From contig JAHDXL010000005.1 of the NCBI GenBank assembly GCA_023382935.1, positions 303,503 through 367,502 on the forward strand: DNA of 64,000 nt. The letters run 5' to 3'. Shown here piece by piece: positions 1 through 64,000 of the stretch (within the stretch, counting starts at the first letter, position 1; each line of letters opens with the position of its first letter). The notes below the pieces were generated by a model. That model was not told the DNA's origin and did not search any database. It was given only the letters and a program-made list of their open reading frames with translations. The position numbers and the translations under genes are program-made. Origin of the DNA: Phycisphaerales bacterium (GTDB lineage Bacteria > Planctomycetota > Phycisphaerae > Phycisphaerales > UBA1924).

Positions 1-1
1 G

Positions 2-646
2 GTGTACCTGCCGTTCTGGACGTATGACTGCGACGTGACAACCGACTATCGCGGGCAGCGCGGCGAGCACTACTGGGACACCGAGCACTACACCACGCGC
101 GACTCCCAGGGGCGCACGCAGCACCACACCAGGCAGGTCCGCAAGACCCGCTGGTACCCGGCTCGCGGGCGTGTCTTCAACACATTCGACGATGTGCTTG
201 TGGTTGCGACCGGTTCGCTCGATCGAAAGATGCTGGAGAAACTCGATCCGTGGGATCTGGACGGGCTGGTGCCGTATGAAGACGCATTCCTTGCCGGCTT
301 CCGCTCGGAGAGTTACGCGGTCGATCTGGGCAACGGCTTCGTGCGGGCGCAGGAACTGATGGACGCGACCATCCGGGCGACGATCCGGCACGACATCGGC
401 GGCGACGAGCAGCAGATCTCGTGGTTGCAGCCGCATTACCACAACATCACCTTCAAGCACATCCTGCTGCCGGTGTGGATTCTCGCGTATCGCTACGGGA
501 GCAAGACGTATCAGGTGGTGATCAACGCTCGCACCGGCGAGGTGATCGGTACACGCCCGTACAGTGTGTGGAAAATTGCCACCCTGGTCGTCTGCATCCT
601 GGCGGCAGTGGGACTGGGGCTGCTCATCATGGCTACCCGTCACTAG
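2..646 (+). CDS. C-terminal part of a membrane-anchored protein of unknown function (5' end outside window)
   Basis: The reading frame is already open at the first bases, so the gene probably begins upstream and only its last 214 residues are seen. The visible part contains the segments LPVWILAYRYGSKTYQ and VVINARTGEVIGTRP, followed by one hydrophobic segment (about residues 190-210) and a very short tail. This arrangement resembles bacterial proteins that carry an N-terminal zinc ribbon and are often mislabelled as primosomal or helicase proteins; that N-terminal part cannot be checked here. The C-terminal helix suggests membrane anchoring. The function is unknown. Confidence 0.7.
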   Translation: MYLPFWTYDCDVTTDYRGQRGEHYWDTEHYTTRDSQGRTQHHTRQVRKTRWYPARGRVFNTFDDVLVVATGSLDRKMLEKLDPWDLDGLVPYEDAFLAGFRSESYAVDLGNGFVRAQELMDATIRATIRHDIGGDEQQISWLQPHYHNITFKHILLPVWILAYRYGSKTYQVVINARTGEVIGTRPYSVWKIATLVVCILAAVGLGLLIMATRH

Positions 647-660
647 CGGGGGGCGGGCGA

Positions 661-2109
661 TCAGGCGAAGATTTCGGGCACGACGCGGCCGAACACGTCG
701 GTCAGGCGGAAGTCGCGCCCCTGGAAGCGATAGGTCAGGCGTTCGTGGTCGATGCCGAGCAGGTGGAGGATGGTGGCCTGCAGGTCATGCACGTCCATCG
801 GGTTTTCCGTGATGCGGTAGCCGAGATCGTCGGTGGCGCCGTGGACGTATCCGCGTTTGACTCCCCCGCCGGCCAGCCAGATGGAGAAGCAGTGGGGATG
901 ATGGTCGCGACCGAGATAGGTTGAGCCATTGCGTTTTTCGTTCATTGCGGTGCGGCCAAACTCGCCGGACCAGACGACCAAGGTGTCCTCGAGGAGGCCG
1001 CGCTGCTTGAGATCGCGCAGGAGGGCGGCGATGGGCCTGTCGGTCAGGCGGCACTTGAGGGGGAGTTGGGTGATGATGTCGTCGGAAGGCCCCGTGCCGT
1101 GGGTGTCCCAGCCCCAGTCGAAGAGTTGCACGAAGCGGACGCCGTTCTCGACGAGGCGACGTGCGAGCAGGCAGTTGTTGGCAAAGGAGGAGCCGCCGGG
1201 CTGGGCGCCGTACATCGCGAGAACGTCGGCCGGCTCGCGGGCGATATCCATGACCTCCGGGACGGACATCTGCATGCGGAACGCGAGTTCGTACTGCTCG
1301 ATGCGGGCGAGGGTTTCGGGGTCGCCGTGCTGCTGGTGGGCCATTTCGTTCATGCGAGCGAGCGTGGAGAGAGCCCGGCGACGCGAGTCGCGTGAGAGGC
1401 CTTGGGGGTTGGAGACGTAGAGGATGGGGTCGCCGCTGGACCGGCACTGCACGCCCTGGTGGACGCTGGGCAGGAAGCCGCTGCCCCAGACGCTCTTGCC
1501 GGCGTCGGGGTTCTTGTTGCCGCTGACGAGCACGACGAATCCGGGAAGATTCTGGTTTTCGCTGCCCAGTCCATACATGAGCCACGCTCCCATCGAGGGG
1601 CGCCCGAGCAGAGGCGAGCCGGTGTAGAGGAACAACTGCGCCGGCGCGTGGTTGAACTGCGTGGTGTGCATCGAGCGAATGACGGTCAGTTCGTCGGCCA
1701 TGGACGAAAGGTGAGGCATCAACTCGGAGATCTCGATGCCGCTCTTGCCGCGCGGCGCGAAGGTGTAGGGCGAGGCGAGGATGGTGGGATGTCCCTTGAT
1801 GAACGCGAAGCGTTCGCCGGCCAGCATCTCTTCGGGGCAGGGCTTGCCGTCGTACTGTTTGAGGGCGGGTTTGGGGTCGAGCAGATCCTGCTGCGGGGGA
1901 GAGCCGGCCATGTGGAGGTAGATCACGCGCTTGGCACGCGGGGCGAAGTGGGGAAGCCGCGTGTGCAGTGAGTCGGCCCGGCGTGGGTCGAGGGCGGCGG
2001 GAGTTCGCCCGGACATGGCTGCCAGCGCGATGGCGCCGATGCCGATTGACGAGCGTGATAGGAAGTGCCTGCGGGTGACGGCGCGGTGGAGGTCGAGATA
2101 TGGGTGCAT
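661..2109 (-). CDS. DUF1501 family secreted protein
   Basis: This is a 482-residue protein of the DUF1501 family (sulfatase/alkaline-phosphatase-like fold), which in Planctomycetes is nearly always encoded beside a PSCyt1/DUF1549/DUF1553 protein, as here. The N-terminus has a twin-arginine signal (RRHFLSRSSIG) followed by a hydrophobic stretch, so export by Tat is expected. Family motifs such as HMAGSPPQQDLLDPKP, GWDTHGTG and GEFGRTA are present. The start at 2109 was chosen because it places the Tat signal at the N-terminus; the longer open frame overlaps the upstream gene. Only one base separates it from the stop of the upstream gene, so the two are co-transcribed. The substrate is unknown. 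Confidence 0.9.
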   Translation of the reverse strand: MHPYLDLHRAVTRRHFLSRSSIGIGAIALAAMSGRTPAALDPRRADSLHTRLPHFAPRAKRVIYLHMAGSPPQQDLLDPKPALKQYDGKPCPEEMLAGERFAFIKGHPTILASPYTFAPRGKSGIEISELMPHLSSMADELTVIRSMHTTQFNHAPAQLFLYTGSPLLGRPSMGAWLMYGLGSENQNLPGFVVLVSGNKNPDAGKSVWGSGFLPSVHQGVQCRSSGDPILYVSNPQGLSRDSRRRALSTLARMNEMAHQQHGDPETLARIEQYELAFRMQMSVPEVMDIAREPADVLAMYGAQPGGSSFANNCLLARRLVENGVRFVQLFDWGWDTHGTGPSDDIITQLPLKCRLTDRPIAALLRDLKQRGLLEDTLVVWSGEFGRTAMNEKRNGSTYLGRDHHPHCFSIWLAGGGVKRGYVHGATDDLGYRITENPMDVHDLQATILHLLGIDHERLTYRFQGRDFRLTDVFGRVVPEIFA

Positions 2110-2110
2110 G

Positions 2111-5100
2111 TCATTCACGGGTGAGGAACTCGTCGAGGTTGAGCAGGACGGCGGCGACGGATGTCCAGGCCGCCAGATCGGCAACGTCCGCGGCGGGGGC
2201 TGGCACGGGCGGCGAACCGGCGAACGAGGCCGCCGCCGAAGGGTCAGCGGCAAAGGCCGCGCGTTCGTCGTGGAACAGCGCGACCAGGGAGGCCGCTTCG
2301 TCAGGTCGCGGCGAACGGGCAAGGCAGACTTGCACGCCGCGAGCGGCGATGGACTCGGGCGAAGAGTCAACGGCTTCGAGCATCATCCGGCGCGCCAAGG
2401 CTTGGGCCGCCTCGACGTAGACCGGGTCATTGAGCGTGACAAAAGCCTGCAACGGCGTGTTGGTGCGGATGCGACGCGGCACGCAGAACTCGCGGCTGGG
2501 CGCATCGAAACTGATCATCGACGGATACGGGCTGGTCCGGCGCAGGAACGTGTAGAGCGAGCGACGGTAGCGATCGGGCCCGGTGCTCTCGGTCCAGCGG
2601 TCATCGCTGTAGACGACCATCCACACGCCCTCAGGCTGCGGAGGAAAGACAGGCGGGCCCCCCATGTCCGGGTTGAGCAGCCCGGACACAGCCAGGGCCT
2701 GGTCGCGGACCATCTCGGCATCGAGGCGCACACGCGGAAAGCGAGCCAGCAGAAGGTTCAGCGGATCAAGCGCCAGGTGCTCGCCGGTTGTGTGCGACGA
2801 CTGGCGATAGGTCGATGAGGTGACGATCTGGCGGCACAGTTCCTTGACGCTCCACCCGGAAACCTGGAAGGAAAGGGCGAGGTAGTCAAGCAGTTCGGGG
2901 TGCGAGGGTGGGCGGCCCTGGGCGCCGAAGTCTTCGCTGGTCTCGACCAGCCCGCGGCCGAAGAAGGCTTCCCAGAATCGATTGACCGTCACTCGGGCGG
3001 TGAGCGGGTTGTCGGGGTGGACGAGCCAGCCGGCAAACTGGCGTCGATCGCGCGGCTCGTCGGCGGTGACGAAGGAGAACACCTCGGGTACGCCCGGCTC
3101 GACCGCTTCGGTGGGATTGAGAAAACTGCCCTTATCAAAGATGTGCGAAACGCGGCGACGTTCGAGCGGCAACTCGCGCATAATCGGCATGGTTGGGGCC
3201 GCCCGCTCGATGCTCAGCCGCTCGGCGTGCAGCCCGGCCAGCACGAGATCCGTTTCGGCCAAGGCCAGGCGCGTCGGCTCATGGACGCGCTCGAGGTAGA
3301 AGCGCACGAGTTCCTCGGCGGGGCGGGCGTCGGGACCGGACGGGCGCAGCGGCTCGGGGATGCCCGCGTACTGGCGAGCGGCCTCGGTCGCCAGCCAGTC
3401 ACGCAGCGAGAAGCGCCACCGACGCGGATCGGGCTGCCGAGTGAGAACGCCGGCGCGGTCCCAGGTGGCACGCCCGGCGAACTGGGAGAAGGCCAGTCCG
3501 TCGATGCGGTCGCCGGGCGCCAGCCCGATTTCGGCGGCGTCCACTTCGATGTGGAACCACTCTCCGGGGGGCGGCAGGTCGCCCAGGCGCATGCGAGCGG
3601 GGGTGTCACTCTGCCCGAAGTCAATCAGATTCTCGCCCAAGTAGCCGCGATGCTCCCAGTTGTTGCCAACAGTGCGGACCTGGATCATGAGTTCGCGCGG
3701 CGGGCGGGCGGGGTCGGGCATCACCCAGCAACTGATTCGGTCGCCGGGCTGGACTTGGTAGGCCGGGTACATGTCGGTGAAGAAGCGCTGTTGGAAACCA
3801 CTGCCTGCGTCGATGGACCAGGCGCGCCCGTGCAGGCCGTCGGCAACCCACGGCCAGGACTGGTCGGTGTCGGGCGTGAGGCTGTGCGGGAGCAGGTCAT
3901 CGACCAGCGGCAGTTCGCCCGGGGCCAGGTCTGGAAGTGGGCCGGGTTCGACGTAGTCGGCCGGATGGATGCGTGCATCGCGATCACTGAGCAGGGCGTT
4001 TTCGGTCCGGGCGAGTTCATCGAGACGGCGTTGCCGCTCCGGTTCGAGCAAGGTGAGCGTGGGTGCCTCATCCATGCGGTCGGCGTCTTCGGTGTTGTTG
4101 AAGATCGCGAACAGTTCGTAATACTCGCGCTGCGTGATCGGATCGTACTTGTGCGTATGGCACTGTGCACACGCGACTGTCAGGCCCATCCACGCGGTCA
4201 TGGTGGTGCTGACGCGGTCCATGACGGCGGCGACGCGAAACTCTTCGTCGTCGGTGCCGCCCTCGTCGTTGGTCATGGTGTTGCGATGGAAGCCTGTGGC
4301 GATGATGTTGGAAGTGGTGGCGCCGTCGAGCATGTCGCCTGCGATCTGCTCGACGGTGAAGCGGTCGAAGGGCATGTCGTCGTTGAAGGCGCGGACGACC
4401 CAGTCCCGATAGGGCCACATGGTGCGGCGACGATCGGCCTCGTAGCCCTTGGTGTCAGCGTATCGGGCGAGGTCGAGCCACATGCTGGCCCAGCGTTCGC
4501 CGAAGTGGGGCGAGTTGAGCAGATGCTGAACGAGGCGGTCATAAGCGTCGGGCGCGTCATCGGTGATGAAGGCGGCCACTTCATCGGGCGTGGGAGGGAG
4601 GCCCGTCAAGTCGAGCGTCACGCGGCGGATGAGCGTGTTCCGGTCGGCCGGCGGTGAGAGGGGCAGCCCAGCCTGCTCGGCGCGGGCCTGGATGAAGCGG
4701 TCGAGATCAGATGTCGCCCAGTTCGAATCGCGCACGGGCGGCACGGGCGCCCACGCCGGCGGGCGGAAGGACCAGTGCTGTTCCCACGCGGCCCCTTGTT
4801 TGATCCACGCGCGGAGGAGGGCGGCCTGGGTGGAGTCCAGACCTTTGCCGCTGGGCGGCATGCGACGACGGGTGTCGGTGGCTTCGACGCGGGCGATGAG
4901 TTCACTGGAGTCGGGGTCGCCGGGCACCACGGCCCGGCGGCCGGACGCGAGCAGGGCGAGGAGTCCTTCGGCTGTATCGAGGCGTAAGCCGGCCTCGCGG
5001 GTCTTGTCGTCGGGGCCGTGGCATTTGACGCAGTTGTTCGAGAGGATGGGGCGAATGTCCCGATTGAAGTTGATGGTGGGTTTATCGGTCTGAGGGCGAG

Positions 5101-5188
5101 GGAGGGAGGAGGTACCAAGCCCCAGTGCGACGGGAATGAGCAGGGCTGCTGCTATGCTGAGCCGGAACCAGAGGCGGGAGAATGGCAT
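2111..5188 (-). CDS. PSCyt1/DUF1549/DUF1553 cytochrome-type protein
   Basis: This protein of about 1025 residues has a signal peptide (MPFSRLWFRLSIAAALLIP), a planctomycete cytochrome-c-like PSCyt1 domain with a CVKCH haem-binding motif near residue 55, then DUF1549 and, in the C-terminal third, DUF1553. It is the standard partner of DUF1501 proteins. The pair is thought to act outside the cytoplasmic membrane, but its substrate is not established. The start at 5188 gives a clean signal peptide; the longer open frame upstream would run through the divergent gene. It is first in a two-gene unit with the DUF1501 gene. Confidence 0.9.
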   Translation of the reverse strand: MPFSRLWFRLSIAAALLIPVALGLGTSSLPRPQTDKPTINFNRDIRPILSNNCVKCHGPDDKTREAGLRLDTAEGLLALLASGRRAVVPGDPDSSELIARVEATDTRRRMPPSGKGLDSTQAALLRAWIKQGAAWEQHWSFRPPAWAPVPPVRDSNWATSDLDRFIQARAEQAGLPLSPPADRNTLIRRVTLDLTGLPPTPDEVAAFITDDAPDAYDRLVQHLLNSPHFGERWASMWLDLARYADTKGYEADRRRTMWPYRDWVVRAFNDDMPFDRFTVEQIAGDMLDGATTSNIIATGFHRNTMTNDEGGTDDEEFRVAAVMDRVSTTMTAWMGLTVACAQCHTHKYDPITQREYYELFAIFNNTEDADRMDEAPTLTLLEPERQRRLDELARTENALLSDRDARIHPADYVEPGPLPDLAPGELPLVDDLLPHSLTPDTDQSWPWVADGLHGRAWSIDAGSGFQQRFFTDMYPAYQVQPGDRISCWVMPDPARPPRELMIQVRTVGNNWEHRGYLGENLIDFGQSDTPARMRLGDLPPPGEWFHIEVDAAEIGLAPGDRIDGLAFSQFAGRATWDRAGVLTRQPDPRRWRFSLRDWLATEAARQYAGIPEPLRPSGPDARPAEELVRFYLERVHEPTRLALAETDLVLAGLHAERLSIERAAPTMPIMRELPLERRRVSHIFDKGSFLNPTEAVEPGVPEVFSFVTADEPRDRRQFAGWLVHPDNPLTARVTVNRFWEAFFGRGLVETSEDFGAQGRPPSHPELLDYLALSFQVSGWSVKELCRQIVTSSTYRQSSHTTGEHLALDPLNLLLARFPRVRLDAEMVRDQALAVSGLLNPDMGGPPVFPPQPEGVWMVVYSDDRWTESTGPDRYRRSLYTFLRRTSPYPSMISFDAPSREFCVPRRIRTNTPLQAFVTLNDPVYVEAAQALARRMMLEAVDSSPESIAARGVQVCLARSPRPDEAASLVALFHDERAAFAADPSAAASFAGSPPVPAPAADVADLAAWTSVAAVLLNLDEFLTRE

Positions 5189-5249
5189 GGGGACAGAATA
5201 CTCGAACGTCAAAGTCGTCTCCAGGCGGCGCAAAGCCGGTGAGGACCGA

Positions 5250-6722
5250 GTGCCACGATTTGGCGCGCGCGGGCGGATGTTGCTGTTCTCCGGAACCGGG
5301 TTGGTGGCCGCATTGGCTCCCTCGGCGATGGGGGCGGACGCCAGCGTGTGGATCGAGGTCGCGGGGCGTACCCATCCGATGCTGGTGCACTTTCCGATTG
5401 CCCTGCTCGCGGCGGCCTGCGTTTTTGAGATCGTGCGGATCGCCAGCGGGCGCGACAAGGCTTCGCCGGCGGGCTTTGGGTGCCTGGTGCTGGCAGTGCT
5501 GGGTGCGGGCGGCGCGGGTGTGACGGGCTGGGTGCTGGCGGGCGTGGAGGGTCGGGCGGGCGAGGCGGAAATTGAAGTCCACCGCTGGGTGGCGGTCGGA
5601 GGCGCGAGCGTGGCTTTGCTGGCGGTGGTGCTGGCGCTGTCGGCGCGGCTGAGCGCCCGGCAAACGCTGCGGCGGCTGTATGTGCTGAGTTTGCTCGGCG
5701 GAGCAATGACGGTGGGTGTGGCAGGTCACTTCGGCGGGGAACTGGTGTATGGCAGGGGATACGTGCTGGCGCCGCTGCGGGCAAGGACTGCACCCGCGAC
5801 CGACGCAGCGCCGGTTCCGGTGGCCGGCGTGTCTGCGCCCGGAGCCGCGCATGTGAGTTTCGAGCGCGACGTGCTGCCCATCTTCGTGCGAGAGTGCACC
5901 GAGTGCCACGGGGTGAAGGAGCAGAAGGGTCAGTTGCGGCTGGATTCGGCGGCCGCCCTGCGGGGCAACCCGTACCTCGACGAGATCGTGGTTGCGGGTG
6001 ATGCATCGAAGAGCGTGCTGTTTGAGGTGATCACGCTGCCTGAAACGCATCGCGACTTCATGCCAAAGAAGGGCAAGCCGCTGTCGGCCTGGCAGATCGA
6101 GACGATTCGACGGTGGATCGAGAGCGGTGTGAGGTTTGATGACGGAGGCGAGATGGCCATGGAGCCGACAGCGACTGAACCGATCGCGTCAACGCCGCAG
6201 CCGAGCCAGGTGGACGTGGAGGCACTGGGCGTGGTGATCGCGGCAGTGAGAGACCGCGGCGGACATGCGTCGCTGGTGGCTTCGGATGTTCCGGAACTGG
6301 TGGTGAACTACAGCATTGTCGAGGGGCCTCTAAGCGACCAGGACATCGCGCTGCTGGCGCCTGTGGGCGAGCGCGTGGTGGAGTTGAACGTGGGCGGGGT
6401 CGAGGTGGGCGACAGCGTGGTGGCGCAGGTGGCCAGACTGAGCGGGCTGCGCCGCCTGAACCTGAGCCGTTCGCAGATCAGCGATGCGGCGATTGAGCAG
6501 TTGAGTGGGCTGACGCGGCTGGAGGTGCTCAATGTGTACGGCTGCCCGATCGGGGCGGCGAGCATCGAAGCGATTGCAGGGATGTCGACTCTCAGGCGGG
6601 TGTACGTGTGGCAGACGGGGATGGATCATGCGGCGGTGGCGCGATTGCGTGAGTTGCGGCCGGAAATGGAGGTGATCGCCGGGGATGAGGAGGGGGCCGA
6701 GCCTGGGGCGGGGGGAGGGTGA
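5250..6722 (+). CDS. DUF2231 membrane protein with cytochrome-c-like domain and leucine-rich repeats
   Basis: The protein has about 490 residues. A multi-helix membrane part (DUF2231-like, starting with GRTHPMLVHFPIALLAAA) is followed by a PSCyt1-type haem domain (CTECHGVKEQKGQLRLD), and then by a leucine-rich repeat tail (for example LSGLRRLNLSRSQISDAAIEQLSGL). Together this suggests a membrane-bound electron carrier with an extracytoplasmic binding domain. It is transcribed divergently from the PSCyt1/DUF1501 pair. The start is uncertain: GTG at 5250 has a GGTGAGGA four bases upstream; ATG 5187 would overlap the start codon of the divergent gene; ATG 5277 is also possible. Confidence 0.8.
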   Translation: MPRFGARGRMLLFSGTGLVAALAPSAMGADASVWIEVAGRTHPMLVHFPIALLAAACVFEIVRIASGRDKASPAGFGCLVLAVLGAGGAGVTGWVLAGVEGRAGEAEIEVHRWVAVGGASVALLAVVLALSARLSARQTLRRLYVLSLLGGAMTVGVAGHFGGELVYGRGYVLAPLRARTAPATDAAPVPVAGVSAPGAAHVSFERDVLPIFVRECTECHGVKEQKGQLRLDSAAALRGNPYLDEIVVAGDASKSVLFEVITLPETHRDFMPKKGKPLSAWQIETIRRWIESGVRFDDGGEMAMEPTATEPIASTPQPSQVDVEALGVVIAAVRDRGGHASLVASDVPELVVNYSIVEGPLSDQDIALLAPVGERVVELNVGGVEVGDSVVAQVARLSGLRRLNLSRSQISDAAIEQLSGLTRLEVLNVYGCPIGAASIEAIAGMSTLRRVYVWQTGMDHAAVARLRELRPEMEVIAGDEEGAEPGAGGG

Positions 6723-6793
6723 TTGCATCCGGGCGGAGCCCCTTGGTCGCATTCCGCGAGGTCGGCAGACCGTCACTGCTGGCACACTCCCGA

Positions 6794-6829
6794 ATTCCCT
6801 TGACTGCGGGAATGGGGACGTGCTAGTCT
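6794..6829 (+). promoter_or_regulatory. Predicted promoter of the his leader and operon
   Basis: TTGACT (6800-6805) and TAGTCT (6824-6829) are separated by 18 bases, and a TG at 6821-6822 forms an extended -10 element. The inverted repeat ATTCCC (6794-6799) / GGGAAT (6808-6813) straddles the -35 box and could be an operator. Transcription would start near 6836, almost at the ATG of the leader peptide (6838). This is a prediction from sequence only. Confidence 0.6.
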
Positions 6830-6837
6830 TTGCGGCA

Positions 6838-6900
6838 ATGTTCAAGGCCGCGACGCATCACCGGCATCATCATCACGCCCACAACCCGGGCCGTGCGTGA
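6838..6900 (+). CDS. hisL: His operon leader peptide
   Basis: This 20-codon frame encodes MFKAATHHRHHHHAHNPGRA. Seven of the twenty codons are His, within codons 7-15. It lies just downstream of a good promoter, upstream of a terminator hairpin, and upstream of hisG, the usual arrangement of a His attenuator leader. There is no Shine-Dalgarno sequence, and the predicted transcription start is only about two bases before the ATG, so the leader may be translated from a leaderless mRNA. The peptide itself probably has no function; ribosome stalling at His codons when His-tRNA is scarce would be the signal. The symbol hisL is used by analogy with enterobacteria. Confidence 0.85.
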   Translation: MFKAATHHRHHHHAHNPGRA

Positions 6901-6951
6901 TGGTCTGATGGTGCCGAGGCACTGAAGGATCATGAGGACGCCGGCCCTGGG
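6885..6951 (+). promoter_or_regulatory. His attenuator: predicted antiterminator pairing
   Basis: CCCGGGCCG (6885-6893, overlapping the last codons of the leader peptide) can pair with CGGCCCTGGG (6942-6951), giving nine base pairs with a single bulged T at 6948. This would consume the 5' side of the terminator stem. A ribosome stalled on the early His codons (6856-6876) leaves 6885-6893 free, while a ribosome at the stop codon (6898-6900) covers it. That is the logic expected of attenuation. A small hairpin GTGC/GCAC (6911-6914/6919-6922) between them could be a pause site. Confidence 0.65.
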
Positions 6952-6967
6952 TCGGCGTCTTGTCATT
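6937..6967 (+). terminator. His attenuator terminator hairpin
   Basis: GACGCCGGC (6937-6945) pairs with GTCGGCGTC (6951-6959), nine pairs including one G-U, with a five-base loop. It is followed by a short, imperfect T-rich run (TTGTCATT). It lies between the leader peptide and hisG. The U-tract is weaker than in enterobacterial attenuators. Confidence 0.7.
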
Positions 6968-7026
6968 GGGGCGGGCTGTCCGCTCCAGGCGCTGATCCGG
7001 GGCAGGCTCAAGAGAGAACCTGCCTG

Positions 7027-7899
7027 ATGAACACGCAACCGACAAGCAATCTGCGGATGGCGGTGCCGAAAGGGCGGATGCAGGGAGGCGTCACGCAGTT
7101 GCTCGCCGACGCGGGCATTCGGCTGGACGTGACGTCGCGGAACTATCGCCCCAGGGTTTCTGCCGAGGGGATGGAGGTGAAGATACTCAAGCCGCAGGCG
7201 ATCATCGAGATGCTGGCTGTGGGAGCGAGGGACGTGGGTTTTGCGGGGGCGGACTGGGTGGCCGAGTTTGAGGCCGACCTGGTGGAGTTGCTGGACACGG
7301 GGATGGACCCGGTGCGACTGATCGCGGCCGCGCCGGAGGGGCTGCTGGTGGAAGGGCAGTTGCCGAGGCAGCGGCTGGTGGTGGCGAGCGAATATGTGCG
7401 GCTGGCGCAGCGTTGGATTGAAAGGCGCCGGCTGGATGCGACGTTGCTGAGATCGTTCGGCGCAACGGAGGTGCTGCCGCCGGAGGACGCGGACGTGATC
7501 GTGGACAATACGGCCAGCGGGGCGACGCTGGCGGCCAACGACCTGCGCATCGTGGACGAGTTGATGGGGTCGTCGACGCGCTTGTACGCGTCGAAGCAGG
7601 CGATGGCCGACCCGGACAAGCGCGAGCGCATCGAGGAGGTGGTGACGCTGGTGCAGTCGGTGCTGGCGGCGCGGCGGCGTGTGATGGTGGAGTTGAACGT
7701 GGGCCCGGAGAACCTGGAGCGTGTGATCGAGGTGCTGCCGTGCATGCGTGAGCCGACGGTATCGACGTTGCACGCATCGGCGGGATACGCGGTCAAGGCG
7801 GCGGTGCCGCGGGAGGAGTTGCCGCGGGTGATTCCTCTGATTCGTGCGCGCGGGGGTACGGACATCGTGGTTTCACGGATCGAGCAGATCGTGGCGTGA
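7027..7899 (+). CDS. hisG: ATP phosphoribosyltransferase, long form
   Basis: This enzyme joins ATP and PRPP in the first committed step of histidine synthesis. At 290 residues it is the long form with a C-terminal regulatory domain, so it should not need HisZ and should be feedback-inhibited by histidine. The N-terminal motif MAVPKGRMQGGV and the PRPP-binding segment VDNTASGATL (around residue 160) are visible. It is the first structural gene of the his operon behind the attenuator. An AGAGAG ribosome-binding site at 7010-7015 lies in the loop of a predicted hairpin, GGCAGG (7001-7006)/CCTGCC (7019-7024), that ends two bases before the ATG. Confidence 0.96.
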   Translation: MNTQPTSNLRMAVPKGRMQGGVTQLLADAGIRLDVTSRNYRPRVSAEGMEVKILKPQAIIEMLAVGARDVGFAGADWVAEFEADLVELLDTGMDPVRLIAAAPEGLLVEGQLPRQRLVVASEYVRLAQRWIERRRLDATLLRSFGATEVLPPEDADVIVDNTASGATLAANDLRIVDELMGSSTRLYASKQAMADPDKRERIEEVVTLVQSVLAARRRVMVELNVGPENLERVIEVLPCMREPTVSTLHASAGYAVKAAVPREELPRVIPLIRARGGTDIVVSRIEQIVA

Positions 7900-7909
7900 G
7901 GAGAGCGCG

Positions 7910-9004
7910 GTGCAGGGGATGAGCGTGGAAGGGCGAGAAGTAGTCGGAGGCGTGCGACTGTCGCCGAGGATGGCGGGAGTGAAGCCCTATGCGCCGCCGA
8001 CGGGGCGAGGAACGGCCAGGTTGCTGCTCGACGCGAACGAAGGGGCGGCGCCGGGTGAGGCAGTGCGGGAGACTCTGGCGCGCGTTGATCTGGAACAGGT
8101 GCGGCGCTATCCGGAGGCGGGGGTTCTGGAGGCGCTGCTGGCCGAACGTGTGGGTGTCGAGCCGGAGCGCGTCGTGGTGACGGCGGGAGGAGATGACGCG
8201 ATTCATCGCGTGTGCGCGATGACGCTGGACGCGGGGCGGACGCTGGTGACGCACGCGCCGGTGTTTGAGATGATTCCGCGCTACGCGCGGCTGGCCGGGG
8301 CGGAGGTGGTGCAGGTCGACTGGCTGCGAGGGGGATTTCCGCATGAGAAGTTGGTGAGCACGATGGACGGGCGGACGGGGCTGGTGGCGGTGGTGTCGCC
8401 GAACAACCCGACGGGAGCGGTGGCCCCGGTGCGAGACCTTGTCGCAGTGGCGCAGGCGGCGCTGCGGCGGGGCGTGGTGGCCATGATCGACCTGGCGTAC
8501 GCGGAGTTTGCACAGGTTGACCCGACGCCGGCGCTGATCGAGTTGCCCAACGTGGTGATGATCCGCACTCTGTCGAAGGCGTTTGGGCTGGCGGGTCTGC
8601 GCGTTGGATATGCAGTGTGCCCGCGCGAGTTGGCGCCGATGGCACGGGCTGCCGGTGGGCCATACCCGGTGTCGGGGCTGTCGCTGGCGGTCGGCGAGGC
8701 GATGGTGCGGAAGTGGGATGTGGCAGAGACGTGGATGCAGGGCGTGCGCGAGGAACGCGAGCGGCTGGGCGCGGTGCTGCGCGAGGTCGGGGCGAGGCCT
8801 ATGGAGTCTCAGGCGAACTTCGTGACAGCCGAGTTTGTGGATGCGGGCGGAGTGCATGCCGGACTGTTGCGGCGAGGAATCTCGGTGCGTGCGTTCGGCG
8901 GGATGATGGAGCGATTTCTGCGTTTTACGCTTCCGGGCGAAGTGGGGGCGTTTGACGAACTGGTGTCGGCGCTTCGCGCCGTGTGCGAGGAGGTGGGCCG
9001 ATGA
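7910..9004 (+). CDS. hisC: Histidinol-phosphate aminotransferase
   Basis: This PLP enzyme (364 residues) transfers an amino group from glutamate to imidazole-acetol phosphate. It shows the fold-type I hallmarks LLLDANEGAAP near the N-terminus, SPNNPTGAV for substrate and PLP contacts, and TLSKAFGLAGLRVGY, whose Lys should carry PLP. GTG at 7910 is preferred because AGGAG (7899-7903) lies six bases upstream; ATG at 7919 is the alternative. It follows hisG by ten bases and overlaps hisB by ATGA. Confidence 0.93.
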   Translation: MQGMSVEGREVVGGVRLSPRMAGVKPYAPPTGRGTARLLLDANEGAAPGEAVRETLARVDLEQVRRYPEAGVLEALLAERVGVEPERVVVTAGGDDAIHRVCAMTLDAGRTLVTHAPVFEMIPRYARLAGAEVVQVDWLRGGFPHEKLVSTMDGRTGLVAVVSPNNPTGAVAPVRDLVAVAQAALRRGVVAMIDLAYAEFAQVDPTPALIELPNVVMIRTLSKAFGLAGLRVGYAVCPRELAPMARAAGGPYPVSGLSLAVGEAMVRKWDVAETWMQGVREERERLGAVLREVGARPMESQANFVTAEFVDAGGVHAGLLRRGISVRAFGGMMERFLRFTLPGEVGAFDELVSALRAVCEEVGR

Positions 9005-9600
9005 GCGGAGCCACAGGGCGCGTCGGGCAGGTGGAACGCACGACCGCGGAAACTAGGGTGCGCGTCAGCGTGAACCTCGACGGCACGGGCGTGTGCAGGG
9101 TGAGCACCGGGCTTGGGTTCCTCGACCACATGCTCGATGCGTTGTGCCGGCACGGGAGGCTGGACGTGGAACTGACCTGCCAGGGCGACGTGCAGGTTGA
9201 CGACCATCACACGGTTGAGGATTGTGCTCTGGCGCTGGGCAGCGCGATCGACCGGGCGCTGGGCGAGCGGCGCGGGATCGGGCGATTCGGGTCGGCGCAT
9301 GCGCCGCTGGATGAGGCGCTGGCAAGGGCCGTGATCGACTTGTCGGGACGGCCCGGCACATGGATCGACCTGCAACTGCGGCGCGCGATGATCGGGCAGG
9401 TGGCGACGGAGAACCTGTCGCACTTTTTCACGTCGCTGGCGGTGGGGATGAGGGCGACGCTGCATGTGGATGTGCTGCGCGGGGAGAACGATCATCACAA
9501 GGCCGAGGCGGCGTTCAAGGCGTCGGCGCTGGCGCTGCGGCAGGCGGTGTCGATCGACGCGCGCGCAAGTGACGTGCCGTCGACCAAGGGAGTGCTGTGA
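9001..9600 (+). CDS. hisB: Imidazoleglycerol-phosphate dehydratase
   Basis: The 199-residue protein is a single-function IGP dehydratase without the fused phosphatase domain found in enterobacteria. It carries the two metal-binding motifs expected for the family, DDHHTVED (about residues 66-73) and ENDHHKAEAAFKA near residue 160, plus GLGFLDHMLDAL at the N-terminus. The start overlaps the hisC stop (ATGA). The histidinol-phosphatase step must be supplied from elsewhere in the genome. Confidence 0.95.
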   Translation: MSGATGRVGQVERTTAETRVRVSVNLDGTGVCRVSTGLGFLDHMLDALCRHGRLDVELTCQGDVQVDDHHTVEDCALALGSAIDRALGERRGIGRFGSAHAPLDEALARAVIDLSGRPGTWIDLQLRRAMIGQVATENLSHFFTSLAVGMRATLHVDVLRGENDHHKAEAAFKASALALRQAVSIDARASDVPSTKGVL

Positions 9601-10268
9601 TGCGTGTGACGATCATCGCCACGGGCATTGCGAACACGGCATCGGTGGAGGCGGCCTTCACGCGGCTGGGGGTGGAAGTCGAGCACACGACCGACGCCCG
9701 GCGGGTGGAGCAAGCCCGGGCGGTCGTGCTGCCCGGCGTTGGATCGTTCGGCGCCGGGATGGACGTGCTGCGGACATTGGGACTGCTCGAGGTGCTGCCG
9801 GAACGCATCGTACAGGGGCGTGCGACGCTGGCGGTGTGCCTGGGCCTGCAGTTGCTGTGTCGGGGGTCGGAGGAGTCGCCGGAGGTCGAAGGACTGGGCG
9901 TGCTCGATACGGTCGCGAGGCGGTTTCCGGATTCGGTGAGCGTGCCACAGTTTGGCTGGAACCGCGTGTGCGCGGGCGAAGGGTCGCGATTGATCGAGGA
10001 CGGGCACGCATACTTCGCGAACTCGTATCGGATCGTGTCGCTGACGGGGCATTCGGCGCCGGTGGAAGGCGTAGGCAAACCCCTCGCCGGCGCCAGGGGC
10101 TCTGACTGGGTGTGTGCGACAACGGACCATGCGGGGAGGTTTGTGTCCGCGATCGAGCGCGGCGCCGTGCTGGGGTGCCAGTTTCACCCGGAGATTTCGG
10201 GGCCCTGGGGCCAAAGGCTGCTCGGACGCTGGCTGGCGATGGCGGACGAAGGAGTGGGTACATGCTGA
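9600..10268 (+). CDS. hisH: Imidazole glycerol phosphate synthase, glutaminase subunit
   Basis: HisH (222 residues) hydrolyses glutamine and passes ammonia to HisF. The class I amidotransferase triad is visible: the nucleophile Cys in LAVCLGLQLL and the His and Glu in GCQFHPEISG. VVLPGVGSFGAGM matches the family N-terminal pattern. The start ATG overlaps the hisB stop as TGATG; an in-frame GTG three bases earlier is possible. The end overlaps the hisF start. Confidence 0.94.
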   Translation: MRVTIIATGIANTASVEAAFTRLGVEVEHTTDARRVEQARAVVLPGVGSFGAGMDVLRTLGLLEVLPERIVQGRATLAVCLGLQLLCRGSEESPEVEGLGVLDTVARRFPDSVSVPQFGWNRVCAGEGSRLIEDGHAYFANSYRIVSLTGHSAPVEGVGKPLAGARGSDWVCATTDHAGRFVSAIERGAVLGCQFHPEISGPWGQRLLGRWLAMADEGVGTC

Positions 10269-11020
10269 CGCGGCGCATCATTCCGTGTCTGGACGTTCGC
10301 GGCGGGCGCGTGGTCAAGGGTGTGAAGTTCGCCGGGCTGCGCGATGTCGGCGATCCGGTCGATCATGCGAAGACCTATGAGCAGCAGGGGGCCGACGAAC
10401 TGGTGATGCTCGATGTTTCGGCCACGCCGGAGGATCGCGAGACGGCCCTTGAAACGGTGCGAGCGCTGCGGCGAGCGCTGTCGATTCCGCTGACGGTGGG
10501 CGGCGGAGTACGCGGCGTCGAGACGGCCGAGCGACTGCTGCTGTCGGGAGCGGACAAGGTGAGCATGAACACGGCGGCAGTGACTGAGCCGGGGCTGCTG
10601 ACGCGTCTGGCCGAGCGCGTGGGTCGGCAGTGCGTGGTGCTGGCACTCGATGCGGCGGCGTGGGCGAGTGGTGAGGGTTGGGAAGTTGTCACGCGATCAG
10701 GGGCGCATCGCACGGGCATCGACGCGGTGTCGTGGGCACGCCAGGCTGAGCAGGGCGGGGCGGGTGAGATTCTGCTGACGAGTTGGGACCGCGACGGCAC
10801 GCAAGAGGGGTATGACTTGTCGCTCATCGCTGCGATTTCCAGAGCCGTGCGCGTGCCGGTGATCGCCAGCGGCGGAGCGTCCTGCCCCGAGCACATGGCC
10901 CGGGCACTGGACGCCGGTGCGTCGGCGGTGCTGGCCGCGTCGATCTTTCACGAAGGGCGGTACACGGTTGAGCAGGTCAAGCAGGTGCTCAGCCAGTGCG
11001 GGGTCGAGGTGCGGCGATGA
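10262..11020 (+). CDS. hisF: Imidazole glycerol phosphate synthase, cyclase subunit
   Basis: HisF (252 residues) is a TIM-barrel enzyme that forms IGP and AICAR with ammonia from HisH. The N-terminal catalytic Asp is in RIIPCLDVRGGRVVKGV, and the second phosphate site and repeat halves show as TVGGGVRGVETA and VIASGGASCPEHM. The start overlaps the 3' end of hisH by seven bases, and the stop overlaps the next gene as ATGA, consistent with translational coupling of partner subunits. Confidence 0.96.
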   Translation: MLTRRIIPCLDVRGGRVVKGVKFAGLRDVGDPVDHAKTYEQQGADELVMLDVSATPEDRETALETVRALRRALSIPLTVGGGVRGVETAERLLLSGADKVSMNTAAVTEPGLLTRLAERVGRQCVVLALDAAAWASGEGWEVVTRSGAHRTGIDAVSWARQAEQGGAGEILLTSWDRDGTQEGYDLSLIAAISRAVRVPVIASGGASCPEHMARALDAGASAVLAASIFHEGRYTVEQVKQVLSQCGVEVRR

Positions 11021-12285
11021 TCGTGCCGTCGATTGACATCATGGGCGGGCAGGCGGTGCAACTGGTGGGCGGGCGTGAGAAGGTGATCGACGCGGGTGAC
11101 CCGAGGCCGATCGCGGAGCGGTTCGCGCCGGTGGGCGAGATTGCGGTCATTGATCTTGACGCAGCGATGGGTCGAGGGAGCAACGCGGAGATCGTCGAGG
11201 AGTTGTGCCAGATGGCGCGGTGTCGCGTGGGCGGGGGGATTCGCGATGAGCAAACGGCGGTGAGGTGGTTGGATGCCGGTGCACGGAAGATCATTCTGGG
11301 GACGGCGGCCCGGCCCGAACTGCTGAGCAAACTCCCGCGCGGGCGTGTGATCGCGGCACTGGATGCACGCCACGATCGCGTGGTGATCGAGGGGTGGATG
11401 AAAGAGACCACGGCCCGGGTGGAGGATCGCATCGACGAGTTGAAGGAATACGTCGGCGGATTCCTCGTGACGTTTGTGGAACTGGAAGGACGCATGGGCG
11501 GGCTGCCTCTCGGTCGCGTGGAGGCGGTGGTGCGGCGGGCGGTGGGGTGTCGGGTGACGGTCGCGGGTGGGGTGCGCGGGTCCGACGACGTGGCCGCGGC
11601 CGACCGCGCGGGGGCTGATGCGCAGGTCGGGATGGCGCTCTACACCGGTGCGATGGGGCTGGCCGAGGGGTTGTGTGCGCCGTTGCGGAGCGATCGCGCC
11701 GACGGTCTGTGGCCGACGGTGGTGGTGGACGAACACGGCGCGGTCCTGGGGCTTGTGTACTCGAATCTGGAGAGCGTTCGCACCGCGATCGAGGAGCGGC
11801 GCGGGATTTACTGGTCGCGATCACGCGGCGGGCTGTGGCGCAAGGGCGAGGAGAGCGGAAACATGCAGGAACTGCTGCGCATCGACGTCGACTGCGATCG
11901 CGACGCGCTGCGCTTCACCGTGCGGCAGAAGGGCGGCTTCTGCCACACCGGCACGCGGTCGTGCTTCGGTGAGTCGACGGGGCTGGTGAAACTGCAGGAG
12001 ACCATCGCGGCGCGTATCGCATCGGCACCGGCCGGGTCGTATGTCCGGCGATTGCTCGATGATCCGGCGCTGTTGCGTGCCAAATTGCTGGAGGAGTGCG
12101 GCGAGTTGATCGACGCGAGCACGCCGGGCGGGGCTGCGTGGGAGGCGGCCGACGTGTTGTTTTTCGTGCTGACGGCCGCGATGCGGCTCGGTGCGACGCT
12201 CGACACCATCGAAGACGAGATCGATCGCCGGTCGCTGAGCGTGACGCGCCGCAGGGGCGATGCCAAGCCGGGAAGGGGCGGGTGA
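11017..12285 (+). CDS. hisAIE: HisA-HisI-HisE triple fusion: ProFAR isomerase, PR-AMP cyclohydrolase, PR-ATP pyrophosphohydrolase
   Basis: One uninterrupted 422-residue protein carries three successive his domains. Residues 1-222 are a HisA TIM barrel, with catalytic Asp7 in PSIDIMGG and Asp116 in AALDARHD. Residues about 228-318 are HisI, with the metal-binding VDCDRDA and the zinc cysteines C293, C309 and C316 (CHTGTRSCF). Residues about 325-410 are HisE, with KLLEECGEL and WEAADVLFF. Together it would convert PR-ATP to PRFAR. Short linkers join the domains and there is no stop or restart between them. HisI-HisE fusions are common; attachment to HisA is not, to my knowledge. The HisA part has VTFVELEGRMGG where E. 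coli HisA has a TDISRDGT segment, closer to the eukaryote-type isomerase. Confidence 0.93.
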   Translation: MIVPSIDIMGGQAVQLVGGREKVIDAGDPRPIAERFAPVGEIAVIDLDAAMGRGSNAEIVEELCQMARCRVGGGIRDEQTAVRWLDAGARKIILGTAARPELLSKLPRGRVIAALDARHDRVVIEGWMKETTARVEDRIDELKEYVGGFLVTFVELEGRMGGLPLGRVEAVVRRAVGCRVTVAGGVRGSDDVAAADRAGADAQVGMALYTGAMGLAEGLCAPLRSDRADGLWPTVVVDEHGAVLGLVYSNLESVRTAIEERRGIYWSRSRGGLWRKGEESGNMQELLRIDVDCDRDALRFTVRQKGGFCHTGTRSCFGESTGLVKLQETIAARIASAPAGSYVRRLLDDPALLRAKLLEECGELIDASTPGGAAWEAADVLFFVLTAAMRLGATLDTIEDEIDRRSLSVTRRRGDAKPGRGG

Positions 12286-13568
12286 TGCTGCGGCGAGTCA
12301 ATGCGAGCGAGGTTCGGGCGACACGTTTCCGCGCGGTCGATGACCAGACGCTTGAGCAGGCGGGCGCCATGGTGCGGCGCGTGGAGCGTGAGGGCGTGCG
12401 CGCGGTGCGCGAACTGGCGGAGCGGTTCGGCGAAAGGCGCGCGGGCGATCCGCTGGTGCTGGGACGTAAGGCGATGCTGCTGGCCTATGCGGCGATGGAT
12501 GCCGAGGATCGCGCGTGCCTGGAACGAACGGCTGAGAGAATCGAGCGGTTTGCGAGGGCTCAACTCGTCTCCATCCGCGCGTTGGACACTTCCATTGAAG
12601 GCGGGCGAGCGGGACACACGCTTTCGTGCGTGCGATCGGCCGGCTGCTACGTTCCAGCGGGGCGCAGCCCCTTGCCGTCGACGGCCCTGATGACGGCGGT
12701 GACGGCGAGGGTGGCCGGGTGCGAGCGCGTGGTCGTCGCATCCCCGGGGGCGCATCCGATGGTGCTGGCGGCGTGCTCGATTGCGGGCGTGGATGAGGTG
12801 CTGGCCGTCGGCGGGGCCCACGCGATCGCCGCGATGGCTTTCGGCTTCGAGGCGCACGGGTCGAGCGGAGAGGAGGCGTTTGAGCCGTGCGACATGATCG
12901 TGGGGCCGGGCAATCGCTGGGTGACGGCGGCCAAGCAGATGGTGTCCGGTGTGGTCGGCATCGACATGCTGGCAGGTCCGTCGGAACTTCTGGTGCTTGC
13001 CGACGAGACGGCCGATGCGGCGGTGGTGGCGGCCGATCTGCTTGCGCAGGCGGAGCATGACACGGACGCTCGCGCGATGCTGGTGACGACCAGCGCAGCG
13101 CTGGCCGATGCGGTGGATGAACAGTTGCGTGAGCAACTGGAGTCGCTCCCAACGCGGGCGACGGCAAGGGCGGGGCTGGGCAACGGTTTTTCGTGCGTGG
13201 TCGCGTCGATCGAGGAGGCGCTCTTGGTGAGTGACCTAGTTGGGCCAGAGCACCTGGAACTCATGATGCAGGACGCAGAGGCGGTGGCAACGCGCGTGCG
13301 CAACGCGGGGGGAGTATTCATCGGTGCGCGGGCGGCCGAGGTGCTGGGCGATTACGGGGCCGGGCCGAATCACACGCTGCCGACGGGCGGGACGGCGCGA
13401 TTTCGCGCAGGGCTGAGCGTGATGCACTTCCTGCGGTTGCGCACGTGGATGCGCATGGATGACTCCGGGGAGGCCGCGGGCCTGGTTGCGGACAGTGAGC
13501 GATTGGCGAGGATGGAAGGACTGCCCGGGCATGAGCGATCGGCGGCGAAACGCCGCGTGACACGGTGA
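12285..13568 (+). CDS. hisD: Histidinol dehydrogenase
   Basis: This zinc enzyme (427 residues) performs the last two oxidations from histidinol to histidine with NAD. Typical segments are CYVPAGRSPLPST, MIVGPGNRWVTAAK, GIDMLAGPSELLVLAD, LAQAEHDTDA and VGPEHLEL, which supply the zinc and catalytic residues. ATG overlaps the previous stop as TGATG. It closes the operon; the convergent EamA gene ends 80 bases downstream. Confidence 0.96.
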   Translation: MLRRVNASEVRATRFRAVDDQTLEQAGAMVRRVEREGVRAVRELAERFGERRAGDPLVLGRKAMLLAYAAMDAEDRACLERTAERIERFARAQLVSIRALDTSIEGGRAGHTLSCVRSAGCYVPAGRSPLPSTALMTAVTARVAGCERVVVASPGAHPMVLAACSIAGVDEVLAVGGAHAIAAMAFGFEAHGSSGEEAFEPCDMIVGPGNRWVTAAKQMVSGVVGIDMLAGPSELLVLADETADAAVVAADLLAQAEHDTDARAMLVTTSAALADAVDEQLREQLESLPTRATARAGLGNGFSCVVASIEEALLVSDLVGPEHLELMMQDAEAVATRVRNAGGVFIGARAAEVLGDYGAGPNHTLPTGGTARFRAGLSVMHFLRLRTWMRMDDSGEAAGLVADSERLARMEGLPGHERSAAKRRVTR

Positions 13569-13648
13569 GTGCATGAGGCGGTGGCCGCGCCGGCGGGTGG
13601 CGCGTGCCACTGGAGGGATCGCCGGGGAGCGATTCGGCGCGTTCGGAT

Positions 13649-14551
13649 TTACCGCACAGGGTCCGTGAGTTCGGCCTTCTCGACCGGCGTTCGCTTGTGA
13701 GGCCACACCTGGCAGGTGAGCATGCCCGCGAACATCAGCCCGCAGCCGACGAGTTCCGGGCGAGAAAGCGACTCGCTGAGGATGAGAACGCCGAAGATGG
13801 CGGCAAAGACGGCTTCGAGACTCATCAGGACGGCCGCGTGCGTCGGTGGGGCGTGCTTCTGGGCAATGATTTGCAGAGTGAACGCGATGCCGATGGAAAA
13901 CACGCCGCCGTAGACGATGGGGAGGAACGCTGCGGAGATTTCGCTGATGCGAGGCTGTTCGCGCACAAAGGTCGCGATGGTGGTAACGATGGCGACCACG
14001 GCGAACTGGACGATGGCCAGGCCGACCGCATCGGCCTTGGGGGCGGCGATCGCGACAATCGCGACGTGAAAGGCCCAGCAGACGGCGCAAAGACCAACCC
14101 ACAGGTCGCCCGTGCGGAAGCCGCCACTGACGTCTCCACTCAGGAAGAACAGGCCGATGGCAGCCAGCAGCGAGCCAACGAAGTGTCCGGCGGTGAAGCG
14201 GTGCCCGAGCGCCAGCCCGATGAAGGGCACGCCGAGAACATACAGACCGGTGATGAAACCGGCCCGCGAGGCGGTGGTGGTGACCATGCCGATCTGCTGG
14301 GCATTGGCAGCGACGGCCATGATGATGCCGAGAAGGATGCCCGCGGGCACGGTGCGCCGGTTGATGCGTGTGCGCCAGCGCGGTCCGACGACAAGTGGCA
14401 GGAGCATTGCCACACCGATCAAGTAGCGTAGCGAGGTATAGGCAAAGGGGCCCATGTGCTCCATCGCAGCCCGCTGCGCGACAAAGCCCGAGCCCCAGAT
14501 ACAGGCGACCAGCAGGAGAATGGCATCGGCGCGGAGCGCGGTGGTTCGCAT
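13649..14551 (-). CDS. EamA/DMT-family transporter
   Basis: The 300-residue protein has about ten hydrophobic helices in two EamA halves, and begins with the typical LLVACIWGSGFVAQRA and LRYLIGVAMLLPLVV. Proteins of this drug/metabolite transporter superfamily export or import small metabolites; the substrate cannot be told from sequence. ATG at 14551 was preferred over an in-frame TTG nine bases upstream. It is convergent with the his operon and lies 36 bases beyond the stop of shikimate kinase, on the same strand. Confidence 0.88.
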   Translation of the reverse strand: MRTTALRADAILLLVACIWGSGFVAQRAAMEHMGPFAYTSLRYLIGVAMLLPLVVGPRWRTRINRRTVPAGILLGIIMAVAANAQQIGMVTTTASRAGFITGLYVLGVPFIGLALGHRFTAGHFVGSLLAAIGLFFLSGDVSGGFRTGDLWVGLCAVCWAFHVAIVAIAAPKADAVGLAIVQFAVVAIVTTIATFVREQPRISEISAAFLPIVYGGVFSIGIAFTLQIIAQKHAPPTHAAVLMSLEAVFAAIFGVLILSESLSRPELVGCGLMFAGMLTCQVWPHKRTPVEKAELTDPVR

Positions 14552-14587
14552 CGAGGGCAAGCGTAGACAAGGCGAGCGGGTTGATCG

Positions 14588-15121
14588 CTAGAAGAGGCTG
14601 ACCAGTTCGCGCAGGGTGGTGCGCATGTCGACGCCGTCCACGTCGATGACCTCGTCGGCCAGACTGCGGTAGAGCCCGTCGCGCCGAGCGAGAATGAGGT
14701 CGATTTCGGCGATGGTGTCGGTGCCGGTGAGGCTGGGGCGATCGGTCAGGTCACACTTGCCCAGGCGTTCGCGAAGCGTGTGTGCGCCCGCGCGGAGGTA
14801 GATGACGTAGGCGGTCTTGGCCAATTGGGCCTGTTCGATCACCTCTCGGGCGCCGGGGGCCGTGGGCGTACCGCCCCCCAAGGCGACGACTTGCCCCGTC
14901 TTGCTGAGCACGCGCTTGAGGGCACGGACCTCGGCCTGGCGGAAACCGCTCTCCCCGTACTTCTCCCAGGCTTGGCCGATGGTGGAGCAATGGAGTTGGG
15001 CCTTGGTCTCGTCGTCCAGGTCGATGAAAGGTCGGTGCAGGCGCTGGGCCAGTTCGCGTCCGAGCGTGGTCTTGCCCGAGCCACGCAGACCGATCAGCAA
15101 CACCGAGGGGAACCGCTCCAT
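14588..15121 (-). CDS. aroK: Shikimate kinase
   Basis: The 177-residue protein has the P-loop GLRGSGKTTLGRELA near the N-terminus, the shikimate-binding DLDDE, and the GGGTP loop followed by a LID region with RPSLTG. It phosphorylates shikimate in aromatic amino acid synthesis. ATG at 15121 starts directly before the core fold; the long upstream open frame overlaps the AsmA-like gene and is a shadow. It lies 37 bases after the AsmA-like gene on the same strand. Confidence 0.93.
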   Translation of the reverse strand: MERFPSVLLIGLRGSGKTTLGRELAQRLHRPFIDLDDETKAQLHCSTIGQAWEKYGESGFRQAEVRALKRVLSKTGQVVALGGGTPTAPGAREVIEQAQLAKTAYVIYLRAGAHTLRERLGKCDLTDRPSLTGTDTIAEIDLILARRDGLYRSLADEVIDVDGVDMRTTLRELVSLF

Positions 15122-15158
15122 GACATCCTCAACTATCGACCGGACGGGTTCTTCAGCG

Positions 15159-16745
15159 TCACCCGCCGATGCCGAGCGGTTGGATGGTGACCTGTGGCCT
15201 GTCCACGGTCCCCTGAATTCGGTATGCGACGAGTCGCTCGGTGACGCTCCCGATGGCTCGCCCGAGCAGCCCCAACTGACCTGTGAGTCGCTTGAGGGGA
15301 CCGGCACGGACCGACAGGTCGATCGATCCGTCGTAGCCGACGAGTCCGACGGCGTCAGCGGCCACGATGCCGGTGATGACGCTGGACCTGGTAATGCGCA
15401 CGCCGGCAGGTTCAAGAAGGTAATCAACATCGGCTTCGTGTCCGAAGGTCGCATCGTCGCGGAAGTCGAGGTTGCCAATTTTCTGCACGAGTTCGGCCAG
15501 CCCGGGCAGCACGAGCAGACGCCCGTTGCGGACCTGCATCTGGCCTGAGCCGCTGATGCGAGCGAGCGGGTCGTCGATCATGAGCGAAGCGCTTCCCTTG
15601 CCGTTGAGGTTGCCGGCGAGATTGGGTGTGGCGCCTGGTGGGGCCGCGGCTCGCAGGGCTTCTCTCAGATTGAGGTTCTGGAGGGTCCATTCGGCAACGG
15701 CCGGGGAGCCAGCGGCGGAAAGGTCGACCGAGGCGTGGGCTTGCACCAGCCCCGCGAGCGTTTGCGCGCGGAAGTTGGAAATCGTGACCTGCCCGTCGGC
15801 CATGGCGATGTCGGCTTCGGCCAGGCGAATCGGAAGGCGATAGTCGGAAACTACCACGTTGAACTCCCGGACATTCAGCCACCCGGTGAGATTCGATTGC
15901 TCCAGGTCGCCGATCGGGACGCTCCCGCGGAAATCGAGCACTGCGCTGCCCGCGGCGTCGAAGCGGGTAAGGAAGCCCTGCAACTGCGGAGGGAGCGTGG
16001 AGATGGTCGTCGGATCGAGCGCAATGCGCGCCCGGGAGTCTCGCAGATCGAGCAGGAACTGGTCGATGTTGAACGCGCCTCGCAGCGTGGTTTCCAGCCC
16101 GGGCGAGCGGCCTGCCTGCATGTCAAGGGTGTACCAGCCCGGGCCCAGATCATCGGGACGAATCGTCATGTCGCACGCGAAGCCGCTCAGCGTCATCGGC
16201 TGCCCGGCGCCGTCGTCATAGGTGAGCGAAACGTCGCGGATGGTGACGCGCTGCAGGACGAGCACGCTGGAGAGGTTCTGACTCTCGGGCACCTGCCTGA
16301 GAGTCTGGCGTGAGCGAACGCGCGTGAGTTGGTCGAAGCCGAGAATCTCGCCGGACTGTGGATCCTGCATGATGCGCAGGTCGCCGCCGTCGATGGATAC
16401 CCGGGCGATTTTGATCGGTCGGTCAAGACCGGGCGTCTCGGCGAGCGTGATGACGAGGCCTTCAACGTCGAGCACGCACGTGCCGTCGGGCGCGGTGAGG
16501 GTGACGCCTGACAAATGCACGGTGTACGGCGCCTCGTAGTCGATGGTGCTGAAACCCAGTTGCGGCACGAGGTGCGCGTTGACGATGCCGACGATCTGGG
16601 ATCCGAGGTAATCGCGCAGGCGTGCGCCCGCCCCGGGGCCCAATGGCGAGGCGCTTCGCGGCGCGAACAAGACGTATCCCACCACCGCCGCTCCGGCGAC
16701 GATCAGCACGAGCGCGGCGAGCATGACCTTGACGGCGTTTTTCAT
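15159..16745 (-). CDS. AsmA-like envelope protein
   Basis: The 528-residue protein has an N-terminal membrane anchor (VMLAALVLIVAGAAVVGYVLF) followed by a long beta-rich region. Its C-terminal part resembles AsmA/TamB-type proteins (SGSGQMQVRNGRLLVLPGLAELVQKI, then DVDYLLEPAGVRITRS). Such proteins span the periplasm and are linked to lipid transport to, or assembly of, the outer membrane. The assignment rests on overall layout and the C-terminal region. It is transcribed with efp upstream and aroK downstream. Confidence 0.75.
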   Translation of the reverse strand: MKNAVKVMLAALVLIVAGAAVVGYVLFAPRSASPLGPGAGARLRDYLGSQIVGIVNAHLVPQLGFSTIDYEAPYTVHLSGVTLTAPDGTCVLDVEGLVITLAETPGLDRPIKIARVSIDGGDLRIMQDPQSGEILGFDQLTRVRSRQTLRQVPESQNLSSVLVLQRVTIRDVSLTYDDGAGQPMTLSGFACDMTIRPDDLGPGWYTLDMQAGRSPGLETTLRGAFNIDQFLLDLRDSRARIALDPTTISTLPPQLQGFLTRFDAAGSAVLDFRGSVPIGDLEQSNLTGWLNVREFNVVVSDYRLPIRLAEADIAMADGQVTISNFRAQTLAGLVQAHASVDLSAAGSPAVAEWTLQNLNLREALRAAAPPGATPNLAGNLNGKGSASLMIDDPLARISGSGQMQVRNGRLLVLPGLAELVQKIGNLDFRDDATFGHEADVDYLLEPAGVRITRSSVITGIVAADAVGLVGYDGSIDLSVRAGPLKRLTGQLGLLGRAIGSVTERLVAYRIQGTVDRPQVTIQPLGIGG

Positions 16746-16775
16746 CGGTGGACCGTGAGTAAACTCCGCGGGTTT

Positions 16776-17330
16776 CTACACACGCGAAATGTACGAGCCG
16801 TCTTCCGTGGAGACCTTGATCTTCTCGCCCGGGCTGATGAAGGGCGGCACCTTCGTCTTCAGCCCGGTGTCGCAGATGGCTTCCTTCAATTGATTCGTCA
16901 CCGTCGCCCCCTTGATGCCGGGGGGCGTGTCAATGACGGTGACTTCGACCGCGGCCGGCAACTCCATGAGGATCGGCTTGTCCTCGTGAAACAGCACCAA
17001 GGACACGCTGTTCGGGGCCAGGTAGAGCAGCGCATCGCCGAGCAGGTCGGGCGTCAGGATCACCTGCTCGTAGGATTCCTGATCCATGAAAGTGGCGCCG
17101 TCGGCGTCGGAGTAGAGATACTCCATCGGGCGCTTCTCCAGTTCGACCTCCTGCACCGAATCACTCGAACCGAAGCGGCGCTCGATGGTGCCCGCGCCGG
17201 TCACGTCACGAAGTTTGGCCTGCACGTAGGCCGGGCCCTTGCCGGGCTTGACGTGATCGGTCTTGGTGACGACATACAGGCGTCCATCCACGCTGACCGC
17301 CACGCCGGTTCGGAGATCGTTCGCTTTCAT
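16776..17330 (-). CDS. efp: Elongation factor P
   Basis: The 184-residue protein has the KOW-like first domain with the tip sequence KPGKGPAYVQAKLRDV, where Lys31 corresponds to the modified lysine of EF-P, and the C-terminal OB domain ending GEKIKVSTEDGSYISRV. EF-P relieves ribosome stalling at polyproline stretches. The tip Lys is present, so modification is possible, but no modification gene lies in this window. The AsmA-like gene follows 30 bases downstream. Confidence 0.96.
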   Translation of the reverse strand: MKANDLRTGVAVSVDGRLYVVTKTDHVKPGKGPAYVQAKLRDVTGAGTIERRFGSSDSVQEVELEKRPMEYLYSDADGATFMDQESYEQVILTPDLLGDALLYLAPNSVSLVLFHEDKPILMELPAAVEVTVIDTPPGIKGATVTNQLKEAICDTGLKTKVPPFISPGEKIKVSTEDGSYISRV

Positions 17331-17436
17331 GGAAGCATCCTTGTCGTCAGAGGCTGGCCGCGATCGTACGCGCGCCGCACTCGCCTGCCCGGTATGCTCG
17401 GGACATCCTGACAGTCACCGATCCGGAGGAACGAAC

Positions 17437-18435
17437 ATGAAAGCAGGCATGACACGACGCAGTTTCACCATGATGGCGCTGGGCTCCGGGGTGATGATGG
17501 CGATGGGAACGCGCATGCGGTTCCGTTCCAGCAACGCCTTCGAGTGGGTGAGTCTGCGCGATGGGGCGGCCTTTGCGACGGGCAACCATACGACCGGCGG
17601 CAACGTGCTGGCGATGGGCTCGGGCGCCGAGGCGCTGATGATCGACGCGAAATTCGCAGGCGTCGTTGCGATGCTGCGTGCCGAGGCGGAGGAACGGGTC
17701 GGGACGCGCATCACGACGCTGGTGAACACGCACCACCATGCCGATCACACCGGCGGCAACGTGGGCTTGAGCGCTGACGCGAACATGATTGCCCACGCGG
17801 CCGCGATGACGCGCGTCGCGCGGCAGGCCGACCGCCTGGTGTCGCAGTTCAACAACGCCGAAACGGAGATGCGTCGGCTGGGCGGCGGCAGCGTGCCGGA
17901 AGATGTGATTGCGTGCCTGTCGCAACTCAAGTCGCGGGCCGAGCAAATGGGTGCGGGGGCGTTCGTGCCTCAGAAGAGCATCGATCGCTACCCGACGACG
18001 CTGCGCGTCGGCGAGCGGCGGGTGGACCTCCACCATTTCGGCCCGGGACATACCGACAACGACGTGGTCGTGCACCTGCCGGAGATCAACGTGGTGCACG
18101 CGGGCGACCTGGTGTTCAGCGGGCGACACCCGTTTTTTGACCCGACGGGCGGATGCAGCGCTGCTGGCTGGGTGCGTTCGCTGCGACAGGTCAGGCAGTT
18201 GTGCGATGCGCAGACGATTGTCGTGCCGGGGCACGGGCCGATCGGTGCGGCGGACGCGGTTGATCAGCAGATCGCGTACATCGAATCACTGATCGAGAGC
18301 GTGGGGCGGGCGATCGGGGAAGGGCGTTCGAAGCAGGAAGTCTCGGGCATGTCGTGGGACTTCATGCAGGGTCTGGGTGGTGAGCAGGTGCGTTCGCGGG
18401 CCATCGAGGCTGTGTTTGACGAGTTGAGCCGGTGA
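17437..18435 (+). CDS. Tat-exported metallo-beta-lactamase-fold hydrolase
   Basis: The 332-residue protein starts at ATG 17437 behind a strong GGAGGA (17425-17430). It has a twin-arginine signal (MTRRSFTMMALGSG). The zinc site NTHHHADHTGGN, the later GHTDNDVVVHLPE and GDLVFSGRHP, and the C-terminal VPGHGP are all present, so metal binding should be intact. It resembles the periplasmic quinoprotein-relay/SoxH-like branch of the superfamily rather than true lactamases. The substrate is unknown. It is divergent from efp and convergent with the LptC-like gene. Confidence 0.85.
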   Translation: MKAGMTRRSFTMMALGSGVMMAMGTRMRFRSSNAFEWVSLRDGAAFATGNHTTGGNVLAMGSGAEALMIDAKFAGVVAMLRAEAEERVGTRITTLVNTHHHADHTGGNVGLSADANMIAHAAAMTRVARQADRLVSQFNNAETEMRRLGGGSVPEDVIACLSQLKSRAEQMGAGAFVPQKSIDRYPTTLRVGERRVDLHHFGPGHTDNDVVVHLPEINVVHAGDLVFSGRHPFFDPTGGCSAAGWVRSLRQVRQLCDAQTIVVPGHGPIGAADAVDQQIAYIESLIESVGRAIGEGRSKQEVSGMSWDFMQGLGGEQVRSRAIEAVFDELSR

Positions 18436-18535
18436 ACCGAAATCGTCGATCCGAAGGCTTCGGTGCTCGCCAGCGTTTGCAGCGCAGGGGCGGCTAAGTG
18501 CGCCGACGTCCGCGGCCAGACATCGCCGGCGCGAC

Positions 18536-21439
18536 TCACGGCCGGCGCGGCATGACGAACGGCGACGGTCGGTCGACTTCGATGCGGTCGGTCTGAAGAT
18601 TCCACGTCAGCGTCCTGGCCGACACCACGGCGCCCGTCGTGCCATCGTATGTTCGCACCGGCTCGTCGTCCGTGCCGACGGCGTAGATGATCTGGCGCTG
18701 CGTGTCGAACTCGAGTCGTGCGGCCAGCACTTCCTGCTGATCGACGCGGGCATAGGCGGTGCCCGTGACCACGACCATCGTGACCTCGGGCTGAGCGCCG
18801 CCCTCGAGTTCGACGAACGTGGCGTCGATGACGTCCCCAGCCAGTTCGGCGGTGCGTCCGCTTTCCATGGCGCGATGGATGACTTGCGCGTCGCCGCGCA
18901 GGTGAGCCTCGCCTCGCAAACGATCGACGACCAGCGACTGTTGCCAAGTGAACAGCGCGTGCCCGCGGTCCCAGCCGTCGAGGTCGGCATCGCCGCCGGT
19001 GCGACGATCAAGCACGACGAGGCGTCCCGGCTGTGACGTGACCAATGCGCTGCCGCCGTCCATCGTCATCAGTTCGGCCGATTCGATGTGCAGCAGTTCG
19101 GTGGGTTCGTCGGCGTCTGGCGCGGTGCGACGGACTTCGACTGTGGCAGGTGCATCAGCCCGGCCGAAGATCGACGCGGCCTCAAGCGTCAGTTCCTCGC
19201 CGGCCGACACCAGTTCGACGATCAGGTGCTCTCCGCGGGCCAGGCGCGTCTCCCCGGTCGACAGCGCCTGATCGACCTGGCTGTCGCCGAAGAGTTCAAG
19301 CACGCCGGATTCCCGGTCGAAACTGAGGCCCGTGCCCCAGGCGGCGTGCAGCGTGCCCGATGCGTCGCGGGTGTCGAACATGCCGGGCCCGACCACGGTG
19401 CCGCGCTGGGGGTGCTGCTGCATCTCGATGCGCGGGCCGACGATGACGCTGTCGTTGTAGTCGATGCGGGCGGGGCGGTCGTCTTCGCCGATGAGGATCG
19501 CGATCTGGTCGAGCCCGCTGGCTTCGAGGCGTTCGGCCTGCGCGTCGATCTGCTCGCCCTCGACATAACGCACCCCTCGCTCGGCCACCACGTCGGTCGC
19601 GGTGAGTTGATCGTTGGCACCGCGCAGGATTCGCGCGGAGAGCGACTGGGCGGCGATGCTCCTGCCGTCCTTGGAAATGAACACGTCGCCAGAGGCGTCA
19701 ATGCTGGTTGGGTCGTGCCGGCCCGACGAGGAAAGTTCAAAGGGCACGACCATGCGCCGGGCCGCCAGCGTGCCGCCCTGCCCGTCGCTCACGTTGGCGT
19801 CGTGCAACTCAAACTGGCTGACGAGGCGCGCGTTCGCGTCGTTCTCGGCGAATTCGGCGATGAGCACCGAGCCCTCGGCCCGCTGCGCATCGTCGATGGC
19901 GCGCGCCTGTCCGGCAAAGGTCGCACGGCGGATCTGGCCCGTCATGCGACCCGCGTCGTCGAGTTCAAAAACGAAATCAGCCTGGTCGAGCCATCGCACG
20001 TACTGCTCGCGGTGCTCGGCGCCTGTCGGATTGTGAGCAGCGCCATAGACCTGCCCGGGGCCGATGACCGTGGCCTTCCCTTCCGTCATGTGTACCAGCG
20101 TGCGGGACGCCTCGAGCCAGCCCTGGCCTGCCGATGCGAGGCGCACCGAGCCACCCGGACCCGTGAGCGTGAGCAGTTCGCGCGTGGCGGCATACTCGAG
20201 CGAGGCGGCGTGCCCGGTCGAGAGGCCTTCCTCAAAGCGGACCAGGCCCGTTTTCACAGCCGTGAACTTCAGGTGCAGGTCATCGAGGGCGAGTGTCTCG
20301 GGTTCATGGACCAGCGGCACCACGCGAAGCGGGCCGGTCCAGCGCAGCGTCACCGGATCTTCGTCGCCCCCGGGGACAAGCGGGGGGCGGTCGACGCCCG
20401 GCTCGGTCTGGGCCGGCGAACCCTGCCATGTTGCCAGGGCGAGCGAGCCGATCGCGTACAGGCTGCTCACGGCGCCCCGCGATCCTGGCGCCAATTTGCG
20501 ATCGGGCAGTTTGTGGTCGATCAGCCGAGCCCAGGCTTCGAGCATGTCGGCGGTGAGCGTGCGCGCGCCCTGCGTCACGGTGACGCCGTCCGTGAAGGTT
20601 GCCAGGTAGAGAGCGACGTGCGGGGCGGACTGGGCTGGCGCATACGGCCGGGCGGCCTGCGTACTGACAGTGTGAATTCGTGGGGATTGCGTGGGTATCC
20701 GCGCAGGCCCGTGTGCGGCGGGGTTTGGGCGTCCGATGGGCGCTCGCGCCTCGGCGGGCAGCGGCGTGTACCGCAGATACTCGCCTCGCTCAACCTCCAG
20801 CACGTCGATTCGCTGCTGCGGCTGGTTGAGGCGAGCCGTCACATGGTTGCCGACAAACTCCAGTTCACGGCCGACGACGGTGAGTCTGCCTGGTGTTTCG
20901 ACGTGCGCGTAGTTGAAATTGAAGCGCAGTTCCTGCTCAAACGTGGCGACGAGCACGGGTTCCTGGGGCTGATCGGAGGGCGGGAACAGCGTGATCTTCG
21001 GGTGGCCCGAGAGCGAGCCCGACTCTGGCCCGGCGCTGCGGTCGGGCATGTACATGCGCCCGCCCTCCGACTCGATGAGCACGGTCTCGCCGGACCGAAG
21101 GAACACCCGGGCGTTCACGCCTCTCAGCGTGTAAACGTGCGGCTCGACGCGCCCGTCGACCTGCGCGGGACGAAACTCATCGGCCTTCAACTGCGCGGCA
21201 CGCCGCGAGGGGTTGTCGCGGTCCGCGTAGTCGAGCGTGACGCCGCCGCCCGCCTCGGTGTCGCGCAGCGCGTCGGTGATGCTGGGCACGTTGTCCAGTC
21301 CATCGGGCAAACGCGACGCACGCCCGTCGGAACCGCTCGCGATGAAATAGGCCACCACTCCTGCGCACACCAGCGCGACGCACATCGCCGCAAGCAGGCC
21401 GCGCCTGGACAAACCACGCTGACTTGGGCGTGTGGGCAT
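18536..21439 (-). CDS. Giant LptC/OstA (LptA)-like LPS export protein
   Basis: The protein has 967 residues. An N-terminal anchor (SRRGLLAAMCVALVCAGVV) is followed by an LptC-like stretch (LKADEFRPAQVDGRVEPHVY, then LRGVNARVFL). Several beta-rich OstA-type segments come next, such as TFTDGVTVTQGARTLTADM and ASGDVFISKDGRSIAAQS. The gene starts four bases downstream of kdsC, and the order kdsD-kdsC-this gene matches the E. coli kdsD-kdsC-lptC-lptA order. It is inferred to be a periplasmic bridge for lipopolysaccharide, combining LptC and multiplied LptA modules. It is about five times longer than LptC (about 190 residues). The start at 21439 avoids overlap with kdsC. Confidence 0.75.
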   Translation of the reverse strand: MPTRPSQRGLSRRGLLAAMCVALVCAGVVAYFIASGSDGRASRLPDGLDNVPSITDALRDTEAGGGVTLDYADRDNPSRRAAQLKADEFRPAQVDGRVEPHVYTLRGVNARVFLRSGETVLIESEGGRMYMPDRSAGPESGSLSGHPKITLFPPSDQPQEPVLVATFEQELRFNFNYAHVETPGRLTVVGRELEFVGNHVTARLNQPQQRIDVLEVERGEYLRYTPLPAEARAPIGRPNPAAHGPARIPTQSPRIHTVSTQAARPYAPAQSAPHVALYLATFTDGVTVTQGARTLTADMLEAWARLIDHKLPDRKLAPGSRGAVSSLYAIGSLALATWQGSPAQTEPGVDRPPLVPGGDEDPVTLRWTGPLRVVPLVHEPETLALDDLHLKFTAVKTGLVRFEEGLSTGHAASLEYAATRELLTLTGPGGSVRLASAGQGWLEASRTLVHMTEGKATVIGPGQVYGAAHNPTGAEHREQYVRWLDQADFVFELDDAGRMTGQIRRATFAGQARAIDDAQRAEGSVLIAEFAENDANARLVSQFELHDANVSDGQGGTLAARRMVVPFELSSSGRHDPTSIDASGDVFISKDGRSIAAQSLSARILRGANDQLTATDVVAERGVRYVEGEQIDAQAERLEASGLDQIAILIGEDDRPARIDYNDSVIVGPRIEMQQHPQRGTVVGPGMFDTRDASGTLHAAWGTGLSFDRESGVLELFGDSQVDQALSTGETRLARGEHLIVELVSAGEELTLEAASIFGRADAPATVEVRRTAPDADEPTELLHIESAELMTMDGGSALVTSQPGRLVVLDRRTGGDADLDGWDRGHALFTWQQSLVVDRLRGEAHLRGDAQVIHRAMESGRTAELAGDVIDATFVELEGGAQPEVTMVVVTGTAYARVDQQEVLAARLEFDTQRQIIYAVGTDDEPVRTYDGTTGAVVSARTLTWNLQTDRIEVDRPSPFVMPRRP

Positions 21440-21443
21440 GGCG

Positions 21444-21953
21444 TCAATCGTATCGCGCGATCCACTCGTGCATGGCACCGCGGGCACGCACCAGATGCTC
21501 GATGGCCTCCCGCACGGCCGCGTGTCCGCCGGACGCCCGGGTCACCATGTCGCAAAAGGCACGAATCTCCTCCGCCGCGTCGGCGACGGTCATGGCGTAT
21601 CCGGCACGGCGCAGGGCGGGCAAATCAGGCAGATCGTCACCCATGAAGGCGGTGTGCTCCAGCGGAACTCCCGCCTGGGCGCACATCTTCTCCAGGGCCG
21701 TTCCCTTGTCGCCGCAGTTGTCGACCACCCTGGTGATTCCCAGTTCATGCATGCGGGCCCACATGGCCTCGCCTCCTCGCCCGGAAATCACGCCGATCTC
21801 GTTGCCCATGTGCATCCACGCCTTGATGGCGTACCCGTCGCGGACGTGGTAGCGTTTGAACTCGCGGCCGTCCTCATCGAGGTTGATCGTCCCGTCGGTC
21901 ATGACGCCGTCGACATCGAGCACGAGCATGCGGATGCGGGCAGGATCACGCAC
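21444..21953 (-). CDS. kdsC: Kdo-8-phosphate phosphatase
   Basis: The 169-residue HAD-superfamily protein has the motif I LVLDVDGVMTDG, a motif II serine in ISGRGGEA, a motif III Lys in CGDKGTALE and the motif IV Asp pair in MGDDLPDL. It matches KdsC, which removes phosphate from Kdo-8-P before Kdo is activated for lipid A-core synthesis. GTG at 21953 lies three bases after the kdsD stop; ATG at 21929 would also give a complete core. Neighbours on both sides support the assignment. Confidence 0.9.
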   Translation of the reverse strand: MRDPARIRMLVLDVDGVMTDGTINLDEDGREFKRYHVRDGYAIKAWMHMGNEIGVISGRGGEAMWARMHELGITRVVDNCGDKGTALEKMCAQAGVPLEHTAFMGDDLPDLPALRRAGYAMTVADAAEEIRAFCDMVTRASGGHAAVREAIEHLVRARGAMHEWIARYD

Positions 21954-21956
21954 CGA

Positions 21957-22949
21957 TCAGTCCCGCACCAGTTTGAGAGCGATCAGATCCTGCACGTCCA
22001 GCAGCCCGACGGGCTTGCCGTCGTCGTCGACGACCGGGATCTCGTCATTGCGGTGGGTGCTGAAGAGGTGCGAGGCCTCGGCCGCGGTGGCGGTCTGCGG
22101 AAGCGAGCGGGGCGAAGCCGTCATCACCTGCCCGATGGGTCGATCGAGGGCGCCGGCGTCTCGCAGCACGAGGCGGCGCAGGTCTCCGTCGGTGAAGATC
22201 CCGGCCAGTTCGCCGGAAGGGTGGACCACGAGCAGCGCGCCCGGTCGTCTGCCGCCCGACTCGGCTTTGGACACTGCGTCGCGCACCGTAGTCTCCGGTG
22301 CGACCAGAGGCAGGTTGTGCCCGACGCGGAAACGGAGCAACTCGCCCACCGGGCGGAGCATGCCTCCCAGCGAGCCGCCAGGATGGCGCTTGAGGAAGTC
22401 ATCCTGCGTGAAGTTGCGGCGGCGCGCCACGGCCAGAGCGATCGCGTCTCCAACCGCCATGGTCGCTGTTGTCGAGGCGGTGGGGGCGACAAACCCGGCC
22501 GCCTCGGCGTGGATGCACAGGTGAATGGTGACGTCGGCAAGTTTCTCAAGGCTTGACGCTCGCTTGCCATCACCTCCGGTGATCGCGATGACCGGCAGAC
22601 CGTCGCGTTTCAGCGTCGCGGCCAGGGCCAGCACCTCGCCGGTTTCGCCCGAGTGCGACAGGCACAGGGCCACGTCGCACGGGCGGAAACGTCCCAGGTC
22701 GCCGTGCGCCGCCTCGGTGGGGTGAACACTGTGGGATGGGATGCCTAGTGAACTGAGCGTGGCCGCGATCTTGGCGCCCACCAGTCCGCTCTTGCCCAGC
22801 CCAGTGACGATGACCGTCCCCCCGTTGTCAGCGCAGCGTTCGATCACGTCGCACGCGGCCACGAACTCGTCGCCGGCGCTGTAGGCAAGGTGGGCGACGG
22901 CGTCGGCCTCCTCACGCAATACGGTGCGAATCAGGTCTATCTCGGTCAT
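21957..22949 (-). CDS. kdsD: D-arabinose-5-phosphate isomerase
   Basis: The 330-residue protein has an N-terminal SIS domain (VTGLGKSGLVGAKIAATLSS, SHSGETGEV) and two C-terminal CBS domains (GRRPGALLVVHPSGELAGIF and NDEIPVVDDDGKPVGLLDV). This is the architecture of KdsD, which makes arabinose-5-phosphate from ribulose-5-phosphate for Kdo synthesis. The length agrees with E. coli KdsD (328). The alternative ATG at 22979 would add ten residues. It is the first gene of the kdsD-kdsC-LptC-like unit and is divergent from scpA. Confidence 0.93.
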   Translation of the reverse strand: MTEIDLIRTVLREEADAVAHLAYSAGDEFVAACDVIERCADNGGTVIVTGLGKSGLVGAKIAATLSSLGIPSHSVHPTEAAHGDLGRFRPCDVALCLSHSGETGEVLALAATLKRDGLPVIAITGGDGKRASSLEKLADVTIHLCIHAEAAGFVAPTASTTATMAVGDAIALAVARRRNFTQDDFLKRHPGGSLGGMLRPVGELLRFRVGHNLPLVAPETTVRDAVSKAESGGRRPGALLVVHPSGELAGIFTDGDLRRLVLRDAGALDRPIGQVMTASPRSLPQTATAAEASHLFSTHRNDEIPVVDDDGKPVGLLDVQDLIALKLVRD

Positions 22950-23022
22950 GCTTGGCCGGACCTTGGTGAGGATGGACATGATCCATAGGGTACACTCTTC
23001 CAGCCCCCCAAGGGAGACGTCC

Positions 23023-23841
23023 GTGAGCGGTGAATACAAAGTCCGGCTCGAAGCCTTCGAGGGGCCCCTCGACTTGCTCCTGTTTCTGATCCGGCGGGCG
23101 GAGGTTGAGATCGAGGAAATCCCCATCGCCGCCATTACCGAGCAGTATCTCTCGTACCTGGGGGATTTTGACGATCGGCGCATCGACATTGACACGGCCG
23201 GGGAGTTCCTGGTCATGGCGGCCACGCTCATGGAGATCAAGAGCCGCATGATCGCCCGGACGGGTGAAACCTCCCCCGAGAGCAGGGTGGATCCGGATGA
23301 TCCGGACGACACCGACCCGCGGGCCGAACTGGTCCGACAGTTGCTCGAGTACAAGAAGTACCGCGACATGGCCGACGGGCTTGAGTCGCGACGGACGTGG
23401 TGGGAGAGGCGTTACCCCGCCGCAGCCGCGGGAGTCGATGACCAGCGCGTGCGTGAAGCGATGGGCGGACTGGACGAGATCGACCTCGAGGACATCGACC
23501 TGCTCGACCTGGTGCAGGCCTTTGCGAGGATCGTGCGCAGCGTGGACCTGACGCGCATCGGTGCGATGGATGTCGAGGCCGACGACACGCCGATCGAATT
23601 GCACGCCGAAGACCTGATGGACTTGGTGCGCCGTCGCGTGCAGGAGGGCGCCGGGCCTCTCACGCTGCGTGAAGCGCTGACGGGGCGTTCGCGCGCGGAG
23701 ATGGTGGGCATCTTCCTGGCGCTGCTCGACCTGATCCGCCAGCAGCGCGTCAGCGTTCGGCAGGAAGACCGGGAGTTTGTCATCGAGGAGCGATTCGAGG
23801 TCGAGCACGTTCCCGATGAGCAGGCCACGCCGGGAGAGTAG
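23023..23841 (+). CDS. scpA: Segregation and condensation protein A (kleisin)
   Basis: ScpA (272 residues) is the kleisin subunit of the SMC-ScpAB condensin. The family signature LEAFEGPLDLLLFLIRRAEVEI occurs at the N-terminus and a winged-helix-like end follows RSRAEMVGIFLALLDLIRQQ. GTG at 23023 is chosen because AGGGAG (23011-23016) lies six bases upstream. scpB and smc are not in the window. Confidence 0.92.
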   Translation: MSGEYKVRLEAFEGPLDLLLFLIRRAEVEIEEIPIAAITEQYLSYLGDFDDRRIDIDTAGEFLVMAATLMEIKSRMIARTGETSPESRVDPDDPDDTDPRAELVRQLLEYKKYRDMADGLESRRTWWERRYPAAAAGVDDQRVREAMGGLDEIDLEDIDLLDLVQAFARIVRSVDLTRIGAMDVEADDTPIELHAEDLMDLVRRRVQEGAGPLTLREALTGRSRAEMVGIFLALLDLIRQQRVSVRQEDREFVIEERFEVEHVPDEQATPGE

Positions 23842-23933
23842 ATCTCCGCAGCCCGAAGCCAGGCGATCGTGCTGCGAGCCGCACGGTCATGCCATTGCGT
23901 CGGGCACGCTCGCTCGCTGCCCCAATTGCGGCT

Positions 23934-25523
23934 CTACCTTGCAAAGGCCGCCAGTTTCGCCTTCTCCTTCCTGCCCAGCGGCACGAGCAATAATGCCAGT
24001 CCGGCTGAGATGAGGCACAGGACGCCGGCAATGGCGAAGGCGGCCGCGTATGACCCCGTCATTGTGCGGGCCGTGTTGCCCGCGGCGATACCGACGACGC
24101 CAGCGATGCCGTAACTGGTGAACAACCACCCGTAGTTGGCGCCGAGGTTCTTGGCTCCGAACATGTCGGCCGTGGCGGAAGGGAATAGCGCGAAACTCCC
24201 GCCGTAGTTGAAGCCGACCAGCGATGCGCCGACGGCCAGCGAAAGTTCGGTATCCAGCCCTCCCAGCACGAACATGGTAATCGCCTGGAAGGTGAACATC
24301 GCAACAAAGGTGCGCGTGCGACCGATGCGGTCGGAGACGAACCCCCACACGATGCGTCCGACGGCGTTGAAGATCGCCAACCAGCCCACGGCCGCGGCGC
24401 CCTTGGCGAGCAGGTCGGCAACTTGGCTGTGCGGCAGACTGTCGCCACCGGCGGCCGCGACCAGTTGCTCGCCGGCGAATACCTTGACAATGCCGATGAC
24501 CATGAGCCCGGCCATGGCGCTGCTGAAGTACATCAGCCACAGTGTGTAGAAGGCGGGGCTTCGCAGCGTGTCCTGCCAGGTGCTGTCCGGGGCGGCCTTG
24601 ATGACGTTTCGCGTCATGGCCGGCGGGTTGCGAAGCAACATCGCACCGATCGTCACCCCAACGAAGCAGACCAGAGCATGCACCAGGAAGAACTCCTGCA
24701 CACCGTGTTGCTCGATGTAGCCCAGCGCGCCGAGCGTGCGCCCCTTGAAGAGGTAGGCGCCGAAGCCGAAGCCCGCGACGGCCACGCCGGAGACCAGCCC
24801 CTTGTGCTGCGGGAACCACTTGACCAACGCCGCAATCGGGCAGACATAGGCAAAGCCGATGCCCGCGCCCGCCAGGAAGCCGATGGTTCCCCAGAGTGTG
24901 AAGAGTTTGTCCAGTTCCTGCTTCTGCCCGACATAACGCTGCCCGAGCACCACGCCGGCGACAATCGCGGCCACGACGATCCCGCGCTCGATCGCATTGG
25001 CAAAGGGCTTGGCCCGTTCGCCGAGTTTGTCGCCAATGACGTGGAACAGCAGCAGGAGAATGACAGTGACGCCCCCCGCGAAGGCCGCGTGGGCGATGTA
25101 GAACACGATCGGGCTTTCCATCAGCCCGGCGAGCAGGAAACCCAGTCCCATGAGCGTGGCCCCGATGATGGCCGGGACGCGCGGACCGGTGATGTCCTGC
25201 ACGCGCCCGGCTATGACCATCACCAGCGCGAACGAGAGAATGCAGATGGAAAAGGCGTACGCGAGGTAGCCTCGCTGGGTGGAGAGCAGGGCATCGCGGG
25301 CGGCCGCGTCGGCAACGATCGTGACCTTGTCCGCGGTGGGCGCAGTGGCCACTTCGACCTCCGCCTGTGTCATGATGGGCGGGAACACGTCGCTTGTCAA
25401 CGGCTGCCAGAAGATGCTGTAGCCGTAGACCGTGCCGAGGATGAGTTGAACGAGGATTGCGCCGAGGAGAACAAGAAACCCGGCCGCGCCGCTGCGGGGG
25501 TTGACGACGGAAGCGTCACTCAT
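23934..25523 (-). CDS. MFS transporter of the oxalate/formate antiporter (OFA) type
   Basis: The 529-residue protein has twelve or more hydrophobic helices and begins with LLGAILVQLILGTVYGYSIF, the usual opening of OFA-family carriers. It has an insertion of about 40 residues after the first helix. Later segments YVCPIAALVKWFPQHKGLVS and NYGWLFTSYGIAGVVGI are also typical. The substrate is probably a small organic acid but cannot be read from the sequence. An AAGGAG lies upstream of the ATG. It is convergent with scpA. Confidence 0.88.
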   Translation of the reverse strand: MSDASVVNPRSGAAGFLVLLGAILVQLILGTVYGYSIFWQPLTSDVFPPIMTQAEVEVATAPTADKVTIVADAAARDALLSTQRGYLAYAFSICILSFALVMVIAGRVQDITGPRVPAIIGATLMGLGFLLAGLMESPIVFYIAHAAFAGGVTVILLLLFHVIGDKLGERAKPFANAIERGIVVAAIVAGVVLGQRYVGQKQELDKLFTLWGTIGFLAGAGIGFAYVCPIAALVKWFPQHKGLVSGVAVAGFGFGAYLFKGRTLGALGYIEQHGVQEFFLVHALVCFVGVTIGAMLLRNPPAMTRNVIKAAPDSTWQDTLRSPAFYTLWLMYFSSAMAGLMVIGIVKVFAGEQLVAAAGGDSLPHSQVADLLAKGAAAVGWLAIFNAVGRIVWGFVSDRIGRTRTFVAMFTFQAITMFVLGGLDTELSLAVGASLVGFNYGGSFALFPSATADMFGAKNLGANYGWLFTSYGIAGVVGIAAGNTARTMTGSYAAAFAIAGVLCLISAGLALLLVPLGRKEKAKLAAFAR

Positions 25524-25712
25524 GGAAGGTGCTCCTTGCCCCGGTCTGTGATGATAGGGTGCAGCACGAGATGGGGCCATGATTCAACCTTCCTCTGACG
25601 TGCGGCCCGAGCGTGGGTACGAGGCCCCGCGTTTCCGCTGCCAGTCCACATCTGCCGGCATGGCATGGTCCAATTTCGGACCGCGTTTGATACGCTCGGC
25701 TATCCTCTGCCG

Positions 25713-28700
25713 ATGAAGACGCTCTATGTCATCGACGGGTATGCGCAGTTCTTTCGCGCCTATCACGCCATCCGCACGCCGATGACCAGCCCCGTTACCA
25801 AGGAGCCGACCAATATGACGTTCGGCTTCGTGGGCATGCTGCTCAAACTGCTGCGCGGTGAAGGGAAGATGGGCTGCCCGCCCGATTACCTGGCCGTCGC
25901 GATCGACGTCTCGGGCGATCGCGGAACCTTCCGCAGCCACATGTATCCGGACTACAAGGCCAATCGCCCCGAGCCGCCGGACGATCTCAAGCCGCAGGTG
26001 CAGCGGGCGCTGGCGTTGCTGAAAGCGATCGGCGTGCCCGTGCTCGGGGCCGAGGGCTTCGAGGCCGACGACGTGATCGCGACCATCGCGACGCGCCTCG
26101 CAGAGGACCATCCGCAGGTGCGACTGCGCATCGTGAGCAAGGACAAGGATCTCAAGCAGTTGCTGCGGGAAGGAAGCGCCGGAGCGCCGGAGCGACAGAG
26201 CGGCGAAGCGGAACGAGCGCGAAGCGAGAGCATGGGATCAGAGCCTCCCGCGCAAGCAAGAGGATGCATGGCGCAAACCGGCTCGCCCGTCGAGTTGTAC
26301 GACGTGCACACCGATGAACTCATCACCGTGGAGGCGCTTCATCGGGACACGGGCATCGGGCCCTCGCAGGTCATCGACATGCTGGCGCTGATGGGCGACA
26401 CGGTCGACAACGTGCCCGGGGCCGAGGGAGTGGGCCCCAAGACAGCGGCCCAGTTGATCTCCGAGTTCGGCTCGCTGGACGCGGTGCTCGCCGAAGTGCT
26501 GGCCGACAAGCCGGCGAAGGAATGGAAGATCAAGGGTAAGCGTCGTGAAAAGATCGCTGAGGCCGCCCCGCGCCTGCCGCTCTCGAGGGAACTGGTGACG
26601 CTGCGGCACGATGTGCCGGTGGAGTTTGACCTGGTAGCCGCTGCGCGTGAGAGCATCAGGCTGGAGGCCTTGCTGCCGATTCTCAAGGAACTGGGTTTCA
26701 ATCGGTACCAAGAAGAGGTGAAAGCGCTGCTTGGCCTGGGCGAGCCCGCGGGCGACCCCTCCACGGTCGCGCGCGAGGCAAACGCGCTGGTTCACATGCC
26801 TCGTCGTCAGAGTGGAGGCACAATTCAGAGCGCGGGCGGGACGGGCACTTTGCCCGAGAAGCCGGAGCCGGGCGGGCTTTTCGATGCGACTGGCACCGTC
26901 GTGTCCAATGCCGCGCCGGTTGCGGTCGACGGGCACTATCGCTGCGTGCAGACGACAGCGGATCTTGCTGAACTTGTGGCCGAACTGCGTGCCTGCGACC
27001 TGTTCGCTGTGGACACCGAAACGACCGGCGTGCGCCCGATGTGGGCCGAGTTGTGCGGGCTGTCCTTCTCGACCAGGCCGGGCACCGGGTGGTATGTGCC
27101 GGTGCGTGCGCCCACGGGCAGCGTCATTCTGCCGCAGGCCGAGGTGCTCGACGCGCTGCGCCCGATGCTCGAAGACGCGTCGATCGCCAAGGTCGGGCAC
27201 AACCTCAAGTTCGACATGCTGGTGCTGCGCAAGGTGGGCGTGCGGCTGGCCGGGCACCTGCCGGTCGGGGCGCGTCCGGGTGCTGGCGACACCATGATCG
27301 CCAGTTACCTCATCGACGCGTCGCGCTCGTCGCACTCGATGGATGCGCTCGCGCTGGCCCTGCTCAAACGCCAGAACATCCCGCTGTCGGACCTGATCGG
27401 CACGGGCAAGAGCCAGCGCACGTTCGACTGCGTCGATCTGGAGCGTGCGACCAACTACGCGGCCGAGGACGCTGACGTGACCCTGCGTCTGGCCCACCTC
27501 ATGCTCCCGCAACTCAAGGTCATGGGCCTGGCTGAACTCTACCGCGACCTCGAGATGCCGCTGGTCGATGTGCTGGCCGAACTGGAATACAACGGCGTGC
27601 TCGTCGATCCGGACGAACTTGAGCGTCAACGCGGCAAACTCGAAACACGTATCGTGGAACTCAAGCGTGAGATCGCCGACGCCGCGATGGAGGAAGTGGG
27701 GCGGGGATTCGACCCCGACTCGCCGCGTCAACTGGGCGCGATCCTCTTCAACCCGCGCGACGCGGCCGAGCCTGGGCTTGGCCTCAAGCCGATCAAGAAG
27801 ACTAAGACCGGCTTCTCGACCGACGCCGAAGTGCTCGACAAACTGGTGCAGGACGCGGGCATCACCAGCCCGATTCCCGAACTGATCCTCGAGTATCGGC
27901 AACTCACCAAACTCGTCTCGACGTATCTTGTCAGTCTGCGTGAGGAGATTCACCCGCAGACGCACCGCATCCACGCGAGTTTCAACCAGACCGTCGCGGC
28001 CACCGGGCGCCTCAGTTCCAGCGACCCCAACCTCCAGAACATCCCGATCCGCACCGATCTCGGGCGCGAGATCCGGCGTGCGTTCATCGCGCCGCCGGGA
28101 CGGGTGCTCATCACGGCCGACTATTCGCAGATCGAACTGCGCCTGCTCGCGCATCTGTCGCGCGACCCGGCCTTGATCGAGGCATTTCAGGCCGGTGAGG
28201 ACATCCACGCGGCCGTGGCGGCCCAGATCCACGGCGTGCCGCTCGCTGAAGTCACCAAGCAGCAGCGCCACGGGGCGAAGATGGTCAACTTCGGCATCGT
28301 GTACGGCATCACCGCGTTCGGACTGGCCCGCCGGCTCGGGTGCGAGCAGGCCGAGGCCGCCAGGATCATCGACGATTACAAGCGCCGCTTCGCCGGCATC
28401 ACGACCTTCCTCGAAGAGTGCATCCAGCAGGCCAGGCGCAAGGGATACGTTGCGACGATGCTGCAGCGGCGACGTCCGATCGCGGACATCGAGTCAAACA
28501 ACCCGACGCGCCGCGCGCTGGCCGAGCGCGTCGCGATCAACAGCGTGGTGCAGGGGTCTGCGGCGGACCTGATCAAACTGGCGATGGTGGACATTCAGCG
28601 CCGCATCGATGCTTCGAACGCTGCGTGCGATGCCCCATCTCAAGGCGGACCGGCATGCCATGCTGGCGGATATGGCGACCTGGCTGACCCCGCACTGGTC

Positions 28701-28871
28701 GGCGTGAAGATGCTGATTCAGATTCACGATGAACTGGTGTTCGAGGCCCCGACCGCGACCGCCGAGGCCGCCCGAGCGATCATCGTCGACCGGATGCAGA
28801 AGGCCATGGCCCTGCGCGTGCCGCTCATCGCCGATTCAGCCATCAGCAGCAACTGGTACGAGGGAAAGTGA
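25713..28871 (+). CDS. polA: DNA polymerase I
   Basis: The protein has 1052 residues, more than 100 longer than E. coli Pol I. It has an N-terminal 5'-3' exonuclease, a 3'-5' exonuclease with intact residues (VDTETTGVRP, NLKFDML, YAAEDAD), and a polymerase domain with motif A ADYSQIELRLLAHLS, motif B KMVNFGIVYG and motif C IHDELVFE. Proofreading therefore looks functional. Two in-frame inserts are unusual: about 40 residues (26170-26290) between KDKDLKQLL and VELYD in the exonuclease, and about 28 residues (28617-28705) just before motif C. Both have a residue mix unlike the rest. It is monocistronic. Confidence 0.95.
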   Translation: MKTLYVIDGYAQFFRAYHAIRTPMTSPVTKEPTNMTFGFVGMLLKLLRGEGKMGCPPDYLAVAIDVSGDRGTFRSHMYPDYKANRPEPPDDLKPQVQRALALLKAIGVPVLGAEGFEADDVIATIATRLAEDHPQVRLRIVSKDKDLKQLLREGSAGAPERQSGEAERARSESMGSEPPAQARGCMAQTGSPVELYDVHTDELITVEALHRDTGIGPSQVIDMLALMGDTVDNVPGAEGVGPKTAAQLISEFGSLDAVLAEVLADKPAKEWKIKGKRREKIAEAAPRLPLSRELVTLRHDVPVEFDLVAAARESIRLEALLPILKELGFNRYQEEVKALLGLGEPAGDPSTVAREANALVHMPRRQSGGTIQSAGGTGTLPEKPEPGGLFDATGTVVSNAAPVAVDGHYRCVQTTADLAELVAELRACDLFAVDTETTGVRPMWAELCGLSFSTRPGTGWYVPVRAPTGSVILPQAEVLDALRPMLEDASIAKVGHNLKFDMLVLRKVGVRLAGHLPVGARPGAGDTMIASYLIDASRSSHSMDALALALLKRQNIPLSDLIGTGKSQRTFDCVDLERATNYAAEDADVTLRLAHLMLPQLKVMGLAELYRDLEMPLVDVLAELEYNGVLVDPDELERQRGKLETRIVELKREIADAAMEEVGRGFDPDSPRQLGAILFNPRDAAEPGLGLKPIKKTKTGFSTDAEVLDKLVQDAGITSPIPELILEYRQLTKLVSTYLVSLREEIHPQTHRIHASFNQTVAATGRLSSSDPNLQNIPIRTDLGREIRRAFIAPPGRVLITADYSQIELRLLAHLSRDPALIEAFQAGEDIHAAVAAQIHGVPLAEVTKQQRHGAKMVNFGIVYGITAFGLARRLGCEQAEAARIIDDYKRRFAGITTFLEECIQQARRKGYVATMLQRRRPIADIESNNPTRRALAERVAINSVVQGSAADLIKLAMVDIQRRIDASNAACDAPSQGGPACHAGGYGDLADPALVGVKMLIQIHDELVFEAPTATAEAARAIIVDRMQKAMALRVPLIADSAISSNWYEGK

Positions 28872-28880
28872 AAGAGCATT

Positions 28881-28971
28881 GTGCCAGCAACCTTGCCTTC
28901 AAGGGTGCGGCCTGCACCACTGGGAAGGCGACGTCAGTGCCCGCAACGCTGGAAGGCGGACTTGGCCGGAT
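28881..28971. repeat. Palindromic intergenic element (partial copy)
   Basis: GTGCCAGCAACCTTG (28881-28895) followed by CCTT and CAAGGGTGCGG matches the left end of the element at 38924-39022. The right half contains the related GCTGGAAGGCGGACTTGG. The element lies between the convergent ends of polA and tnaA. Confidence 0.7.
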
Positions 28972-28973
28972 CG

Positions 28974-30326
28974 TTAGACCTCGGCAAACTTGGCCGTGAA
29001 GTGCCGCAACGCCTCCGGCTCCTCGATGATCTTCAGCCCGCGCAGCGCCTCACGCTTGGTGTGTAACTCCTCGAACACCTCGAGCACGTAGTCGATGTGG
29101 CTCTGCGTGTACACCCGCCTCGGGATGGCCAACCGCACCAGTTCCATCTTCGGCTTCGAGTGCCTTCCGAACATGACCGATCCGATTTCGCACGCGCGGA
29201 TGCCGCCGGTACGATACAGACCGCACACCACGGCCTGCCCCGGGAACTGCTCCGGCGGAATATGCGGGCAGAAGGCCTTCGCGTCCACGTACACCGCGTG
29301 CCCGCCCGGGGGCTCGATGATCTGCACGCCCATCCTGAGCAGGTGCTCGCCCAGGTAGGCGGTGGATCGAATGCGGTATTGCAGGTAGTCCTCGCGCAGC
29401 ACCTCGCGGAAGCCCTGGGCCATGGCTTCCAGATCGCGCCCCGCCAGTCCTCCGTATGTGACGTAACCCTCGGTGAGGATCAGAAGGCTGGTTGCGCGCC
29501 GGAACAGCGCCTCGTCGCGCATCAGCAGCACGCCCCCGATGTTCACCATGCCGTCCTTTTTGGCGCTGATGGTCGCGCCGTCGGCCAGATCGAACATCTC
29601 GCGCACGATCGCGCTGACCGGGCGGTTGTGCTGCCCTGCCTCACGCTGCTTGATGAACCACGCATTTTCGGCGAAGCGGCAGGCATCGAGAAACAGTGGA
29701 AGTTTGTGCCTGTCGCACACCGCGCGCACCTGCTTGATGTTCTCCAGACTCACCGGCTGCCCGCCGCCCGAGTTGTTGGTGACCGTGATCATCACCAGCG
29801 GGATGGCCGCCGCGCCAACCTCGTCAATCAACGCCTCCAGCGCCCGCACGTCCATGTTGCCCTTGAATGGGTGCCGGTTCTTCGGATCGCCGGCTTCCTC
29901 GATCGGCAGGTTCACTGCCCGCGCGCCGGAGTGCTCGACGTTGGCCAGCGTGGTGTCAAAGTGCGTGTTGTTGGGCACCACCCTGCCGGGCCCGCCGACC
30001 AGTTCGAAGAGAATGCGCTCGCTTGCCCGCCCCTGGTGCGTCGGCAGCACATGTGCAAACCCCGTCATCTGTTGCATGACGCGCTCGAAGCGGAAGAACG
30101 AGTCTGCCCCGGCGTACGACTCGTCGCCCCGCATCACGCCCGCCCATTGCTCGCTCGACATCGCCCCCGTGCCCGAGTCGGTCAGAAGATCGATCAGCAC
30201 GTCGTGGGCCTTGAGCAGGAACAGGTTGAAGTGCGCCTCGCGCAGGCGGGCCTCGCGCTCGTCGGGCGTGGTCATGTGAATGGGCTCGACCGACTTGATG
30301 CGGAACGGCTCGATGATTGTGCGCAT
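28974..30326 (-). CDS. tnaA: Tryptophanase
   Basis: This PLP beta-lyase of about 450 residues cleaves tryptophan to indole, pyruvate and ammonia. It aligns through its whole length with E. coli TnaA: IIEPFRIKSVEP at the start, DLLTDSGTGAM, PTHQGRASE, the PLP lysine in SAKKDGMV, and RHFTAKFAEV at the end. Two positions that separate it from tyrosine phenol-lyase favour tryptophanase: Asp in HFDTT (Thr in the tyrosine enzyme) and Ile in ACEIGS (Arg in the tyrosine enzyme). No TnaC-like leader or tnaB permease is adjacent. The start at 30326 matches the TnaA N-terminus. Confidence 0.9.
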   Translation of the reverse strand: MRTIIEPFRIKSVEPIHMTTPDEREARLREAHFNLFLLKAHDVLIDLLTDSGTGAMSSEQWAGVMRGDESYAGADSFFRFERVMQQMTGFAHVLPTHQGRASERILFELVGGPGRVVPNNTHFDTTLANVEHSGARAVNLPIEEAGDPKNRHPFKGNMDVRALEALIDEVGAAAIPLVMITVTNNSGGGQPVSLENIKQVRAVCDRHKLPLFLDACRFAENAWFIKQREAGQHNRPVSAIVREMFDLADGATISAKKDGMVNIGGVLLMRDEALFRRATSLLILTEGYVTYGGLAGRDLEAMAQGFREVLREDYLQYRIRSTAYLGEHLLRMGVQIIEPPGGHAVYVDAKAFCPHIPPEQFPGQAVVCGLYRTGGIRACEIGSVMFGRHSKPKMELVRLAIPRRVYTQSHIDYVLEVFEELHTKREALRGLKIIEEPEALRHFTAKFAEV

Positions 30327-30472
30327 GGGCAATGCTAGAACCGGTATCGGCATTGCAGAGCCACAAGTCCGCAAAGACCGCCCGGTCAGGCTCGCGCAAC
30401 GCTCGGCCCGATTTCGCGCCCACGGTGCTTCACCTGCGAACACCGCCCCCGCCCGGCCGATACCATCGTTCG

Positions 30473-32602
30473 ATGTTCGGAATACCAGGCCCCATCGGCA
30501 CCATCCTCGACCTGCTCGTCGTCATCGTTGGCTTCGGGCTGATCGTGTTCATCCACGAAGCCGGGCACTTCCTCGCCGCCCGATGGGCCGGCATCCGTGT
30601 GCTGGCGTTTGCGATCGGCTTCGGACCGGCTGCGCTCAGTTATCGCAAGGGTCTGGGCTTCCGCCGGGGCTCGAGCGAGGGTGAGTACCTCCGCCGGAAA
30701 CGTGAGCGCGATTCCTTCACCGGCCCTGACCCGGTCAGCCCGACCGAGTACCGCTTGAACTGGCTGCCATTCGGCGGATACGTCAAGATGCTCGGGCAGG
30801 ACGACATGAATCCCGCTGCTGTCTCCATGGCGCCCGATAGTTACCAGAACTGTAAGCCCTGGAAACGGATGGTCGTCATCTCCGCCGGCGTGGTGATGAA
30901 CCTCATCCTCGCTGCGGCGCTCTTTGTCCTTGTCTTCATGGTCGGACTCCGGGTCGAGCCGGCGATCGTGGGAAGCGTGTACCCCGCCTCACCTGCCGCC
31001 CTGGCGATGCCCACAGATCCGCAGGTGTCTCACCAGGCGGGCCCGGGGCTCCAGCCGGGCGACCGCGTCGTCGAGGTGAACGGGCGACGCCCCAGCAGTT
31101 ATGCCGACCTGATCACCAGCGTGGCCATGAGTTCCCGAGGCAAGCCCGTCGACCTGCTGGTCGAGCGCAAGGGCTTCGCCGAGCCATTGCATTTCAGCAT
31201 CGTGCCAAAGAAGGACGGGCCGGAGGGATTGCTCAGTCTGGGCACCGCTTCAGCCGCCTCTCTCACGCTCAGTGACGTGGTTGACCAATTGGGGGCAGAA
31301 TACCTCCGCCATGTCGGTTTGGACGGCCTGGGGGCCGGCGCAAGCATCACTGCAGCCGGCGATCAGACCGATCTTGCGACTCTGGGCGACCTCGACGCTC
31401 TCTTCGCCCGCTCGCGGGGCCAGCCGGTCCGCCTCACCATCGTCAGGCCGGACGGCTCCAGGGTGGAGCGATCGGTCCAGCCTCGAGTTGACTTCCAGGT
31501 CGGCTTCCTGCCAGGCTCGGACACGGGCACGGTGGCCCCCTTCGAGCACATCCTCGGGCTGGCGCCGGTCATGCGCGTTGCCAGTTCACCCGGGTCTGTG
31601 ACCGACCAGGGAAAGGCCAACGGGCTTGAACCCGGAGACGTGTTCGCGCGCATCGCGGGGGTGGAGTATCCGAGTCTGGCCGCGGGCATCCGCACCATCC
31701 GCGCGCACGCCGGACGCGAAATTGACCTCGGAGTATTGCGCCAGGCCGAAGGGCAATGGTGCCGCGTCGACTTCAAGGCCAAGGTCTCGAACAAGGGAAC
31801 GTTGGGCTTCATACCCGACGACACGCGCCAACTGGCCGCTTTCGTCGCCATGCCGCCCGTCACGGTGCAGGCTGCGCCCCGCGCCGAAGGCTATCGTCCC
31901 GCGGCGGCCGATCTGCTGACCGCACCGGGGCAACGCATCGTCGCGGTTGAAGGACGCCCGGTCCAATCCCTGATCGATGCGCGGCAGGCTCTTCAGCGTG
32001 CAACGGCAGACGCGGCAGAAACAGGGCAGGGGGCCGAAGTCTCCGTCACGCTCGAATGGCCTCTGGCTCAGGAACAGCGCCCGCGCATTGAGCGCACCTG
32101 GTCGCTCTCCTCCGATGACGTGCGCACGCTCCACGGGCTCGGCTGGTCCTCCCCGCTTGACCCAGGCCTCTTCGAGCCGGTGCAGGTGCTGCTCAAGGCC
32201 TCGTCACCGGGCCAAGCGTTGTCCACCGGTCTGAGCGAAACCCGCCGTGTCCTCGTCACCACGTATGTCACCTTCGCCCGCCTATTCGAACGCACCCTCA
32301 AGATCGAGAATCTCAAGGGACCCGTCGGTATCGCCCACGTCGGAACGCTGCTGGCCGACCGCGGGTTCGTCTGGATGCTCTTCTTCATGGCCGTCATCAG
32401 CGTCAACCTCGCGGTCATCAACTTCCTTCCGCTTCCCATCGTCGATGGCGGGCAGTTCCTCATGATCGTCTACGAACAGATCCGCGGCCGACCCGTGCCG
32501 ATCCCCATTCAGAACGCGGTGACCATGGCCGGCTTCCTTCTCATCGCCTCGCTGTTCCTCATCGTCACTTTCAACGACGTGAAGAACCTGCTCGGGCTGT
32601 AG
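30473..32602 (+). CDS. rseP: RseP-like site-2 intramembrane metalloprotease with PDZ domains
   Basis: The 709-residue M50 protease has the zinc motif HEAGH in the first membrane helix (FGLIVFIHEAGHFLAARWAG), several more helices, and the second metal motif near the C-terminus (NFLPLPIVDGGQFL). Between them are PDZ-like segments around PGLQPGDRVVEVNGRRP and ANGLEPGDVFARI, with further beta-rich sequence. It is longer than E. coli RseP (450). A role in regulated cleavage of membrane-bound anti-sigma factors or signal peptides is likely from the family. No anti-sigma gene lies adjacent. Confidence 0.9.
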   Translation: MFGIPGPIGTILDLLVVIVGFGLIVFIHEAGHFLAARWAGIRVLAFAIGFGPAALSYRKGLGFRRGSSEGEYLRRKRERDSFTGPDPVSPTEYRLNWLPFGGYVKMLGQDDMNPAAVSMAPDSYQNCKPWKRMVVISAGVVMNLILAAALFVLVFMVGLRVEPAIVGSVYPASPAALAMPTDPQVSHQAGPGLQPGDRVVEVNGRRPSSYADLITSVAMSSRGKPVDLLVERKGFAEPLHFSIVPKKDGPEGLLSLGTASAASLTLSDVVDQLGAEYLRHVGLDGLGAGASITAAGDQTDLATLGDLDALFARSRGQPVRLTIVRPDGSRVERSVQPRVDFQVGFLPGSDTGTVAPFEHILGLAPVMRVASSPGSVTDQGKANGLEPGDVFARIAGVEYPSLAAGIRTIRAHAGREIDLGVLRQAEGQWCRVDFKAKVSNKGTLGFIPDDTRQLAAFVAMPPVTVQAAPRAEGYRPAAADLLTAPGQRIVAVEGRPVQSLIDARQALQRATADAAETGQGAEVSVTLEWPLAQEQRPRIERTWSLSSDDVRTLHGLGWSSPLDPGLFEPVQVLLKASSPGQALSTGLSETRRVLVTTYVTFARLFERTLKIENLKGPVGIAHVGTLLADRGFVWMLFFMAVISVNLAVINFLPLPIVDGGQFLMIVYEQIRGRPVPIPIQNAVTMAGFLLIASLFLIVTFNDVKNLLGL

Positions 32603-32607
32603 ATTCC

Positions 32608-32672
32608 CGTGCCAGAAACCCCGGCCTGCGGACGTTGCTGACCCGGCGGCACCGGCTTCCAGTCGGCCAAGC
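32608..32672. repeat. Palindromic intergenic element (diverged copy)
   Basis: Just after the protease stop, CGTGCCAG is followed by GGACGTTGCTGACCC and then by the CACCGGCTTCCAGTCGGCC unit. On the minus strand this reads GGCCGACTGGAAGCCGGTG and TCAGCAACGTCC, the same building blocks as at 38858-39022. Confidence 0.6.
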
Positions 32673-32758
32673 ACCAACCTCGAAGGCGAGACTGCAGGCA
32701 CTGCGCCAGACCGATTCCCCCGCACGTCTCCAGATGTTCTCTCACAGGAAACTCCGCG

Positions 32759-33643
32759 TTGCACATCCCCGGGCTCATCACCTTGCTTGCGATTTCCGGG
32801 CTGATTTACCTGGCCTTGCTGGTCGGGCTGCTGGCGTGGGGCTTGACGCATCCACCTCGGCGCACCTATTCCTCGGCCGTCGCTCGCGGGGTGCCGGGCT
32901 CGCCGGATGAACTCACGCCCCCTCTGCACTGCGACGAGTGGACCTTCACGTCGCGAGGGCTCACGCTGCCGGCCTGGGACGTGCGCGGGCTCGACCCGTC
33001 CGGGCCGACCATCATCTTTACGCACGGTTGGGGCGATTCACGCCTCGGCGCCCTGCCGCGCATGCACGCGCTGGCTCCGCTCGCCTCACGGCTGATCGCC
33101 TGGGATCTGCCCGGACACGGCGAGGCGCCGGGAAGATGTCGTCTCGGGAGATGCGAGGCAGTCGACCTGCGCGCCTTGCTCGATCGTGCCGCAGGTCCGG
33201 TGGCGCTTTACGGCTGGTCGCTGGGAGCCGGTCTGTGCATCGAAGTGGCGAGCGACGACCCGCGCGTCCTGGCCATCATCGCCGAAGCCCCGTATCGCTT
33301 TCAGGACGCCAGTGCCCGCAATGTGCTGCGCGGAGCCGGGCTGCCGAGCGGCTGCACCCTCGACCTGGCGCTGCTCCTGCTCGGAATGAAGGGTCGATGG
33401 AAGTTGCGATCAGACCGCGCGCGCCTCGCTGCGCACGTAACCTGTCCGATGCTCGTCCTGCACGGCACCGAGGACGAAGTTTGCCCGCTTTCCGACGCCC
33501 GCGCTATCGCCGCCGCCGCGCCGCGGGCCACCCTGGTCGAAATCGAAGGCGGCGATCACAACCGCCTTTGGACCGAGGCGACATGGTCCGGGCGGTGCAG
33601 CGAAGCCGTGCGGGCATTCCTTGCAAGTCACGTCGCCGGTTGA
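32759..33643 (+). CDS. Membrane-anchored alpha/beta hydrolase
   Basis: The 294-residue protein has an N-terminal helix (ITLLAISGLIYLALLVGLL) and an alpha/beta-hydrolase domain. The oxyanion region is IIFTHGWGDS, the nucleophile elbow is YGWSLGAG, the acid is in LHGTEDEV and the catalytic His in GGDHNRLW. The best start is a TTG at 32759 behind AGGAAA; no ATG or GTG gives the full anchor. The substrate is unknown. It lies 156 bases after the protease gene, with a palindromic repeat element between. Confidence 0.8.
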   Translation: MHIPGLITLLAISGLIYLALLVGLLAWGLTHPPRRTYSSAVARGVPGSPDELTPPLHCDEWTFTSRGLTLPAWDVRGLDPSGPTIIFTHGWGDSRLGALPRMHALAPLASRLIAWDLPGHGEAPGRCRLGRCEAVDLRALLDRAAGPVALYGWSLGAGLCIEVASDDPRVLAIIAEAPYRFQDASARNVLRGAGLPSGCTLDLALLLLGMKGRWKLRSDRARLAAHVTCPMLVLHGTEDEVCPLSDARAIAAAAPRATLVEIEGGDHNRLWTEATWSGRCSEAVRAFLASHVAG

Positions 33644-33651
33644 TGAGGCAA

Positions 33652-33745
33652 CGTGCCGTCAGTGTCCGCTTTTGGACGCCGCTGGAGTTTGCACCCTTCA
33701 GGGTGAAGGTCGGCCACCTTGAAGACTGGGTTTGCCGGCATTTGC
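33652..33745. repeat. Palindromic intergenic element (diverged copy)
   Basis: Between the hydrolase and deoC, CGTGCCGTCAGTGTCC is followed by the hairpins GTCC-GCTTTT-GGAC and CACCCT-TC-AGGGTG, and then by CCACCTTGAAGACTGGGTTT and GCCGGCAT. The last part keeps the pattern of the right-hand unit of the family with mutated stem bases. Confidence 0.5.
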
Positions 33746-33817
33746 CGCCCGAGATGGCTGGCACGCAAGAATGAGGCGGCCTTCGCGCTCAGTTGCCCGC
33801 GCCCTACGATTGCCCTC

Positions 33818-34777
33818 ATGTCCGCGCTTCCCGTCAGTCCCACCATCGACACCGTGGCCGCTGAGCAGCGGGCACGCTCGTTTACGACGCGCTCGATCAA
33901 GAATGAGTCGAAGGCCGCCGCGCTGCGTCTGGCGATCGCCATGACCGACCTGACCACGCTGGAGGGCAAGGACTCGCCGGAGAAGGTGCGGTCGCTGTGC
34001 CGCAAGGCCGTGCGCCCATTTCCCGCCGATGAAAGTGTGCTCGGCGAGCGTCTGCCCAGCGTGGCGGCCGTGTGTGTGTATCCGAGCATGGCGCCCGTGG
34101 CCGCTGAAATGCTGCACGGCACCGGCGTGCGCGTCGCCAGTGTCGCGACGGGCTTCCCCAGCGGGCAGTACCCACTCGACGTGCGCATTCGCGACGTGCG
34201 GCATGCGATCGAAGCCGGCACCGATGAGATTGACATGGTCATCAATCGCGGCGCGTTCCTATCCGGGCGCTACCGCGAGGTGTGCGAGGAGATCCGCGAA
34301 GTGGTGCATGTGTGCACCAGCGCCGGCGCAGATGCCGGGCGGGCGGTGCACCTCAAGGTCATCCTTGAAACCGGCGAACTCGAGACACTCGACAACGTGC
34401 GCCGTGCCAGCGACCTGGCCATTGCGTCCATCCGCGACGGCGACTTCATCAAGACCAGCACGGGCAAGGTGCAGCCCGCAGCCACCATGCCGGTGTGCCT
34501 GGTGATGCTCGAAGCGATTCGCGACGAGTTTCTTCGCAGTGGGCGGCGGATCGGGCTCAAACCGGCCGGCGGCATCCGCACCGCCAAGCAGGCCTGGCAC
34601 TACCTGTGCATGGTCCACGAAACGATGGGCCCGCTCGACCCTGGGAGGCCCAGCCCCTGGCTCGATCCAAACCTGTTCCGCTTCGGGGCCTCCAGTTTGC
34701 TCAACGACCTGCTGCGGTCGTTCGTGAAACTCCGGCGCGGGGCCTACCCGGCCGACGATGAGTTCGCGGATGCATGA
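33818..34777 (+). CDS. deoC: Deoxyribose-phosphate aldolase
   Basis: The 319-residue class I aldolase splits deoxyribose-5-phosphate into glyceraldehyde-3-phosphate and acetaldehyde. The Schiff-base Lys lies in DFIKTSTGK, a second Lys in IGLKPAGGIRTA and the acid in TDEIDMVIN. The N-terminal extension of about 60 residues before the barrel is typical of the longer family members. The gene stands alone between a repeat element and the SatD gene. Confidence 0.93.
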   Translation: MSALPVSPTIDTVAAEQRARSFTTRSIKNESKAAALRLAIAMTDLTTLEGKDSPEKVRSLCRKAVRPFPADESVLGERLPSVAAVCVYPSMAPVAAEMLHGTGVRVASVATGFPSGQYPLDVRIRDVRHAIEAGTDEIDMVINRGAFLSGRYREVCEEIREVVHVCTSAGADAGRAVHLKVILETGELETLDNVRRASDLAIASIRDGDFIKTSTGKVQPAATMPVCLVMLEAIRDEFLRSGRRIGLKPAGGIRTAKQAWHYLCMVHETMGPLDPGRPSPWLDPNLFRFGASSLLNDLLRSFVKLRRGAYPADDEFADA

Positions 34778-34819
34778 GCGGTGAACTGCCCGTTTCGATG
34801 GGGGTCTTACAAGCCAAAT

Positions 34820-34849
34820 TTGACGCATAAGCCGTTTGTGGCTTATACT
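34820..34849 (+). promoter_or_regulatory. Promoter with palindromic operator upstream of satD
   Basis: TTGACG (34820-34825) and TATACT (34844-34849) are spaced by 18 bases. The perfect inverted repeat ATAAGCC (34827-34833)/GGCTTAT (34840-34846), with a six-base gap, fills the spacer and runs into the -10 box. A dimeric regulator bound there would block RNA polymerase. The SatD-like protein just downstream has its own helix-turn-helix, so autoregulation is a reasonable guess. Confidence 0.65.
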
Positions 34850-34857
34850 GTTCACTC

Positions 34858-35502
34858 ATGCGATATGCGCTGATTGCGGACCTCGTCAACTCACGCCGCG
34901 TCAAGGACCGCCAAGGGTTGGCCCGGCGCCTCCAAGCCTCACTGCAGGCGCTGCGCTCAGCCTTCGCCGAAGAATGGCTCGTCCCAATCACCAACGCCAA
35001 GGGCATCGACGAACTCTCGGCCGCCCTGGTGCGACCGGATTCGGCCTTCGACATCACGGTGGCCCTGAACGAACAGGTGTGGCCTGAGAAGTTCCGCTGG
35101 GCGCTGGGGGCCGGGGAAATCGACATCGGACTGGAAACCGGGGACGCCGGCGACCTTGACGGCACCGCCTTTCACCGGGCCGCCGATGCCCTGCGACGGG
35201 CCAAGGCTCAGAAGTCGCTCTTCGCGCTTGCCGTCCCCGGGCTTGACAAGGGCAGCGCCACCCTGATCGAGGCCGCCGCGTTGGCGCATGCCGAGTGCAT
35301 GGAGCGATGGAGCGAGCGGCAGCGTGAGGTTGTGCGTGCGGCCCGCATGCATCAGACACAGCAGGCGGTGGCCGAGCAGTTCGGCGTGTCGGCACAGACC
35401 GTGTCGCAGTCGCTGTTGCGAGCCGGCTTTGGCACCATGCGGCGAATCGAGGAAGCAATACACTGGCGTCTGTCCGAGGTCGGAGCAGAAGTGCACGCAT
35501 GA
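34858..35502 (+). CDS. SatD-family protein with C-terminal helix-turn-helix
   Basis: The 214-residue protein starts with the SatD-type MRYALIADLVNSRRVKDRQ and ends in a helix-turn-helix (MHQTQQAVAEQFGVSAQTVSQSLLRAGF). SatD proteins are known from the acid-tolerance sat locus of streptococci, but their molecular role is not settled. The C-terminal domain suggests DNA binding. It overlaps the next gene by four bases (ATGA), so the two products are probably a functional pair. The promoter upstream carries a palindrome. Confidence 0.75.
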   Translation: MRYALIADLVNSRRVKDRQGLARRLQASLQALRSAFAEEWLVPITNAKGIDELSAALVRPDSAFDITVALNEQVWPEKFRWALGAGEIDIGLETGDAGDLDGTAFHRAADALRRAKAQKSLFALAVPGLDKGSATLIEAAALAHAECMERWSERQREVVRAARMHQTQQAVAEQFGVSAQTVSQSLLRAGFGTMRRIEEAIHWRLSEVGAEVHA

Positions 35503-35933
35503 TCGCACCGGGAACTGGGTTGGAGTCGATCGCCGCGGCGCCGCAGACGCCGCTGGTGTCCGCATGGGCGGCGCGGGCGGCTCTGGTGTTCGCCGCGTAT
35601 GCAGTCACGCTGGCCCTCTCGGGAGTGCTGGTGCGATTTTTCGTGTTGCCGCCAGGTGCGCGGGCCAACTGGCCCCCCGCAGGGGAAGCGCCGCCTGGCG
35701 GGTGGGCAAGATTTGATCCCAGCGCGGTTATCGGCAAGTGCGAAAACCTAATCACGGTCACGTTGGTGCTGACGAACAACCTAGCCGGTCTGGCGGTGGT
35801 TTTCGCGGCCAAGTCGCTGGTGCGCTCCGACGCGATCAGGAGCAATCCCGGCTTCTACCTCGGCGGCACATTGGTGAACCTGGTGTGGGGCTTGCTGGTC
35901 GCGTCATTGGTGCGCGTGCTGCTCCAGTCGTGA
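35499..35933 (+). CDS. Small membrane protein paired with SatD
   Basis: The 144-residue protein has three hydrophobic segments. The region LVLTNNLAGLAVVFAAKSLVR followed by GFYLGGTLVNLVWGLLVASL resembles a recurrent small membrane-protein family with an FVLAAKS-type motif. Its start overlaps the satD stop. The pairing suggests that it senses something at the membrane for the cytoplasmic SatD protein or is controlled with it. No function is established. Confidence 0.7.
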   Translation: MIAPGTGLESIAAAPQTPLVSAWAARAALVFAAYAVTLALSGVLVRFFVLPPGARANWPPAGEAPPGGWARFDPSAVIGKCENLITVTLVLTNNLAGLAVVFAAKSLVRSDAIRSNPGFYLGGTLVNLVWGLLVASLVRVLLQS

Positions 35934-36062
35934 CGTGCCAGCAGGGTCGATCTTCCGACGTTGCTGATGGTGGTCTTTCGATTGTGAAAAGAACAGCAAC
36001 CCTGGAAGACCAGGGTTGCTGACACAGGAAGATGGTTGCACGGTGTGACGGTTGCTGGCACG
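35934..36062. repeat. Palindromic intergenic element with 10-bp inverted ends
   Basis: The element is bounded by CGTGCCAGCA (35934-35943) and its exact complement TGCTGGCACG (36053-36062). Inside, CAGCAACCCTGG (35994-36005) and CCAGGGTTGCTG (36010-36021) form a perfect 12-bp hairpin with loop AAGA. A second unit at the left end, read on the minus strand, is GCAACGTCGGAAGATCGACC. It starts at the end of the SatD-partner gene. It belongs to the same family as 38924-39022. Confidence 0.8.
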
Positions 36063-36084
36063 GTGACTTTACAGGATTGGAAGT

Positions 36085-36774
36085 TTACCGCCGACGGCGG
36101 CGGACCGCCAGCAGCGAGCCGGCTCCCAGAAGGGCGGCTGCCCCCGGCGCTGGAACCACGCACAGTTCCCCGCTGAAGATGATGCCCGACAAGCCGGAGC
36201 CGATGTCGGCTTGGTAGAGATACAGCGTGTTGTTCGCCTGCAGCCACGACACCGGCACATTGACGTTGATGGCGCTGGTCTGCGTGGCGAAGTTGCCCCC
36301 GCCGATGTTGAGATTGTTGGCGGGGTTGTTCAGATACACCCCGTTGAACGCGCTGATGTCGCCCAGGTGATCATCTGCCATCCAGTGAATCGTGAGGTTG
36401 GCCGAGGTGGCGGTGTTCCAGTTGACCAGCGGTCCCAGATCCACCGCGTACAGGGCCGACATGGGCTGCCCATACGGGTTGCTGACGGGGTTAATCCACC
36501 TGGCCAGCGGATCGGCGGGCAGGGTCGGGTTCCAGACGATCGGTTGTACGACCACGGCCGCGGGTCCGCTCGCCGCGGCGGCAAAGTTGGCAGCCGTCAT
36601 CGCCAGCGGGGTACTCGGAAGACCTGCCAGCACGTTGATGTTGTCTTCGGCCTGCCCCACGATGCCGGGAGCGTTGCCGATGTACCCGCTGCGGAAGGAG
36701 ATGATGGTGGTGGCGGCCGAGGAATGAGTGGCCAGACCGGCGAGCGAAACTCCGAGAACAATGATCGAGCGCAT
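36085..36774 (-). CDS. Secreted protein with PEP-CTERM-like sorting tail
   Basis: The 229-residue protein has a signal peptide (MRSIIVLGVSLAGLATHSSA) and ends in VVPAPGAAALLGAGSLLAVRRRRR (the last part is a hydrophobic run plus an Arg cluster), the layout of the PEP-CTERM sorting signal processed by exosortase. The middle is Asn-, Thr- and Ala-rich and contains no recognised domain. No exosortase gene lies nearby. The start at 36774 gives the clean signal peptide. Confidence 0.8.
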   Translation of the reverse strand: MRSIIVLGVSLAGLATHSSAATTIISFRSGYIGNAPGIVGQAEDNINVLAGLPSTPLAMTAANFAAAASGPAAVVVQPIVWNPTLPADPLARWINPVSNPYGQPMSALYAVDLGPLVNWNTATSANLTIHWMADDHLGDISAFNGVYLNNPANNLNIGGGNFATQTSAINVNVPVSWLQANNTLYLYQADIGSGLSGIIFSGELCVVPAPGAAALLGAGSLLAVRRRRR

Positions 36775-36990
36775 GATGATTGAACTCCGGAAAGGCGGTG
36801 GTCGGGCCGGGTTCCATCCGGCTGCACGATGACCCGCGAACACCATCTCTCTGCGCGAGAGGACGGAATCTCTCACGAAGGAGAAGGGGAAAACCATCGG
36901 CCATCGAGGGGAGGAGCAGAAGGACGGCGACGATGGGCTGGTCCCCGGTCCCTGATGGCTTCCGCCTTCCCCTTCCTACACTTGCCGACC

Positions 36991-38856
36991 ATGAACGAAA
37001 CCGCTTTCCACCGTGCCGGCGAGATTGCCCGCTGGTCGCAGATGCTGATTCCCACCGCCCGCGAGGCCCCGGCCGACGCCGAGACCCCCAGCCACATCTT
37101 CATGTCCCGGGCCGGGCTGATCCGCAAGGTCACCGCGGGCGTCTACTCCTATCTTCCGCTCGGGCACCGGGTGCTGCGCAAGGTCGAGCAGATCGTCCGC
37201 GAGGAGATGAACGCCATCGGCTCGTGCGAACTGCTCCTCCCCGCCCTCATGCCGCTCGAACTGCTCAGGCCCACCGGGCGCGACGAGGCCTACGGCGACC
37301 TGCTCTTCACTCTCACCGATCGACACGGGCGGCGCCAGTTCCTTGGACCCACGCACGAAGAGGTCATCACCGACACCCTGCTCGGCAGCGTCTCGAGTTA
37401 CAAGGCCCTGCCCCTGACGGTCTACCAGATCCAGACCAAGTACCGCGACGAGTTTCGCCCGCGCGCCGGGCTGCTCCGCTGCCGTGAGTTCCTCATGAAG
37501 GACGCCTACTCGTTCCATCTTGGCGTGGAAGGCGCGGGGGGGCTGAACGAAACCTATGACAAGATGTACCAGGCCTACGTCAACATCTTCACCCGCTGCG
37601 GGCTCGACTTCTCCGTCGTCGAGGCCGAATCGGGCCCCATCGGCGGCTCGGCCAGCCACGAGTTCATGGTGAACTGTGAGAGCGGCGAGGACACGATCCT
37701 CTTCTGCCCGGCCTCGGGATACGCCGCCAATGTCGAAAAGTGTGAAATCGGGCCTCGCACGCCGCCCGCTCGGGGTTACTTTGTCGGCGAGCCCTCGGGC
37801 GATCTGGCCGAGGTGCACACGCCCGATTGCCCCGGCATCGACGACGTGTGCGCGTTCATGAAGGTCAAGCCCGACGCCATGCTCAAGACCGTGGTCTTCA
37901 AGGTCGTTCCCCGGGACGAAGCAGAGGCCGACCGATACCCCGGTGACTGGTGGGTGGTGGCCTGTGTGCGCGGCGATCACGAAGTCAACGAGGGCAAGGT
38001 GCGTGACGTCTCGCAGTGCCAGATCGAACTGGCCGACCCCGAGGCCGCACGCAAGGCCGGCTTTGAAATCGGTTTCGTCTCCCCGCGAGCCGTCGTCGGC
38101 AGGAAGCAGACGCTGCTGATCGTTGATCCCGATGCGGCGGTGGGCTTCGACGACGCTAGGAGCAAGCCCAGGTTCTGGGTCACCGGCGCAGACAGGAAGG
38201 ATTACCACGTCAGGCACTTCAACTGGCAGCGTGATTTCGGCAGGGATCCGGTCGTCGCTATGGGTCAGGACGATGCCCTTTTCAAGGTTGCTTCAATCCG
38301 CAACGCCGTGGCAGGCGACCCATCGCCCCGCGCCACCGGCTCGACGCTCCAGGCACGCCGGGGCATCGAGGTCGGGCACATCTTCAAACTGGGCGACAAG
38401 TATTCCAAGGCCATGGGATTCGAGATCCTCGACGCCGAGCAGAAGCGGGCCCCGGTTATCATGGGCTGCTACGGCATCGGCGTGTCGCGCACCGTCGCAG
38501 CATGTGTGGAGCAGAGTTGCGACTCCGACGGCATCATCTGGCCGGCGCCCATCGCGCCCTATCACGTACTCATCACGCTGATCCAGCCTGACGCGAAGAT
38601 CCACGCGGTGGCCAACACGCTGGCGGGCGAACTGTCGGCCCGTGGGCTTGACGTGCTCATCGACGATCGCGACGAGCGCCCCGGCGTGAAGTTCAAGGAC
38701 GCCGATCTGGTCGGCATCCCGGTGCGTGTGACGGTCGGCGCCAAGGCTCTGGCCGACGGCCATGTCGAAGTCAAGCACCGTCGCGACAAGAGCAAGGGCG
38801 AACTGGCGGCGGTGGGGCAGGCCAGCGTTCGCTGCGCCGAACTGCTCGCGTGGTAG
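36991..38856 (+). CDS. proS: Prolyl-tRNA synthetase, bacterial type
   Basis: The 621-residue class II synthetase has motif 2 in KYRDEFRPRAGLLRCREFLM and motif 3 in MGCYGIGVSRTVAA. The middle region (DDVCAFMKVKPDAMLKTVVF through DPDAAVGFDDARSKP) is the editing insertion domain of bacterial-type ProRS. The C-terminal anticodon domain ends at DERPGVKFKDADLVGIP. ATG at 36991 corresponds to the usual N-terminus (FHRAGEIARWSQMLIPT). Confidence 0.96.
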   Translation: MNETAFHRAGEIARWSQMLIPTAREAPADAETPSHIFMSRAGLIRKVTAGVYSYLPLGHRVLRKVEQIVREEMNAIGSCELLLPALMPLELLRPTGRDEAYGDLLFTLTDRHGRRQFLGPTHEEVITDTLLGSVSSYKALPLTVYQIQTKYRDEFRPRAGLLRCREFLMKDAYSFHLGVEGAGGLNETYDKMYQAYVNIFTRCGLDFSVVEAESGPIGGSASHEFMVNCESGEDTILFCPASGYAANVEKCEIGPRTPPARGYFVGEPSGDLAEVHTPDCPGIDDVCAFMKVKPDAMLKTVVFKVVPRDEAEADRYPGDWWVVACVRGDHEVNEGKVRDVSQCQIELADPEAARKAGFEIGFVSPRAVVGRKQTLLIVDPDAAVGFDDARSKPRFWVTGADRKDYHVRHFNWQRDFGRDPVVAMGQDDALFKVASIRNAVAGDPSPRATGSTLQARRGIEVGHIFKLGDKYSKAMGFEILDAEQKRAPVIMGCYGIGVSRTVAACVEQSCDSDGIIWPAPIAPYHVLITLIQPDAKIHAVANTLAGELSARGLDVLIDDRDERPGVKFKDADLVGIPVRVTVGAKALADGHVEVKHRRDKSKGELAAVGQASVRCAELLAW

Positions 38857-38857
38857 G

Positions 38858-38876
38858 TCCGGTTTCCAATCGGCCG
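38858..38876. repeat. Short CCGGTTTCCAATCGGCC-type hairpin unit
   Basis: The sequence after proS reads CCGGTTTCCAATCGG and continues into GCC. Related copies occur at 32650-32669 (ACCGGCTTCCAGTCGGCC) and 60812-60828 (ACCGGCTTCCAGCCGGT). The right halves of 28927-28968 and 60863-60883 are further diverged. Each forms a short stem around TTCCA or, on the other strand, TGGAA. The unit appears next to the larger palindromic elements. Confidence 0.55.
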
Positions 38877-38923
38877 AGACTCGAAGACACGGACTGACGT
38901 CCGCTCGGCGTCCTTGTCGTCGA

Positions 38924-39022
38924 CGTGCCAGCAACCTTGTCCTCAAGGTTGCGGCTCATCGCGCGGCCGGCTGCCATGCGGGCAGACGTGGGCAACGTCG
39001 GAAGGCCGACGTTGCTGGCACG
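38924..39022. repeat. Palindromic intergenic element with 12-bp inverted ends
   Basis: CGTGCCAGCAAC (38924-38935) and GTTGCTGGCACG (39011-39022) are perfect inverted ends. The left arm folds as CAACCTTG (38932-38939)/CAAGGTTG (38944-38951) with loop TCCT, and the right arm as CAACGTCGG (38993-39001)/CCGACGTTG (39006-39014) with loop AAGG. It lies between the convergent ends of proS and carbamate kinase. It is the most complete copy of the family in this window. Confidence 0.8.
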
Positions 39023-39032
39023 ATGCTTTCCC

Positions 39033-40013
39033 TCAGATGCGCCCTATGAAGTGCGTCCCCGCCGCTCCGGCCAGGGCGTCATCGAGGCGTTCGGGGCTGG
39101 TGATCAGCCCGCGCGCTCCGCCTGCGAGCAGGAAGTCGTGAATTGCCTCGATCTTCGGGCCCATCGATCCCGGCGGAAAGTGTCCGTCGCGCATGTATCG
39201 CGCACACTCGGCCAGCGTCACTGCCCCCAACGGCTCGGGGCTCGGGCTCTGGAAGCCCAGGTACACGCAGTCCACGGCCGTGAGAATCAGCAGCAGGTCG
39301 GCACCGATGTCACGCGCGAGCACGCCGCTGGTGCGGTCCTTGTCGATGACCGCTTCGACGCCCTCGTAGTCGCCGCTGAGCGTCTTGCGCACCGGGATGC
39401 CCCCGCCGCCGGCGGCGACGACGATGTGCCCCTGTGCCACCGCCTCGCCGATCATCTGTCGCTGGATGACCTTCTGCGGCGTGGGGCTGGGCACGAGCCT
39501 TCGCCAGCCGCGCCCGGAGTCCTCTCCCACCACCCAGCCGAACTCGGCCCGTCGGCGCTTGGCTTCCTCCTCGGAGAGGAACGGGCCCACTGGTTTCGAC
39601 GGCTCCTGAAAGGCCGGGTCGTCCGCGTCCACCACTACCTGCGTGATGACGGTGACGACGAAGCGGCGGATACCGCGCCGGCGCAAACTGTTGAGCAGAG
39701 CCTGTTGCATGTAGTAGCCCAGCGAGCCCTCTGTCTGCGCCACGAGCACGTCGAGCGGGAATGTCGGCAGGTTGTCGCCCCGGCGCTCGTCGCGTTCGAG
39801 CAGTGACCCGACCTGCGGACCGTTGCCGTGGGTGATGACCAGTTGATATCCGCGCTCCACGAGTGTCATGAGGCGCTCGCATATATATGCAGCGTTCTCG
39901 AGATGATCTTCGTGCGTGCCGGTCTGCCCGTGCCGCGTGAAAGCGTGTCCGCCCAGGGCGACCACGACTGTCGGGTTCGTTCGGGCGCGTGCGTGTGCAG
40001 TTTCCGCAGGCAC
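39033..40013 (-). CDS. arcC: Carbamate kinase
   Basis: The protein (326 residues from GTG 40013) belongs to the amino acid kinase family. It shows TVVVALGGHAF, VITHGNGPQVG, AGGGGIPV, VIDKDRTS and the C-terminal GSMGPKIEA. Carbamate kinase makes ATP from carbamoyl phosphate or runs in reverse. ATG at 40061 would add 16 residues and is possible, with a GGGAG close upstream. It is divergent from a COG2403 GTPase and ornithine carbamoyltransferase, which supports a shared role in carbamoyl-phosphate metabolism; arcA (arginine deiminase) is absent. Confidence 0.9.
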   Translation of the reverse strand: MPAETAHARARTNPTVVVALGGHAFTRHGQTGTHEDHLENAAYICERLMTLVERGYQLVITHGNGPQVGSLLERDERRGDNLPTFPLDVLVAQTEGSLGYYMQQALLNSLRRRGIRRFVVTVITQVVVDADDPAFQEPSKPVGPFLSEEEAKRRRAEFGWVVGEDSGRGWRRLVPSPTPQKVIQRQMIGEAVAQGHIVVAAGGGGIPVRKTLSGDYEGVEAVIDKDRTSGVLARDIGADLLLILTAVDCVYLGFQSPSPEPLGAVTLAECARYMRDGHFPPGSMGPKIEAIHDFLLAGGARGLITSPERLDDALAGAAGTHFIGRI

Positions 40014-40084
40014 GCATGAGACTATGCCGATGGACACTCGGCGGCGAGCATTTCGGTGCATATGCTCCCGAAATGGAGGTCCGT

Positions 40085-41440
40085 ATGTCACGTCGACGGG
40101 TGCTTATCCTCGGTGCAGCGGGACGCGACTTCCACGACTTCAACACCGTGTTCCGCGGCGATCATCAATTCGAAGTTGTCGCGTTCACCGCGACCCAGAT
40201 TCCGAAGATCGAGGGGCGGCGCTATCCGCCGGAACTGGCCGGCCCTGGGTATCCCGGCGGGATCCCCATCGAACGAGAAGAAGACCTCGAGAAGATCATC
40301 CGCGAGCACGCCGTCGACGAGGCCGTGTTCAGTTATTCTGACGTTTCCTATCAGCATGTCGGGCATGTGGCCTCGCGTGTGCTCGCCAGCGGCGCCAGTT
40401 TCAGGCTGATCGGGCTTCAGGAGACGATGCTCGAATCTCCCGTGCCTGTGGTCGCGGTCACCGCGGTGCGCACCGGCTGCGGCAAGAGCCCGACCACACG
40501 CGCCCTGGTCAAGGCCATCAAGGATTCCGGCAAGCGCGTCGTCGTGGTGCGCCACCCGATGCCCTACGGCGACCTGGCACGCCAGGCCGTGCAGCGCTTC
40601 GCCTCCGTGGCCGACCTTGATCGCCACGCATGCACGTTCGAGGAGCGCGAGGAATACGAGTCGCACATCGAGCAGGGAACGGTGGTCTACGCAGGCGTCG
40701 ATTACCAGGCCATTCTCGATCAGGCCTCGCGCGAGTGCGACGTGGTGTTCTGGGACGGCGGCAATAACGACGTGCCGTTCTTCCGTCCCGACGTTTGGGT
40801 AACGATCGCCGACCCGCTGCGCCCCGGACACGAGTCGGCCTATCACCCAGGCGAAGTCAACGTGCGCGCCTGTCACATCGTGGTCATCAACAAGGTTGAG
40901 CGCGCGGTGCCCGCCGACGTCGAGGTCGTCGATCGCAACATCCGCAGGATCAACCCCGGCGCCCTCGTGCTTCGCACACGCAGCGTCGTCAGCGTCGAAG
41001 GCGGGCCCGACAAGGTGCGCGGCAAGCGCGTGCTGTGCATCGAGGACGGCCCCACCCTCACGCACGGCGGCATGAGTTTCGGTGCCGCACAGGTTGCGGC
41101 CGAGCGATTCGGGGCAGCCTCCGTCATCGATCCGCGCCCGCATGCCGTCGGCTCGATCAGGGAGACGCTGGTCAAGTACCCGCAGGTTGGCCCGCTTCTC
41201 CCGGCCATGGGCTATTACCCCGAGCAGATCGCCGACCTGGAGGCCTCGGTGCGTGCCACCCCCTGCGACGTGGTGCTGGTCGGCACGCCGTTCGACCTGG
41301 CCAGTAAACTGAAGATCGACAAGCCCGCCGTGCGGGTGCGCTACGAAATCGAGGACGCGCCGCGCGATCGCGGCACGCCGACGCTGGTCGCGGCGGTGAT
41401 GGAGCGCCTGGCCACGCGCCTGGCCGTGGAGTCACGATGA
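40085..41440 (+). CDS. COG2403-type GTPase (cyclic 2,3-diphosphoglycerate synthetase-like)
   Basis: The protein has 451 residues and starts at ATG 40085 behind a perfect GGAGGT (40075-40080). An N-terminal Rossmann-like part (VLILGAAGRDFHDFNTVFR) is followed by a P-loop (VRTGCGKSPTTRALVKAI, about residues 128-145) and VVFWDGGNNDVPFF. This matches a family of uncharacterised GTPases related to cyclic 2,3-diphosphoglycerate synthetase. It overlaps the ornithine carbamoyltransferase start by ATGA. The role in carbamoyl-phosphate or ornithine metabolism is suggested only by neighbours. Confidence 0.8.
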   Translation: MSRRRVLILGAAGRDFHDFNTVFRGDHQFEVVAFTATQIPKIEGRRYPPELAGPGYPGGIPIEREEDLEKIIREHAVDEAVFSYSDVSYQHVGHVASRVLASGASFRLIGLQETMLESPVPVVAVTAVRTGCGKSPTTRALVKAIKDSGKRVVVVRHPMPYGDLARQAVQRFASVADLDRHACTFEEREEYESHIEQGTVVYAGVDYQAILDQASRECDVVFWDGGNNDVPFFRPDVWVTIADPLRPGHESAYHPGEVNVRACHIVVINKVERAVPADVEVVDRNIRRINPGALVLRTRSVVSVEGGPDKVRGKRVLCIEDGPTLTHGGMSFGAAQVAAERFGAASVIDPRPHAVGSIRETLVKYPQVGPLLPAMGYYPEQIADLEASVRATPCDVVLVGTPFDLASKLKIDKPAVRVRYEIEDAPRDRGTPTLVAAVMERLATRLAVESR

Positions 41441-42339
41441 GACACTTCCTCTCCCTGATGGACTGGACCGCGCCCGAACTGCGCGCCCTTCTCGACCTTG
41501 CCACCGTGTACAAGCGCGATCCGCTCAAGCACATGGGTTCGCTGGCCGGGCGCACTTTGGCCATGATCTTCCAGAAGCCATCCACGCGCACCCGCGTGTC
41601 GTTCGAGGTCGGCATGAACCGCCTCGGCGGCTCGGCCATGTTCCTCTCGCCCAACGACATGCAACTCGGTCGCGGTGAGACCGTCGAAGACACCGCCCGC
41701 GTCCTCTCTCGCTACGTCGACGCGATCATGGCCCGCGTCTTCGCCCACGCCGACGTCGAGAAACTCACCGCCGGAACCGTTCCCGTCATCAACGGGCTGT
41801 CCGACCGTCTGCACCCCTGCCAGGCACTGGCCGACGTGCTCACGCTGCGTCAGCGTTTCGGCGATGAGCGCGGCGTCGAACTCGCGTACGTTGGCGATGG
41901 CAACAACGTCTGCCACTCGCTCATCAACGCCAGCGCTCGATTCTCATTTCCCATTCGCGTCGGCACACCCAGGGGATACGAGCCCGACGCGGGCATCGTC
42001 GCCGAGGCTCGCAGGCAGGGGGCCAAGGTCACCCTCACCAACGACCCGGTCGAAGCGGTCAGGGGTGCCCGGGCCGTCTACACCGACGTCTGGGCCTCGA
42101 TGGGTCAGGAATCGCAGGCCGGCGAACGCCGCGGCATTTTCGACGCCTTCCGCGTCGACGGGCGTTTGTTCGCGTACGCCGCTGCTGATGCCATTTTCCT
42201 GCATTGTCTGCCCGCGCATCGGGGCGACGAGGTGACCGACGAAGTGATCGACGGCCCGCGCTCCGCCGTGCTTGATCAGGCCGAAAACCGCGTTCACACC
42301 GAACAGGCGCTCCTGTACACGCTGCTGCGCGGTGGATGA
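41437..42339 (+). CDS. argF: Ornithine carbamoyltransferase
   Basis: The 300-residue enzyme transfers the carbamoyl group between carbamoyl phosphate and ornithine. The carbamoyl-phosphate motif STRTR is at residues 49-53, HPCQ is at about 128 and the ornithine-binding HCLPAHRG is near residue 251. It is translationally coupled to the GTPase gene. With carbamate kinase next door it could act in either direction; the absence of arginine deiminase leaves this open. The symbol argF is by family. Confidence 0.93.
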   Translation: MRHFLSLMDWTAPELRALLDLATVYKRDPLKHMGSLAGRTLAMIFQKPSTRTRVSFEVGMNRLGGSAMFLSPNDMQLGRGETVEDTARVLSRYVDAIMARVFAHADVEKLTAGTVPVINGLSDRLHPCQALADVLTLRQRFGDERGVELAYVGDGNNVCHSLINASARFSFPIRVGTPRGYEPDAGIVAEARRQGAKVTLTNDPVEAVRGARAVYTDVWASMGQESQAGERRGIFDAFRVDGRLFAYAAADAIFLHCLPAHRGDEVTDEVIDGPRSAVLDQAENRVHTEQALLYTLLRGG

Positions 42340-42444
42340 GTCTGGTTCCGATCAGCGGCAGGCGCGTGAGACACCGGAGAAGTGCCCGTTCCCAGGCAAC
42401 TCTCGCGGTCGGGCCCGATGGACACCTTCGAGAACGTGGCGCCG

Positions 42445-43284
42445 TCACGCGGCCTGATGAGGGCTGACCGGCGCCACCGGCACACGTCCCTTGCGGTCGG
42501 GCGGCCCGACGACGGCAAAGCGCTTGCCCCGCTCGATTCGCTCTTCCAACGCCCTGATGGCGTCGTGATCGCGCGGCTCGATCCAGAATGGATCCTCTGT
42601 GACCATTCCCGGCCGAATCCCCTGCGCCACACGTTCCAGCAGACTTTCGTCAAGTTCGAGTTTGTATGTGAGCGTCGCCGGATTCGCATGCGCCGGCGTC
42701 CAGGCCGTCAGCAATTCCATTGGCCCGAACCGGGCATGCACGTGCAGCGCCGCCGAAGTCCACTGCGTCGCGCCGATCTGTGTCGTGCAACGCATGATCG
42801 AAAGCCCCAGGGCCTTGGTCAGCGTCGCCAGCCCGCCCAGTTCCATCTCCGGCAACTGCCGGTTGAGCGAAGCGAGATTGTGCCCGTACCACACCAGCGG
42901 CGGCCGCGCTGGCACCGCGATGTACATCGCCAGCGGCACAAGGTCGCTCGGTCTGGCTTCGAGGCCCAGTCGCTGCACCGCGCGCGGGGGCAACTCATCC
43001 GCCCTGATTCCAAGCCCGCTGATCACCCCCGGCAGCGCCGATCCGTCCACGAACAGCCACCTGGGCATCGGCATCCCCTCGGGCCCGAAGGTCAGCCGAT
43101 CCAGCCGCACCAAGCGGTGCAGAAGCCTCTCGGCCCGCGAACTGAGCACGTCGAAGCAGTTGTCCGGCCTGACTGCCACCCCGAACGGTCTGAGGTTCAG
43201 CGACCCAAACCGCCACCAGGGCGCCACCACGAACGGCTCAAGCGTGCTGAGCAGACGGGCCGGTCCGGTGCGCTCTACGCTCAT
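42445..43284 (-). CDS. Conserved-looking protein of unknown function (downstream of pair)
   Basis: I do not recognise this 279-residue protein. It has no signal peptide and no membrane helix; it is rich in Leu, Arg and Pro and has patches such as PWWRFGSLNLRPFGVAV and GVISGLGIRADELPPRAV. Its start overlaps the stop of the upstream gene by four bases (TCAT on the plus strand), so the pair is translationally coupled. Codon use and GC content match the neighbours. Confidence 0.65.
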   Translation of the reverse strand: MSVERTGPARLLSTLEPFVVAPWWRFGSLNLRPFGVAVRPDNCFDVLSSRAERLLHRLVRLDRLTFGPEGMPMPRWLFVDGSALPGVISGLGIRADELPPRAVQRLGLEARPSDLVPLAMYIAVPARPPLVWYGHNLASLNRQLPEMELGGLATLTKALGLSIMRCTTQIGATQWTSAALHVHARFGPMELLTAWTPAHANPATLTYKLELDESLLERVAQGIRPGMVTEDPFWIEPRDHDAIRALEERIERGKRFAVVGPPDRKGRVPVAPVSPHQAA

Positions 43285-43988
43285 GGCGCCACCTCACGGA
43301 CGGCCAACCGGCCCGCGTGTGCCGCGTCGACCTCCAGGAACACACGGCTGCCTCCCTCGATCCGATCACGCAAACGATCCAGCGACAGCGCCAAGTCATC
43401 CTCGCCGTCCGCAGACAGATCCGGACGTGCCAGTCCCTCCGGACGCAACTCTCCGCGCCGTCGCATGAGTACCGCCGCATGCGGTTGCGAACTGTGCAAG
43501 GCCACTTGTGCACACAGCAACTCGACCGAACCCAACCGCTCGCACAGAGTCAGGAGGGTCGGATCGCTCCATGGCAGCACCAGCGTCGCCTGGCGCGCGT
43601 CGAGCAGGTCGATGGCCGCTTCGATCAGGTCCGCCGCAGTCCGCTCCGTCGCGTCGGAATGCAGGTTGAGCCCGAAGAGGTGCCAATCTCCCGGCTCGGC
43701 GTGCGGTGCCGCAAGAATCACCGCCAGCGGCGCAAAAGGTGCGATGGCATCGTCAGCCGCACGCTCGCGCAGCATCGCGATCACCGCGCCGGGCACCTCC
43801 GCACAGTCGTACACCGCCCACCGCGGTATCGCGTGCTCCGGATCACCCTCCGTCGGCGGCTGCAACGGCGTCAAAGAGTGAGCGTCCGGCGCTCGCAACG
43901 GATCCAAGACAATAACATGCCGCTTCGATGCCCGCGCCGTGTGCCAGGCATTGCTCTCCGGCGACGCGATGACCACGTACGAGTTCAT
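43281..43988 (-). CDS. Protein of unknown function (upstream of pair)
   Basis: The 235-residue protein is not recognised. It looks cytoplasmic and has a regular alpha/beta pattern (AVILAAPHAEPGDWHLFGL, ATLVLPWSDPTLLTLCERL, VFLEVDAAHAGRLAVREVAP) that might hint at a transferase-like fold, but no motif supports a name. ATG at 43988 was chosen because the frame upstream passes through an 11-base G/C homopolymer (44021-44031). It overlaps the downstream unknown gene by ATGA. Confidence 0.6.
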   Translation of the reverse strand: MNSYVVIASPESNAWHTARASKRHVIVLDPLRAPDAHSLTPLQPPTEGDPEHAIPRWAVYDCAEVPGAVIAMLRERAADDAIAPFAPLAVILAAPHAEPGDWHLFGLNLHSDATERTAADLIEAAIDLLDARQATLVLPWSDPTLLTLCERLGSVELLCAQVALHSSQPHAAVLMRRRGELRPEGLARPDLSADGEDDLALSLDRLRDRIEGGSRVFLEVDAAHAGRLAVREVAP

Positions 43989-44447
43989 GCCGCTTCCACG
44001 CGCCTCCCAGGCCGAACGCCGGGGGGGGGGGTTGAAATCCCCGATTGGGGACAACATTGGAGGATATGCGCCGCCGCTGCGACTAAGCGACCCGCAGGTC
44101 GTCTTTTGCGACGGTTTCGTCCTCAGACGGCCCGCACTTCTCCACCCCACCGTGCTTTCCGGACGCATCGGACTCAGCAGCGAGCCAATGGTTACCCGCC
44201 TGACACCCCGAACTGCCTTCGGGTCGGCAAGGTGGACGCCGACGCGCAGGCATCGTTGTCTTGCTGGCCCACATCTACGTACTGGTCGGGTCGGCACCCG
44301 ATCGTGGGCGTGCCGACAACGTCTTGTGTTCAAGCATGCTGCCCTTGCTGCAGAACCCGGCCCGCACCAATTGCCTCAGCCCAGGCCTGGTAAGACCAGA
44401 AAACTCTGATTGCTGGCGCAATCAAGCCGGGTCTACGATTCTGGGCC
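43989..44447. other. Non-coding gap between unknown gene pair and tRNA-Thr
   Basis: No credible gene was found in these 459 bases. The gap holds an 11-base G tract (44021-44031), a small hairpin TCCCC-GATT-GGGGA near 44037-44050, and from about 44262 to 44420 a degraded stretch resembling the palindromic element family (TTGCTGGC at 44263-44270 and again at 44410-44417, with TGCCGACAACGTCTTGTGTTC between). A candidate promoter for the tRNA lies at its end. Confidence 0.5.
44410..44439 (+). promoter_or_regulatory. Candidate promoter for tRNA-Thr
   Basis: TTGCTG (44410-44415) and TACGAT (44434-44439) are 18 bases apart and would start transcription about two bases before the mature tRNA. The -35 box coincides with a TTGCTGGC end of a degraded repeat element. 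The match to consensus is moderate. Confidence 0.4.
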
Positions 44448-44520
44448 GCCGCCGTAGCTCAGTCGGTAGAGCAGCGGTTTTGTAAACCGCAGGTCGTGGG
44501 TTCAAGTCCCTCCGGCGGCT
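44448..44520 (+). tRNA. tRNA-Thr (anticodon TGT)
   Basis: A 73-base cloverleaf is formed. The acceptor GCCGCCG pairs with CGGCGGC, with discriminator T; the D-arm is GCTCAGTCGGTAGAGC. The anticodon stem GCGGT/ACCGC encloses loop TTTGTAA with anticodon TGT. The T-arm has loop TTCAAGT. The T-stem GTGGG/CCCTC has one T-T mismatch. CCA is not encoded. Confidence 0.93.
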
Positions 44521-44587
44521 CTTTGCTCAGTCGTTCCGATGGTCGACGATTCCGTCCGCCCCTCCGGGGTCGGCGCGAATCCCACGA

Positions 44588-45352
44588 TCACGGCGGCGAG
44601 TCGCGCAGTAGTCGCAGTTCGTCGCGCAGAATAGCCGCCAGTTCGTAATTCTCCTGGGCGATCGCCTCCTGCAGGCGTTGGCGCAGTTCGGCCCGTTGCG
44701 AGACGGGCAACTGCGGCAGCAGCGCCCCCCTCATACCCCGCAGCAACTGCACCTCCGCCGATTCCTCGTATTCGCTCGAACGACCCTGCTGCTCGAAACA
44801 CTTGCGCAGCGCCTCCAGTCCGTCGTCGATTGCGACCAGCGCCGCCTTGGCCTCATCGTGCTGCAACGCATGCGACGCCAGCGCCCGCGCCCGCATCATC
44901 AGGATGTAGGGGCGAAACTGTTCGAGCGCCACACGATCGGCTTCCGTGGCCGCATGCTGCGCGCACAGGTCCAGCACGCGCAGGTTGCGGGAGGTGTCGC
45001 GTGCCACGCCCTCGTAATCCTCCAGCACCAGCAGCGCGATGTAGCGGTGGTAGTACTGCAGTGCCTCGTCACGCAGGCCCTTGCAATCTTCCGGCGAGAG
45101 TTCGGCCGGCGCGTCGTGATCTTCTTCCTCGCTCTGCGCTTCGTCTATACGAGCCTCGTGGTAGGCGAGCAGGCTTGGATATCCGAACGGCCGCTGCCCG
45201 TCCGGGCGCCCATTGAGATGCATCTGGATGATCCCGAGATCGAGTCGAACCTGGATGCGTTGCACCCCGTCGAGCCCTTCGACGAGCCGGACGTTGATCT
45301 GCCCCGGTTGGAAGGGCCATTCATCGAGCAATGGTGTCAGGTCTTTGTTCAT
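44588..45352 (-). CDS. UVR-domain protein with helical repeat region
   Basis: The 254-residue protein ends in a UvrB/UvrC-type UVR motif (LRQRLQEAIAQENYELAAILRDEL). Such motifs mediate protein contacts in UvrB/UvrC but also occur in McsA/ClpC partners and in many planctomycete proteins. The middle is strongly helical. There are no DNA-repair catalytic domains, so it is not an excinuclease. It is transcribed away from the sigma-factor gene. Confidence 0.75.
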   Translation of the reverse strand: MNKDLTPLLDEWPFQPGQINVRLVEGLDGVQRIQVRLDLGIIQMHLNGRPDGQRPFGYPSLLAYHEARIDEAQSEEEDHDAPAELSPEDCKGLRDEALQYYHRYIALLVLEDYEGVARDTSRNLRVLDLCAQHAATEADRVALEQFRPYILMMRARALASHALQHDEAKAALVAIDDGLEALRKCFEQQGRSSEYEESAEVQLLRGMRGALLPQLPVSQRAELRQRLQEAIAQENYELAAILRDELRLLRDSPP

Positions 45353-45739
45353 ATTGACGCCAAAGCGGGCTCAAGGCGAGACCTATGCAAATGTATGGCG
45401 CAGGCGGCAGGGTGTCGCGCGAACACTATCGGGCGAAACAGACCCTCGTCTGGGGTCCGTTTTCGGCCTTGGCGGGGCTGCCGGTGCGATTTCGAGTCGA
45501 AGATTCGGACAAGTCCCTTGTTTCCGTGGGAATTGTGTGGCGTCACATGAACCCGATCGGGTATGATGCCGAACGGTAGGTTTGAAAGCCCGCTCTTCGG
45601 GGGTTCAGGGTTGGTGGCCCTGAGACACCCGGGTAGGAGGAGGGGGCGAGACTTTTGTGGCGGCCGGGTGTCTCACAGCACTCCGGCGAATGAAGCCCGC
45701 TGGGGGACCGGCGGGTGGTGGGTAGGAGAAGTGAGTGGC
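45353..45739. other. Divergent intergenic region and sigma-factor leader
   Basis: These 387 bases separate the UVR-domain gene from the sigma-factor gene. No convincing gene was found. The main structure is a long hairpin: TGAGACACCCGG (45621-45632) pairs perfectly with CCGGGTGTCTCA (45664-45675) around a 31-base loop. The loop contains a GGGTAGGAGGAG sequence (45631-45642) similar to the real ribosome-binding region GGGTAGGAGAAG (45720-45731) of the sigma gene. A short frame (GTG 45657 to TAG 45725) ends inside that region. A TATGAT at 45562-45567 could be a -10 box, but no good -35 was seen. Confidence 0.5.
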
Positions 45740-46666
45740 ATGATTGGTCAATCTGTTTCGACCCGGGGCGGGTTGCAGTCCGACCTGCAGTTGTACCTGC
45801 GCCAGATCAACGAGGTTCCCCTCCTCACGCCCGAGGAGGAACGTGAACTGGGTTGGGCGATCATCAACGACAACTGCCCGGAATCACGCGAACGCATGAT
45901 CCGGGCCAATCTGCGGCTGGTGGTCGCGATCGCCAAGAACTACACCAACCGCGGACTTCCGCTGACCGACCTCATCGAGGAAGGCAACATCGGTCTTCTG
46001 CGCGCGGTGGAGGGCTTCGACCCCGCCCAGGGCGCCCGGTTCAGCACCTATGCGTCGTGGTGGATCAAGCAGGCGATCAAGCGCGCTTTGATTAACGCCA
46101 ACCAGCCCATCCACATCCCGGCCTACATGGTCGAACTCATCGCCAAGTGGAAGGAAGCCTCTCGCAGACTTGAATCGCAACTGGGTCATCCCCCGACCAT
46201 GGAGCAACTGGCCGATGCGATGGATCTTCCCCTCAAGAAAGTCAAGATCATCCGCCGGGCTGTCCGAGCCTTCAAGACTCCGGCCCAGGAGCCGACCGGC
46301 GGCGACAGCGATCTGGTCGGCTTGAGCGAACTGGTCGTCGACAGCCGCGATGGCACGCCCGACGAGAAGACCCTCCTGCGCGACGAACTGATCACGCTCA
46401 AGAAACTCCTCGACACCATCGATGTGCGCGAGGCCCAGATTCTCCGCATGCGATTCGGGCTCGACGGGCAGGAGCCGCTCACGCTCAAGCAGATCGCCGA
46501 CGAGGTGGGCATCAGCCGCGAGCGCGTGCGCCAGATCGTCGACGAAGCCCTCGAAAAACTCAACTCGCGCCTGAGCGACAACAAGCCCAGTCGCTTCTTC
46601 CGCCGCAGTGAAGAGGACATCACCTCCGAGTCGGCCCCTCTCCGCCTCAGCGAAGCGGCCGGATGA
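45740..46666 (+). CDS. RNA polymerase sigma-70 family factor (group 1/2 type)
   Basis: The 308-residue protein has regions 1.2 ([20 protein letters not shown]), 2 ([20 protein letters not shown], then [16 protein letters not shown]), 3 and 4 ([20 protein letters not shown]). It lacks the acidic region 1.1 of long RpoD proteins. It looks like a primary-like or group 2 sigma factor that recognises -35/-10 promoters; which one cannot be decided without the rest of the genome. ATG 45740 is 11 bases after AGGAG; GTG 45731 is only two bases after it and less likely. A long structured leader precedes it. Confidence 0.92.
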
Positions 46667-46746
46667 ACCGAGGTTTCGTGCTCGAATGAACCGGATTGTG
46701 GCCTTGATCTGCCCCAGGCCGGGGCTGCAAGTGCTACCATCCGCGC

Positions 46747-48336
46747 ATGATGAACTTTCTCTCTTCGACCCGGATTTGCGGTCGGGCGGCTGCCATTCTG
46801 CTCCTGGCCTCAGGCATCTTCGCCGGCACCCCTGCCTTGGCACAGAGCGATCAACTCGATCGACTCAACGCCCCCTACGTAGACGTGCCCAAGTCTCGGC
46901 GCAGCGACCTCATCCTCCTCCCCGCTCTGGCCAACATGGATGAGCCGCCCGTCGGCGTCGACTCACCCGCCGCGGCCCAGTTGCTCCACGCCGGCAGTTC
47001 ACTCTGGCCCGCCGCTGAAGCCTGGGCGGCGGCCGAGCCCCAGCGCAAAGCCCTCGAGGCCCTGCGTCAGGCGACCTCGGGCGTCGCCGAGGGCCGACCA
47101 ATGTACTTCGCTCAGCCCTACGGCGAAATGAACGTTGACCCGGGCATGATCCAGGCCCGGTTGTACACCGCCCTGGGTGATCCGCCGCTTCTCGCGGGCA
47201 AGCGCCTTCTCTATCTCCGTGCGATCAGCGATCTGGTCTGCTTGGTCAATGTCGAAGCCACACGTCTCGGTGCTCAGGGCAAGTCCGGAGAGGCCTGTGC
47301 CCTGCTCGTCAACCTCGTTTATCTTGGGCGACAACTGGCCGACCGCTCGTTCTTCGAAGAGGCCACCACCGGCCTGTCCATCATGAAAGACGCGCTCACG
47401 CGCATCCGCGACGTCGCCTACGTCGACTTCCGCGGCTCTCGCAGCCTCGCCCCCGCCGACATCGAGCAGACCATCAAGGCACTGGAGATCTATGGCCGCG
47501 GGCATCTCGACCCGGCGCGACTCAAGTTCCCCGAGGGCAATCACCTGGCGGCCCAGCAGTTGTTCGAGCAGTTATACGAGCCTCGCGGGCGCGTGCGTGA
47601 AGACATGTATGCCAAGACGATGGCCCGACTCAAGACCGCCGAACGTCCGCTTCGACTCTTCGCCGAGGCCTCCCGCTACGAATCCGCCGGTGCCGAGCAG
47701 GCCAACTGGTTTGACACCCGCGACACCATTGAAAACGTCTTCGGCAGCTGGTCCTCTCGCTGGACGCTTTCTCCCTTCGACCGCCAGTTGGCACTTCCCT
47801 ACACCTGGGATCTCACCGACAAGAGCCGATTCCAGATCATCGCCGCCTCGTCGCCCGATCTGGCTCCGCTCTACCAGTACCGGCTCGAGTTCGAGACCGA
47901 GGCCGTCGGTACGCGCCACGCGCTGGCGATTCTCGGCTACTTCTACGAACTCGGCGTATTCCCGCCCGATGCCTCTTCGGTCCGCCCCCGTTGGATGGAG
48001 AAAATCGAGGCTGACCCGTTCAACCCGGACCGCCGGGTCGGGCGCGTGCCCCCCTTGCACTTCTTCGTCCCCGTGCGTGACGACTATGTCGCCACCGAGC
48101 GCGACGTGGCCAAGCCTCACGAAATGAATGTGTTCCCGCTTTCCGGCGTCAACTTCGCTCTCAAACTGCGACAGGATCAGTTCATCCTTTACTCCGTGGG
48201 CCGCAACGGCGTCGACGACCACGCAGCCGAAGTGACGGACGACGCCAACGCGGCACAGACGGGTGACTATCTCATCTGGCCTCCGGTCCTGTCGCTCTAT
48301 CGCACCCACCTCATCGAGACCAACCAGTTGCCCTGA
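46747..48336 (+). CDS. Large secreted protein of unknown function
   Basis: The 529-residue protein has a clear signal peptide with cleavage after TPALA. It shows no recognised domain. The body is mainly helical, with repeats of the type seen in solenoid proteins (GKSGEACALLVNLVYLGRQL, TIKALEIYGRGHLDP) and a more beta-rich C-terminal part. No haem, metal or protease motifs were seen. It stands alone between the sigma-factor and trxB genes. Confidence 0.75.
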   Translation: MMNFLSSTRICGRAAAILLLASGIFAGTPALAQSDQLDRLNAPYVDVPKSRRSDLILLPALANMDEPPVGVDSPAAAQLLHAGSSLWPAAEAWAAAEPQRKALEALRQATSGVAEGRPMYFAQPYGEMNVDPGMIQARLYTALGDPPLLAGKRLLYLRAISDLVCLVNVEATRLGAQGKSGEACALLVNLVYLGRQLADRSFFEEATTGLSIMKDALTRIRDVAYVDFRGSRSLAPADIEQTIKALEIYGRGHLDPARLKFPEGNHLAAQQLFEQLYEPRGRVREDMYAKTMARLKTAERPLRLFAEASRYESAGAEQANWFDTRDTIENVFGSWSSRWTLSPFDRQLALPYTWDLTDKSRFQIIAASSPDLAPLYQYRLEFETEAVGTRHALAILGYFYELGVFPPDASSVRPRWMEKIEADPFNPDRRVGRVPPLHFFVPVRDDYVATERDVAKPHEMNVFPLSGVNFALKLRQDQFILYSVGRNGVDDHAAEVTDDANAAQTGDYLIWPPVLSLYRTHLIETNQLP

Positions 48337-48400
48337 ACGCGCAGAACAATTGGGGCGCAGGCGTTTGCGTCGTTGTTTCCCCGCGTAAGGAGTATCACGC

Positions 48401-49378
48401 GTGACTTCGGTGCACAAGTTGGTCATCATCGGATCAGGCCCTGCGGGCTGGACGGCCGCCATTTACGCCGCGCGAGCACAACTTGAGCCGATCGTCTACG
48501 TGGGCGTTCCCAAGCAGGATCCCGGGCCGATCCTTCCCGGTGGGCAATTGATGCTCACCACCGAAGTGGAAAACTATCCCGGCTTCCCCGACGGCATCGA
48601 CGGACCCGAGATGATGGACCGCTTCCAGGCGCAGGCCGAACGCTTTGGCGCCAAGGTCGTCGGCGAAGACATCACCGGTGTCGAGTTCTCGCATGACGGC
48701 CCGCACCGTCTGCACACCGCTGGCGGCCATGTCGTCATGGCCCACGCGGTCATCATCGCCACCGGCGCCACAGCCAACTGGATCGGGCTTGAAAACGAAC
48801 TGCGTCTGGCCCGCAGCGGCGGGGGGGTCTCCGCCTGCGCCGTCTGCGACGGCGCCCTGCCCGCCTTCCGCAACCAGCGCCTGGCCGTCGTGGGCGGGGG
48901 CGATACCGCCATGGAAGAGGCCACGTATCTCACCAAGTTCGCCAGCGTGGTCTACGTCATCCATCGTCGCGACGAACTCCGCGCCAGCAGGATCATGCAG
49001 GAGCGTTTCCTCTCGCGTGAGAACGCGCGCGTCCTCTGGAACAAGGTCGTCGTGGACGTCCTCGGCGAAAGCAAGATCACCGGCGTTCGTCTCCGTGACA
49101 CTCTCACCGGTGCCGAGTCCACCCTCGATCTCAAGGGCCTGTTCATCGCCATCGGGCACACGCCGGCCACCAAGTTCCTCAGAGGCTCCGGGCTCGAATT
49201 CGACGATGCCGGCTTCATCGCCCTGCGATCGCGTAGCAGCCAGACCAACATTCCCGGCGTGTTCGCCGCTGGCGATGTCGCCGATCCACGCTACAAGCAG
49301 GCCGTGACCGCCGCCGGGATGGGCTGCCAGGCTGCCCTCGACGCCGAGCACTACCTCAACGAGCACGGGCTGGTTTGA
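48401..49378 (+). CDS. trxB: Thioredoxin reductase
   Basis: The 325-residue flavoprotein has the FAD motif VIIGSGPAGWTAAIYAARA, the redox-active CAVCDG disulfide, the NADPH motif VVGGGDTAMEEA and the C-terminal FAD motif GVFAAGDVADPRYKQAVTAAG. It passes electrons from NADPH to thioredoxin. GTG at 48401 has AAGGAG eight bases upstream. CAVC replaces the common CATC, a conservative change. Confidence 0.95.
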   Translation: MTSVHKLVIIGSGPAGWTAAIYAARAQLEPIVYVGVPKQDPGPILPGGQLMLTTEVENYPGFPDGIDGPEMMDRFQAQAERFGAKVVGEDITGVEFSHDGPHRLHTAGGHVVMAHAVIIATGATANWIGLENELRLARSGGGVSACAVCDGALPAFRNQRLAVVGGGDTAMEEATYLTKFASVVYVIHRRDELRASRIMQERFLSRENARVLWNKVVVDVLGESKITGVRLRDTLTGAESTLDLKGLFIAIGHTPATKFLRGSGLEFDDAGFIALRSRSSQTNIPGVFAAGDVADPRYKQAVTAAGMGCQAALDAEHYLNEHGLV

Positions 49379-49552
49379 CGCCGAACCTGCGCAAACCGAT
49401 CAATTGCATCCTGCCCCATCGGGTCTCAAGCGAATCTCCCCGACAATCCTCTGTCAGTGGGGGGAGGGGTGGATCGTGCCCCGATCCGGGTGAGCAGCGC
49501 GGTCGGGCCGCCCTTGCTCGGATCACAGAGAGGGTGCGTACCAACCGCCCGC

Positions 49553-50626
49553 TTACTTCAACTTCTCGACCTTGAGATCCCGGCTCATCAGCATCGCGAT
49601 CGCGTCGATCGGGTCCAGCCGCTCGAACAGCACCGCATGTACAGCCTGGGTAATGGGCATCTCCACTCGATACCGCGACGCCAGATCAACCACCGACTTC
49701 GTAGTCGCCACGCCCTCGACCACGAATCTGGACGACAACAGATACTCGTGCAGGCTCTGTCCGCGTCCCAGGGCCTCTCCCAGCGAGCGGTTGCGCCCTT
49801 CCGGGCTGAAGCAGGTCGTCGCCAGGTCGCCCACGCCGGCGATTCCAAAAAAAGTCTGCGAATTGGCTCCCATCGCCAGTCCGAGCCGCGTGATTTCCGC
49901 CAGTCCGCGTGCCAGCAGGGCGCTCTTCGCGTTTGCGCCGGCCTGCAGTCCGTCAAGAATGCCCGCCGCGATTGCGATCACGTTCTTGGTCGCCCCGGCC
50001 AGTTCCACCCCCAGCGTGTCTTCGTTTGTGTAGACCCTTAGGAAACTGGTCGAGAACAGCGCTTGCAGGGCGTGGGCGAACCCGCTCAACTCGCTCGACG
50101 CCACCATGGTCGCCGGCAGCCCGCGCGCCAGTTCGGCCGCGATCGTCGGCCCGCTCAGCACCCCGATCGGTCTCGGCGCCGCGTCCGGGTCGTCCTGCAT
50201 CACGTCGGCCACAATCTGCGTTGGCCTCAGCAACGTCTCGTTTTCGATCCCCTTCGACACGCTCACCACCGACGCGCCTGCCGGAACCAGTGCCTTCAGC
50301 CTCATCCACACCGATCGGATGAACTGCACCGGGATGGCGCACACGATCAGGTCGGCCCCTTGCAGCGCCTCGGCGTCCGACATCGCCACCCGCGCCGCCT
50401 CGGGCAGGGTGAAGCCCGGCAAGCGAGGGCTTGTCCGCGTCTGCTTCAGCGGGCCCGACTCATCCTCCGAGTGGCTCCACAGCACCACCTCCAGCGGCGG
50501 GCGCGACTCCCCGTTGGCAGGGCACAGCAGGGCCGCCGCGACCAGCCCCATCTGCCCCACCCCCAGAATGCACACCTTGCGGGGCCGCTGGAAGCCCGAC
50601 CCGTCATGCGCTTGCGACTGGTTCAT
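49553..50626 (-). CDS. gpsA: Glycerol-3-phosphate dehydrogenase (NAD(P)+)
   Basis: GpsA (357 residues) reduces dihydroxyacetone phosphate to glycerol-3-phosphate for phospholipid synthesis. The Rossmann motif is VCILGVGQMGLVAAALL, and the substrate-site segments are SVSKGIENETL, LSGPTIAAELARGLP, the catalytic Lys in LAGATKNVIAIAAG and EGRNRSLGEALG. The C-terminus is slightly longer than E. coli GpsA (339). It is convergent with trxB and divergent from the metal ATPase. Confidence 0.94.
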   Translation of the reverse strand: MNQSQAHDGSGFQRPRKVCILGVGQMGLVAAALLCPANGESRPPLEVVLWSHSEDESGPLKQTRTSPRLPGFTLPEAARVAMSDAEALQGADLIVCAIPVQFIRSVWMRLKALVPAGASVVSVSKGIENETLLRPTQIVADVMQDDPDAAPRPIGVLSGPTIAAELARGLPATMVASSELSGFAHALQALFSTSFLRVYTNEDTLGVELAGATKNVIAIAAGILDGLQAGANAKSALLARGLAEITRLGLAMGANSQTFFGIAGVGDLATTCFSPEGRNRSLGEALGRGQSLHEYLLSSRFVVEGVATTKSVVDLASRYRVEMPITQAVHAVLFERLDPIDAIAMLMSRDLKVEKLK

Positions 50627-50776
50627 GCGTTTTCTCGCTCCGGGGCAAACCGGGCCCGCGTTCCGACGTAGGGTATGCGGGGCCTCTCCGTTCGGAGAGC
50701 CGTTGTGCCGTTGCCTAGGCTTTGGACCCCCGGGGTGTGGGGGACTCTCTCGAAGTCAGGCCAGAGGACCACACTG

Positions 50777-52879
50777 ATGACGCAGGCAAGCCCGTCCGCC
50801 GAGCACCACGCCCATCACGAGCATGATCACCACCACGATCACGGCCACCAGCGCACGCCGGCCTCGGTCGAGTGCTGTTCGCACCACGAGATGGAGATCG
50901 AACGTTACCTGCTGGTCTACCTTGTGGGCGGCCTGCTCGCCCTTGTCGGCTGGGGCGCCAAGACCTTCAACCTGACCAGCGATGTGGTGGCCGCCCTTCC
51001 CGCAGCCGCCGGCGCACTCCTGCTCGGCAGCAGCCTCTTCTGGGCCGCCATCCTCGAAATCAAGCGAGCCCGCTTCAGTTCGTCCTCGCTGGCCGCCTTG
51101 GCCATCCTCGCGTCGCTCGTCACCGGGCAGTTCGTGACTGCTGCCTTCCTTGCCTTCATCCTGCTCGTTGCCGACCAGATCCTCCGACGCACCGCGTTCG
51201 GAGCGCAGCGCGCGATCGAGCAACTCGTTCGCCTCACGCCTGATGAGGCCCGCGTGGTCGAGGACGGCGCCGAATTCATGCGACTCATCTCCTCCGTCAA
51301 GGTCGGGCAGATCGTGCGCATTCGCCCCGGCGAAAATCTGCCGGTCGACGGCCGCGTGATCGCTGGTCGCACCACGATCAACCAGGCCTCGCTGACCGGC
51401 GAAGCCATGCCCATCGAGGCCGAGGTCGGCACCGACGTCTACGCCGGCACCACCAACCTCACCGGCGGCATCGACGTGGTCGTCACGCAGGTCGGCGCCG
51501 ACACCACCATCGGCAAGGTCTCGCAGTTGATCCGCGAGGCTGAGTCGGCCAAGAGCCCGCGCCAGTTGCTCATCGAGCAGGTCGCTCGCTTCTATGTGCC
51601 CGTGGCGGTTTCCGTCGCCGCGTTGGTCTTCTTCCTTGCCTCCAAGAACCCCGAGCGCCAGCACATCGCCGGTTTGACGGCCGTTACTGTGCTCGTCGTC
51701 ACCTGCCCGACGGCCTTGCTGCTCTCCAGCCCCAGCGCCATGGTTGCCGCATTCGCGGCCGCGGCACGCCTTGGCATCATGGTCAAGCGACCCGACTACA
51801 TCGAGGCCGCCGCAGGCGTTGATGCCATCGTCCTCGACAAGACCGGCACCATCACCACAGGGCGCTTCGGCGTCTCCCGTCTGGCGCCCGCCGAAGGTGT
51901 TGAGGGCGCCGAACTGCTCGAAGCGGCCGCCAATGGCGAGCAGCACTCCAACCACCCGCTCGCCCAGTCCATCCTCACGACCGCGCGAGCCGCTCGCATC
52001 AACCTCGACGGCACACGCGACTATGAGGAAATTCATGGCCGCGGCGTCCGCGCTCGCACAACTCTCGGCGAAGTCTGCGTCGGTCGCGGCAGTTGGATCC
52101 GCGAACTCAACCCTGCCGCCGCCGCGGCGATGGCCGCAGTCGAAGCACGCATCGAGGGCATGTCCGGCGTCCACGTCATGCGCGACGGACGCTACCTCGG
52201 AGCCGTCGGACTTGAAGACAAAGTCCGTCCTCACGCCAAGGCCGTCGTCGACCGCCTGCGAGAGTTCGGTGTGCGCGTGATCTCGATTTTCACCGGCGAT
52301 CGGCTTGATGTGGCCCGTCGTGTCGCATTGGTCGTCGGTGCCGACGCCGTCGAAGCCGAGTGCCTGCCTGAAGAAAAGCATGAGCAGGTGCGGCAGATGG
52401 TTGCGCAGGGCTATCGGGTGATGATGGTCGGCGATGGTATCAACGACGGGCCAGCCCTGGCCGAAGCCGACGTCGGCGTGGCCATGGGTCTGTCTGGCTC
52501 CGACATCGCGACCAACAGCGCCGGCGTGGCCTTGATGACCGACGAACTCAATCGCGTGCCATTCCTCATCGAACTTTCACGCCGCACCAAGGGCATCATC
52601 ACCCAGAACATCGCCGTCTCGATCCTCATGGCGCTCGTCGGGCTCATCCTGGCCGCGACCGGACAGTTCGGAAAACTCGGCGGCATCGGCGTCGGATTTG
52701 CCGCCTTCTACCACTTCCTCCCCGACGTCTTCGTCATCGGCAACAGTTTCAGGCTGTTCCGCTTCGGAGAAGAATTCCTCGAAGCCGAACACGCCGCTCG
52801 CACCGAGGCCGACCGTGCTCGCAAGGTGCGCGGCGCCAGCATCCGCAATCTCTCGGCGTCGAACCCGGCGACTGCATGA
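50777..52879 (+). CDS. Metal-transporting P1B-type ATPase with CPT motif and His-rich N-terminus
   Basis: The 700-residue pump lacks the usual N-terminal HMA domain. Instead it opens with a His cluster (residues 10-24, HHAHHEHDHHHDHGH) followed by ECCSHHEME. It has the phosphatase loop SLTGEAMP, the membrane motif CPT at residues 310-312, phosphorylation site DKTGT (Asp354), HP locus SNHPLAQS and hinge GDGINDGPALAEADVG. The CPT triplet replaces the CPC of Cu/Zn/Cd pumps, so the transported metal is uncertain. Later membrane residues (GVGFAAFYHFLPDVFVIGNS) are also unlike the copper exporters. Confidence 0.88.
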   Translation: MTQASPSAEHHAHHEHDHHHDHGHQRTPASVECCSHHEMEIERYLLVYLVGGLLALVGWGAKTFNLTSDVVAALPAAAGALLLGSSLFWAAILEIKRARFSSSSLAALAILASLVTGQFVTAAFLAFILLVADQILRRTAFGAQRAIEQLVRLTPDEARVVEDGAEFMRLISSVKVGQIVRIRPGENLPVDGRVIAGRTTINQASLTGEAMPIEAEVGTDVYAGTTNLTGGIDVVVTQVGADTTIGKVSQLIREAESAKSPRQLLIEQVARFYVPVAVSVAALVFFLASKNPERQHIAGLTAVTVLVVTCPTALLLSSPSAMVAAFAAAARLGIMVKRPDYIEAAAGVDAIVLDKTGTITTGRFGVSRLAPAEGVEGAELLEAAANGEQHSNHPLAQSILTTARAARINLDGTRDYEEIHGRGVRARTTLGEVCVGRGSWIRELNPAAAAAMAAVEARIEGMSGVHVMRDGRYLGAVGLEDKVRPHAKAVVDRLREFGVRVISIFTGDRLDVARRVALVVGADAVEAECLPEEKHEQVRQMVAQGYRVMMVGDGINDGPALAEADVGVAMGLSGSDIATNSAGVALMTDELNRVPFLIELSRRTKGIITQNIAVSILMALVGLILAATGQFGKLGGIGVGFAAFYHFLPDVFVIGNSFRLFRFGEEFLEAEHAARTEADRARKVRGASIRNLSASNPATA

Positions 52880-53087
52880 CCCATTTGAGCAATCAAGAAG
52901 AACATTCACTCCTTCGGCTTGATTCCTAGGTATGTTGCTCATTGCATATGGACCGGGGGGATACGAAGACTCGAGCGGGGGTTTGTTCCCCCCGCGCACC
53001 ATCAGTTCAGGACGATGCCACTTCTCGGCATCGTCCCAAGGCACCGCGAAGTCGCGGTGCCCCGTTTTTCGGGGGTGGTAGGAAGCC
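52880..53087 (+). ncRNA. Structured leader or small RNA region with three perfect hairpins
   Basis: Between the ATPase stop and the first PAS-LuxR gene lie three consecutive strong hairpins: GCGGGGG (52975-52981)/CCCCCGC (52989-52995, CCCCCC run included), GGACGATGCC (53010-53019)/GGCATCGTCC (53027-53036), and the terminator 53040-53069. Further upstream, AATCAAG (52891-52897)/CTTGATT (52918-52924) and TGAGCAA (52886-52892)/TTGCTCA (52935-52941) can also pair. This looks like either an attenuated leader of the LuxR gene or a small RNA of about 100 bases ending at 53069. No clear promoter was identified. Confidence 0.5.
53040..53069 (+). terminator. Rho-independent terminator 18 bases before the LuxR start codon
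   Basis: GGCACCGCG (53040-53048) and CGCGGTGCC (53053-53061) form a perfect nine-base stem with loop AAGT, followed after three bases by TTTTT (53065-53069). The ATG of the PAS-LuxR gene is at 53088, with a GGAAG just upstream of it. A terminator this close to the start suggests attenuation or a separate small RNA ending here. Confidence 0.8.
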
Positions 53088-53777
53088 ATGCACACGAAAA
53101 GTCGCGGTTCCGATGTCATCCGCGGCCTGCACGAAACTTCCTCGTGCGCCGCGCTCTGGGAAACTCTGCTCGGGACGCCAGGCGTCGGCGTCGCCCTGGT
53201 CCGCTGCGATGGTATCGTCCTCTTCGCCAGCGATGAGTACAAACGCCACTTCTTTGGTACCCCACAGATTCAGGTCGAAGGTCGTTCGTTCTTTGACCTC
53301 TACCCCCACGAGTGGGCAAAGGAGCGTATTGACTTGCTCACTCGCATCGAGGGCGGCCACGACAGCATCACCGTTCGCGAGATCTGGCGCGGACGCCAGA
53401 TGCTGACCCGCGTCGGGCTGCTGCCCTGGCGTGAAGAGGGTCGACCCGTGGCGTGCATCGTCACGCGGCCCGCCAATGCCGGCGAACTGGCCGGGCTGGA
53501 AGGACAGGTCATCAACTCGAGTTTCATCGAATTGGGAGACCTGTCGGTGCTCACTCCCCGTGAACTCGCGGTGCTCGCGCTGCTCGGTGAGGGACTCACC
53601 CTGAAGCAGATCGCCGAGCGTTTGCATCGCTCGTTCAAGACCATCGACAACCACCGCGCGTCGATCGGCCGCAAGTTGCGCGAGTCGGATCGGGTGGGCC
53701 TGTCGCGTCTGGCCCTTGAAGCCGGGCTCACCCTGGCCGACGCGAACCTGAAGCGGGTGAGTTATTCCAAGAACTGA
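53088..53777 (+). CDS. PAS-LuxR transcription regulator, copy 1
   Basis: The 229-residue protein has an N-terminal PAS-like domain (GVGVALVRCDGIVLFASDEY, GRSFFDLYPHEWAKERI) and a C-terminal LuxR helix-turn-helix (LTPRELAVLALLGEGLTLKQ, HRSFKTIDNHRASIGRKL). It lacks a response-regulator receiver domain. The PAS domain may sense a small ligand or cofactor directly. A close paralogue follows 196 bases downstream. The leader contains a terminator. Confidence 0.88.
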   Translation: MHTKSRGSDVIRGLHETSSCAALWETLLGTPGVGVALVRCDGIVLFASDEYKRHFFGTPQIQVEGRSFFDLYPHEWAKERIDLLTRIEGGHDSITVREIWRGRQMLTRVGLLPWREEGRPVACIVTRPANAGELAGLEGQVINSSFIELGDLSVLTPRELAVLALLGEGLTLKQIAERLHRSFKTIDNHRASIGRKLRESDRVGLSRLALEAGLTLADANLKRVSYSKN

Positions 53778-53973
53778 GGCATTTGGGGGACTTCCCTCAA
53801 ATTCAGTCTGCGTTCTAGACAAATGGGTCTTTTTTGGACAGTGCCTGAGGAAAAAGTGCCAATCTCCTCAATACAATGGCTCGCACGCGCGTTAGGCTGG
53901 GGAACAGTCACTAAGGCCGCGTGACTCGCGAGCGTGTTGTGGTCAAGCCCGCGCAGTTGAATGGAGGTGTGCC

Positions 53974-54672
53974 ATGACGGCCGACGATCGTCTCCTTCAT
54001 GCGACGGGGTCTCTCGAAGGCTCTGCTGCGGCGGCACTGTGTGAAGCGTTTGTCAAAGTGCCGGGAGTCGGCATCGCAGTCCTGAGCGGCAAGGGTGAAA
54101 TCATCTACGAAAACGAGGAAATCCGCAGGATGTACCTCGACGCGCCGCAGGGCGACTTCATTGGGCGCCGCATTCCCGAACTCTTCCCGCCCGACTGGGC
54201 CCAAGAACGGTTGCGTTTGCTCCAGCGGGTGGTTTCCACCGGCCAGGGGGTCGCCCTGCGTGAGGTCTGGCGGGGCAAACAGTTCCTGGCCACCATGCGT
54301 CCGATCCCCAGCGAGCCGGGTGAAGAGCCAGTTGTCCTCATCATCTCGCGTCCGATCGAGGGTTCCGAGCCGGTCACCCCGCCGGACGGATTCGAAGTGG
54401 TCGAGTCGGCCTTCGTCGAGTTGGGCGACTTGTCGTCTCTGACTCCGCGCGAACTGGTCGTATTGTCGCTGCTGGGGCAGGGACTGACGCTGAAGGAAAT
54501 CGCGGCCACCCTGCACCGCTCGTTCAAGACGGTGGACAATCACCGCTCCGCGATCGGGCGCAAGTTGAACCAGACCGATCGGCTGATGCTTGCTCGCTTG
54601 GCGACGCAGGCGGGCCTTCGCGTTGATGATGCCCGTCTCGAGCGCGTCAAGTTCAGGAAGCCGCTCGCCTGA
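53974..54672 (+). CDS. PAS-LuxR transcription regulator, copy 2
   Basis: The 232-residue paralogue of the previous gene keeps the PAS-like domain (GVGIAVLSGKGEIIYENEEI, GRRIPELFPPDWAQERLRLL) and the LuxR DNA-binding domain (LTPRELVVLSLLGQGLTLKE, HRSFKTVDNHRSAIGRKL). The DNA-binding halves are far more similar than the sensor halves, so the two may bind related sites in response to different cues. A weak terminator-like AGAC/GTCT hairpin followed by six Ts lies upstream (about 53817-53836). A GGAGG sits upstream of the ATG. Confidence 0.88.
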   Translation: MTADDRLLHATGSLEGSAAAALCEAFVKVPGVGIAVLSGKGEIIYENEEIRRMYLDAPQGDFIGRRIPELFPPDWAQERLRLLQRVVSTGQGVALREVWRGKQFLATMRPIPSEPGEEPVVLIISRPIEGSEPVTPPDGFEVVESAFVELGDLSSLTPRELVVLSLLGQGLTLKEIAATLHRSFKTVDNHRSAIGRKLNQTDRLMLARLATQAGLRVDDARLERVKFRKPLA

Positions 54673-54722
54673 ACATGGCTTCCGTTTTTCGAACACAAGC
54701 CTGGGCCCGGTGCCCAGTTTTT

Positions 54723-55226
54723 TCATGTGATGCCGCTGGTGCGGAGCAATGTCTGGAACGACTCGCCGAACACGAAGTTGTGCTCGGGGAACGACGCCCC
54801 GGCCATGTTCTGGTCAAGATGACTGAACACCAGGTCGACCGACCCGATGGTGCGGGGGGGCGAGCCGTCGGGTTCGATGAGTTCGATGCTGCCGCGGGTC
54901 GAGGCGCCCTGGGCCGTCATGTTCTCAATCGTCGCGGTGTAGCGCAGCGTGTGGCCCGGGCGTGCGTCTTCGAGCAGTTCGACGCGCGACACCTTGGCCA
55001 GCACGACCTTCTCGCGGAAATTCTCGGCGTGACCGACGAGGATACCGGCCGATTGGGCCATGCCCTCGACGATCAGCGAACCGGGCATCACCGGAAAGGC
55101 CGGGCGATCGCCGCGGGCAGGGAAGTGATCGTGGAGATGTTCTTCGGCCAGACTGACGTGCTTGATGGCGACAAGTCTCTGCCGCGGGACGAGTTCGAGC
55201 ACCCGGTCGATCCACATCCAGCGCAT
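54723..55226 (-). CDS. FabZ/FabA-like 3-hydroxyacyl-ACP dehydratase, copy 1
   Basis: The 167-residue hotdog-fold protein has the catalytic His in LHDHFP and the acid in VMPGSLIVEGMAQSAG, as in FabZ/FabA. It would dehydrate 3-hydroxyacyl-ACP. The gene follows the ACP gene by 16 bases. The first residues MRWMWIDRVLELVPRQRLVA match dehydratases of specialised fatty-acid or polyene pathways as well as FabZ. Confidence 0.85.
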   Translation of the reverse strand: MRWMWIDRVLELVPRQRLVAIKHVSLAEEHLHDHFPARGDRPAFPVMPGSLIVEGMAQSAGILVGHAENFREKVVLAKVSRVELLEDARPGHTLRYTATIENMTAQGASTRGSIELIEPDGSPPRTIGSVDLVFSHLDQNMAGASFPEHNFVFGESFQTLLRTSGIT

Positions 55227-55242
55227 ATGGCAGATCCGTCGT

Positions 55243-55635
55243 TCAGGCCTTCTTCTCAGCCAGTTTCTGCTCGACGAAATTCACCAGCGACTGCACGGTG
55301 AACAGTTCGACCACACTCTGGACCGACCGGTCGGCCTCAAGCCTCGAAAGATCGAAGTGCGGCAGTTTCGCCTTCAGCGTCTCCAGCCCCTTGTCGGTGA
55401 GTTTCCCGTTCTGGACGTACTCGGGATCCTGCGTGACGCCCTCGGGGAACAGTTCGCCCTGATTGATCTTGATGTCAAAGGCCCGCTCGAGTTGGAAGGA
55501 GATGTCCAGCACGTCGATCGACTCGGCGCCCAGGTCGGCAAACAGAGTGGCCTGAGGGGTTACCTCATCTTCATCGACGGCCAGCGCTTCAACCAGCACG
55601 CCCTGCACCTTTTCGAAGATCTGATCCTGATTCAT
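55243..55635 (-). CDS. acpP: Acyl carrier protein with internal insertion
   Basis: The 130-residue protein has the phosphopantetheine attachment Ser39 in LGAESIDVLDISFQLE. It is about 50 residues longer than standard ACP because of an insertion between helices II and III (roughly residues 60-105, including GVTQDPEYVQNGKLTDKG). ACPs with such an insert occur in Planctomycetes. It sits between two dehydratase genes on the same strand, so a dedicated lipid or lipid-A-like pathway is plausible. The symbol is by family; it may be a paralogue of the main ACP. Confidence 0.88.
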   Translation of the reverse strand: MNQDQIFEKVQGVLVEALAVDEDEVTPQATLFADLGAESIDVLDISFQLERAFDIKINQGELFPEGVTQDPEYVQNGKLTDKGLETLKAKLPHFDLSRLEADRSVQSVVELFTVQSLVNFVEQKLAEKKA

Positions 55636-55691
55636 GTGGATTCCCGGGTTGAACGCTGCGGCTCAGAGCGACCTTGCTCAAGGCGGCTAGT

Positions 55692-56138
55692 TTAGGCCCG
55701 ATGCGTGCCCGAACCCATGTCCGGAGACGCTCCAGGCCAATCGCGGACGGGTCGGAGGGAGAACTTGCCGGCCGCGGCCTTGGGCAGGTCTGCCGAGTCG
55801 AACGGCACGCCAGGGGCGACGAGGCGGACCTCCCCCCGGAAGTCGGATATCCCGTCGGGACTGGTCGCGTGTCGCGTGACCTGCACGAGGATGGAGTCGC
55901 CGGGACGAACGAACGATCCGTACTTGAGGGCCCCGACCCGGGCGAGCACCATCGGGGGCTCGGGCGGCAACGTGGACCGGGCGGCCTGGATCATCGCCTC
56001 GAGCATCATCACCCCTGGCAGCACCGGGTAGGTCGGGAAGTGATCCTGGAGGTACTCCTCGGCTGACGAAACGTGCTTCAGGGTCGTGGCGCCGTTTTCG
56101 TTGCGGGAGAGAACCCGGTCGATGAGAGAGAAGTGCAT
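55692..56138 (-). CDS. FabZ-like dehydratase, copy 2
   Basis: The 148-residue hotdog protein has the His in LQDHFPTYPVLPGVMMLEAM and the acid in the same segment (MLEAMIQAA). It is only distantly similar to the copy at 54723-55226, so the two probably act on different substrates or one is a specialised partner. It is the first gene of the dehydratase-ACP-dehydratase unit and is divergent from recO. ATG 56138 gives the family N-terminus MHFSLIDRVL. Confidence 0.82.
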   Translation of the reverse strand: MHFSLIDRVLSRNENGATTLKHVSSAEEYLQDHFPTYPVLPGVMMLEAMIQAARSTLPPEPPMVLARVGALKYGSFVRPGDSILVQVTRHATSPDGISDFRGEVRLVAPGVPFDSADLPKAAAGKFSLRPVRDWPGASPDMGSGTHRA

Positions 56139-56192
56139 CGGCAACAGCGTAGAGGGACGCCGCCGAGGTTGCCAGCGAGGTAGGCTTGGCAG

Positions 56193-56942
56193 GTGACCTC
56201 GCTCAATGACATGGCAATCTGCGTGCGGCACTGGGACTGGTCGGAAACCAGCCAGACGGTCTCGCTGCTGACCCGCGAGCACGGGATCGTGCGGGGGCTG
56301 GCCAAGGGCTCGCGCCGCGAGAAGGGGGCCTTCTCGGGCGGCATCGAGCTCCTGACCGAAGGGCAGGTTCTCGCGATTTCCAAAGGCGGAAGCACGCTGT
56401 CCACGCTGACGGTGTGGAACCTAGTCGAGCCGTTCCGGGGCTTGCGAGAGCGGCTCGGTTCGTTCTACGCCGGTATGTACCTTGCTGATCTGGTCAATCA
56501 CTTGGTGCTGGATTCGGACCCGCACCCGGAGGCCTATGACGCGCTGAGGTCTGGATTAGAGCGCTTGGCCGGGCCTGAGGCGGCGGAGGAGCCGAATCGC
56601 CTCTCGGCCGTGCTGAGGTTCCAGTGGGCGTTGTTGGGCGCGGTCGGTACGAAGCCGGACCTGTTGCGCGACGTGGCGATTGGTGGTGAGTTGGAATTGG
56701 GCGAGGTGGTACACTTCGTCCCCGGTCTCGGGGGTTTCTCTCGCGTTGATCCGGACGGTGCCCCGAACGGGTGGAAAGTGCGTCTGGCGACCTTGAGCAC
56801 CCTCAGACAGGTTGAGTCCGAGGTCGGGCTGGGTGGAGACGGGGAGACGCTTCGTCGTGGGGTGCGGCTGCTGGGCGCTTATGTGCAGTTCCTGGTCGGG
56901 AAGAAGTTGGAAACGTTGGGCCTGGTGGTGGGGGAGGGATAG
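56193..56942 (+). CDS. recO: DNA repair protein RecO
   Basis: The 249-residue protein begins with the OB-fold pattern of RecO (AICVRHWDWSETSQTVSLLT, then GLAKGSRREKGAFSGGI) and continues with the helical domain. RecO loads RecA with RecR in gap repair. The usual zinc-binding Cys cluster of many RecO proteins is missing, as in several lineages. GTG 56193 or ATG 56211 are both possible starts. Confidence 0.85.
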   Translation: MTSLNDMAICVRHWDWSETSQTVSLLTREHGIVRGLAKGSRREKGAFSGGIELLTEGQVLAISKGGSTLSTLTVWNLVEPFRGLRERLGSFYAGMYLADLVNHLVLDSDPHPEAYDALRSGLERLAGPEAAEEPNRLSAVLRFQWALLGAVGTKPDLLRDVAIGGELELGEVVHFVPGLGGFSRVDPDGAPNGWKVRLATLSTLRQVESEVGLGGDGETLRRGVRLLGAYVQFLVGKKLETLGLVVGEG

Positions 56943-57142
56943 GACTCACGATCCCGGTCCACGTTTTGGCTGGGACGATCAGGGGGTGGCAACTGGTCGA
57001 CGGCAGGTCAGAGTGGTGCCCCGAGCGGGGATGTGGGCCGAATCTGGCCGCACGGGCGGGGTGGGCTCAATCGCCCCGTTGGAACATCCGATGATGAACC
57101 TCGCGGGCGCTTTGTCCCGTGGCAGCCGGACCGGAAGAGAAG

Positions 57143-58651
57143 ATGAACGCGGAACTGCTGGAGGAAATCCTGGCGTGCCCGAGGCTTCCGTCGCTTCCAG
57201 TGATTGCGCTGGAGGTGATCGAACTGACCAGCGATCCCAACGTGTCGATGGATGAGTTGGCCGACAAGATCCAATGCGACCAGGCGCTGTCAGCCAAGAT
57301 CGTTCGGACGGTCAATTCGAGTTTCTACGGGCTTCGGCAACCTTGCGGGAGCGTTCGCAAGGCATTGGTGATGCTGGGGCTTGGCCCGGTGAAGACGCTG
57401 GCGCTGGGGTTCTCGCTGGTGAGCGGGATGGAGGGGCTTGGGCAGTCGTTTGACTGGGTTGGGTACTGGCGGCGCGGTTTGTACTCGGCGCTGGCGGCGC
57501 GCAGTCTGGCGGAAGCGTCGGGGCAGCAGGCGGTGGCTGACGAGTCATTTCTGGCGGCGCTGATGCAGGACATTGGCATGGTGGCCATGTACGAGGCGAT
57601 GGGGACTTCGTACGCCGACGTGCTGGCGCAGAGCGCCGGCGACCACCGGCAGTTGCTGCGGCGTGAGGTGGAGACGTTCGAGATTTCGCACGCCGACGTG
57701 GGCGCATTGCTGGCACAGCGCTGGCGCATGCCGCAGCAGTTGGTGATTCCGATCAAGTATCACGAGAAGCCGACGGCGGCTCCGGGAGAGGCTTCGAGCA
57801 TCGCGAGGCTGGTTTCGCTGGGTGCGCTGGTGCATGACGTGTTGACGTGTGTGGAGTCGGGTGCGGCGCTACGGAAGTTGTATGACCGGGCCAAGTCGCT
57901 GTGCGGCATTGAGCCGAGCGTGTGCGAAGAGGTGGTGCGCACGGTCAGCGTGCACGCCGTGGAGATGTCGCGGCTGTTCAAGATCGACACCGGGACGAGG
58001 ACCAATGCCGAGGCGCTGCTGACCGAGGCGGAACGGCAACTGGTTGAGATGTCGAAGAGCCGGGGCGGGGCGTCGGCGGCGCTGTTGGATGCGGCGACGG
58101 ACCAGACCTTCAGCCGCTTGCCGCGTGATCCGTTGACGGGTGCGGCCGGGCAGGAGGCGTTTACGGTGGCCGTCTCACGGGCGTTTCAGGTGGCGTCGGT
58201 GGAAGACCGGGCTGCGACGGTGGTGCACATCGCGGTGGAGGGGCTGGAGAATCTGCGGCAACACCTTGGAGAGGTGGTGGGCGATGAGGCACTCATGGGG
58301 CTCGTGACGTTGCTCAACCGCGAGTTTGAGCCGATGGGCGGGCTGGTGTGCCGCGTGGGGCAGGCGGTGTTCTCGGTGGTGCTGCCGGACGTGGGGCGTC
58401 GCGAGGCGGTACGGGCTCTGGAGGACCTCCGCGAACGTGTGAGAGCGGCCTCGGCGCATTGGTCGCCGGACAGTCAGGGTGCACGCCTGCCGATTTCAGT
58501 GTGCGCGGGCGTCGCGACGATCGATCCGAGCAGCCGTTGGGCTTTCAGCGACCAGAAGTCGCTGGTGGGGGCCTCGGCGCGCGCCACCCAGGTGGCCAGA
58601 GCCTCGGGCGGCGACTGCGTGCGGGCGTTCGTGCCGCGCAGAGCGGCGTGA
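57143..58651 (+). CDS. HDOD-domain protein with degenerate GGDEF-like domain
   Basis: The 502-residue protein has an HDOD domain (residues about 1-260, LPVIALEVIELTSDPNVSMD and FLAALMQDIGMVAMYE). A C-terminal GGDEF-like fold follows DPLTGAAGQEAF. In place of the GGDEF signature it has CRVGQAVFSVVLP, so diguanylate cyclase activity is not expected. It may bind a nucleotide or a partner. It stands alone between recO and a dehydrogenase. Confidence 0.85.
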   Translation: MNAELLEEILACPRLPSLPVIALEVIELTSDPNVSMDELADKIQCDQALSAKIVRTVNSSFYGLRQPCGSVRKALVMLGLGPVKTLALGFSLVSGMEGLGQSFDWVGYWRRGLYSALAARSLAEASGQQAVADESFLAALMQDIGMVAMYEAMGTSYADVLAQSAGDHRQLLRREVETFEISHADVGALLAQRWRMPQQLVIPIKYHEKPTAAPGEASSIARLVSLGALVHDVLTCVESGAALRKLYDRAKSLCGIEPSVCEEVVRTVSVHAVEMSRLFKIDTGTRTNAEALLTEAERQLVEMSKSRGGASAALLDAATDQTFSRLPRDPLTGAAGQEAFTVAVSRAFQVASVEDRAATVVHIAVEGLENLRQHLGEVVGDEALMGLVTLLNREFEPMGGLVCRVGQAVFSVVLPDVGRREAVRALEDLRERVRAASAHWSPDSQGARLPISVCAGVATIDPSSRWAFSDQKSLVGASARATQVARASGGDCVRAFVPRRAA

Positions 58652-58705
58652 GCACGAACTGCGATGAACTGGGCCGGGTGGGTCGGTGCCCGCTATGGTC
58701 TGCTC

Positions 58706-59749
58706 ATGCACGCGATGGTGGTTTCCAGGCAGGGTTGGCCGGTTTCTCCGAACGTGACGCTTCGAGCCGATTGGCCGAAGCCGGATGCGCCCGCCCGCGG
58801 GTGGGCGGTGGTGCGGACGCTGTGCTCGGCGTTCAACCACATGGACCTGTGGGTGGGGCGCGGCGTGCCGGGGCTGGACCTGGCATACCCGCGCGTGTCG
58901 GGGTGCGATGCGTGCGGCGTCGTCGAGCAGGTGGGCGCCGATGTCAGCACAAACTGGGTCGGCAAGCGTGTCATCTACAACGCGGCAATGCGGATCGACC
59001 GGCCCTGCACGCCGGATGAAGGCCCGCGATCGACGCTGGCGCCCGAGTATGAACTGATCGGTGAGCATCACTTCGGGGCGCACGCGGAGAAGTTCAGCGT
59101 GCCGGTCGACAACCTCGCGGTGGTGGGTGATGCGGACCCGGTCAAGGCAGCGGGGTTTGGGTTGTGCGCCCTGACGGCCTGGTCGATGATGGTCACCAAG
59201 GGGCAGTTGCGGCCCGGACAGAGCGTGCTCATCACGGGCATCGGCGGCGGCGTGGCAACGAGCGCGTTGGCGATCGCTCGGCATTTCAACTGCCCGGTGT
59301 GCGTGACCAGCCGTCACCAGTGGAAACTCGATCGCGCGCGGGAACTGGGCGCTGGTGAACTCGTGCTCGATGCAGGGCAGGACTGGTCGAGGCAGGTGCG
59401 AGCATGGAGCGGGAAGCGCGGGGTAGACATGGCCGTCGATTCGGCCGGCAAGGCGACGCACCTCAACTGCATCAAGTCGCTGGCGCGCGGCGGCGCGTAT
59501 GTCACTCCCGGCTGCACCAGCGGGCCGGACGCAACGACCGACCTTGCGCGGATTTTCTGGAACCAATTGCGCATCCTCGGCTCGACGATGGGGAGCAATG
59601 AAGAGTTCAAGGAGGTGACGGCCTTGTTTCGGGCCGGGGCCCTCTCGCCGGCCATTGACCAGGTGATGAGCCCGCAGCAGTGCGCCGACGCATATCGACG
59701 ACTCGAGGCGGGCGAGCAGTTTGGGAAGATCGTGATCGACTGGCGTTGA
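58706..59749 (+). CDS. Medium-chain dehydrogenase/reductase, zinc-independent type
   Basis: The 347-residue protein belongs to the MDR superfamily (quinone oxidoreductase/alcohol dehydrogenase). It has the substrate-domain segment AFNHMDLWVGRGVPGLDL and the Rossmann motif VLITGIGGGVATSALAIA. The GHE and four-Cys structural zinc motifs of zinc alcohol dehydrogenases are absent (GCDACG occurs where GHE is expected), so it is probably an NADPH-dependent reductase of a small carbonyl. ATG 58706 was preferred; a start 42 bases upstream is possible. Confidence 0.85.
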   Translation: MHAMVVSRQGWPVSPNVTLRADWPKPDAPARGWAVVRTLCSAFNHMDLWVGRGVPGLDLAYPRVSGCDACGVVEQVGADVSTNWVGKRVIYNAAMRIDRPCTPDEGPRSTLAPEYELIGEHHFGAHAEKFSVPVDNLAVVGDADPVKAAGFGLCALTAWSMMVTKGQLRPGQSVLITGIGGGVATSALAIARHFNCPVCVTSRHQWKLDRARELGAGELVLDAGQDWSRQVRAWSGKRGVDMAVDSAGKATHLNCIKSLARGGAYVTPGCTSGPDATTDLARIFWNQLRILGSTMGSNEEFKEVTALFRAGALSPAIDQVMSPQQCADAYRRLEAGEQFGKIVIDWR

Positions 59750-59820
59750 GTCTGTTCCCGTTCGACGCGCCAGTGAAAGGGCGTACGACGGGACCACATG
59801 TCATATTTCTATGGCGTCAC

Positions 59821-60345
59821 ATGTTCTCCTCTCTCTCCATGCTCGGCCGCGCCTCTTTCGACCGCACCCGGGTCTATCGCTACTCGCTTTTCCGTCGCTG
59901 GTCGCCCGGTCCGCGTATCGCCTGTTTCTGCCTGCTCAACCCTTCGACGGCCGATGCGCGGCGGAATGATCCAACGGTCCGGCGATGCATCGGCTACGCG
60001 ATGGACTGGGACTTCGACGCGCTCGAAGTGGTCAACATCTTCGCGTTCCGCTCCACCGACCCGGCCGCTCTGGCCGAGCACCCCGACCCGGTCGGCCCGG
60101 GGAATGACCGCGCCATCGTTCGCGCCGTCCGACGTGCCGAACTGGTGGTTCTCGGCTGGGGCGCCCATGGCCGCTTGCTCGATCGGGGGAGGTCGGTCAT
60201 CCGCCTGATCTCCGACCATTGCCAGCCGTACACGCTGGGATTGACGTTGACCGGTCAGCCGCGCCATCCTCTCTATCTTGCCAAGGCCGCACGCCCGAAG
60301 GCACTTTCTCATGGAAATCTTGCGGAAAGCCTGATTTGCGTTTAG
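59821..60345 (+). CDS. DUF1643-family protein
   Basis: The 174-residue protein matches DUF1643, with CFCLLNPSTADARRNDPTVR near the N-terminus, LEVVNIFAFRSTDP, and the C-terminal GQPRHPLYLAKAARP. Members occur widely, often near mobile or defence genes, but have no known function. It follows the dehydrogenase by 71 bases and the next membrane protein starts one base beyond its stop. Confidence 0.85.
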   Translation: MFSSLSMLGRASFDRTRVYRYSLFRRWSPGPRIACFCLLNPSTADARRNDPTVRRCIGYAMDWDFDALEVVNIFAFRSTDPAALAEHPDPVGPGNDRAIVRAVRRAELVVLGWGAHGRLLDRGRSVIRLISDHCQPYTLGLTLTGQPRHPLYLAKAARPKALSHGNLAESLICV

Positions 60346-60346
60346 A

Positions 60347-60799
60347 GTGAACGTGGTGTTGATGCTCGCTCAAGATCCGATTCTTCCGGTGGTAGTCATT
60401 CTTCCGATGGCCGCCATGGCCATGCTGGTCACCTGCGGTCACCTGGTGTGGATGCAGCGCACCCCCATGCCCCCGACGCGCCGGCGCATCCGCACCGTCA
60501 CCGGCGTCTTGAGCCTCTTCACTATCACGCTCACGGCGATCGGCTTCGGCGTCGTCAACCCGGCCGACGCGCGTCCTTTCCTGCTCGTCTGGCTGACCGT
60601 GATCGGATTGCTGGGCATCCTTGTCCTGCTGGCCGGCATAGACATGGCCAACAACGTCCGCCTCCACGCCGCCGAACGCAAGCACATCCGCGAACAACTC
60701 GCCCGCCTCCAGGTCGAACTGAAGGCCCTGGCCCACCAACGCGGCATACGCACGAACAGGTTCGGCCTGTCCCGCGAGGAAACGGGCGAAGAGCGGTGA
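60347..60799 (+). CDS. Small membrane protein with C-terminal coiled coil
   Basis: The 150-residue protein starts at GTG, one base after the DUF1643 stop. It has three hydrophobic segments (VVVILPMAAMAMLVTCGHLVW, TGVLSLFTITLTAIGFGVV, FLLVWLTVIGLLGILVLLAG) and a charged helical tail (ERKHIREQLARLQVELKAL). No family was recognised. Co-transcription with DUF1643 is likely. Confidence 0.65.
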   Translation: MNVVLMLAQDPILPVVVILPMAAMAMLVTCGHLVWMQRTPMPPTRRRIRTVTGVLSLFTITLTAIGFGVVNPADARPFLLVWLTVIGLLGILVLLAGIDMANNVRLHAAERKHIREQLARLQVELKALAHQRGIRTNRFGLSREETGEER

Positions 60800-60810
60800 G
60801 AGGCCAGTGG

Positions 60811-60897
60811 GACCGGCTTCCAGCCGGTGGCTTTGCGTAGATCGGCTCTCCGAGCCGGTGGGCAGTGCCGGTTTCCAACAGGCCAACGTCTCCTGCC
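60811..60897. repeat. Cluster of ACCGGC-TTCCA-GCCGGT hairpin units
   Basis: ACCGGC (60812-60817)/GCCGGT (60823-60828) with loop TTCCA is followed by ATCGGCTC (60841-60848)/GAGCCGGT (60852-60859) and then GTGCCGGTTTCCAACAGGCC. The gap between the membrane protein gene and the secreted-protein gene holds no gene; this repeat cluster fills its first third. Confidence 0.6.
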
Positions 60898-61050
60898 AGA
60901 AGATCGAGCCGCGCCCGCACAAGAATGTGGCGACCAAACTCTCGCAATGAGTCCTTCAAGAACCAACTGCGCCGGAAACCTGCGGTTTGCATGGGCTGCC
61001 TTGACCGAGTAGGATGCGAAACGGACGAATCCCATGAGGAGGCGACTCGC

Positions 61051-63411
61051 ATGAAACATCAGGCCACACTGTGTGTATGTGTGTCGGTCTTGAGTTCGCT
61101 GGTCGCCGCTGCTGCGGGCGGGCAGAGATCGGTTGCGCAAGACTACGTCACGCTCGGTGACTGGGACTTTGTACCGACGCTTGACGGAGGCCGCGTCGAG
61201 AGTTTCGTTGTTCTGCTCGACCCTGCGCTTGCGGTCGGCGACAACATCACGGCGCTGTGGTTTTGCCGCAGCGATGACGCTTCATGGCAGTCCTTTGCGT
61301 GGAGTGACGCCAGCAATCTGGAAGCGATCGCGCATGTGAAGAGCACGCTGGGTTTGCCCGACTCTACGGACACGCTCTGGCCTGACGCAGATGCACAGCA
61401 GGGCGTGGATACGGAACTCGCCGTGGCGCCCGACGCATTCGCCAAGGGTGTGTTTGCCGACGACGCCTTCGCGCCGGTCATCCAATCGAGCCCCGAGCCA
61501 GGGGCGATCATCGGTGGCCTCGCGGGCGTGGGCTATCCAGCGGCCGCCCTTCCGATTCAGATTGCGCCGACGAACTGCACGCAGAACCAGGTCTTGACGA
61601 CGCTGGCCGCAATGGTTGAGGCCGACATCGGCACCGGCGCCAACGGCACGCTGATGGCCGGGTTCGAGGTGCCATATGCCGACTGTGACTACTGGCGAAG
61701 CCTCGCGGCGACTCTCGATGACCTGGGCACATGGACTATGCCCGACCTGTCCGAGTTCACGGCCGAGACGACCGGAGTGCCCGTCGCGGACGCATGGCAA
61801 AGCGTGCCATCCGGAATGACGTTCGGCGGTCCCCAGGCGGTCATCGTGAACATTGGCGGGCTGGATGGCAATGGCGATCAAGATGCGGCCGCCAAACTCG
61901 TGATCGCGTTGAAGGACGTCACACCGCCGATGCTCGAAATCGAGTTGCTCGGCGATGGCCAGCCGCCGATGGTGTCCCCAGGGGGACTCGACGATCTCCT
62001 CGCGCCGGTGACCATTTCGGCGGTGTCAAGTGCGTTCGACAACGTCGACAGCGTCATCACCAACAGCGTCGTCCCCGTCGACGGGAGCGTCGGATGCGAA
62101 GGCCCGGCACCGGTCGTGATCGCCAGTGCCGGGTACTACAGCTATGAGGCCACGGCGACCGACGCCGCGGGGAACACCGCGTACTACACCCGGTTGTTCG
62201 AGGTCCGCGATCGGTACAACTATGAAGCAGCGGCCGCGATCGAATCGTTGACGGTCACTTCAGGCGCTCCCACCGACCTGGTCGAAGCCACGTTGCTGCT
62301 GACCAGCGACATGTTCGAGGCCGAGGACATCAATCTCGCCACCGTGGCGGTCTGGCTCTCCGACCCCGGGGGAGAATCAATCGGCGGAAGTCCCCTCAGG
62401 CTGGCGCCGGGCTACGTGGACAACGGAGCGTACGACCCGGACCTGGTGGACCTGGATGCGGGCATCTGGCGCGTGACGGTGCAGGGCGAGGTGCCGGCAG
62501 AGGCGATGGCGCAGTCTGGCCTGCGCTTCTCGGTGACAGGCAGCGGGCGGCATGGCACGCCGGATGCCTTTGACTTCATGGTTGTCCGTCGGCCGCTTGT
62601 CGCGCGGCTGGACGCGGACGCTGTGCTGCGAACCGAGGCGCCACCGCTGAGCATGGCCGACGACCCCCCGCCGCCCCCGGCAATACCACCATGCCGGTGG
62701 AAGGACGAACTCGTTCTTGATGAGCCTGATGACTACGTTCACATGTGGTTTGGCGTCTGCGGATCGAGCCTGATCACCGTCGAGGCCACGGGACGTAATA
62801 TTTGGGGCACCGCCAACGCTTACGACAACATGTGCTGGTTTACGTCGAATCCGGCCGAGACGGGATCGGTTGCAAGCGGCGCGACCTACAGCGTTTTCCT
62901 GGAGGGAGCCAACTGTTGCCCCGATTGCTCGATAGCCATCGTTGCGAGGCCAAAGTTTAAGGCGCAGGTGGAAATCAACCCACCCGCTTCGGCCGTGGCC
63001 GGAGGGTTGATCAGCATTGCCACGCCCTGCGGCGATACCCAGGCAGCGGGTGGAGTTGGGCTCGGAGATTTCGAGACTGAAACCGTCGAGGTGACTATTG
63101 GCGACTACACGTTCCCAATCATGATTGACGACGCCGTTCAGGCCTTGTCCCAGCCTTTCCAGGGAAATCTCAGTTGCACTGTGGATGCCTGCCGGGTGGA
63201 TGTTTCCATCGCCACGGGCGCATACCTGTCAGTGAATGCCGGGGCCACGATTCTGAACTTGTATGCGGGTGCCATTGCCAAGATCCGTGACTCGAAACTG
63301 GGCCTGACGGTTACGCCGACCGCGGCCCAGGGCTGCGTTGTCGAGAACGATGGGCAGCCCTTCAGCCCCGAGGCCTGCGAAGCGCCCGGCGCTGGCGGCG
63401 GCGGTTGGTGA
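61051..63411 (+). CDS. Large secreted protein of unknown function, copy A of an adjacent pair
   Basis: The 786-residue protein starts at ATG 61051 behind GAGGAGG (61036-61042) and has a signal peptide (MKHQATLCVCVSVLSSLVAA). It is rich in Asp, Ala and Thr with few Lys, typical of secreted planctomycete proteins. A dockerin-like GNGDQDAA and a region near residue 400 that could be a beta-sandwich are visible. A segment near residues 395-435 (IESLTVTSGAPTDLVEATLL, NLATVAVWLSD) is shared with the next gene. The C-terminal part is Cys-containing (CCPDCS). No enzyme motif was recognised. Confidence 0.75.
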   Translation: MKHQATLCVCVSVLSSLVAAAAGGQRSVAQDYVTLGDWDFVPTLDGGRVESFVVLLDPALAVGDNITALWFCRSDDASWQSFAWSDASNLEAIAHVKSTLGLPDSTDTLWPDADAQQGVDTELAVAPDAFAKGVFADDAFAPVIQSSPEPGAIIGGLAGVGYPAAALPIQIAPTNCTQNQVLTTLAAMVEADIGTGANGTLMAGFEVPYADCDYWRSLAATLDDLGTWTMPDLSEFTAETTGVPVADAWQSVPSGMTFGGPQAVIVNIGGLDGNGDQDAAAKLVIALKDVTPPMLEIELLGDGQPPMVSPGGLDDLLAPVTISAVSSAFDNVDSVITNSVVPVDGSVGCEGPAPVVIASAGYYSYEATATDAAGNTAYYTRLFEVRDRYNYEAAAAIESLTVTSGAPTDLVEATLLLTSDMFEAEDINLATVAVWLSDPGGESIGGSPLRLAPGYVDNGAYDPDLVDLDAGIWRVTVQGEVPAEAMAQSGLRFSVTGSGRHGTPDAFDFMVVRRPLVARLDADAVLRTEAPPLSMADDPPPPPAIPPCRWKDELVLDEPDDYVHMWFGVCGSSLITVEATGRNIWGTANAYDNMCWFTSNPAETGSVASGATYSVFLEGANCCPDCSIAIVARPKFKAQVEINPPASAVAGGLISIATPCGDTQAAGGVGLGDFETETVEVTIGDYTFPIMIDDAVQALSQPFQGNLSCTVDACRVDVSIATGAYLSVNAGATILNLYAGAIAKIRDSKLGLTVTPTAAQGCVVENDGQPFSPEACEAPGAGGGGW

Positions 63412-63414
63412 CCC

Positions 63415-64000
63415 ATGCGAACGAAACACATATGGACAATCGCCGCGGCCGCGGCGTTCATCGCATTTTCCTGCGCCGCATGGGTCTGGTCGCCATTCGG
63501 CGTCTTCCGCCGTTCAGTGCCACCTTCTTCCATACAACCGCAGTTCCGGTGGGTCATCAAGGTGAACAACAAGCCCGTCGATGTCGCCGGAAGGCAGATG
63601 ATCAATGTTGTAAAGGGCGACGTTGTGCAGGCATGGGTGGATGTCGATTGGAACGGGCATGGCCCGGGAATCATCGAACTTTCTACCGACACACGCACGT
63701 TCACACCGGGTGAAACGCTGACCGCGGACCGCCTCGGCGCCTTTGGCATCGAGTATTCATCGATCGGCCCGAGTTGGATGGCGCACAAGTCGATCGTTTT
63801 CAAAGTCAACGACTACCCACGCTTCAATGTCGATGCTCGTGTGATCGATCTGGCTGTTCGCAACGACGAGCCGCTCGACATCAGCGCCGTGACCGTGCAA
63901 ATCTGGAGCGACGAACTCGACATGCAGAGCATCCGCCTGAATCATGTCACCTTATGGCTGCAAGACGCGAAACACCGAGCCCTCGGCGACGGAATCGCAC
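63415..64000 (+). CDS. Secreted protein, copy B of the pair (3' end outside window)
   Basis: The frame opens at ATG 63415, three bases after the stop of the previous gene, and is still open at the window end (195 codons). It starts with an N-terminal hydrophobic segment (IWTIAAAAAFIAFSCAAWVW) that may be a signal peptide or anchor. The later segment (VIDLAVRNDEPLDISAVTVQ, then RLNHVTLWLQD) aligns with part of copy A. The two are almost certainly co-transcribed. Confidence 0.7.
   Translation, partial: MRTKHIWTIAAAAAFIAFSCAAWVWSPFGVFRRSVPPSSIQPQFRWVIKVNNKPVDVAGRQMINVVKGDVVQAWVDVDWNGHGPGIIELSTDTRTFTPGETLTADRLGAFGIEYSSIGPSWMAHKSIVFKVNDYPRFNVDARVIDLAVRNDEPLDISAVTVQIWSDELDMQSIRLNHVTLWLQDAKHRALGDGIA

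Follow-up and report, generated by a model that had tools for sequence, protein, structure and literature searches.

The window, i.e. the whole 64,000-nucleotide stretch of DNA that was analysed, contains a complete histidine operon in the order hisG-C-B-H-F-A/IE-D, consisting solely of his genes that are closely spaced or overlapping and that end at position 13568 (Table 1). The HisA, HisI and HisE domains are joined in a three-part fusion, encoded by a single frame of 429 aa. Upstream of the operon (2111-6722) lie two genes, one on the minus strand with PSCyt1, PSCyt2 and PSD1 domains and one on the plus strand with DUF2231 and PSCyt1 domains, the latter also giving a weak leucine-rich repeat match. 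These adjoining genes, together with the family membership of the genome, support the planctomycete-like character that the original prediction, made from the letters of the DNA, had assigned to it. Elsewhere in the same genome, no Trp leader was seen by eye in three frames upstream of trpE, and a leuA model gave one weak match, below its cut-off.

Table 1. Features of the putative his attenuator and of the operon that follows it, in window coordinates
Feature	Position	Strand	Basis or remark
-35-like hexamer TTGACT	6800..6805	+	Sequence; TTGAC position kept across loci
-10-like TAGTCT (6824-6829), with TGC in front	6821..6829	+	Sequence; same-genus genome G002
His leader peptide frame, predicted leaderless	6838..6900	+	ATG 8 nt past the -10-like box
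Protector (1:2) hairpin	6866..6904	+	His codons 6866-6880 with 6888-6904; folds and swap test
Antiterminator 5' arm	6885..6898	+	Partner 6938-6951; folds and swap test
Terminator hairpin, 12 bp, 3-nt loop CUG	6935..6961	+	5' arm shared with antiterminator
T-rich tail, poor at this locus	6962..6971	+	GTCATTGGGG following the hairpin's TT
hisG, long form	7027..7899	+	TIGR00070 and TIGR03455 above cut-off
hisC-like histidinol-phosphate aminotransferase	7844..9004	+	TIGR01141 best, E 1e-65, under its cut-off
hisB (IGP dehydratase)	8983..9600	+	Profile match
hisH	9597..10268	+	Profile match
hisF	10262..11020	+	Profile match
hisA-hisI-hisE fusion	10996..12285	+	Profile/domain matches
hisD	12285..13568	+	Profile match

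Ahead of hisG, a frame of 20 codons runs from the ATG at 6838 to the TGA ending at 6900 and encodes MFKAATHHRHHHHAHNPGRA, its stop being separated from the hisG start by 126 nt. Seven of the codons specify His, as the original prediction had stated. Their density is 7 per 10 codons, whereas dinucleotide shuffling of the 600 nt upstream, repeated 2000 times, never gave a closed frame with more than 5. The frame is short, rich in codons for the amino acid that the operon produces and, by prediction, placed for translation.

Relatives were collected by a protein search with HisG (26 of 61 genomes; 72 named contigs), by a Pfam HisG search in the window's family (matches in 66 of 120 genomes) and by a phylum-wide HisG protein search (24 of 294 genomes at E 1e-60). 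Loci were counted if their HisG was at least 43% identical to that of the window and at least 350 nt of upstream sequence were present, identical 200-nt upstream regions being counted once, and a leader was scored when a short upstream frame contained 4 or more His per 10 codons. The expectation that relatives would share the His run was borne out, as a His leader preceded hisG in 120 of 147 distinct loci with the window's HisG type. Within the window's family, it was present in 60 of 64 evaluable genomes (the 66 with matches minus two ending at a contig edge) and missing in L015, L134, L150 and L157; with one more genome from the phylum-wide search, the count for the family was 61 of 65. Leaders were likewise found in 15 of 23 other planctomycete loci, in 21 of 30 loci labelled Gemmatimonadota, in all of those labelled Actinomycetota (10/10), Spirochaetota (4/4) and Acidobacteriota (2/2), in the single loci labelled Armatimonadota, Chloroflexota, Cyanobacteriota and Melainabacteria (1/1 each), and in three of five loci carrying no phylum label. 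The 27 loci lacking a leader include four from the window's family, eight of the 23 other planctomycetes, nine Gemmatimonadota and all four Myxococcota (0/4 with a leader), and eight of these nine Gemmatimonadota loci have a related, weaker leader with 3 His. The other HisG types of Planctomycetota (25-34% identical) had no leader in any of 40 distinct loci, made up of 0/11 (L017-L027) and 0/30 (L181-L210, the best-scoring 30 of the matches obtained in 102 of 199 genomes, L200 with 436 nt upstream), with one locus shared (L201 = L022); in L019, a His-rich stretch upstream has no start codon and was not scored as a leader. Among the loci sampled, the presence of the element goes with the type of HisG and not with the phylum.

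Two side observations were made during this survey. Nine loci with Gemmatimonadota labels (L041, L049, L051, L055, L069, L070, L072, L073 and L075) carry leaders like MTNTHLFFGHYFYHRVRGGR, with 3-4 His and several Tyr and Phe, downstream of TTGACA; the one at L041 lies about 197 nt ahead of the HisG anchor. Leaders of this type may be degenerate His leaders or may read aromatic amino acids too. Moreover, no HisG match was obtained in 54 of the 120 genomes of the window's family, or in 43 of the 91 with a completeness of 90% or more and a contamination of 5% or less, which suggests that histidine biosynthesis is patchy in the family, through loss or gain of the operon.

The position of the promoter-like hexamers, on which the original prediction had not remarked, is what leads to a leaderless reading of the leader. 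In the window, TTGACT is followed after 18 nt by TAGTCT and, after a further 8 nt, by the ATG at 6838, and the same-genus G002 has identical hexamers, spacing and distance to the leader start; a consensus scan of 6600-7100 returned neither a promoter nor a terminator. With start codons picked without regard to the promoter, 90 of 120 loci had a TTGAC whose first base lies 32-44 nt ahead of the leader start; among control windows of equal size further upstream, the figure was 10 of 1320. Tetramers resembling a Shine-Dalgarno sequence were rarer before the leader starts (5/120) than in control stretches (163/1320). The distance from the -10 box to the transcription start is usually 7 +/- 1 nt, a value given for C. 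glutamicum (PMC3896937), and with the geometry of the window this rule places the predicted transcript start on the AUG or only a few nt away from it. The leader is therefore probably leaderless, as judged from promoter geometry. A rule blind to reading frame (TTGAC-N16-18-NANNNT, followed at a distance of 5-10 nt by the first ATG or GTG) predicted a start in 72 of the 120 leader-bearing loci, and in 71 of these 72 the start opened the His frame, where one third would be expected; since the 72 were drawn from leader-bearing loci, the test bears on the frame and not on the presence of a leader. This frame test would be the strongest argument that the leader frame is really translated.

From the start of the leader onwards, the RNA 6838-6967 folded at -62.9 kcal/mol (z -3.55), and none of 200 shuffles folded as well. 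The terminator hairpin, originally placed at 6937-6959, was confirmed and extends over 6935-6961 (-20.9 kcal/mol, z -4.66); it lies between the leader and the first gene, though its own U tail is poor (UUGUCAUUGG). The competing pairing of 6885-6893 with 6942-6951 was also present as originally described, with one bulged U, and is prolonged by 6895-6898/6938-6941. A third pairing, the protector, which the original prediction did not mention, appears in the lowest-energy fold of the window and competes for the antiterminator arm, and the three pairings (protector, antiterminator and terminator) are mutually exclusive. Taken alone, the protector region 6860-6905 was unremarkable (z -1.37, with 25 of 200 shuffles as good).

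The conservation of this architecture was assessed on loci that reached the thresholds used above for HisG identity (43%) and His density (4 per 10 codons) and that also gave a lenient promoter match (at least 4/6 in the -35 hexamer, the -10 hexamer unconstrained). These numbered 114, or 111 after removal of L016, L094 and L166, whose hairpins were implausible; the nine of the 120 leader loci that fall outside the 111 are L016 and L166 as well as L037, L040, L052, L057, L084, L095 and L173, which gave no promoter-like match. In the window's family, each of the 60 leaders passed the lenient promoter match and had a hairpin that could be parsed, that of L016 being the implausible one. Over the 111 loci, the hairpin is mostly ACGCCGGCC...GGTCGGCGT and begins 13-50 nt (median 32) past the leader stop, with GCCGG or GCCGAC in its 5' arm in 103 cases; picking the hairpin by stem strength alone gave the same end in 108. 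The 14-nt tail contained 5.52 T compared to 2.34 in controls, being T-rich at positions 1-8 and G-rich thereafter.

In swap tests, the end of each leader paired better with its own terminator arm (-18.92 kcal/mol) than with a swapped one (-16.82 kcal/mol; 111 loci, z about -9.5), and none of 20000 permutations was as good. The effect persisted at HisG identities below 80, 70 and 65% (84, 53 and 32 loci), with z values of -7.5, -4.2 and -4.8, respectively, and 0/20000 permutations as good in each subset. Arms that have changed and still match were seen in L006, L036, L089/L091, L146 and L176. The antiterminator thus both competes with the terminator and covaries with it. For the protector, the swap test was weaker than for the antiterminator, with z values of -5.0 (111 loci), -2.3 (53 loci; 240/20000 permutations as good) and -2.1 (32 diverged loci; 366/20000).

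Constrained equilibrium folds were calculated with a chosen ribosome footprint, the structures of the window stopping short of 7000-7024. On the full-length window RNA, a ribosome on codon 8, 10 or 12 gave the antiterminator, as it did on the nascent RNA, whereas a footprint on the stop codon gave the terminator; without a ribosome, the protector and the terminator formed together. On the nascent window RNA, capture of the terminator arm was nearly equal with the ribosome stalled (0.74) and on the stop (0.72); in the latter state, the 5' end of the leader takes up the arm, which accounts for the small difference. Among nascent folds of the 111 loci, stalling raised the capture by more than 0.2 in 65, made no clear difference in 46 and had the reverse effect in none, in a test that is biased toward the stalled case since it masks all RNA 5' of the stalled ribosome and the footprint alone on the stop.

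Taken together, we consider it highly probable that the his operon is controlled by transcription attenuation of the classical leader-peptide kind, with a leader that is probably leaderless. The ribosome-dependent his attenuation put forward in the original prediction is supported by the promoter-set His frame, the covarying antiterminator and the conserved hairpin with its T-rich tail, and from these features of the DNA we infer the transcription start, the translation of the leader, the efficiency of termination and the response to histidine. RNA polymerase would initiate on the ATG at 6838 or only a few nt away from it, and the 5' end would be loaded with a ribosome as it emerges. When charged tRNA-His is ample, the ribosome would reach the UGA at 6898-6900 and cover the antiterminator arm 6885-6898, the hairpin 6935-6961 would form and transcription would stop ahead of hisG. 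When charged tRNA-His is scarce, the ribosome would stall on the His codons, within codons 7-15, and disrupt the protector, so that the freed 6885-6898 could take 6938-6951, block the terminator and allow the operon to be transcribed. If no translation takes place, the protector and the terminator would hold the operon off.

The same leader could also serve a switch that acts mainly on the translation of hisG. Just ahead of the hisG ATG, a second hairpin (7000-7024, GGCAGG...CCUGCC; -14.2 kcal/mol, z -2.74, equalled by 2 of 200 shuffles) holds in its loop the hisG ribosome-binding region, a purine-rich, Shine-Dalgarno-like stretch containing AGAGAG, and G002 has a similar hairpin at this place with altered stem bases. 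The element conserved over the 111 loci is, however, the upstream hairpin with its T-rich tail, the end of which lies 38-243 nt (median 93) ahead of the HisG anchor residue, and a switch mainly on translation is regarded as very improbable.

A different explanation dispenses with the ribosome, in that the CAU/CAC repeat would be kept for RNA structure alone, by pairing with the following GUGAUGGUG, and the frame would be incidental. Pairing between the His codons and the stop region does exist, as is seen in the protector, but a purely structural role would not account for the promoter-predicted starts falling in the His frame at 71 of 72 loci. It also sits poorly with the leaders being short closed frames with a median length of 21 aa (120 leader loci), and with the near-equal use of the two His codons (377 CAT and 371 CAC), which makes such a role very improbable. 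Still less credence is given to a His-rich metal-binding or otherwise functional microprotein that is not a sensor: the leaders contain up to 8 His per 10 residues, but between diverged loci it is the His run that recurs while the remaining residues and the length differ, and the leader is accompanied by a terminator and a covarying antiterminator and was not found before the other HisG types examined. A chance origin, or the coincidental position of a terminator belonging to the upstream gene (5136-6722), is the least credible of all, for although an isolated case would be possible in a GC-rich genome (4 His per 10 codons were reached in 102 of 1900 shuffles of the upstream regions of 19 loci, about 5%), the element is common to nearly all evaluable genomes of the family and shared under nine phylum labels, those with one or two loci being doubtful.

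For the attenuator, its history across phyla was considered by means of two quick HisG trees without bootstrap, one of 139 rows and one of 131 rows with merged labels, the latter leaving out the duplicates L140 and L170 and the long-branch or doubtful L177, L178, L179 and L094. Phylum labels were mixed in both trees, in which the deep forks are weakly supported, and the HisG clade contains Planctomycetota mixed with Gemmatimonadota, Acidimicrobiia and Spirochaetota labels. The changes on the 131-row tree, each followed by the minimum given by starred branches, were 11/3 for Planctomycetota, 12/3 for the window's family, 6/3 for Gemmatimonadota and 4/4 for Actinomycetota. The titles of assembled genomes are unreliable, as Armatimonadota, Chloroflexota and one Acidobacteriota label fall inside Acidimicrobiia or Gemmatimonadota groups; the safer labels are Gemmatimonadota (30 loci), Actinomycetota (10) and Spirochaetota (4). 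The locus L028 (RHKP01000015.1), titled Cyanobacteria, probably bears a wrong public label and likely belongs to the window's own genus.

The mixing of labels in the HisG trees suggests that the operon moved between phyla together with its attenuator; alternatively, an ancient presence with losses may underlie it. In a more far-reaching form of the transfer reading, which we hold to be about evenly balanced between right and wrong, a leaderless attenuator of single origin would have travelled with the HisG/his lineage over Planctomycetota, Gemmatimonadota, Acidimicrobiia, Spirochaetota and Melainabacteria, with promoter, leader, switch and terminator forming a portable cassette. If so, classical attenuation would be far more widespread than is reported in the portions of the literature consulted, and, since synthesis of the transcript would begin with the leader AUG, the loading of ribosomes may be coupled to the polymerase from the very first nucleotides. 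To our knowledge, the coupling of transcription and translation has hardly been examined in those organisms.

Leader-peptide attenuation has so far been described, in the texts available to us, for Proteobacteria, Actinobacteria and some Firmicutes. According to Naville and Gautheret 2010 (PMC2965389), earlier leader peptides were known only from Proteobacteria and Actinobacteria, the atypical ermC aside; their broad screen added a case from bacilli, in which hisS paralogs are preceded by a His leader. His attenuators in three groups of Firmicutes were contributed by Rodionov 2022 (PMC9413887), in the main text of which the strings planctomycet, gemmatimon and acidimicrob never occur. For Actinobacteria, Seliverstov 2005 (PMC1262725) reported no conserved RNA structure ahead of histidine operons, and for C. 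glutamicum hisD a mechanism resembling a T-box and involving no His peptide has been put forward (PMC3896937). A peak of leader-gene distances in Planctomycetes is described by Korolev 2016 (PMC4833913), where the available text mentions no histidine attenuator. None of the open-licence papers brought up by the literature searches reported the element in its title or in the opening lines of its abstract; the 2010 Lopatovskaya survey may list further phyla.

Comparison with RNA families gave a similar picture. Over the whole window, Rfam returned only a tRNA at gathering score, and 15 related loci gave no match at gathering score, either to RF00514 (His_leader) or to the T-box. A permissive scan of 6700-7100 yielded four weak hits, the best being rne-II with 15.1 bits, where the gathering score is 50, and again none to the RF00514 or T-box models. 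The element would thereby give an RNA family that has no Rfam match, and a histidine version in most of the examined clade members would extend attenuation to further phyla. Its leaderless start would, in addition, constitute a testable claim on the timely loading of ribosomes without a Shine-Dalgarno sequence.

Among known systems, the element resembles the enterobacterial his leader (RF00514) in having a His-codon leader peptide and alternative antiterminator and terminator pairings, with a putative protector, ahead of a his operon (PMC9413887, PMC3896937). It differs from that leader in lacking a match to the model, in the start at the predicted transcript end with Shine-Dalgarno-like motifs rarer than in controls, in the GCCGG/GCCGAC arm of 103 of 111 loci and in a tail that is T-rich for about 8 nt and then G-rich. 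With the Firmicutes his attenuators, as far as the available text of Rodionov 2022 describes them, it shares a His leader, a terminator and an antiterminator outside Proteobacteria. For the start, the closest likenesses in the portions of the sources available are trpL of Sinorhizobium meliloti, whose attenuator transcript begins at the leader AUG (PMC7298713), and the ilvBNC leader of C. glutamicum, the translation of which is discussed as leaderless (PMC11857589). Those two cases concern other amino acids and phyla, and the start proposed here is predicted from promoter geometry. The mechanism itself is a known one, here in a form with a probably leaderless start, an RNA architecture of its own and a tie to a HisG clade in which phylum labels are mixed.
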